Virus record (IMG/VR): IMGVR_UViG_3300043409_000722
Coordinates: 1 to 27,034 of that record
DNA length: 27,034 nucleotides
Source of the DNA: a virus
Strand: one strand, 5' to 3'
Shown here: positions 1 to 27,034 of the stretch, piece by piece
Numbering within the stretch: position 1 is the first letter of the stretch
Layout of the letters: each line of letters begins with the position of its first letter
Position numbers and translations under genes: made by a program
The notes under the pieces: generated by a model
Seen by the model: only the letters and a program-made list of their open reading frames with translations
Database searches by the model: none
Told to the model about the DNA's origin: nothing

Positions 1-10
1 AATCTTTCTG

Positions 11-2182
11 TCATTCTTCTTCACCATTCAATAGGTAGCCTATAAGCCCTTGAGTAGATACAGCATTTATGGCTTTCTTGCTGTTAGTACGGTTTAGTTC
101 GTTGATGTAGTTTTTATAAGCCTCGGTTTTCTTCAATCTAGCTTCTGCAATTTTTGCAACCTTTGGTCCTTTGTTTGTCGATAAAACTGCGGTTCTGAAT
201 TCTGGGCTAGCCAACATATCATCAGCAGCTTTTACGGCATCAGTTCTAGTCTTTGATGCTATATCGGCTACCACACCAAGACCGCGAGTCATAGGGTCTG
301 GCGCAAGGCTTGCTTTTTGAGAAAATCCATATAGCTTCCCCACCAGACCTTTTGTTTGGTTAAAATCCTTCATTGCATCAGGGATTATCCCTGTTCTTGT
401 CTTGTTGCGAGTTATGTTAGTAAGCCCTTGAGCCATGATATACATATCGTCTAAGCGCTCTTTAGCCCCCTCTGGCAGGTGTTTTGTCAGCATCTTCTTG
501 TTGGTTGGAGATTCGCTTAACTCGCCCCAAAACTTGGCAAAGCCGTTAGCGTCCAATTCTTTCCCGCTTGCGTATGACTTGCGCATGATGCTATCCATTG
601 CGGTCATTACTGCTTTAGGGCGGTAAGACTCTGGAATGCTTTCGATTGTTTGATTAAATGCTTTTGGGTCTCTTGCAGATAGCGCCTTGATAGCGCCTTC
701 CAGCTTCTTAGTTGCCCCACCTTCAAGACCTTCACCGAATAAATACTTGCTATCATCCTGCAACTTGAATCGGCTTACATCTAATTCTTTTGCGTTTTTC
801 CACAGAGCGCCCGCGCCAGACCCCACTTGATTTGCAACGCCCTCTTGAACCTGTGATAGCTGGCTGTAAAGTCTATTCAGGGTGGCAGTGTCTTCGTCTA
901 CATAGTGGCCTTTGAAACTACCTATAGAGCCGCCTATTTTCTTTCTAAGCGTGTCAACATCGGCGTAGGTAGGCTTGCCCTTAAGGGTATGAAAAACATC
1001 TTTTTCGACAGAGCTAAGTCCTGCTATTCCCTTTTCACGATTTGCCGCCAGCTTTTGCAATTCATTAAGAATAGGCTTTGCATTTACAATTGTGTTCTTT
1101 GGAACCAGCTCATCTATCTTGTCGTAAATGACTTTTGAGTCAGCGCCAAGCTTTGCAATGGTATCTTGCATATCTTGTTTTAATGCCACGTTGACCGCAC
1201 CACTATCAAGAGTGCCTACAGCGTCCTCGGTGATCTTTTTGGCATGCTCGGTCAGCGCTTTAGTGTAATCAGTTAGCATCTCGCTAGCTCTTGAACCGTG
1301 AACTGCCGCAAGTGCGCCGCCCATCTCTTGAGCTGCAATATCGTCTGTAAGCGCTGCGATAGGGGCTTGAATGCCTGCGCGCTCATTGGCCGCAACCCTA
1401 GCGGGATTCATAGCCATTGTGGCTGCTATCTCTTCGCCACGTTTAATAGCGGGAGCCGTAGCTAATTCAGCGCTTTGCAACGGCGCGCTTAACGCAGCAG
1501 GGTCAACGCCTTCACGCGCTAGAATATCTCTCGCTGCTTGATTAGGCGCGCCAGTCAAAGGGTCAATCAATTCATCAGCCGAACCAAAACCATATTTTTT
1601 AGCTAATGAACCAAGTAAGCGACCAACGTAAGGGCTAGCAGCTTGCACGCCACCGCCAATGCCAGCCCCAAGTAATCCACCGCCGACAATGTCGGCCGTA
1701 CTGCCGCCACTGCCTGCTTGAACCGCAGAGCCTTCCAAGCCGCCGACAATAGCTTGATAGCCAATGTTACGAGCTGCTGAAGTGCCGACTGACGCAAGGC
1801 CAGCAGGAAGGAATGGGAGCGCGTTCCCGACAATTTTACCACCCAATGCCGCACCGCTATTCTCTGTAAGCGCTTTGTCAATTTCTGCATTTGGATTATC
1901 CTCTCCAAATCCGGTTAGCCGCTTTACTCCGCGACCAACCTCTGAAAACCCTAATCCCATTCCGGCGAAAAACTTACCAGCGCCGCTCATCGAGTCGATT
2001 ACATCCTTTTGAGCCGCTTCTGGATCTGCATTAGTAAAAACAGATGGATGCATACCATTTGTTTTATTTGATTCAGGCAATGACGCAAAGATTTCCTCTA
2101 ACTCTTGGTCGGTAGGTGGCGAATCACCTGTAAGAGTAACTTTCCTGCCTGTTTGTGGTTCGGTGACGGTATATTTTGGCAT
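11..2182 (-). CDS. Large ejection (internal virion) protein, 723 aa
   Basis: Last of four consecutive Ala/Gly/Gln-rich virion genes, in the place where P22-type podoviruses encode the proteins ejected into the host with the DNA (P22 gp16, gp20, gp7). The N-terminus (about residues 1-35) holds a KVTLTGDSPPTDQELEEIF stretch, a type of opening I associate with large phage ejection proteins. Residues 105-190 are Gly/Ala-rich and hydrophobic (GGLLGAGIGGGVQAA), as expected of a segment that enters or crosses a membrane; the remainder looks helical. I see no lysozyme or transglycosylase motif and no cysteine. The start codon overlaps the upstream stop by 1 bp, so translation is probably coupled. The role comes from position and composition; exact equivalence to P22 gp16 is not shown. 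Confidence 0.7.
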   Translation of the reverse strand: MPKYTVTEPQTGRKVTLTGDSPPTDQELEEIFASLPESNKTNGMHPSVFTNADPEAAQKDVIDSMSGAGKFFAGMGLGFSEVGRGVKRLTGFGEDNPNAEIDKALTENSGAALGGKIVGNALPFLPAGLASVGTSAARNIGYQAIVGGLEGSAVQAGSGGSTADIVGGGLLGAGIGGGVQAASPYVGRLLGSLAKKYGFGSADELIDPLTGAPNQAARDILAREGVDPAALSAPLQSAELATAPAIKRGEEIAATMAMNPARVAANERAGIQAPIAALTDDIAAQEMGGALAAVHGSRASEMLTDYTKALTEHAKKITEDAVGTLDSGAVNVALKQDMQDTIAKLGADSKVIYDKIDELVPKNTIVNAKPILNELQKLAANREKGIAGLSSVEKDVFHTLKGKPTYADVDTLRKKIGGSIGSFKGHYVDEDTATLNRLYSQLSQVQEGVANQVGSGAGALWKNAKELDVSRFKLQDDSKYLFGEGLEGGATKKLEGAIKALSARDPKAFNQTIESIPESYRPKAVMTAMDSIMRKSYASGKELDANGFAKFWGELSESPTNKKMLTKHLPEGAKERLDDMYIMAQGLTNITRNKTRTGIIPDAMKDFNQTKGLVGKLYGFSQKASLAPDPMTRGLGVVADIASKTRTDAVKAADDMLASPEFRTAVLSTNKGPKVAKIAEARLKKTEAYKNYINELNRTNSKKAINAVSTQGLIGYLLNGEEE

Positions 2183-3366
2183 TAGTCACTCACCTCAATC
2201 TTGAATCGGCCAGCTGGAGCGGCTTGTTTTTGAGACTCTTTCCAAGCTGCCGATAAGCTCTTTCCATCGCCGCGCACAGTGCCATTCTTAGAGATAAAAT
2301 CAGCCTTAAACTCTGCATATTCGGCTTTCTTCTGCTGTAGTCGTGAAACAGCGCTAAGCCAATCAGCAACATATTTTGGGTCTGATTTTTCAGTTGGGAA
2401 TGGCGCTTTAGCCATTTCAATATCACGATCAGTAGCAGACCCAGGTGGAAGGCTTGCGATTGCCTCGCTGTTAGTAATCCCAAGAGCCTCTTTACGTAAT
2501 GCGGTAAGCTCGTCTTGGTTTCCGGTTTGCTCTTTTATCCATTCACCCCAAGTGCCCTTTAGGCCGCCGCTCATCTTAGTGGCATTTCTTAAGTTATCCG
2601 CAAGCGTGGTATATCTGGCAGCAGAAGAGCGCGAAACATTAGCGGCATCAGCAGAGTCGGCAATGGCTTTTTCTGCAAATGGAGATAACTTTTCGCCTTC
2701 TTTCGATATCATGCCAATTTTACGGCCTACCGCTTCTTTTTGTGGGCCTTCTGGCAAGCTATTAAAATATGCAATTTCTTTTAGTGATGCGGGTGTCTCG
2801 CCAGCACCTCCGCCATTGCGAGAATCACGCTCTTTAATTGCGACCTCGCGCTCTTTCAATGCAAGCTCTGCTTTATCTTTAGCGGTAAGTACATCAGCCT
2901 TCACAGGATTAAGCGATTGATTCATCACGTGCAAGGCGTTAAACCCAGTAACAGGGTCTTTATCAACGGTTTGCAGCCACTTATCAAGGTTTGTATCTTG
3001 TATTCCTGTGCGTTGATTCTCGGCCTGAATTCTTTGGGCGTATTGATATGCTTCACGCGGATCACTTTCAGCCAATGCCGATAGCTGACCAACACGAGAA
3101 CGCAATTGCTCGAATCTTTCGCCTTCGTTTAATGGAATGTTTAACACCTTGGCCATCATTGCGAACTTTTGCGGATCGGTTTGCGCGATCTCACGCAATG
3201 GCGAATCTTCGGCCATGTTAGGAATGGCTTGGGCAATAAGCTGATTCATTCTTAGCTCTTTACGCTTCTGCTCGTCTTTATCTATTTGAGCTTGACGATA
3301 GTTTAATGCGCCAGCTACATCAGCTAGTTGTGGGTTTGCGATTGCGCCTAAAATACCTTCGTTCAT
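2182..3366 (-). CDS. Ejection / DNA transfer protein, 394 aa
   Basis: Charged, mostly helical protein between two other putative ejection genes. The first 35 residues are typical of podovirus DNA-transfer proteins: a short Gly/Ala start, then a Q-A-Q-I-D-K-D-E-Q-K-R-K amphipathic helix. Residues 165-185 form another strongly charged helix (ELALKEREVAIKERD). There is no signal peptide and no enzyme motif. It overlaps the preceding gene by 4 bp (3363-3366) and the following gene by 1 bp, so the three genes form a coupled block. By analogy with P22 it would be packaged in the capsid or vestibule and injected to form a conduit across the envelope. That role is inferred from context. Confidence 0.65.
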   Translation of the reverse strand: MNEGILGAIANPQLADVAGALNYRQAQIDKDEQKRKELRMNQLIAQAIPNMAEDSPLREIAQTDPQKFAMMAKVLNIPLNEGERFEQLRSRVGQLSALAESDPREAYQYAQRIQAENQRTGIQDTNLDKWLQTVDKDPVTGFNALHVMNQSLNPVKADVLTAKDKAELALKEREVAIKERDSRNGGGAGETPASLKEIAYFNSLPEGPQKEAVGRKIGMISKEGEKLSPFAEKAIADSADAANVSRSSAARYTTLADNLRNATKMSGGLKGTWGEWIKEQTGNQDELTALRKEALGITNSEAIASLPPGSATDRDIEMAKAPFPTEKSDPKYVADWLSAVSRLQQKKAEYAEFKADFISKNGTVRGDGKSLSAAWKESQKQAAPAGRFKIEVSD

Positions 3367-4964
3367 GGTTTTATCCCGTATTGACTTGAGCCGATATTGA
3401 AGCCGCTATATGATGGGTTCCCCGCTGGTGGAGGCGTTGACGTACCACCAGTGCCGCCCAATAACCCAGTAGAAAGCCCCATCTGTAGGCCGCCCTGCAA
3501 AGCATTAGCCATACCCATAGTCCCAGCCGCTTGTGCTGCGCCTATATTAGCATAAGCGTTCTGTGCGTTGGTGGCTTGGCCGCTTGTAATATTTGCAATC
3601 ATGGCCGCTAGATTTTCATTGCTGATTTTATCTTGCAAGCCGTAGTCATAAATCATCTTGGTAGTGTTGGCAATGTCAGCGCTCATCTCGCTGGAGATAT
3701 TCAAACCTTGCTGAGCAAGCAGATTCCCAATGCTTGATGCTGCATTGCTTGCATTCTGCGCAATCGCCATCCCCGCGTTTGTTCTGCCTGACGCTAAATT
3801 GGTTCCGGTTGAGTAACGAGACTGTCCGATTAGCTGGCTGGTGCCAAGCTGATTAGCCGCAACATTTTCAGACGCACCAAGTTGGGCTTGAGCTACATTG
3901 CCGGTCGCGCCCAAGACGTTGCCCGCTTGCGTTTGCGCCACTCCAAATTGATTTTGCCCTAGCATATTGCCTGTTGCATTTAGCAAATTCCCTGTGTTTA
4001 TCCCGTACATACTGGCAAGGTCTGCCAATTTACTAGCAACATCTGATTTTATCTGGTTTTGCTGCATTGCCATTCGGGTGGATGCGTCAAGCCCTGCAAC
4101 CCCAAGCTGAGTTGATGCGGCAATTCCCGCTTGCTGTAGCTGCCCAGCAATATTCGCCTCTTGACCCCTCAATTGGCCAACCTGTGAGGCAGCGTTAAGC
4201 CCTTGGCTGGCAACTTGAGAAATATTATTGAACTGGTTTTGGTAGTCTTGTGACGCTATGCCAGCCGCATTTCGCTGAAGCTCCAGTAAAACATTCCCGC
4301 CAAGAGCGCCACCTCTTGCCGCCGCGCTTCGCTCAGTAGCTTTTTGCATTTGATCCATTTGGTACTGCATGGCAGGCGAAGACTGGTAGGCAGCATAAGC
4401 AGCCTTCTGAGCCTCTTGCCCGTTTGCGCCAGTCAAATCAGCTTGCATTTTAGCTGCAGCATCGCCGCCTTTCTGATAAGCGCTAAATGCCGCAACACCT
4501 GCATCTATTGCACCATTCGGACTTGCGCCACCGACATTAATTGTTGGCATTGAAAATGATGGCATGGATACAGGCTGACCCCCTGAGTAAGATTCCTGCG
4601 CGCCAAGCGCTGATGTTGCATCACGATATCCTTGATTCATAGCTGATAACGCACCGCCAGCGCCCGCAAGAATAGATCCTGTAGAACCAAGCAACCCTTG
4701 GTTTAGCATTTGATTTGATTGATTTACTCCACTGTACAGCGTATTGGCGCCCTGCATTACACCCTGATTAATGGTGTTGGTGGATTGATTTAACCCGCCT
4801 TGCATTGCCATTTCAGAACCAAATTGGCCACCAAGTAACGCTTGCTCTGAACCAATAAGCCCCGTTTGCGGCACTTGCTGTGCGGGCAGTGTTGCGCCGG
4901 TAGTTATTGGCGCGGGCTGGCCAAGCATGTATGTATTTTGCGGCATTGAAATAGGTACTGTCAT
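3363..4964 (-). CDS. Low-complexity Gln/Asn/Gly/Ala-rich virion protein, probable ejection protein, 533 aa
   Basis: Strikingly biased protein: Gln, Asn, Gly, Ala and Ser make up most of it and I see no cysteine. A loosely repeated pattern of about 10-12 residues (such as GNVLGATGN and GNMLGQNQFG) runs from about residue 270 to 420. A more conserved core at about 185-240 (YQSSPAMQYQMDQ, then RSAAARGGALGGN) matches a motif I know from podovirus DNA-transfer proteins, in which an A-A-R-G-G-x-L loop follows a helix. The start overlaps the 170-aa gene stop by 1 bp. It may form, with that smaller protein, a two-gene version of what other phages encode as one ejection protein. The function is inferred from this motif and the position. 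Confidence 0.6.
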   Translation of the reverse strand: MTVPISMPQNTYMLGQPAPITTGATLPAQQVPQTGLIGSEQALLGGQFGSEMAMQGGLNQSTNTINQGVMQGANTLYSGVNQSNQMLNQGLLGSTGSILAGAGGALSAMNQGYRDATSALGAQESYSGGQPVSMPSFSMPTINVGGASPNGAIDAGVAAFSAYQKGGDAAAKMQADLTGANGQEAQKAAYAAYQSSPAMQYQMDQMQKATERSAAARGGALGGNVLLELQRNAAGIASQDYQNQFNNISQVASQGLNAASQVGQLRGQEANIAGQLQQAGIAASTQLGVAGLDASTRMAMQQNQIKSDVASKLADLASMYGINTGNLLNATGNMLGQNQFGVAQTQAGNVLGATGNVAQAQLGASENVAANQLGTSQLIGQSRYSTGTNLASGRTNAGMAIAQNASNAASSIGNLLAQQGLNISSEMSADIANTTKMIYDYGLQDKISNENLAAMIANITSGQATNAQNAYANIGAAQAAGTMGMANALQGGLQMGLSTGLLGGTGGTSTPPPAGNPSYSGFNIGSSQYGIKP

Positions 4965-5476
4965 TATTTTGCTGCTCCCACTAAATATCTACTGCCAAGC
5001 ATTTGCTGCATTGCAGGTGCCACTGCCTGTTGAGCCTGTTGTGGCGTAATTTGCTGCGGCCCTTGTGGCGCGCCAAGCAGCGGAACCTGCGCGCTTTGTA
5101 GCGCTGAGTAATTCGGCTGTATGGCTGTTTGCTGGTTAGCGAATGACATATCAACCGGCAAGCCTAAAATCGCGTTGTTAGCTTGCTGCGCGCCTTGCCC
5201 TATAACCTTTTGAGCGGCTACATTGCTTTGAATCATTGGCTCATATTTGGCGGACTGAGTATTCTTGAAAAAATCCAGCGCGCTTTGAAATCCAGCCTGT
5301 GCCGAACGCTGGCCAATGTTGAAATAGTCTTTGGATTGGCCTATGGCTTGTTGGGACATGGCATTAGATGCAGCCAAGCCTTTCTCTTGGCCTTTTGCTG
5401 CTGATTTTGATGCGCTTTTTGATGCTGCTGCGCCAACCACTGTAGAGCCTATTACTGCCGCCGCTACTACTGACAT
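4964..5476 (-). CDS. Small Ala/Gln-rich virion protein, probable ejection accessory, 170 aa
   Basis: Residues 1-20 are hydrophobic and small (VVAAAVIGSTVVGAAAS), followed by a Ser/Ala/Lys repeat (SKSASKSAAKG) and a helical Gln-rich body. The C-terminal 50 residues are Pro/Gln-rich (GAPQGPQQITPQQAQQ). The N-terminus resembles the glycine-zipper-like start of small podovirus ejection proteins (P22 gp7 class), but I cannot show homology. It overlaps the cupin-like gene upstream by 10 bp and abuts the 533-aa gene downstream, so it belongs to the ejection block. The body is similar in style to the N-terminal half of ejection proteins that elsewhere are a single chain. Confidence 0.55.
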   Translation of the reverse strand: MSVVAAAVIGSTVVGAAASKSASKSAAKGQEKGLAASNAMSQQAIGQSKDYFNIGQRSAQAGFQSALDFFKNTQSAKYEPMIQSNVAAQKVIGQGAQQANNAILGLPVDMSFANQQTAIQPNYSALQSAQVPLLGAPQGPQQITPQQAQQAVAPAMQQMLGSRYLVGAAK

Positions 5477-5913
5477 GATTTATTCTCCAGCAATAAATTG
5501 AACTCTCTCATGGTTTGAACCGTCATAGTTTTTTTAAATACATCACCGTCTGAAATTGGGGTGTTATGCACCGTGATCCAATGCGTATCCTCGTGCGCAT
5601 ATCCGGCGCGCTTGCGCCCAGCCTTGCCATGAAAAACGTTGTAACCCGTGTAACGCTTAACTCCTTCGGGTGTTGCAACAGAAATATCACCGCTTAACAT
5701 AATGTCTACATAATCAGCTAAATGGACGCGGCCAGTTAATAGCGTGTCTTTTGGTATCATAATTTGACGGGTATACATTCCGTTTATGTTGTTGCTTAGC
5801 GCAGGAATATCGACCTGATCCTGCTCAAGCATTGCCAGCTCCATAGCTTCGATGTTTTCAACCATAGAGATTGATAAAATCTCATTAACCTGAACTTCTG
5901 TTAATTCGTTCAT
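5467..5913 (-). CDS. Cupin-like phage protein, 148 aa
   Basis: After a helical N-terminus (about residues 1-45), the middle has the strand-turn-strand rhythm of a small cupin barrel: a strand with IPKDTLLTG, then HLADYVDIMLSGDISV, a GYNVFHGKAGRKRAGY turn, and a final THWITVHNT strand. I recall conserved phage proteins with this pattern (I-P-A-G-T-x-L-x-G, H, G-D, W-x-x-x-H), usually near tail or virion genes; their role is unknown to me. I prefer ATG 5913 to an in-frame GTG at 5919, because that ATG overlaps the TGA of a preceding short reading frame (ATGA arrangement). It could be a small structural protein or an enzyme; metal ligands are not clearly complete. Confidence 0.6.
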   Translation of the reverse strand: MNELTEVQVNEILSISMVENIEAMELAMLEQDQVDIPALSNNINGMYTRQIMIPKDTLLTGRVHLADYVDIMLSGDISVATPEGVKRYTGYNVFHGKAGRKRAGYAHEDTHWITVHNTPISDGDVFKKTMTVQTMREFNLLLENKSCQ

Positions 5914-6055
5914 ACCCACCCCATAGTCGTATCGCCGCCAATTGCATTAACCCTCTTGATATAGAGCGCTCCGGTGTTTTCGTCCATATATAGACGTGTT
6001 TTGCTTGCTGAAACTACTTTTCAGGTGATCCAGCACCCCCATTATTCCCAACCGT
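5910..6055 (-). pseudogene. Broken small gene or domain of the phage appendage type (start lost, one-base frameshift)
   Basis: This stretch, otherwise an unusually long gap among overlapping genes, still encodes a recognisable domain in two frames. One frame gives V-G-N-N-G-G-A-G-S-P-E-K and then a TAG (6016-6014). Moving back one base at the AAAAG just before that TAG gives V-V-S-A-S-K-T-R-L-Y-M-D-E-N-T-G-A-L-Y-I, and on to T-M-G-W-V and a TGA at 5912-5910. Joined, this matches a module I know from phage appendage proteins: GSPE, then VVxA, then LY, a short turn, Y(V/I)K and G-W-V. The first frame has no ATG, GTG or TTG; the codon before the V is ACG (6055-6053), one base from ATG. Options are a decayed gene, a programmed -1 shift, or a sequence error in a short run. 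The second half alone could start at ATG 5987 (25 aa). Confidence 0.5.
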
Positions 6056-7550
6056 AAACAGGCTGCCAAATATATTGGATCGTTTGCGAAGCGGTAGCCG
6101 TTCCGACTAAGAATTTACCAACCAGAGCCACAAATTCGCCCGGGTTAACATAGGCAGGAGAGTCGCCAAGATCAATAAATATCTGACCGTTCTGTGGCTG
6201 TGATCCAATACCAGCCCCCACCGCCCAAGACATAAAGCCTAGGCCTATTTTTCGCGGTGCTTTTGCGGTAGCTGTTACAAATGATCCCGTCTCAGCAGTA
6301 GCCAAGCTTACAGCGGTATGACCAAATGCTAATGACCACTGAATTACAGTAGCAGTTGTTGCCACCGCTGCCCCAAGGTTTACCGCATCAATGATAATGC
6401 CGCGTAATGCAAGCCTGCGCCCCTGTACAGTTTGAGATCCAGCTGGAACTTGATAGCTGCCAAAGATTAAATCAGTAACCGCCCCAGCCGCCGCTGTTGC
6501 TAAGCCTTGACCGCCCAACCCTGCTGGCAAGTTAGCGGTTAGAGCCGTGTTGCTTGGGGCTGCTGCCGTTGGGTTTGCTGAGTTTGGCAAAGTAGCCAAG
6601 CTGCCCATAGTGCCGCCTGAAAGGCCTTGATAAGAACCAAGCACGCGCTGGCCAACAATAGATAACCTGTCGGCATACTGAGAGCCACGAACGAATACAC
6701 GGTAATCAGAAATAAGCGCTTGAGTTGCTGCACCTGCTGCACCGCCTACAATCGCATGACGTACTGACCACGGTAACGCAACTGATTTAGTTGGGAAGCT
6801 CGCGCCTACAGGAGTAGGAACCTCACCCATCAAATAGTTATTAATCCAAAACGTAGTTGAAACGTTATTGACCTGGATTAGGTAGCGGTTTACGGCGTTG
6901 TTAGTGTAAAGCCAAGTTCCAGCACCCAAGGCAAGCGGGAAAGCTGCTGTAGCTGTCTCAACACCTGAAATATTTACTACGCCCATCATTCCGCTTGCTG
7001 TCATTCGGAAAAACACACCATCTAACGGGGCAAATGCTGTAGTGGCTCCACGCAAGAACAAACCAAAATCTATAACAGTGTTAGCGTTAGGTTGCGCGGT
7101 AAATGCTACGCTAGTTTCAACAACTGTGGTTTGTGTGCCGCCAACGGGGAACTGGGCATGGGTGCCGAACGTCATACCCGTTGTAGTGGTTGTAATGTTG
7201 CCTGAGTTGGTTAGCAACCCAGCCGCCGAACAAGTAGCGGTTAACGTAGTGAATGCGTGCGCGTGCTTACCAGTGTTTTGAGATGTGTAGTTAAACTGCT
7301 CTTGGTCAAGCATGTTGTCGTGCGCTACGCGCTGGCGATAGTCTTTGTCAACCTCGCCAGATAACACTTGTCTTTCGCCTGTGAACTGACCTGTATCAAC
7401 CTCTGAATAGCTAGCGGGGGCATTAGCCTCACCACCTGCAACCTCTTCGCCGCCAGCATTAAAGCCACCAAGTCGAACCCATAGCGTATTATCTGAATCA
7501 ACTTCTGCTTGCGTGCCAGTTGTACCGCGTATTTCTGCATCAAATGCCAT
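6042..7550 (-). CDS. Virion structural protein, probable capsid or tail appendage, 502 aa
   Basis: Long beta-rich protein, full of Thr, Ala, Gly and Val, in the tail/appendage block. Its start (residues 1-35) contains the V-D-S-D-N-T-L-W-V-R-L segment, and a second region has A-H-D-N-M-L-D-Q-E-Q-F-N-Y-T-S (about 75-90). Both are features I associate with a family of phage structural proteins that have a jelly-roll-like middle and end in an aromatic-acid tail (here Y-G-W-E). The middle (130-300) reads as alternating strands and could be a lectin-like sandwich. No catalytic motif is visible. A GAGGC ribosome binding site precedes ATG 7550. It may be a decoration or fibre protein of the virion; the exact location is not known. 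Confidence 0.6.
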   Translation of the reverse strand: MAFDAEIRGTTGTQAEVDSDNTLWVRLGGFNAGGEEVAGGEANAPASYSEVDTGQFTGERQVLSGEVDKDYRQRVAHDNMLDQEQFNYTSQNTGKHAHAFTTLTATCSAAGLLTNSGNITTTTTGMTFGTHAQFPVGGTQTTVVETSVAFTAQPNANTVIDFGLFLRGATTAFAPLDGVFFRMTASGMMGVVNISGVETATAAFPLALGAGTWLYTNNAVNRYLIQVNNVSTTFWINNYLMGEVPTPVGASFPTKSVALPWSVRHAIVGGAAGAATQALISDYRVFVRGSQYADRLSIVGQRVLGSYQGLSGGTMGSLATLPNSANPTAAAPSNTALTANLPAGLGGQGLATAAAGAVTDLIFGSYQVPAGSQTVQGRRLALRGIIIDAVNLGAAVATTATVIQWSLAFGHTAVSLATAETGSFVTATAKAPRKIGLGFMSWAVGAGIGSQPQNGQIFIDLGDSPAYVNPGEFVALVGKFLVGTATASQTIQYIWQPVYGWE

Positions 7551-7560
7551 TTTATAAGCC

Positions 7561-8577
7561 TCAATAAACCCAATTTATGGATATGTCGCCCTTAATTTTT
7601 TGATAAGAGCGAACGTAAATAGTAAAACCAGTTCCAGCAACTACATCGCCAGTGGTAACAGATACGCCTAGAGAGCCAAGATACTTATGATCGTTAGCCG
7701 TGTAGTCGCTTGTTGCTGTGGTGCCAATTGACGCGGCTACTTTAGACCCTGCCAATATTCCAGTCTGACCGGTTACTACTAGCTGCGCCTCATTCGTTTC
7801 TGTTGCCCCAAGGCTTACAGTTGAGGTGCCAGAGGTTACGCTACCGCCTCCAGATGCCGCGTTAAGAACGCCGGCAGTCAATGTTAAGTTAGTGCCTAGC
7901 GTGATCTCTTCAATATCACCAGAAGCTGCCGTGCTGCGCCCCAGAAGCTTATTAGTCGCAATGTTCTGCATCTTGGCAAACGTTACGGTATCAGCAGGTA
8001 TTGTTAATGTTATTGCTGTAGTGCCTGAGCCTGCCGCGTCACCCGTAACCGTTATGGTTTGGTTCGCAGTGAGATAAGCGCCTGCCGGTTGCTTGCTGTT
8101 AAAAGTGTTCCAATCTGTAGCTGTTAGTTTACCACTTTGCGCGCCGGTTGCGTCTTGAAGCGTTATGGTTATCGCGGGCGTTGTGGTCGCTGTTGCTACG
8201 CTACCAGAAAACCCGTTAGCTGTTACTACGCTTGCGCTGGTTACTGTGCCAATGTTATCGGTTGCGCCTGTAGCCACGCCTGCAAGCTTAATCTGCATTG
8301 CGCTGGTCATTACCCCTGCATTAGTGCCATCTGCTGCCGCTAGAACCGCATCGGTGCCGGTATCGCTTATTACTGTTGTAGTGGTTGCCGTGTAGCTGGC
8401 CGAAAGGTTAGTCGCTCCCCCCGCCCCGCCAATAGCGGTAAGAGCCGACCAAGTACTAGCACCATTGCCGATCTTTAATGTGTTGTTGGTGGTGTCGTAG
8501 CCAGGCTGACCGTTCGCTAAAACAGGATTCACGCTTGCCCAGTTTGCCGCCGTATCGCGCTTTAATTGAATAGTCAT
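7561..8577 (-). CDS. Tail fibre-like protein, 338 aa
   Basis: Residues 1-50 match the short beta module common at the N-terminus of phage fibres and receptor-binding proteins: I-Q-L-K-R-D-T-A-A-N-W, then N-G-Q-P-G-Y-D-T-T-N-N-T-L-K-I-G and W-S-A-L. The shaft (about 60-255) is Thr/Ala/Gly-rich with fibre-typical motifs, for example NKLLGRSTAASGDIEEI. The last 75 residues form a separate C-terminal head ending in F-T-I-Y-V-R-S and I-S-I-N-W-V-Y, a common fibre tip pattern. Its ATG overlaps the preceding 68-aa gene by 4 bp (ATGA). It most likely binds the host surface. At 338 aa it is short for a complete receptor-binding fibre and might be one of several. Confidence 0.75.
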   Translation of the reverse strand: MTIQLKRDTAANWASVNPVLANGQPGYDTTNNTLKIGNGASTWSALTAIGGAGGATNLSASYTATTTTVISDTGTDAVLAAADGTNAGVMTSAMQIKLAGVATGATDNIGTVTSASVVTANGFSGSVATATTTPAITITLQDATGAQSGKLTATDWNTFNSKQPAGAYLTANQTITVTGDAAGSGTTAITLTIPADTVTFAKMQNIATNKLLGRSTAASGDIEEITLGTNLTLTAGVLNAASGGGSVTSGTSTVSLGATETNEAQLVVTGQTGILAGSKVAASIGTTATSDYTANDHKYLGSLGVSVTTGDVVAGTGFTIYVRSYQKIKGDISINWVY

Positions 8578-8780
8578 GCGCCACCATCGTCAAACGAAAA
8601 CACACCGCCAGTGCTTGCCGATCCGTCATCTAATCCAAAGCTGCCAGATGATGAGCCAACACCGCTATACAGCTCTAATATTGAATTCCTAACCTGTGCG
8701 CAAAAAATGTGTAAGTTTTGCAGCGGTCTAAATTTGTCATCGACAATAGGCTGGTTTCTATCAATGGGCCTAAGCTCCAA
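8574..8780 (-). CDS. Small conserved phage protein, 68 aa
   Basis: Starts M-E-L-R-P-I-D-R-N-Q-P-I-V-D, a pattern I recognise from small proteins that sit between the DNA-stabilisation (gp10-like) gene and the fibre genes in many podoviruses and some siphoviruses. A helical middle follows (LHIFCAQVRNSILEL), then a Gly/Ser/Asp-rich flexible tail. It overlaps the gp10-like gene by 11 bp upstream and the fibre gene by 4 bp downstream, which supports real, coupled translation. Function unknown; a tail-assembly or connector role is only a guess from position. Confidence 0.6.
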   Translation of the reverse strand: MELRPIDRNQPIVDDKFRPLQNLHIFCAQVRNSILELYSGVGSSSGSFGLDDGSASTGGVFSFDDGGA

Positions 8781-10242
8781 TTTCCACCTCCAACCTTGCG
8801 AATACCTTCTTGATAGGTTCGCTTATATCAAATCTAAAACAAGCTGAGCGCGCAAATCGACCAAGCGCAGGCCATGAAATCGCTGAATAGTAATCACCGG
8901 TCGAACCCATCTCGCGGGATATTTCTGGCGAGTAAGTTATTCCACCATCTTTAGATACGCTCATGCGCACAACAGGTGCCGAACCTTGACCAGTCACTGG
9001 ATTAGTGCCGGTTTCCATTTGTAATTGCACCTGAGCGATACTGAACGGGCGGCCAGTGTTATCTATTGCCTCTGTAGTGAAGTAAGAGCGGATTTCATCA
9101 TCGTATTCTTCAAAAATATCTTCACTCATCAGTCCGATAACGCCGGACAGTTCATCGCCCACTAATCGCACCGAGTAGGCGTCAACCATTGAGGTGACGC
9201 GCCACGGTTGCGGCTGGTAGAATCTGTCTACGCTCTTGCGCTCATGCCAAAGGCCGGTAACAGCGTCATAAACAATGGTGCAAACACCCGGCACCGTAAT
9301 CGAAACAAACGAATGACCGCGCTCTGCCCACTTAATCGCGTAGGCGTTTTGTAGCTGAGCAATCCCACCTTGATAAATAAGATTATCAATTGCTGCGCTT
9401 GATATTTTCTCAGGCAATCCACCGCTTGTTGCATAAACGGCAGGCTGCTCATTAACTCCCGCACCTATCCACATTAGATTGCCATTTAGCTCAACCATTG
9501 AGTGGGGTGCTGTGCATCCCTTTTGCTGGATAGCTGACGGGATGGTCTCAAACTGGAACCCAGCCCCTTGAATGTTTTGGTATGGCTCCATCGTTGAAGT
9601 TCCGAACACATACACAAGTCCGTTAAGCGATTTAATAACTACAATATTGTCGGGGTCTGACTCGGCCACCGTGAAGTCAGTGGCAATGTATGAAAGCCCG
9701 TCACGCAAATCAGACTGGAACCAAGTATTTGAATTAAGTTTTGGGAATAGGAAATAACCGTATTCAAAATCTACACCAGCAACAGGGCCATCAAAATCAG
9801 CATCGCTAATTTGCACCAAACCACCTGCAACGGTGTAAACCCAAGCATTAAACTGGTTGGCGTAATCAGGTGCCACAATAACAAGCTGAACACCGTTATT
9901 CGAGAAATGAACTCTAGCCGTTCCATTGATCGTTTCCGCCCCGCTTACATCATTAGCCGTGTAAGTGCGCACACCAGCCACATCGGTCGTGTAGGTTACG
10001 TTGTAGAGTTTATCCCCACACACAAAGTACGGAATGCCAGCCATTGACGTGCCGCCACGGTTAAACGCATTCACGGATGTGTCTGCAACCTGCTCAATAC
10101 CAGCCACACCCACCAACACACCATCAGCAATATCTTTGCCTTGCGGTATGTGAGGGAAAAGGTTCACGCAATCAATCGCGGCAACCGTCAGCGATTCATC
10201 ACGATTAAAACCTTTTGCAATTGGCAGCTTAGTTCTTGGCAT
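8770..10242 (-). CDS. P22 gp10-like packaged DNA stabilisation protein, 490 aa
   Basis: The N-terminus matches the gp10 family: a short lead, G-F, then A-I-D-C-V-N-L-F-P-H-I-P, a glycine-rich V-G-V-A-G-I loop and A-G-I-P-Y-F-V-C-G-D-K-L-Y. Length is close to P22 gp10 (472 aa), and the protein is beta-rich throughout, as expected. In P22 this protein binds the portal/gp4 ring and is the hub on which the tail needle and tailspikes assemble, closing the head after DNA packaging. The preceding gene (gp4-like) overlaps by 1 bp, the same order as in P22. I do not see a recognisable tail needle (gp26) gene in the window. Confidence 0.85.
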   Translation of the reverse strand: MPRTKLPIAKGFNRDESLTVAAIDCVNLFPHIPQGKDIADGVLVGVAGIEQVADTSVNAFNRGGTSMAGIPYFVCGDKLYNVTYTTDVAGVRTYTANDVSGAETINGTARVHFSNNGVQLVIVAPDYANQFNAWVYTVAGGLVQISDADFDGPVAGVDFEYGYFLFPKLNSNTWFQSDLRDGLSYIATDFTVAESDPDNIVVIKSLNGLVYVFGTSTMEPYQNIQGAGFQFETIPSAIQQKGCTAPHSMVELNGNLMWIGAGVNEQPAVYATSGGLPEKISSAAIDNLIYQGGIAQLQNAYAIKWAERGHSFVSITVPGVCTIVYDAVTGLWHERKSVDRFYQPQPWRVTSMVDAYSVRLVGDELSGVIGLMSEDIFEEYDDEIRSYFTTEAIDNTGRPFSIAQVQLQMETGTNPVTGQGSAPVVRMSVSKDGGITYSPEISREMGSTGDYYSAISWPALGRFARSACFRFDISEPIKKVFARLEVEIGA

Positions 10243-11156
10243 TATCGGCTCGGTGTAAATTGGAAGGAGGCACCGTCATCGTCTGAGCTAATAGCTTTCT
10301 GTAAATATATCGCGGCCTTCTGCTCTAGCATCATTTGACGGTTTGCATCAACGCCATAACTCATTGCCAAATCAGCAGCTAATTTAAACTTCAAAGCCAC
10401 GTACCATTCTGGCGGGATTAAAATATCCTCGCTTTGATCTTCGGGAATGTACTGTGGTTTGATAAAGGTAATTCTTACTAGCCGCTTGCAGTTATCGGCA
10501 ATCGGCCAAATGTACAAGTGACCAAAGTCTAGGTTGCGCTGGAAGTACCACGTATTGACCGCACCGCTAGTGGTTTTGCTTGGCTGGTTAAAATACTCAT
10601 CACGCGCCACCATTGAAGTGCTGATTTCATCGGATGTATAAGTATCTGCATATCTAACACTATCAATGCGCACAGGCTGGTCAGTAGCGGTCGTGTAGGT
10701 GTAAACACTAGCCAAATCATCTACCGCACCAGTAAGCGCAGCCGCAAGCGTTAAAGTGGTTGCGCTAGTTACGGTTAATGTTGTCCATTGGCGCGTACCG
10801 TCTGCCAGCTCAACACCAATGAAATCACCTGTAGTCATTCCTGCAGTGCTTACAACGGTTAAGGCCGTAGCCGTAGCAATCGCCGCACTCGCCGTGGTGT
10901 ACACGTAATTCGTGAATATATGATCCGTACCAAAAACATATTTGGTTTGATCGGGGTTTAACGGAATTACCGCTTCTGTTTGTGCCCATATATGAATCTG
11001 CTCGGTTTGCAAACTCATCAGAATATCGTTTAACGCTGACTCACCTTGTGCAAAATCTTCTGACTGAACAGGCAATGAAATACCCGAAATACTGGCAGCT
11101 CGCAAAGCATCACGAATCAAATCACCTGCTGTCTTTGCGTAAACACCTGTACTCAT
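10242..11156 (-). CDS. P22 gp4-like head-tail adaptor with inserted domain, 304 aa
   Basis: The first 65 residues are characteristic: D-L-I-R-D-A-L-R-A-A-S-I-S-G, then E-S-A-L-N-D-I-L-M-S-L-Q-T-E and an A-V-I-P-L-N-P-D-Q-T-K-Y segment. This is the gp4-type adaptor that joins the portal in short-tailed phages. At about residues 85-160 sits an inserted Thr/Ala/Val beta domain containing GVELADGTRQWTTL, which I have seen in many podovirus homologues; P22 gp4 itself (166 aa) lacks it. The C-terminal part (IPPEWYVALKFKLAADLA) is helical. It overlaps both neighbours by 1-4 bp. P22 gp4 also has cell-wall-cleaving activity; I see no motif that would show it here. Confidence 0.75.
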   Translation of the reverse strand: MSTGVYAKTAGDLIRDALRAASISGISLPVQSEDFAQGESALNDILMSLQTEQIHIWAQTEAVIPLNPDQTKYVFGTDHIFTNYVYTTASAAIATATALTVVSTAGMTTGDFIGVELADGTRQWTTLTVTSATTLTLAAALTGAVDDLASVYTYTTATDQPVRIDSVRYADTYTSDEISTSMVARDEYFNQPSKTTSGAVNTWYFQRNLDFGHLYIWPIADNCKRLVRITFIKPQYIPEDQSEDILIPPEWYVALKFKLAADLAMSYGVDANRQMMLEQKAAIYLQKAISSDDDGASFQFTPSR

Positions 11157-11383
11157 ATCATTTGGTCTTCTGTCAGTAGTGGGTCAAGTGGCAAGCCTCT
11201 TGGCTCGCTTCGTCCTACGCCAGTAAAAGGCGCTTCTTTAACAGTTGGTATATGGTCTTGGGGGTGGCGCTCTAGCTCTGCAAAATCCCTGCGAACTAAA
11301 AGCCCATTCCACTGCACGACACATTCGCTTCGCTTGCAAACGAAGCCACTGTAATCACAAGTAACTAAGTAATCATTGTCCAT
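11153..11383 (-). CDS. Small Cys-containing phage protein, 76 aa
   Basis: Contains T-C-D-Y-S-G-F-V-C-K-R-S-E-C, then Q-W-N-G-L-L-V and E-R-H-P-Q-D-H-I. This signature (C, S-G-F, S-E, W-x-G-L-x-V and H-P-Q-D) is common in small proteins just before the gp4-like adaptor in many phages; the cysteines could bind zinc. I chose ATG 11383 rather than an ORF extension to 11422, because the extension would overlap the preceding gene by 50 bp and the family starts close to this Met. It then overlaps that gene by 11 bp. Function unknown; presumably head completion. Confidence 0.65.
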   Translation of the reverse strand: MDNDYLVTCDYSGFVCKRSECVVQWNGLLVRRDFAELERHPQDHIPTVKEAPFTGVGRSEPRGLPLDPLLTEDQMI

Positions 11384-11696
11384 TGGCTTGCGTGTACAGT
11401 AGTCGAACGGTTGCGCCAGCACTTAACGAATTAACATAAATCCGAATGAAGCGAGGGTTGCCGTTGAATGTAATCCACTTGCTAGCCGTGATTCCTGCAT
11501 TGCCGCTAGAGTCAACCAGCCATTGCGCAGTCTCGCCTGCGTTTAAGTCTGCATTAGTAGACTGTAAATCGAAGTTGATAGTGCCGGTGACGATAATCTC
11601 TAGCGCACCAACACCGCCGCGCCAGTTGAGCGCCTTGGGGTCAGTACCACTCAAGGCGATTAAGGTAGTGTCAGTGTAAAGAGTATTGAAGGCCAT
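11373..11696 (-). CDS. Small beta-rich virion protein, 107 aa
   Basis: The start at 11696 is decided by a strong AAGGAGG ribosome binding site 7 bp upstream; the longer frame to 11744 would run into the preceding gene. The protein is short and beta-rich (for example ALEIIVTGTINFDL and RFIRIYVNSLSAGATVRLLY), with only a few charged residues, typical of a decoration or minor capsid protein. It lies between another small beta protein and the adaptor genes. I do not recognise a named family. Confidence 0.6.
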   Translation of the reverse strand: MAFNTLYTDTTLIALSGTDPKALNWRGGVGALEIIVTGTINFDLQSTNADLNAGETAQWLVDSSGNAGITASKWITFNGNPRFIRIYVNSLSAGATVRLLYTQANGQ

Positions 11697-11698
11697 GA

Positions 11699-12100
11699 TT
11701 AAGCCTCCTTGGTCAATACGCCGCGAGAGTCGGTTAAATGCCAAGCAGTTACGCCAGTAGCACCGTAGCCAGAAGCGATTTTGATAAAGTCGCCTTTCTT
11801 GATTGTTGCGGTAGCCAGGATCAAATCTTTGTTCACAACAGCCGAACCAACAGCAGCAATACCGTCAGCCGCAACGGGTGAAATTTGAATCTGACCGCCA
11901 CCATCTACGCCAGTGTAGAAAAAGGTATAAACCAAACCTACAGCGGTGGCCGGAAGGGTGAAAATAGATGTACCGCTTTTAACTTCGTACGCCTTGCCTG
12001 AATCGCCTGCAACTAAAGTAGCGTTACCAGATGTAACGACTTTGCGATTGCGGTCAATGTTGCAACCGTCAACGCCGTTTTTGAATGATGTAGCGCCCAT
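11699..12100 (-). CDS. Small virion protein, possible decoration protein, 133 aa
   Basis: First gene after the major capsid gene and its terminator. Beta-rich and small-residue-rich (for example SIFTLPATAVGLVYTFFY and GGGQIQISPVAADGI), with no catalytic motif. Starts at ATG 12100 behind GAGGGC. The sequence S-G-N-A-T-L-V-A-G-D-S-G-K-A-Y-E-V near residue 25 is a pattern seen in phage surface and appendage proteins. Most likely a capsid decoration or minor head protein, inferred from location. Confidence 0.55.
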   Translation of the reverse strand: MGATSFKNGVDGCNIDRNRKVVTSGNATLVAGDSGKAYEVKSGTSIFTLPATAVGLVYTFFYTGVDGGGQIQISPVAADGIAAVGSAVVNKDLILATATIKKGDFIKIASGYGATGVTAWHLTDSRGVLTKEA

Positions 12101-12123
12101 AATAAAGCCCTCAATTGTGGAAA

Positions 12124-12147
12124 CGTAAAAGGGGGATTGCTCCCCCG
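12124..12147 (-). terminator. Hairpin terminator after the major capsid gene
   Basis: On the minus strand, GGGGGA and TCCCCC form a 6-bp stem closed by a GCAA tetraloop (GNRA type, very stable), followed by TTTT. It sits six bases past the capsid stop and before the 133-aa gene. The short U-run suggests partial termination, which would make capsid mRNA more abundant than the downstream tail mRNA; that effect is inferred. Confidence 0.7.
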
Positions 12148-12152
12148 ATTAA

Positions 12153-13067
12153 TTAGGTAGGATTGCTACCGTAGATGCCGCGTGGATCGCTGTAACCAGT
12201 ACTGAAACGCATGTACGCTTTGTAGCGGGTGTTGTCAGACATAAATGCCTTGTCCTCACCAAATTCCAAAGGTGTGCGATCGTAGTAGGTCATGCCTTCC
12301 TCTGCATCGGTCATAATGAACCATGCTTTGGTGTTGGCGTCCAAGTAGGGTGAGGTAACAACGCCATTAGAAATCGTACCCATAAGCACGTTCTTGTCGT
12401 TGTCAGCAGTACCGCTACGCAAGCTAGAATTTAACACACGATCAAATTCAAACTTGCTGTTGGTGTGACCGATTAACTTCATGGGGCGTAATTTGATAGC
12501 CAAGCCGCGATCATCTTTAGCGCGCATGATGGTTTTCAGCATATCTTCAAGAGAAGATTCTGAGAACTCAGCAGCAGTGATGATGTTGGAGTAAGTGCCA
12601 CCAGATGGGCCATTGATGTGTGAAGCAGAACACATAGCAACACCGTCACCGCCTGTCATCGCAGAAGAAGCAGAGAACGCAGTGTTATACAACACATGAG
12701 TGCGAACTTCTTTAGTGATGTTCATAGAGCGGTTTAATGCGCGAGCGCCTTTCTTGTAATAACCGTACTGGTTATCGTCTTTCGCTTCACGGGTAACAAT
12801 AAAGCCTTTACCGTATGCCACATGCACAAACTTGGGCGCGAATGACTGACGGAAAGAGTCAAGAGTAATATCGTCACCCTCGGTCTTAACGCTTGCCAAG
12901 CCCATGTTTTCCATCTGCACAGTAAGCTCGTAAGCCTTGCTAGATGAATCGGTTTTGTAGAGCTGGGTGTAAATTGGCTCCCACTCTTTACTCGCAGCGT
13001 CCCATACTTTCTTAACGCCATCTTGTAATAAACGTGCGGCTGAACCGCTAGTAATTGTATTTGACAT
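12153..13067 (-). CDS. Major capsid protein, 304 aa
   Basis: Identified by position (after portal, scaffold and a small head protein), size and sequence style. It begins S-N-T-I-T-S-G-S-A-A-R-L-L-Q-D-G and contains P-K-F-V-H-V-A-Y-G-K-G-F-I-V-T-R-E-A and M-K-L-I-G-H-T-N-S-K-F-E-F-D-R-V-L, which resemble HK97-fold capsid proteins of the Mu-like and related groups: an extended strand, a long spine helix and a peripheral domain. I see no clear N-terminal protease-cleaved delta domain, in agreement with the separate scaffold gene. A hairpin terminator directly follows it. The exact capsid family is not certain. Confidence 0.8.
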   Translation of the reverse strand: MSNTITSGSAARLLQDGVKKVWDAASKEWEPIYTQLYKTDSSSKAYELTVQMENMGLASVKTEGDDITLDSFRQSFAPKFVHVAYGKGFIVTREAKDDNQYGYYKKGARALNRSMNITKEVRTHVLYNTAFSASSAMTGGDGVAMCSASHINGPSGGTYSNIITAAEFSESSLEDMLKTIMRAKDDRGLAIKLRPMKLIGHTNSKFEFDRVLNSSLRSGTADNDKNVLMGTISNGVVTSPYLDANTKAWFIMTDAEEGMTYYDRTPLEFGEDKAFMSDNTRYKAYMRFSTGYSDPRGIYGSNPT

Positions 13068-13069
13068 GG

Positions 13070-13624
13070 TTATACCCCCGCCGCGCCAGTGATCATTTGA
13101 GTAGAGTTCAAGCGTACCAATGCACGATTACCAAGAACGCCAGCATCATCAGGAAGCAATGCGAGAACTTGGAAATTGAGCGTGCTGGTAGTCGCAACGC
13201 CTGTAGCATTAACGCTCATGTTTGAAATTGTTAAACCGCCAGATTTGGTGGCAACAGTTGCAAGCAAGTTAACGTTAAGACCTACGGCAGCAGCGGCTAA
13301 AGGGCCGTTAGATACGTCTGCGATATATTCAGCGCGTGGATCATCAAGAACATAAGCAATACCAGCAGTAGAAGCCGGAAGGCCACCCGCATCAGTAAAG
13401 TTTTCAGTATCGAAAGGAGGAATAAAGCCAGCAATTTGGCCTAAAAGTGGTGAACCAGCTACGCCAATGTCTACTTCGGCTACGCCAGTTGTTGCATTTG
13501 CAGTTCCAGTTAAAGCAACGAAGTCGCCAATCGCCAGAATACCAGCATGGCTTGCCGCCACACCGTAAGAATTTACACGCCCATAAACTCCACTGAGTCC
13601 TGAGCCAGAATGTTTGATCGCCAT
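13070..13624 (-). CDS. Head-associated beta-rich protein, 184 aa
   Basis: Directly upstream of the capsid gene (2 bp gap), behind a strong GGAGGG site. Contains I-L-A-I-G-D-F-V-A-L-T-G-T-A-N and L-L-G-Q-I-A-G-F-I-P-P, the style of a family of small structural proteins that neighbour major capsid genes in podoviruses and often act as capsid cement. No cysteine, few charged residues. Probably a decoration protein; an alternative is a capsid assembly factor. Confidence 0.6.
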   Translation of the reverse strand: MAIKHSGSGLSGVYGRVNSYGVAASHAGILAIGDFVALTGTANATTGVAEVDIGVAGSPLLGQIAGFIPPFDTENFTDAGGLPASTAGIAYVLDDPRAEYIADVSNGPLAAAAVGLNVNLLATVATKSGGLTISNMSVNATGVATTSTLNFQVLALLPDDAGVLGNRALVRLNSTQMITGAAGV

Positions 13625-13683
13625 AATAGCAACCCTCCGCTAAAAAATGATAAATGAATGTGTGATCTCATCGTTTCAAATTC

Positions 13684-13699
13684 CAGCGAAGGCTCGCTG
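13684..13699 (-). other. Short hairpin in the 87-bp gap before the head-decoration gene
   Basis: CAGCGA and TCGCTG form a 6-bp stem with a 4-base loop in one of the few true gaps of the late unit (13625-13711). No T-run follows, so it is not a standard terminator. It may be an mRNA processing or stability hairpin ahead of the highly expressed capsid genes. Confidence 0.35.
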
Positions 13700-13711
13700 C
13701 CTGAAAGTGAG

Positions 13712-14194
13712 CTAACTTGCAAAAGGGTCAGTTGTGACCTTAATTTGGTTTGCTGCACCGTTCGGCACGTATGACTCTAATCCCTGAACGCCAAGGGATT
13801 TCGAATCATCTTCACCAATGCTAGCACGATAACGAGCCATGCGCAACGCTTCGGCCTCATCGTAATAGCTTTTCTCTATGACCATTAGGTATTGGGTTCT
13901 GCCGCCACCTGTGGGGCGAGAGTAGCGAACCCCTTGCGCATCAGTAATGAATGCCCACCAGTTGGCAAGGTAACGATCAAGCGAACCTTTCCCATCGTCA
14001 ATTTTCCACTCAGGAATAAACCCATCAGGCACTGCACCAACTGGAATTGATAAGTTTAAGTCGTCATTCTCATTGGCTTGTCGTGGGCGTGAACGATCAC
14101 CAAACTCAATATTAAAACGGTTCTCGCTAGCTTCCTTATTGCTCTTGTCAGCCGTTGAGCGTGGGCGGGTCACTTCTTTGGATTGTTCAATCAT
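13712..14194 (-). CDS. Head assembly-associated protein, 160 aa
   Basis: The N-terminal 50 residues are charged and probably disordered. The rest carries P-D-G-F-I-P-E-W-K-I-D-D and L-D-R-Y-L-A-N-W-W-A-F-I-T-D. I recall phage proteins with this "pdg(f/y)xxeWk ... L..ny...n" pattern between scaffold and capsid genes, whose function is not known to me. It starts 2 bp after the scaffold stop, so it is in the same unit. Confidence 0.55.
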   Translation of the reverse strand: MIEQSKEVTRPRSTADKSNKEASENRFNIEFGDRSRPRQANENDDLNLSIPVGAVPDGFIPEWKIDDGKGSLDRYLANWWAFITDAQGVRYSRPTGGGRTQYLMVIEKSYYDEAEALRMARYRASIGEDDSKSLGVQGLESYVPNGAANQIKVTTDPFAS

Positions 14195-14196
14195 GG

Positions 14197-15042
14197 TTAA
14201 TTACCTTTGCGTGATTCTGCTACTGATTTAAGAAACTCTTTCTCGCTTATGCCGCTTGGCTTGTAGAACTCATTGTACATATCACGTTCTTCGCGGGTGC
14301 AGTCAGACATTCTCATCGTTACCGATTCCGAGCGAGCCACCGCACCGCGTGGATTATCAACGATTGATTTAGTCGGGGTCTTGCGTGGTGCTGGTTCGTC
14401 TTGCCTACGTTTGGATAGCTCTTTATCGACTAAGCGCAAAGCTCCGGCAATCGTTTTGCCATCATTGATAGCTTTTACAAATACTTCGTTAGCTACCGGT
14501 TGTAGCGGGTGATCCGGTGTAAGCCAGTCATTTTCCGCGTTCCACTCTGCGACTTCTGGCGGCACGTTAGCTTGCTGCTTTGGAGGCTCTTTGATTAGAG
14601 ACTCTTCTGTATCTAGGTCTCGCAATTGCTTGTCGAATGCCTTAACCGCAGTTCTGTCACCAACATCAATAGCATCGTCACGGCGAGACTCTAAATCAGC
14701 TCTTAATCGTGTTATTTGTTGTTGCTGAAGAAATGCTACATTGGTTAGTCGGCGGTTATCTTCTTCACGCTCAGCGCGTAATCGTGCGTTTTCCTGCTTT
14801 AGCTTGCTGGTTTCATTAATCCGGCGCGTTGTTTCTGCAAACACCTCTGGCGCAACCCATTTAGCAGGGTCTCGGCCTTGCTTAACCCAATCCTCTTTGC
14901 TTATATGAAGTTTTGGGGCAGGCTCTTTGTGATCTACTTCAGGTTCCGGCGCTTCTTCCTCGGTTTCTTCTAGCTTTAACGCCTCGTTTATATCTTCGTC
15001 TTCTAAATCAAACTCTTGTTCAAGCTCTTGTTGGTCTAGCAT
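14197..15042 (-). CDS. Probable scaffold protein, 281 aa
   Basis: Very acidic N-terminus (residues 3-35, Glu/Asp in most positions), a predicted coiled coil of Arg/Glu/Gln-rich repeats (about 75-165), and a basic C-terminus (ESRKGN) with a preceding helix. This is the usual layout of scaffold proteins that guide procapsid assembly and are then lost: acidic head, helical rod, basic capsid-binding tail. It lies between the GroES-like gene and the head genes, as expected. Sequence conservation in scaffolds is low, so the assignment is based on composition and position. Confidence 0.75.
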   Translation of the reverse strand: MLDQQELEQEFDLEDEDINEALKLEETEEEAPEPEVDHKEPAPKLHISKEDWVKQGRDPAKWVAPEVFAETTRRINETSKLKQENARLRAEREEDNRRLTNVAFLQQQQITRLRADLESRRDDAIDVGDRTAVKAFDKQLRDLDTEESLIKEPPKQQANVPPEVAEWNAENDWLTPDHPLQPVANEVFVKAINDGKTIAGALRLVDKELSKRRQDEPAPRKTPTKSIVDNPRGAVARSESVTMRMSDCTREERDMYNEFYKPSGISEKEFLKSVAESRKGN

Positions 15043-15061
15043 AAGGGGTTCCCTCGGTTAT

Positions 15062-15445
15062 TTAAAAATCTGATTTGCTTACTTCAAACTCACCACTTGC
15101 AACACCTGAAACTTCAATATCGGGGATGAATTTGAAGTCTTTATACTCTGGCACATCGGGGTTGAAGCCTGCGAAACGGTTGTAAATAACCACATCGCCA
15201 ACTTTTACGCCCCAAATTTCATGCGCATCCATTTTGTAGCGTGGGTCATTAGTTGGATACTTGGAAGGATCACACCCAGCCACACCAATAAAAGCAGTAG
15301 GGCCAATATCAACAACACGACCAAGGCCGATTGCCTTATTCTCACGCTCCGCATCCCCTAAAATAATACCGCCAGCACTTACAGTCTTAACCTTTACAGG
15401 CTCAACCAATAGCTTGTGGCCTGTTGCTTTAATCGTTACCGTCAT
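15062..15445 (-). CDS. GroES-like co-chaperonin, 127 aa
   Basis: Cpn10 features in order: G-H-K-L-L-V-E-P-V near the start (GroES L-x-D-R-V strand), a mobile loop at about residues 18-37 with S-A-G-G-I-I-L (GroES G-G-I-V-L, the contact with GroEL), then G-L-G-R-V-V-D-I-G-P, W-G-V-K-V-G-D-V-V-I-Y and a final Y-K-D-F-K-F-I-P-D-I-E-V (I-x-D-x-D-I-L-A equivalent). GroES is about 97 aa; the extra residues lie in an insertion between the two halves (around 50-75) and a C-terminal tail. Phages such as T4 (gp31) replace host GroES to fold capsid protein. The location next to scaffold suggests the same use here. GAGGTG precedes the start. Confidence 0.85.
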   Translation of the reverse strand: MTVTIKATGHKLLVEPVKVKTVSAGGIILGDAERENKAIGLGRVVDIGPTAFIGVAGCDPSKYPTNDPRYKMDAHEIWGVKVGDVVIYNRFAGFNPDVPEYKDFKFIPDIEVSGVASGEFEVSKSDF

Positions 15446-15456
15446 TAATCACCTCT

Positions 15457-15903
15457 TTAGTTGGACTCTAAACAAAAACGAACATAAAGCTGAACCATTT
15501 CAGACTCTTGAGAAAACTCAAGCGACCTAAAAACCAAATTACCGGAAGCTGATTTATTTTTATAAAGACCGTCTCTAATTATTGCCTCAAAACAAGAAAG
15601 CACTTTGAATTGTGTCCTTTGCTTGTCCCCATCCAGTATTATTGACTTGTGTAGTTTGAAAGCATGAACTAAATATGGCGTTTTATATTCTGTATATGCG
15701 CATTGCGGACCAATGTTGCAGCATCCAATATCAGACAACCTGCCAGATAGCATATCTAAAAAACGCTGGTCTTTTAGTAGGTCTATCTTAGAGTTTTGGT
15801 AAAAATCAACAAAGTATGGCTCTGATAATTTTGATGGGTGACCGTCTATCTTTGCCTTTTCGTTCGCGTCAACTTCTGCCGTATCTTTATTGGTTACTGT
15901 CAT
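15457..15903 (-). CDS. Unknown phage protein, 148 aa
   Basis: Mixed helical protein with two adjacent cysteines (about residue 61, D-I-G-C-C-N-I-G) and a third nearby (Q-C-A-Y-T). It overlaps the preceding 75-aa gene by 17 bp and ends 11 bp before the GroES-like gene. I recognise no domain. It is part of the packaging/head unit by position only. Confidence 0.55.
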   Translation of the reverse strand: MTVTNKDTAEVDANEKAKIDGHPSKLSEPYFVDFYQNSKIDLLKDQRFLDMLSGRLSDIGCCNIGPQCAYTEYKTPYLVHAFKLHKSIILDGDKQRTQFKVLSCFEAIIRDGLYKNKSASGNLVFRSLEFSQESEMVQLYVRFCLESN

Positions 15904-16114
15904 CTTCTACCTCTTCTGGTTTCCACTCTAAAACTTTCTCTAATATCTCAATCTTAGCTTTGCGGATTAGCGCATTCATGCCAATTTCTTCTATGGTTTT
16001 GCCGAATCCATGATTCACAACGTGAGATTGAAGACCCTCGCGCATCTCTTTTAGAAACAGGCGAGTGACTTCGTTGTCTTTCCAAAGTAAATAAGCGTCT
16101 TTACTCAGCGGCAT
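15887..16114 (-). CDS. Unknown small phage protein, 75 aa
   Basis: Helical, charged (for example LFLKEMREGL and KAKIEILEKVLEWK), with a short acidic tail. Overlaps the 62-aa gene by 14 bp and the 148-aa gene by 17 bp. Similar small helical proteins often follow the portal gene in podoviruses, but I cannot assign a function. Confidence 0.55.
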   Translation of the reverse strand: MPLSKDAYLLWKDNEVTRLFLKEMREGLQSHVVNHGFGKTIEEIGMNALIRKAKIEILEKVLEWKPEEVEDDSNQ

Positions 16115-16289
16115 AAGGATCCCTCTCTAGCAGACCATACTTATCACCATATTTTTCTAGCTGAGCTTTTGTAATGATTGTATGGGTCGGTTTTAGGTTG
16201 ACTGGCTTGCCGTTAACAGCCCTTTGCCTTGCAATCTCTTCAATTACAGACTCAAAGCTAGATTCACTAAAGTCTTTATTCGTTTGCAT
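16101..16289 (-). CDS. Unknown small phage protein, 62 aa
   Basis: Starts M-Q-T-N-K-D-F inside the last 14 bp of the portal gene. A helix (SSFESVIEEIARQRAV) is followed by N-G-K-P-V-N-L and a second short helix with Y-G-D-K-Y-G-L-L. No recognised family. The overlaps on both sides support expression. Confidence 0.55.
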   Translation of the reverse strand: MQTNKDFSESSFESVIEEIARQRAVNGKPVNLKPTHTIITKAQLEKYGDKYGLLERDPYAAE

Positions 16290-18576
16290 TTGTCTCTCCT
16301 ACTGCTAATTCCATAGCCTTGTCCATCTCAGCACTAACAGCGCTCGTAATGGCTAGGCCGTTGTTTACTTTCTCGCTAATGGCCTTCTGTACGCTTAGCA
16401 GGGTATCGGCGTTGACTTTCTTAACCTCAGCCAATACTTTGTCCATTGTCGCCAATGTTTCCTGCTTGCTTAGCTCAAACTCCGCATCTTTGCGCTGCTC
16501 GCCTTTCAGCAATATCTCGGTTTGGGCGGTTAATAGCTTCTCTTGAGTCTCAGCCATCTTGTTAGCCTGAGCTTGCTGTTGCTGCATGGCTTGCATGTTC
16601 GCCTTATCTTCCGGCGACATCTCGGCTTCGTTCGGGAATATCTTATCGGTGTTCTCAGAGCCAATGCGGTTGAAGTAATTCTTAATAATCTCGACCGCGT
16701 TACCGCCTGCTTGAATTACCAATGGCACCTGCTGAATTTCAGCCTCAGCTAATAGCATGCGCTGCATCTTGCTCGATGTTTCGGGGTTTGCAGTACACGT
16801 AATCTGGATGCCTTCCTCTTCAAAGTCCTCACTGAATACCGCTTCATCATCGCCCACGATTTCAATGTATTTATCGCCGTTGAAGTAGTCGCGGTCTAGC
16901 ATGTAAAGAATGCGGAACTCTTCAGCCATTGAATCGGCGATCATTGCGTTATGCGCTGTCTGTTTCAGCATGGATTCTTGAATCATTGCCAATGCGGTAG
17001 TTGGGGCGGTGTTAGCTTGAATGCCTGCATCTACGTTAGCGCTGAAACCTCTCGCCTGCTGCTCCATCATCTGCAGGAGCATGAATAGCATCTGGCTTGG
17101 CTCTTTGTATGGGAACGGCATTACAGATTGCATAAGCTCTTGCGCGGGCACGTCTGTTTGAATGAACTCAGCGGGATTAACGGCAAACTTACCACCTTTC
17201 ATCTTGAACCCTTTAGCAACCCATCCACCGTTCATCGTTGCCAAATCGCCATTGTTCAATAGCGTGTTTGTGGTCTTATTAACCCCCATCGACATAGAGC
17301 CAATCAAGTGATAATAACCAACATCTAGGAACGTCCCATCAAAACTAGGGATTAGCCCGTACTTGGTCAGCATTGCTTTAGGCTCAATGCGCACCACTTC
17401 AAATCCGCTTAGGTCTTCGGGGTCAGGGTATTCAGCTTTAATGCCGAACTCTTCAACATCCAGATCTATGCGTTGACGCTGCATCTTTTGAGCGTCTAGC
17501 AATTTCATGGGCTTGCTATCTTCAAACTTAACAATGATAGATTCTGCTGAGTATCTAGCAACGATACGAACTACCGTGGAGCTACCAACGTGAACAGTAA
17601 CGATATAGGGCTCTTCGATGCCGTCATCGTCTAAGTCTAGCCAGCAATAACGCTTATAGAATTTGTCGGGGTTGTCTTCGGTAGTTTCTGAGTCGCTATC
17701 CTCATCGCTTCCGTAGCCAGACTCTTGCCCTTCGGCATATACATCGCCTTTCCAGATTCCAGAACGAACACGCAGATCGAATTCAGACTTGGTAAATGCG
17801 CAAATATGCGTAAACCCGCGCCCATTGTTTAAGTCATCTGTATTTTGGTTGACAACGAAATCAGGCCACTTGATAGTTTTTGATACACAACGACCAAGAG
17901 TATCATCGTAGTACGTCTCTTTGATGATCGTTCCAACCAAGGGCAATGCGTAGAATAGGCGCTTCTGCTCTTTCTTCCACTCTGGCATTTCGTAGTTAAT
18001 CTGCCAGTTCAGCAGCTCAGCACAACGATCTGCCTTGTCGTATTTGTTGCGCATGGCTAAGCGCTTTTCTTTCACTGTCTTTTCGTTAGCTTGTATCTGG
18101 GTCTGCATTTGCTGCACTACTGCGTCAAGCTGTGCGGTATCGGCTCCAGTCTCTTTCATTTGCTGCAACTGCGCAACGATAGGCTCTAGCTCTGATTTAA
18201 GCTGATTAGTCTGTGATGCCTTACGGTCGATTACATTCTTAACCGTCTTAGCGCCAATCACATCAGCGCCCACTAGGTTTAGCTCTCGCATTACCTCTAC
18301 AGCAGCGCGATTTCCAAATGTGTTAGCCGCTTCGGTGAGTATCGTAGACTTGAAGTTAGCGGCGCCAGCCCACGGCTCAGCCTTGGCCTTAAACTCAGGC
18401 TTGCAGAGCTTCACGCCTTCTGTGACGCAATCCTCCCAATCCTTCATCGTGGTTTTGTCTTGGTCAGTGTGCTCGATAACCATTCGAGCTATTTTAGCTA
18501 GCGTTTCTTTTTCTAGCTTTGTCGCTATGTTGGTTTCGCCTACATAGCTTACGATTGATTCTATTGTCATGCCCAA
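16276..18576 (-). CDS. Portal protein, 766 aa
   Basis: Follows large terminase with a 10-bp overlap. Size fits P22-type portals (725 aa in P22). Early residues P-W-A-G-A-A-N-F-K-S are a widely shared podovirus portal motif. A coiled coil at about 120-175, a V-V-N-Q-N-T-D-D-L-N-N-G-R-G-F segment, and a long Gln/Lys-rich helical C-terminus (about 645-750) agree with the P22 barrel that extends into the capsid. The portal is the dodecameric ring through which DNA is packaged and released. Start M1; M3 is an equally possible start. Confidence 0.85.
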   Translation of the reverse strand: MGMTIESIVSYVGETNIATKLEKETLAKIARMVIEHTDQDKTTMKDWEDCVTEGVKLCKPEFKAKAEPWAGAANFKSTILTEAANTFGNRAAVEVMRELNLVGADVIGAKTVKNVIDRKASQTNQLKSELEPIVAQLQQMKETGADTAQLDAVVQQMQTQIQANEKTVKEKRLAMRNKYDKADRCAELLNWQINYEMPEWKKEQKRLFYALPLVGTIIKETYYDDTLGRCVSKTIKWPDFVVNQNTDDLNNGRGFTHICAFTKSEFDLRVRSGIWKGDVYAEGQESGYGSDEDSDSETTEDNPDKFYKRYCWLDLDDDGIEEPYIVTVHVGSSTVVRIVARYSAESIIVKFEDSKPMKLLDAQKMQRQRIDLDVEEFGIKAEYPDPEDLSGFEVVRIEPKAMLTKYGLIPSFDGTFLDVGYYHLIGSMSMGVNKTTNTLLNNGDLATMNGGWVAKGFKMKGGKFAVNPAEFIQTDVPAQELMQSVMPFPYKEPSQMLFMLLQMMEQQARGFSANVDAGIQANTAPTTALAMIQESMLKQTAHNAMIADSMAEEFRILYMLDRDYFNGDKYIEIVGDDEAVFSEDFEEEGIQITCTANPETSSKMQRMLLAEAEIQQVPLVIQAGGNAVEIIKNYFNRIGSENTDKIFPNEAEMSPEDKANMQAMQQQQAQANKMAETQEKLLTAQTEILLKGEQRKDAEFELSKQETLATMDKVLAEVKKVNADTLLSVQKAISEKVNNGLAITSAVSAEMDKAMELAVGETNANE

Positions 18577-20231
18577 TTACCTGTAGCTCTGCTCGGTGAA
18601 TTATCGGTGTATTCATGTTCGTAAATGTCAACATGTTTTTGTAACATCATAACAGCATCGGCCATATTAGGCGATTGTATGCCTAGCTTCTTCATTTCTG
18701 GCTTGCTCATTATTTGCACTTTACCAGATGCGTTATTGTATTTTCTTGGAATCCGGCATAACTCAGCTCTTAATCCTGCTAGCTCGCTGATACCACTGCT
18801 AAAGCTGATTAGTTCGTCATTGGGGAAATTATGCCCTTTCTCCACTGCCAGGTATGTTTTGAACATTCTATCCCGCAGCATCCAATAGCATTGAGCGCGC
18901 TGGTTAGCAAACATCTCAGCGTTATTGCGCTCTTTTTCTATATCCCCTGCGAAGTCGCTGCCTATCTCGTCATAAATATCAAAAGGGTTATCTACTGAGC
19001 CGCCGCCGTGGAATGGAACCAACTTGATCCGCTTACCTTTAACACCTTCTGTAATCTGCCTACGGAGCGATAAGCCTACACCGTCACTATCCCATAAGAA
19101 TGCGTCAGGCTTGATTCTGTTGACGTGCCCAAGCGCCCAATCGGTTGCCTCATTAATATCGCCCGCATTGGTACTTGTAACACCGAGAACAACACAACCA
19201 TGTTGATACGCCATAGCTTTAGCGTCGCCAGAATCAGCCGGGTCGAAGGCTATCTTCTCTTGGCCTAATGGTTTGAAGTTGAGCTTAATGTGAGCATCAA
19301 CGCAAGCGTCGAACCATTCGGCTTCTATGATTGAGTTATCTATGTCGTCCAAGAATGCCCCTAGCCATATATGATCGTACTTAGCTCTAGATTTATTAGC
19401 GTAGTCAAACGCCCTTTCTTGCTCAAGACCTGAATCAGCGAACCACGGATTATCGGTGTAGTTCATCTTGATTATGAGGTGTAAGTCATCCTCATAGAAT
19501 CCGTGCTTATCTAGCTCTGCTTGAAACGGTACTATAAAACGCTTACTAAATGGGTCATTGCTTGAATTCGGGTTAGCAACAAAAAACATCTGAACGTCAT
19601 CAATAGCGCTTTTCTTGTCTTCTTGCTGCTGATTGGGTAACCCAGCTTTTGCTTTGTTACGCGCCGTGGGGGTTAGGTTGGTCAATGATGAATCACTTAG
19701 CTTTGCAGACTCTTCGCTAAAGAAACGCCTAAACCCTGCCGCCGACTTAATACTTTCTGGGTTTCTCGATAACCCCAGGTATTTCAACTCGCCGCCGTTC
19801 TTGTGTCGAATAGTGGTATCTAGTATCTCGAACCCTTCTAGCCCTAGCCTTTCAATCTCACCCTTGTTAAGAGCGTGAACTGATTCGCTTATTGAGCTTT
19901 GGTATTCCCGTAAACAGTAAACCTTATCTCCGTAGTCCATAACACCAGAAAGCATGATATCGACAACGCCTACCGACTTCATCGAACCACGGCCGCCAAT
20001 AATAACGACAAAGCGCTTCTTACTTGTGACCGCCCTCTCTAGCTTCTCAGCCGTGTATATGTCAGCAGGCTTATCTACCTCAATCCATTCACCGTCTATG
20101 CACTCTATGCATCTAAGCAACTCGCCGTTAGGGTGAACGATGCCAAACACGGTCGAATGATAGCACCCATCGTTATTAGCTATGCGCTGCTCGCAAGCCT
20201 CTATCGCCGCTAGACTAAGGCGCTTACGCAC
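18567..20231 (-). CDS. terL: Terminase large subunit, 554 aa
   Basis: ATPase plus nuclease that packages DNA. Walker A at 79-86 (GGRGSMKS), R-E-Y-Q coupling region near 108, Walker B at about 168-174 (R-F-F-S-E-E, with the catalytic Glu), and F-V-A-N-P-N-S-S (about 217) as motif III. The RNase H-like nuclease half has D330 in F-D-P-A-D-S-G-D-A and a second acidic site in L-W-D-S-D-G-V-G (about 379-386). The first 70 residues precede the Walker A domain and carry four Cys (C13, C23, C41, C44), unusual for this protein. Overlaps terS by 1 bp and the portal by 10 bp. Confidence 0.93.
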   Translation of the reverse strand: MRKRLSLAAIEACEQRIANNDGCYHSTVFGIVHPNGELLRCIECIDGEWIEVDKPADIYTAEKLERAVTSKKRFVVIIGGRGSMKSVGVVDIMLSGVMDYGDKVYCLREYQSSISESVHALNKGEIERLGLEGFEILDTTIRHKNGGELKYLGLSRNPESIKSAAGFRRFFSEESAKLSDSSLTNLTPTARNKAKAGLPNQQQEDKKSAIDDVQMFFVANPNSSNDPFSKRFIVPFQAELDKHGFYEDDLHLIIKMNYTDNPWFADSGLEQERAFDYANKSRAKYDHIWLGAFLDDIDNSIIEAEWFDACVDAHIKLNFKPLGQEKIAFDPADSGDAKAMAYQHGCVVLGVTSTNAGDINEATDWALGHVNRIKPDAFLWDSDGVGLSLRRQITEGVKGKRIKLVPFHGGGSVDNPFDIYDEIGSDFAGDIEKERNNAEMFANQRAQCYWMLRDRMFKTYLAVEKGHNFPNDELISFSSGISELAGLRAELCRIPRKYNNASGKVQIMSKPEMKKLGIQSPNMADAVMMLQKHVDIYEHEYTDNSPSRATGNWA

Positions 20232-20656
20232 TATTGTTTATTCTCTAATAGCTTCTCAATTGCCTGCAACCTGACAATCCAGTCGGTTTGATCTTCGATA
20301 AGTATCATCTTTCCGAGAGCCTCAATAAGCATAGAAGCTATGTCAGGCGGTATCTCGCCCTTTGACGCTGCGCTCATTATTGCGTCAGCCTTTTCTAATG
20401 GCGTCCACTCTTTATCGTATTCGAACGCGATAGGCTCTTGCGTCTGCTTGTAAATTGGGTAGTAACGCTTTAAAAGCTCTTGCAGATGTACGCCGCCTTC
20501 ATCAACAGCTTTTTCAACCAGCAAATCTACAAAGTCCTGCTCCGTCATTGCTTTTTTCTTAAGCGCCTCTACAGCCATAGTTCTGAATAGCTGCCCGCGC
20601 CTTTTGTCCGGCTGGTTCTCAGATGTAAACCCGCCTTTACCAGTCTTATTTGCCAT
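20231..20656 (-). CDS. terS: Probable terminase small subunit, 141 aa
   Basis: Immediately upstream of the large terminase with a 1-bp overlap. The N-terminus K-G-G-F-T-S-E-N-Q-P-D-K-R-R-G-Q is a common DNA-binding lead in small terminases and related phage proteins; the rest is helical, with a C-terminal helix fit for ring assembly. It would recognise the packaging site and regulate the ATPase. There is no good Shine-Dalgarno sequence: the expected place is filled by two direct repeats (20662-20682). Confidence 0.75.
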   Translation of the reverse strand: MANKTGKGGFTSENQPDKRRGQLFRTMAVEALKKKAMTEQDFVDLLVEKAVDEGGVHLQELLKRYYPIYKQTQEPIAFEYDKEWTPLEKADAIMSAASKGEIPPDIASMLIEALGKMILIEDQTDWIVRLQAIEKLLENKQ

Positions 20657-20661
20657 TAATC

Positions 20662-20682
20662 AACCGTATATTAACCGTATAT
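20662..20682 (-). repeat. Tandem 10-bp repeat directly upstream of the small terminase start
   Basis: On the plus strand AACCGTATAT occurs twice, at 20662-20671 and 20673-20682, one helical turn apart (11-bp period). The repeats end 5 bp upstream of the terS start codon and 26 bp from the terminator. Same-face spacing suggests two copies of a protein binding site, such as an operator or a small terminase binding site; this is inferred. Confidence 0.6.
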
Positions 20683-20707
20683 CAGATAGTTTAGCATATT
20701 TCAGGCA

Positions 20708-20731
20708 ATAAAAAAGCCCGCATAGCGAGGC
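20708..20731 (-). terminator. Rho-independent terminator between the early/middle genes and the terminase
   Basis: On the minus strand GCC-T-CGC, loop TAT, GCG-GGC forms a 6-bp GC-rich stem with one bulged T, followed by TTTTTTA. It lies 11 bp after the stop of the 56-aa gene. It separates the recombination block from the packaging genes, so the late unit needs its own promoter or antitermination. I see no convincing promoter in the 50 bp between them. Confidence 0.75.
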
Positions 20732-20741
20732 AATGGAGGAT

Positions 20742-20912
20742 TCAAATTGCATTCTCAGGCCAGTCATACGCCTGTTTTTGTTGCTCTGGCGCAGTAGGCC
20801 ACACCTTCTGACTGATTGGCATACTATTTGCTTGTCTCATCAATTGTGCGTGCCACTGGTTTCTTGGTTGCTCGATCTCTTCAACATCGGGCAAGGGTAA
20901 ATCATTTAACAT
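20742..20912 (-). CDS. Unknown small protein, 56 aa
   Basis: Short gene ended by the terminator. Begins M-L-N-D-L-P-L-P-D-V-E-E-I-E-Q-P and is rich in Gln, Pro and Trp, ending D-W-P-E-N-A-I. Its ATG overlaps the end of the preceding gene by 11 bp. The Pro/Trp pattern near the C-terminus could be a binding peptide. No known family. Confidence 0.55.
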   Translation of the reverse strand: MLNDLPLPDVEEIEQPRNQWHAQLMRQANSMPISQKVWPTAPEQQKQAYDWPENAI

Positions 20913-21090
20913 CTCTTAAAACCTCTGCTATTACTATAGCTATTCGTTTTCGCATTTCTGCTACTTGAGTCTGTGTTGCGTAACAGTCGCCAATTGTTAG
21001 TCTAACTAATCCAACCTCCTTTGCTCGCTCTCTGCGCAGTCTTGAGCGCTCTGTGGAGTTGGGCGCCTTCGCGCCCTTTTCGTTACTCAT
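20902..21090 (-). CDS. Small basic protein, possible ribbon-helix-helix DNA-binding, 62 aa
   Basis: ATG 21090 (overlap of 8 bp with the preceding stop) is preferred to an extension to 21162, which would sit inside the neighbour. A basic helix S-R-L-R-R-E-R-A-K-E is followed by G-L-V-R-L-T-I and a second helix (VAEMRKRIAIVIAEVL). The G-L-V-R-L-T-I strand between helices resembles small phage/antitoxin ribbon-helix-helix proteins. A regulatory role is a guess. Confidence 0.45.
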   Translation of the reverse strand: MSNEKGAKAPNSTERSRLRRERAKEVGLVRLTIGDCYATQTQVAEMRKRIAIVIAEVLRDVK

Positions 21091-21319
21091 ACATGCTCGC
21101 AATAAATTTATCTTGTTCGTCAATCTCAGTTTCTTGATCGAAAGGCATGTGATCGCCAACAACTAGTGTTTGTGAGCCATCTAAATTAGTAAATACTTCC
21201 GCAAAACAATCATCTTCTTCGCTGTAAAAACGGTCGAATAACTCACCCTTGTAACCATCTCCTGTTGCAACATTTGCGCGTGATTCTAATTTAAAGTTTG
21301 CTGCGTTTAAGTTTTCCAT
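21083..21319 (-). CDS. Unknown small acidic protein, 78 aa
   Basis: Three Met are possible starts (21325, 21319 and an in-frame GTG at 21328). AGGTG lies 6 bp before 21319, so that start is preferred. Acidic protein (for example YSEEDDCFAEVF and DQETEIDEQDKF), no recognised family. Its stop overlaps the start of the next gene. Confidence 0.5.
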   Translation of the reverse strand: MENLNAANFKLESRANVATGDGYKGELFDRFYSEEDDCFAEVFTNLDGSQTLVVGDHMPFDQETEIDEQDKFIASMYE

Positions 21320-21398
21320 TTTCATCACCTATTTGTTTTTCTGTCGCACCATTGCTTCAGTGAGATCATTATTACTCATGTTGCATGGCAACGCAATA

Positions 21399-21445
21399 GG
21401 CAAATGCAAATATTTTTAATTTATTTTACTTTTTTTGCATTCGCC
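21399..21445 (-). repeat. 12-bp inverted repeat in the gap after the zinc-finger-like gene
   Basis: The arms 21399-21410 and 21434-21445 match in 11 of 12 bases (GGCRAATGCAAA and its complement), separated by a very AT-rich 23-bp loop. The right arm and part of the loop lie in the last codons of the 44-aa gene. It could be a terminator-like RNA hairpin or an operator. The rest of the gap to 21329 holds only a small palindrome (GTTGC-ATG-GCAAC). Confidence 0.45.
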
Positions 21446-21555
21446 ACCTTTGAGCGCTCTATCTCTTGACACCGTGCGCAGATTGTTTTGCCTGCGCTTG
21501 GCATGTGGTATAGAGAGTAATGCTTACATACGTTGCATTGTTGTGTTTCTCTCAT
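21421..21555 (-). CDS. Zinc-finger-like mini-protein, 44 aa
   Basis: Two Cys pairs, C-N-V-C (residues 7-10) and C-A-R-C (26-29), 15 residues apart, the layout of a small zinc ribbon. It begins M-R-E-T-Q-Q and ends in a Lys-rich tail (NAKKVK). It follows the RuvC-like gene by 18 bp and has a strong GGAGC site 8 bp upstream. Probably a nucleic-acid-binding accessory of the recombination block. Confidence 0.6.
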   Translation of the reverse strand: MRETQQCNVCKHYSLYHMPSAGKTICARCQEIERSKVANAKKVK

Positions 21556-21573
21556 TTATTTAGCTCCTGTTGG

Positions 21574-22029
21574 TCAAGTGTTAGCATTTTTTAACCCCAA
21601 ATAACCGAAATAGGCGGCTGATCGCGTGTCTTCATTTGACTGTTTTGTCCAACCTGTAATTTTTTCAAATAACTCTTTATCTTTGGCCCAGTTTCCTTTC
21701 TGCGGCTTGTGTAGCTTGTACGGCAGTTCGTAGGCAACCAATATCCTCATAAGCTCAACTTGAGCCTGTTGGCAGCGTCCAATATGCATTGCGACCTTGG
21801 ATTGCGCAGATTTGTTGTGCTGCGTATTGCGGGCATATACAAACTGATTGGCCATTACATCTTCGATGTGAAAAACAATGTCAGATGATCCCATTGGATT
21901 AATTCTGTCGAATTTTCTCGCAATATCTAGGCCATAAAGCATTGCCAGCTCAGTCAGCACGCCATCTATGTAAACCGCTACACCGTGTTTTTCTGCGTCT
22001 GGATCAACGCCAACAACTATTTTTTGCAT
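21574..22029 (-). CDS. RuvC-like Holliday junction resolvase, 151 aa
   Basis: RNase H-fold catalytic acids are in the expected places: D9 in G-V-D-P-D-A-E-K-H-G-V-A-V, E56 in H-I-E-D-V, and D134 in N-E-D-T-R-S-A-A-Y-F-G at the end. A G-R-C-Q-Q-A-Q helix near 84 corresponds to the RuvC G-x-x-x-G region. It would cut branched recombination or replication intermediates. It overlaps the HNH-like gene by 13 bp. Host RuvC is about 173 aa; this shorter form is usual for phages. Confidence 0.8.
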   Translation of the reverse strand: MQKIVVGVDPDAEKHGVAVYIDGVLTELAMLYGLDIARKFDRINPMGSSDIVFHIEDVMANQFVYARNTQHNKSAQSKVAMHIGRCQQAQVELMRILVAYELPYKLHKPQKGNWAKDKELFEKITGWTKQSNEDTRSAAYFGYLGLKNANT

Positions 22030-22373
22030 CTAGCAATCCCCTGAATTATTTGCGGCGGTATCTCTATCGGATATTCTTCGGCCTGCTTTAACCATAGTTT
22101 TGACTGTTCGCCGAACGCTGCAACAAACGCTTTGCGGCTTTGTCGCGTGACTATGTTGTCGCAGGCTTGGCACAAGCCAAGAACCGCCCAGTGACCAATC
22201 TGTACGCGCTCAAGCCCAACATGAATCTTAAATGATGACCCATACATGTGGTGCGCTATTACACCCCCATCGTTACCGCAAGCTGCGCATATGCCGCGCT
22301 CTTTAATCCAGCCAATGTAGGCGCGCTCAGAAGCTTTTGCCGCTGGCGATTGTCTTGTAGCTAATCTTTGCAT
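22017..22373 (-). CDS. HNH-like / DUF968-like recombination protein, 118 aa
   Basis: Contains C-A-A-C-G-N-D-G-G-V-I-A-H-H and later L-G-L-C-Q-A-C: two CxxC pairs around an H-H motif, the pattern of the DUF968/Ref-type HNH nucleases of phage nin regions. In the Ref family the second H is part of the active site and the Cys pairs bind zinc. The final conserved H of typical HNH motifs is replaced by D (C-Q-A-C-D-N), so activity is uncertain. It overlaps the RuvC-like gene and the 159-aa gene. Confidence 0.6.
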   Translation of the reverse strand: MQRLATRQSPAAKASERAYIGWIKERGICAACGNDGGVIAHHMYGSSFKIHVGLERVQIGHWAVLGLCQACDNIVTRQSRKAFVAAFGEQSKLWLKQAEEYPIEIPPQIIQGIARCKK

Positions 22374-22852
22374 TATACGCCCACTACCTGCGCTAGAAAC
22401 TCACAAGCCGAATATACGCCTTTATTTTTATGGCCGTCAGGGTAAGCATCATTTCCCGCAACAGCCTCTTTAAGTGCCTGCTCCATCGCATCATTGAGAA
22501 TCTCAGACTTATGGCCGCGCAATGTGCATGTATAAGTGAACTCGTTATCATAATAGCAATCTCCTTTCGGTGCGCCAACGAACACAACTCGCATAATCAC
22601 ACGCCATGTAAATTCTGTGCTTACAATCCACTGACTACAACGCTTCCACATATCGCGGCAAATTAGCTTCTGGGTTGGGTTGGCGTGATCTATCTCGCCA
22701 CCGTCAATTCTACCGTTTTCAGTAAATGGGTCGGAATCAGACCAAACTATTGTAAAACCCATCATCCCACGGCGCGCGCGCTTCATGTACTGCGCTTTCA
22801 TTTTCGGATTGCTGCCGCGCTTTTTGGCTACTTCTACTTTTGCTTTTAACAT
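22373..22852 (-). CDS. Unknown protein of the recombination block, 159 aa
   Basis: Strong GGGAGG ribosome binding site 7 bp before ATG 22852. Basic N-terminus (KKRGSNPKMKAQYMKRARR), a Trp-containing middle (MWKRCSQWI, FTWRVIMRVVFVG) and an acidic-to-neutral end. No named domain. Lies between NinB and the HNH-like gene, where lambdoid phages carry further nin genes, so it may be another DNA-handling protein. Confidence 0.5.
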   Translation of the reverse strand: MLKAKVEVAKKRGSNPKMKAQYMKRARRGMMGFTIVWSDSDPFTENGRIDGGEIDHANPTQKLICRDMWKRCSQWIVSTEFTWRVIMRVVFVGAPKGDCYYDNEFTYTCTLRGHKSEILNDAMEQALKEAVAGNDAYPDGHKNKGVYSACEFLAQVVGV

Positions 22853-23301
22853 TGTTGAGCCTCCCTATATGATTCATACGCCTTCAAAGAAGCTTCTGAC
22901 CATTTAACGCCAGATTGCGTGCCGAAGGAATACACAATTTCAATAAGCTCGCTCATATCCTGCTTGCTGGCCTTGCTAGTGCTGGCATTCAACACACAAA
23001 AACCATTTCCGCTAATGCCTGGCACAATAGTTTGTGGCTTCCACTCGTTAGTCAAAAGTATTTTCCAGTCTTCTTTGCTCAGCTGGTTATGGTGCCATCT
23101 TAGCTGTTCAGCTATGTCTGTATACATTGCCCACTGCTTCGCGTTTTGAGTGCTGCTACGGCCTTCCTCGTGCCTTCTGATAGCTATCTCAACAGCGCCC
23201 CCAGCTAAGCCTTTGCAAATCATTTGATAAGCCCAATCAAGCACTGGCTTTATCGATACCAACCCATCAATAACTCTTGCATGTTCATTAGCCATCACCA
23301 T
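22846..23301 (-). CDS. ninB: NinB-like recombination protein, 151 aa
   Basis: Matches the NinB family: A-I-R-R-H-E-E-G-R-S-S-T-Q-N-A-K-Q-W-A, then Y-T-D-I-A-E-Q-L, D-W-K-I-L-L-T-N-E-W-K, an S-T-S-K-A-S-K-Q-D-M segment and G-V-K-W at the C-terminal side. Lambda NinB (Orf) binds single-stranded DNA and SSB and can replace RecFOR functions. Start at 23301, with GAAGGG 5 bp upstream; 23295 is also possible (TGATG overlap with the preceding stop). Confidence 0.8.
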   Translation of the reverse strand: MVMANEHARVIDGLVSIKPVLDWAYQMICKGLAGGAVEIAIRRHEEGRSSTQNAKQWAMYTDIAEQLRWHHNQLSKEDWKILLTNEWKPQTIVPGISGNGFCVLNASTSKASKQDMSELIEIVYSFGTQSGVKWSEASLKAYESYREAQQC

Positions 23302-23459
23302 TCCAGCCCTTCGCGCCATTTCTTGAACGATTCGGCTAAATGCTCATCATCGTATGTTTCACCGCTGCGCAACGACTCAACGCTATTTAGTGCGTCTGCG
23401 CTCATGTGTTTCGCCACGTATTCACGCTCGAATTTTTCTCGCTCTTTTTCTTCTGTCAA
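23295..23459 (-). CDS. Small charged protein with TTG start, 54 aa
   Basis: Proposed start is TTG at 23459: AGAGG stands 6 bp upstream and the codon overlaps the preceding TGA (TTGA). An upstream TTG (23534) would lie deep inside the neighbour. Charged protein, first a Lys/Glu/Arg helix, then S-A-D-A-L-N-S-V-E-S-L-R-S-G-E, ending K-K-W-R-E-G-L-E-W. No family recognised. Confidence 0.5.
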   Translation of the reverse strand: MTEEKEREKFEREYVAKHMSADALNSVESLRSGETYDDEHLAESFKKWREGLEW

Positions 23460-23605
23460 TTTGCACCTCTTTTGTGCTTCGCACTGTTTTTGTTCGTTTT
23501 CTGTTGAAATACGGCTTGACCAGCAAAACTCCAAACACTACTAAAAACTTCAATAAAATCAATGAAGCCTGTCGTCAAAATATCGTAGTTTTGCGGCCTA
23601 CCCAT
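23456..23605 (-). CDS. Small protein, 49 aa
   Basis: Begins M-G-R-P-Q-N-Y-D-I-L, has a hydrophobic middle (IDFIEVFSSVWSFAG) and a basic end (NSAKHKRGAN). The stop overlaps the TTG start of the next gene by 4 bp, which is the best sign that it is real; the ribosome binding site is poor. Function unknown. Confidence 0.4.
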   Translation of the reverse strand: MGRPQNYDILTTGFIDFIEVFSSVWSFAGQAVFQQKTNKNSAKHKRGAN

Positions 23606-23617
23606 TTGATTACGCTG

Positions 23618-23815
23618 TTACATTCTTTCATTCTGGTCTTTTACTGGCGCAATAGGAGCGTCAACAACTGACAATAAAGTGTGCGCCATATACCTGACAT
23701 GATCTTTACATAGCCTTACTTTTACACCAATAAAATTAATTTCAATGACTTCTTCATCATCACAGAAAAAAGCGCATCGCCCATATTGGTGCCTTGAGCC
23801 TTGTGCTATTTTCAT
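23618..23815 (-). CDS. Small Cys-containing protein, 65 aa
   Basis: Start ATG 23815 overlaps the stop of the PAPS-reductase-like gene (ATGA) and has AGGAAAG close upstream. C-A-F-F-C and a later L-C-K-D-H could bind one zinc. No named family. The coupling suggests that it works with, or is at least co-translated with, the preceding reductase-like protein. Confidence 0.55.
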   Translation of the reverse strand: MKIAQGSRHQYGRCAFFCDDEEVIEINFIGVKVRLCKDHVRYMAHTLLSVVDAPIAPVKDQNERM

Positions 23816-24558
23816 CTTCTTTCCTCGCAGAATATCCCGCATTCAAAATTCATGTTTTTAAGTGGCCTGCCCTTAGCTTCTGGCGGTAGCTCGGTCAATG
23901 AAATTCTATCGCCTTTGTATCTAACCAGCTTCGCGCCAATACGGTCAGACTGTACCCGCCTTTCTTCAAAAACTTCGGGGTACTCTGTTCTAACCAAATT
24001 CCAATATGTCGGGCTGGTGGCCTTAACACAGCCAATACAATTGGCATTCGGCAGTCCTTTCTTGTACGCCATTGGTAACTCAATTCCAGCTGCTTTAATA
24101 ATATTGAAGCAGTCGCCCTTAGTTAGCTTTGCGTCAATCAAAACAGGCAGGATAGCGCGCTCTGTTAAACAAAAATTATCATGGCGGCCAATTTCATCAT
24201 AAGTAAAACCTAAAACCGTATGGTGAAATTTGTTAACTCTTTCCCACTGCTGGCGAGCAACCTTTTTCAGTTCGTGTGTGCATGGCGCACCATTAACCGC
24301 ACTCATAAACTTTCTATCGTCCCAAACTTCAACGCAACTGCCAGCGGGGTATTTTGAGTTTCGGCAATCCTCAATTTCAATGCCAAGCCATTTTTCTACA
24401 TCTTTCAAAAATCTGCGGTTATCCGCATCTTCTTCTTTAACGTAGTTGTTCACAATTCTTACATTGTGCGTGCTTCCGTATTTTTCTAGTGTTTTCATAG
24501 CTACCACTGCGCTAGCTGCACCACATGAAAACCACACTACAATCGTATCTCTATCCAT
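23812..24558 (-). CDS. PAPS reductase-like (PP-loop) protein, 248 aa
   Basis: Start 24558 (a longer frame reaches 24618 but would cross the attC-like site). Residues 6-20 hold a PP-loop-like sequence: V-V-W-F-S-C-G-A-A-S-A-V-V-A, where the usual SGGxxS reads SCGAAS. V-L-G-F-T-Y-D-E-I-G-R and C-I-G-C-V-K-A-T (about 180) and a final C-G-I-F-C match the phage family annotated as phosphoadenosine phosphosulfate reductase. Such proteins adenylate or activate a substrate; related DndC acts in DNA phosphorothioation. The true phage substrate is unknown. It begins 18 bp after the leftmost attC-like site, so it is the first gene outside the array. Confidence 0.75.
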   Translation of the reverse strand: MDRDTIVVWFSCGAASAVVAMKTLEKYGSTHNVRIVNNYVKEEDADNRRFLKDVEKWLGIEIEDCRNSKYPAGSCVEVWDDRKFMSAVNGAPCTHELKKVARQQWERVNKFHHTVLGFTYDEIGRHDNFCLTERAILPVLIDAKLTKGDCFNIIKAAGIELPMAYKKGLPNANCIGCVKATSPTYWNLVRTEYPEVFEERRVQSDRIGAKLVRYKGDRISLTELPPEAKGRPLKNMNFECGIFCEERR

Positions 24559-24576
24559 ACCATCCCGCCAAAAGAA

Positions 24577-24661
24577 ATGTAACAAGGTTATGAAAAGGAC
24601 GCGGTTTAAGTCGTCCAAATATTCTAAATCTTACTGCGCACCGTTTATAACGGCGTTATAC
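24577..24661 (+). repeat. attC-like site 1 (85 bp)
   Basis: Outer boxes ATGTAAC (24577-24583) and GTTATAC (24655-24661). Left arm reads TAAC-AAGGTTATGAAAAGG; the complement of the right arm reads TAAC-GCCGTTATAAACGG, so the two pair apart from one extra G on the left side. The TAA stop of the 116-aa gene lies in the GTTATAC box. Matches the attC plan (R'', L'', L', R' with extrahelical base). Confidence 0.65.
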
Positions 24662-25006
24662 GGCCTCAGGAACGCAGGTATTCGCGTGCTTTTTAATCCA
24701 TTCAATAGCCTCTCCAATCGTTTTGCATTCGCTTTCACGAACGTCACAATTACCACTAGCAAGCCAAAAATTACCAGCTTTATCTCTAAAGCCTGTCTCT
24801 ATATCTCGCCAACCAAACCCAGTGCGCCTATCAAGAACGGTTATACTTCCAATGTCACAATGAAACGCTTCTTGGTAGTTGTCGTCATACTCCCAATTTG
24901 GGTCATTGTTCATTTTTACTGAATGAAAAATGTCGCGCTGAAATGGTGAACTTAAAACAACCCCAGCCCAACATTCTTTTCCGTGTTCATTTATGTATCG
25001 TTCCAT
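24656..25006 (-). CDS. Cassette-encoded unknown protein, 116 aa
   Basis: Start 25006 has GGAG 8 bp upstream; earlier Met at 25012 is possible. It begins M-E-R-Y-I-N-E-H-G-K-E-C-W-A and contains W-E-Y-D-D-N-Y, F-G-W-R-D-I-E-T and a C-terminal helix (GEAIEWIKKHA). Soluble alpha/beta protein, no known family. The TAA stop is part of attC-like site 1. Carried between sites 1 and 2. Confidence 0.6.
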   Translation of the reverse strand: MERYINEHGKECWAGVVLSSPFQRDIFHSVKMNNDPNWEYDDNYQEAFHCDIGSITVLDRRTGFGWRDIETGFRDKAGNFWLASGNCDVRESECKTIGEAIEWIKKHANTCVPEAV

Positions 25007-25027
25007 TTTCATCACTCCGAAAGTTTC

Positions 25028-25111
25028 GTATAACAAAAAGTTGCAGCCGATGGTGACCCAAAGGCTAATTAAATTTCTACTCCCCGCAACGGGCTGAACT
25101 TGGCGTTATGT
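25028..25111 (+). repeat. attC-like site 2 (84 bp)
   Basis: Outer boxes GTATAAC (25028-25034) and GTTATGT (25105-25111). Left arm TAAC-AAAAA-GTTGCAGCC, complement of the right arm TAAC-GCCAA-GTTCAGCC: perfect apart from the extra G. This is the clearest copy and closely parallels the aadA1 attC arm, which has the same extra base after GTT. Confidence 0.75.
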
Positions 25112-25114
25112 GTA

Positions 25115-25261
25115 TCAGGCCGTAAGCGAGTGAATTAACGGTTTTACAAATAACCAAAGCCACGGTACAACCAAACAAATCACAACCCCAATTACCACTC
25201 CAAATAAAATAAGTGCGGGTATAACCCCATCTAAATTAACCATGCCTTTTTGATTTTTCAT
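25115..25261 (-). CDS. Small single-span membrane protein, 48 aa
   Basis: Begins M-K-N-Q-K-G-M-V-N-L-D-G, then one hydrophobic span of about 25 residues (VIPALILFGVVIGVVICLVV, followed by PWLWLF) and a short basic-polar end. Its stop lies 3 bp from the right box of attC-like site 2. Such small membrane proteins in phage accessory regions sometimes affect superinfection or host membranes; nothing here shows that. The 104 bp upstream (25262-25365) hold only tiny frames and AT-rich sequence. Confidence 0.5.
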   Translation of the reverse strand: MKNQKGMVNLDGVIPALILFGVVIGVVICLVVPWLWLFVKPLIHSLTA

Positions 25262-25365
25262 TTTCTGTTTACCTTAATAAAATATATAGTTAATAGAGTC
25301 GTTGCTACACACCAAGAAAAACATAAAAGATCAATGAAATTCCAATAATTCACTTCGGTAGCTCC

Positions 25366-25384
25366 ACATAACAAGGCGTTACAT
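25366..25384 (+). repeat. Collapsed attC-like site 3 (19 bp)
   Basis: ACATAAC and GTTACAT outer boxes separated by only AAGGC; the inner arms and loop are absent. The flanks match the other sites: TTACATTCACTGG on the right is shared with site 5. Most simply an attC that lost its hairpin by deletion between the short repeats. It is likely no longer a recombination substrate. Confidence 0.55.
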
Positions 25385-25567
25385 TCACTGGTCTGGCATG
25401 TTTGCTGACTTTATTCTGCCAGCCTCTTCCTCATCCCAAAGAATTCCAGTCAATGCGTCTATCACCATATTCGGTGAGGCGGCACACATATTTGCAAGCG
25501 TTGAGCAAAGGAAGCTTGCAGTTCTATACTCTCGTTGTTGCTCTTCATCGGTCATTGGCATCACCAT
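25385..25567 (-). CDS. Cassette-encoded unknown protein, 60 aa
   Basis: Likely starts at ATG 25567 (or 25561 or 25555); the longer frame to 25597 would include the attC boundary. Helical: T-D-E-E-Q-Q-R-E-Y-R-T-A-S-F-L, then N-M-V-I-D-A-L-T-G-I-L-W-D-E-E-E. No clear ribosome binding site. The stop abuts the 19-bp site 3. Function unknown. Confidence 0.45.
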   Translation of the reverse strand: MVMPMTDEEQQREYRTASFLCSTLANMCAASPNMVIDALTGILWDEEEAGRIKSANMPDQ

Positions 25568-25588
25568 GTAAGCTGTATCGCTATGTAA

Positions 25589-25671
25589 ATGTAACAAGTC
25601 AATATTACGGACGGGTCAAGAATTCCGCATTTCTAATTTGTAAGAAGCCGCCGCAAATCTCGGCGTTACAC
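25589..25671 (+). repeat. attC-like site 4 (83 bp)
   Basis: Outer boxes ATGTAAC (25589-25595) and GTTACAC (25665-25671). Left arm TAAC-AAGTCAATATTACGG, complement of right arm TAAC-GCCGAGATTTGCGG. Pairing is weaker than in sites 2 and 5, but size and box spacing agree. The left flank is identical to site 6 for 17 bp. Confidence 0.6.
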
Positions 25672-25842
25672 TCAACCAATCATCTCTATCGTTTGTTTTG
25701 TTGAGTGCGCGTGGAGCAGCGAAACAATAAGACCTTGCGGCACACCAGAATCCTTTGCCTTGTCTATAATTTTTGCTAATTCTTGATCAAGCAACCTTAA
25801 TGTGCTAAGGTGCTCTGACTTTAACGGCGTTATTTCTTTCAT
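25672..25842 (-). CDS. Cassette-encoded small helical protein, 56 aa
   Basis: Strong GAGGTG site 5 bp before ATG 25842. Begins M-K-E-I-T-P-L-K-S-E-H-L, then charged helices (LRLLDQELAKIIDKAKD) and a final S-L-L-H-A-H-S-T-K. The good ribosome binding site and the stop exactly at the right box of site 4 make it a real gene. No family recognised. Confidence 0.6.
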   Translation of the reverse strand: MKEITPLKSEHLSTLRLLDQELAKIIDKAKDSGVPQGLIVSLLHAHSTKQTIEMIG

Positions 25843-25856
25843 AAATCACCTCAAAA

Positions 25857-25940
25857 ATGTAACAATCAGTTGTAAGCGATGCGGCAAGAGTGCGCCAATC
25901 GCTGTTTATAAAAAGGCACGCTTAAACATGGGCGTTACAT
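25857..25940 (+). repeat. attC-like site 5 (84 bp)
   Basis: Perfectly complementary outer boxes ATGTAAC (25857-25863) and GTTACAT (25934-25940). Left arm TAAC-AATCA-GTTGTAAGCG, complement of right arm TAAC-GCCCAT-GTTTAAGCG, with one extra G on the left. Spacer lengths 5/6 equal those of the aadA1 attC. Confidence 0.7.
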
Positions 25941-26216
25941 TCACTGGTTAATCACACCAAAAACGGCGCGCCACATTTTAGAGTCGCAATCGTGACCCAA
26001 TGCTTTGTGCTCACTACCGCGCTCACGGTCACGATCATCACGCTTAATTTCTTCATCCAAATCACGCTTAATTACTTCTTTTGCTCGCTCAGGAATATTG
26101 CCCCAATGCTGAACTAAGCTTTCTGCAAAGCTGTGCGTTGAAATAGTCATGCGGCCTAAGTAGTACCGAAAAGAACCTATCCACAACATATCCAAATCAT
26201 CTTTTGAAAATTTCAT
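25941..26216 (-). CDS. Cassette-encoded phage-type protein, 91 aa
   Basis: Start at ATG 26216, because the longer frame to 26252 begins inside attC-like site 6. Contains F-R-Y-Y-L-G-R-M-T, a run of charged helix (EVIKRDLDEEIKRDDRDRER) and a final C-D-S-K-M-W-R-A-V-F. I recognise the (F-R-Y-x-L-G-R-x-T ... I-x-x-x-I ... C-D-x-x-x-W) pattern from small proteins of many phages and plasmids; function unknown. Its presence suggests that the cassettes were filled with phage genes, not host genes. Confidence 0.6.
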   Translation of the reverse strand: MKFSKDDLDMLWIGSFRYYLGRMTISTHSFAESLVQHWGNIPERAKEVIKRDLDEEIKRDDRDRERGSEHKALGHDCDSKMWRAVFGVINQ

Positions 26217-26234
26217 ATTTTGCTCGCTATGTAA

Positions 26235-26318
26235 ATGTAACCAGTCACTCAAAGCGACGGTTCGTAAATTTGTGTTTTTATCACTTGTGTACCGCAGCGC
26301 TTTAGCTCAACGTTATCC
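26235..26318 (+). repeat. attC-like site 6 (84 bp)
   Basis: Outer boxes ATGTAAC (26235-26241) and GTTATCC (26312-26318). Left arm TAAC-CAGTCA-CTCAAAGCG, complement of right arm TAAC-GTTGAG-CTAAAGCG: six unpaired bases and then a paired arm with one extra C on the left. The TAA stop of the 89-aa gene lies within the right box. Confidence 0.65.
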
Positions 26319-26582
26319 ACAAGCCTCACAAAAACCTACAACGCTAAAATAAAACGATTCTGAGAAACACATCCAATAAATGAATCCAGTCATAAACACA
26401 ATTGAACCAATAGCAAAAGCTGATTTTACTATGCTCTTGTCCTCGTAAACCTCCCAATCTGCCATTATTTCATTCCCTTTCTCGTCTACGATGATCCACG
26501 GCTTGTGGCCTTTGTATGCGGTCTTAATCTCGCCTGTGACCTTGTTTCTGATCTTAAACTCTGTGCTTTTGTCTATGTACAT
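26313..26582 (-). CDS. Small membrane protein, 89 aa
   Basis: AGGAGC ribosome binding site 5 bp before ATG 26582. The first 50 residues are a soluble domain of short strands (FKIRNKVTGEIKTAYKG, W-I-I-V-D-E-K-G-N-E), then one hydrophobic segment (SAFAIGSIVFMTGFIYWMCF) and a short tail ending C-E-A-C-G. Its stop is inside attC-like site 6, but no further site lies to its right, so it marks the array edge. Function unknown. Confidence 0.6.
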   Translation of the reverse strand: MYIDKSTEFKIRNKVTGEIKTAYKGHKPWIIVDEKGNEIMADWEVYEDKSIVKSAFAIGSIVFMTGFIYWMCFSESFYFSVVGFCEACG

Positions 26583-26638
26583 GATTAGCTCCTATTGTCG
26601 CTCTTTATTTATAGCTTGTAACTTGTCTTTACATTTTT

Positions 26639-26896
26639 TTACTCTACTTCTGGTATCGCCGCCCATCCATCGTTAAGCGCTTTTCTAAAATTAATTAGCG
26701 TTTTCGGTGACTTTAAAGGCTGCCCCATTTCAAGGCTGTCACAAACAGGCTCTGCGTTTGCGCATAACTCATCAAGCACAGTTAAAAACTTTTCATTTTT
26801 AGCTTTTAGCTCTGCTTTTTCGCGATTGAGCTTGCCTATTTTTTCGTCATAGTAGGCTATTGTTTCTGCTACTGTTGGTTCGCCGACATGTTGCAT
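26639..26896 (-). CDS. Small coiled-coil protein, 85 aa
   Basis: AGGGG stands 7 bp before ATG 26896. Residues 12-45 form a charged coiled coil (for example DEKIGKLNREKAELKAKNEK), followed by a helix with two cysteines and an end with N-F-R-K-A-L-N-D-G-W. Phage early regions often hold such proteins. No function can be assigned. Confidence 0.6.
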   Translation of the reverse strand: MQHVGEPTVAETIAYYDEKIGKLNREKAELKAKNEKFLTVLDELCANAEPVCDSLEMGQPLKSPKTLINFRKALNDGWAAIPEVE

Positions 26897-26905
26897 ATTT
26901 TGCCC

Positions 26906-27034
26906 CTAATAAACTTTCATTACTTTCACGCCAAGTGATAATCGGCATTCCGTCAATGCTTCTTCTGCGCTGACTGGCTCCGGCATTATAATCACACCCC
27001 CTTTTCCGTTAACACAGTAGAAGTGCCAAGCCCG
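26906..27034 (-). CDS. Partial gene at the window edge, C-terminal 42 residues
   Basis: Open reading frame entering from the right edge and ending TAG at 26908-26906, 9 bp before the start of the coiled-coil gene. The visible part reads W-H-F-Y-C-V-N-G-K-G-G-V-I-I-M-P-E-P-V, then S-A-E-E-A-L-T-E-C-R. The upstream part is outside the window, so its length and family are unknown; an internal ATG (26986) could instead start a 26-aa peptide. Confidence 0.45.
   Translation of the reverse strand, partial: RAWHFYCVNGKGGVIIMPEPVSAEEALTECRLSLGVKVMKVY

Follow-up and report, generated by a model that had tools for sequence, protein, structure and literature searches.

A probable integrase-less integron in a podovirus-like phage, with an attC array, an attI-like site and inverted gene cassettes

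The stretch of DNA analysed here, called the window below, is an IMG/VR virus record of 27,034 bp which encodes homologues of terminase, the major head protein and a head-closure protein, with the genes on the - strand. At 24577-26318, five full palindromes of 83-85 bp and one collapsed copy alternate with single short ORFs (Table 1), just as a first reading of the letters alone had described them. The outer boxes RYYYAAC and GTTRRRY and the paired L''/L' arms given in that reading were confirmed in the window sites, and the one extra base on the left arm of each full copy was found at the same position across the aligned sites; beyond this base, a second unpaired A on the left arm is invariant in the aligned sites. 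The conserved extra-helical left-arm bases that an attC site should have as orientation signal are hence in place. Cassette 0 starts with the R' box GTTACAT at 23617, the exact partner of ATGTAAC, the R'' box of S1. This cassette and its attI-like start, which extend the array to the left of S1, were absent from the first reading, and so was the orientation, namely that the attC top strand lies on + and the cassette genes on -.

Table 1. Features of the cassette array in the window.
Feature	Position	Strand	Remarks
attI-like site, array left end	23588..23623	+	predicted crossover between G23617 and T23618
Cassette 0	23618..24655	+ (top strand = attC orientation)	two genes, both on -
Cassette 0 gene	23618-23842	-	74 aa
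Cassette 0 gene, PAPS-reductase-like	about 23812-24559	-	phrog_424, E 9.6e-40
S1, full attC	24577..24661	+	R'' ATGTAAC 24577-24583, R' GTTATAC 24655-24661; R2 63.9 bits (S1 in R2 training)
Cassette 1	24656..25105	+	450 nt including attC S2 up to G
Cassette 1 gene	24656-25012	-	protein homologue in Vibrio phages, about 49%
S2, full attC	25028..25111	+	R1 21.7 bits, E 0.0014
Cassette 2 gene	25115..25261	-	probable membrane protein of 48 aa, judged by eye
S3, collapsed attC	25366..25384	+	R'' ACATAAC, AAGGC, R' GTTACAT; hairpin lost
Cassette 3 gene	25385..25567	-	short, from ORF list; start codon uncertain
S4, full attC	25589..25671	+	R1 14.2 bits, E 0.11
Cassette 4 gene	25672..25842	-	56 aa, phrog_15190, E 2.1e-14; homologues in Pseudomonas phages
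S5, full attC	25857..25940	+	R1 14.9 bits, E 0.07; R boxes perfectly complementary
Cassette 5 gene	25941..26216	-	91 aa, phrog_11947, E 7.1e-16 (ORF with upstream start)
S6, full attC, last site seen	26235..26318	+	R1 26.5 bits, E 8.4e-5
Gene flanking right end of array	26313..26582	-	homologues adjoin array end in G001 and G016

On the - strand, three window cassette genes have phage homologues or match phage families; for the gene of cassette 3 no family match below E 0.1 was obtained. The gene of cassette 2 has a relative in phage G005, with an 84% identical stretch between the cassette bodies, and L013 holds a 48-aa ORF similar to the cassette 2 gene as well as the attC type of S4, which is also present in others. 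Near-identical S6 arms are held by L005, and both S2 arms nearly match the attC of blaVIM-2, a plasmid sequence. As for the collapsed S3, its R'' pairs perfectly with the R' of S2 and its R' with the R'' of S4; with both boxes kept and no hairpin, cassettes 2 and 3 may now move solely as a pair. The gene at the right flank is matched by tblastn at 67% in G001 (40928-41194) and at 52% in G016 (9672-9884). Homologues of cassette genes also occur in L068 and in Vibrio and Pseudomonas phages, yet with no nearby attC match at the thresholds used, which means that such phage genes exist outside cassettes too.

For the identity of the palindromes, the covariance model R1 was trained solely on 13 attC taken from plasmid-borne class 1 integrons, and the entire window was scanned on both strands with filters off. 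The four top window matches are S6, S2, S5 and S4, every one on +, and the attC-model search that had been proposed as a check thereby gave significant matches in the window (S6, E 8e-5; S2, E 0.0014); S1 was not recognised by R1 in the whole window on either strand. In the reverse direction, the model R2 was built from 15 phage sites, S1 among them, and recovers plasmid attC, at least 11 of them and on the correct strand, with E-values from 5e-8 to 2e-3. As a positive control, R1 recovers the three known attC of phage TJE1, and it recovers arrays in relatives of the window phage as well. The E-values of these models are rough. Pairing in the arm helix amounts to 91.5% over the 15 phage sites, both sides have changed at 10/11 arm pairs, and the observed percentage paired and covariation score were reached by none of 500 shuffles. 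Folding each site as single-stranded DNA, which had also been suggested, gave no support by itself, the energies alone being not significant (z -0.5 to -1.75). An Rfam search and a megablast of the window against INPHARED both returned zero matches. Considering the reciprocal recognition by the two models, the covariation and the signature of cassette exchange described below, the proposed attC identity is well supported, and as far as sequence can tell the window palindromes are genuine attC sites; recombination of their folded bottom strand by IntI has not been shown. The identity would have been refuted if no full site had a significant attC match, or if the same palindromes were scattered singly across unrelated phages without cassette exchange, and neither is the case, since the matches are significant and the sites form multi-cassette arrays with demonstrable exchange. 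With at least two attC and no intI nearby, the array meets the definition of a CALIN.

In an array built by IntI, the R' box of a site belongs to the next cassette, so that R' and R'' should match within a cassette and not within a site. Judged by the four variable box positions, 79 of 86 within-cassette box pairs are perfect with 10 mismatches in total, whereas permutation of these boxes gave a mean of 136 mismatches and a minimum of 99, with 0/10,000 permutations as low as observed; within sites there are 167 mismatches vs 170 expected, which is random pairing. The held-out contigs have 7 mismatches within cassettes vs 44 by permutation (minimum 25). In the window, a single mismatch in cassette 4 is the only departure from perfect pairing in cassettes 0 to 5. 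S3 fits this chain, but the automatic count omits it and treats the cassettes on its two sides as one, with two mismatches. Such matching within cassettes together with random pairing within sites is the pattern left by cassettes that are cut at G^TT. It also bears on the explanation that we are dealing with terminators or with regulatory repeats of another kind in the phage, attC-like by mere convergence. The palindromes are in fact intergenic, where inverted repeats are often terminators, but convergence of this kind is hard to reconcile with models of the phage sites and of plasmid attC each recognising the other's sites on the correct strand, with the conservation of the extra-helical bases, and with boxes that follow the cassette and not the site, and we consider it hardly credible.

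Single cassettes provide the most direct evidence. Cassette 1 is found in phage contig G011 with the same length and 97.1% identity, where the identity with the window ends at G^TT on both sides and the flanks agree at 17/60 and 24/60 positions, the latter including the shared box. It lies after attC S1 in the window and after attI in G011, and the rest of the phage differs. Likewise, a cassette common to G003 and G005 is 94% identical over its entire body, starting at G^TT. The definition of a gene cassette, i.e. a TTRRRY-gene-attC-G unit cut at G^TT, is met, and these alignments are direct traces of transfer, which show at the sequence level that the cassettes have moved between phages as discrete units. 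Phages are prone to recombine and several of them have attC types in common, hence one may suppose that cassettes are shuffled by homologous recombination between attC repeats and not by a site-specific reaction. This is very unlikely, however, because the breakpoints fall at G^TT even between an attC and an attI that share the core only, and because attC travels whole with a single cassette.

The usual arrangement of a gene cassette, in which the ORF is parallel to the attC top strand, is not met in these phages. The longest ORF is antiparallel to attC in 83 of 87 cassettes (27/29 in the held-out set), with few cassettes carrying it parallel, and all 10 ORFs are antiparallel in the arrays L149, L171 and L172 from two MAGs, whereas in chromosomal arrays from the bacterial family of these MAGs the parallel arrangement prevails, above all for long ORFs. 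In 56/87 cassettes the ORF ends with its stop codon at or within the R' box. The possibility that array orientation merely tracks the main phage operon was rejected, as arrays are flipped relative to terL in G004, G008 and G010, and as G011 has arrays in both orientations with the ORFs still antiparallel to attC. Since flipped arrays keep antiparallel ORFs, the inversion is a property of the cassettes.

Relatives were gathered as 66 terminase relatives and through attC-arm pattern searches, leading to whole contigs or flanks, and attC arrays were found on about 25 virus or MAG contigs. R2 detects about 105 sites in 15 contigs, window included, and 37 further sites in 8 contigs outside all training; arrays are also present in two MAGs from a single bacterial family. 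Of 19 relatives, found by terminase or pattern, that were examined over their full length, 5 had no sites. The carrier backbones vary, for example L172 (G047:C205) encodes a portal and a terminase of its own, and tblastn found nothing in it that matches the window structural proteins. Exact arm-pattern matches in the viral contigs L082, L084 and L089 were dropped as they lacked model support, and of seven matches to the arm pattern in GTDB genomes, only that of a Cellvibrionaceae MAG had strong model support.

Several arrays have features of their own. The contig L172 is a podophage contig in a Cellvibrionaceae-family MAG, with an array at 15347-16344, an attI-like site at 15061 and inverted cassettes. 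In a Cellvibrionaceae MAG, L149/L133 (G020:C152) has inverted-cassette attC at 7706-8666 on the - strand of L149 and an attI-like site at 9017; this element also encodes a large primase-like protein and an integrase of the phage/XerC-like type, and may be a phage satellite or an integrative element. G011 (L104/L105) has arrays at 23666-25614 (+) and 29804-30160 (-), in opposite orientations and each with an attI-like site. The right ends of the arrays in G004, G008 and G014 have a conserved flank, TATCTCTTATCAACAATAA, and in G008 and G014 the right-end R' box begins with GCT, not GTT, as if the distal site were inactivated. The array on the G151 chromosome (L173, L174) repeats cassettes of uniform size, about 368 bp, in which the longest ORF stays below 60 aa on either strand.

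The 87 cassettes fall into 85 protein families, and a scan of 86 cassette proteins matched 62 PHROG families. The named cargo includes a TAGT glycosyltransferase (L106, 12075-12929), the restriction-alleviation protein Lar (L110, 6702-6974), a NUMOD4/HNH nuclease (L094, 13758-14450) and HTH repressors; the first three are possibly counter-defence or selfish cargo. This diversity is to be weighed against a static CALIN, that is, a chromosomal integron fragment captured once and then inherited as ordinary phage DNA without ongoing exchange. Such a fragment would agree with the lack of integrase in the phages and with the collapse of S3, and phage attC clusters have previously been read as captured fragments (PMC9892861). 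Nevertheless so many families across related phages, one cassette at 97% in different array positions of different phages, ORFs inverted relative to chromosomal cassettes, and many cargo genes that match phage families all speak against it, and we regard it as quite unlikely.

When the partner of the first R'' was sought leftward, a sequence ending in ...GCCGTATATTCCGCT|GTTA was found to be conserved at most array starts; the attI profile is 36 nt long. In the window, the attI-like site scores 37.8 with a leave-one-out PWM vs 8.7 for the next best. Among the 7 held-out contigs whose left side is present, 6 have their best profile match 150-460 nt to the left of the first attC, with scores of 24-44 vs at most 13.5 for the next best and a shuffled maximum of 7.5; no attI-like site was found in this held-out test for L198, which has a single attC. 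In genomes from the family of a Cellvibrionaceae MAG, the profile detects chromosomal attI that lie upstream of intI by 173-329 bp and diverge from it (scores 30.1, 29.3, 22.4 and 21.7), and a score of 27.3 was obtained near the intI contig of G047, a MAG that also holds phage-type arrays. For the other intI genes tested in genomes of this family, the attI differs and the profile match is weak or absent. Resting on the 36-nt profile match, we take the phage site to be homologous to the chromosomal attI beside intI in Cellvibrionaceae-family genomes. Of the components of a complete integron, attI is thereby represented by a homologue at the array start, the function of which has not been shown. 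An extra attI-like site without detected attC is seen in G009 at position 31045 (+) with a score of 25.6, perhaps an empty platform.

The other component, intI, is missing from what we could see. The integron integrase TIGR02249 was not found in 28 phage records (20 + 8), and the PF00589 recombinase was not found in 15 contigs with arrays, among them several of 37-44 kb; IMG/VR contigs are mostly fragments, so a missing integrase gene is not excluded. The platform might accordingly be run by a recombinase of the phage itself, unrecognisable or off the sequenced contigs, as a gene can escape detection when contigs are incomplete; but the absence of PF00589 even from the longer contigs and the resemblance of the phage attI to a host attI make this unlikely. 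With no recognisable IntI in the phages, recombination is most likely carried out by the host IntI. The sequence-only reading had suggested that phages capture genes through the integron integrase of the host: the cassette exchange stands, and the role of the host integrase is supported only indirectly, by the lack of IntI and PF00589 in the array phages and by an attI homologous to that beside chromosomal intI.

An integron is a bacterial gene-capture platform consisting of a landing site and swappable one-gene cassettes. We interpret the region as an integrase-less integron in a podovirus-like phage, with an attI homologue and six cassettes (0-5) that recombine via host IntI, and assign this reading a probability of roughly 0.85, no activity having been shown. 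The host IntI would act in trans during infection, while the phage DNA is partly single-stranded, and the attI end would be where new cassettes are taken up. The host is probably a Cellvibrionaceae-like Gammaproteobacterium, which is a reasonable guess from MAG bins and attI similarity and not a demonstration. Since the ORFs point towards attI and are antiparallel to attC, they are unreadable from an integron Pc promoter at attI; presumably they are transcribed from the phage side, i.e. from the far array end towards attI, and inverted cassettes may have been selected because no others are read in phage operons. The cargo is a highly varied set of small accessory genes of the phages, including counter-defence-like ones.

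Phage attC clusters as such are not new. A total of 17 phage CALINs were described by Qi et al. 2023, who demonstrated for three virulent phages that IntI1 recombines attC with attI1 (PMC9892861), and the view that a phage attC array is unusual has to be tempered by these published clusters. Like the window phage, TJE1, P12002L and PH101 (PMC9892861) carry clusters of attC and no integrase to go with them. The genes of TJE1 run parallel to attC, unlike those of the window phage and its relatives. In the passages considered, no conserved attI or inverted cassettes are described for the virulent-phage clusters, and neither are lineage-wide arrays or phage-to-phage cassette transfer (PMC9892861). 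The chromosomal integrons of the Cellvibrionaceae family have attC recognised by R2 and an attI homologous to the phage site, but they possess intI, their attC are mostly about 115 bp, and their ORFs are mostly parallel. Class 1 mobile integrons have the same attC architecture, G^TT cut and extra-helical bases, and differ by the presence of intI1, Pc and attI1 and by parallel resistance cassettes. Another known departure from the standard integron geometry is that of Treponema, with its atypical intI orientation (PMC3607928); there intI is reversed relative to attI, whereas in the phages the ORF is reversed inside each cassette and intI is absent. In the open-access literature, which leaves out subscription papers and preprints, we found no phage array that has an attI of its own but lacks intI, no consistently inverted phage cassettes, and no cassette transfer among a phage lineage. 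To sum up, attC in phages is known, and what is new, as far as found, is the attI-bearing, integrase-less platform with inverted cassettes.

A broader reading, which we favour only slightly over its negation, is that of a phage-specific integron, in which several lineages keep attI without an integrase, share a private pool of inverted cassettes and borrow the host IntI; taken jointly, it also includes at least one integrase/primase element in a Cellvibrionaceae MAG, and the swapping concerns accessory and counter-defence genes. Bacterial cassettes rely on a promoter on the attI side, and the phage cassettes, being opposite to these, pose a puzzle of orientation. If the private-pool reading is true, the inverted genes would be silent in a host integron and expressed in phage operons, so that phage and bacterial pools would be separated. 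Lar, the TAGT glycosyltransferase, the repressors and the homing-type nucleases would tie the pool to phage-host conflict. More generally, if the integrase-less integron is true, isolated reports of phage attC would become a recurring, lineage-wide and modular platform of gene exchange in viruses that needs a host enzyme, and such a platform would offer a testable route for the fast turnover in phage accessory regions and for the flow of cassettes between viruses and bacterial integrons.
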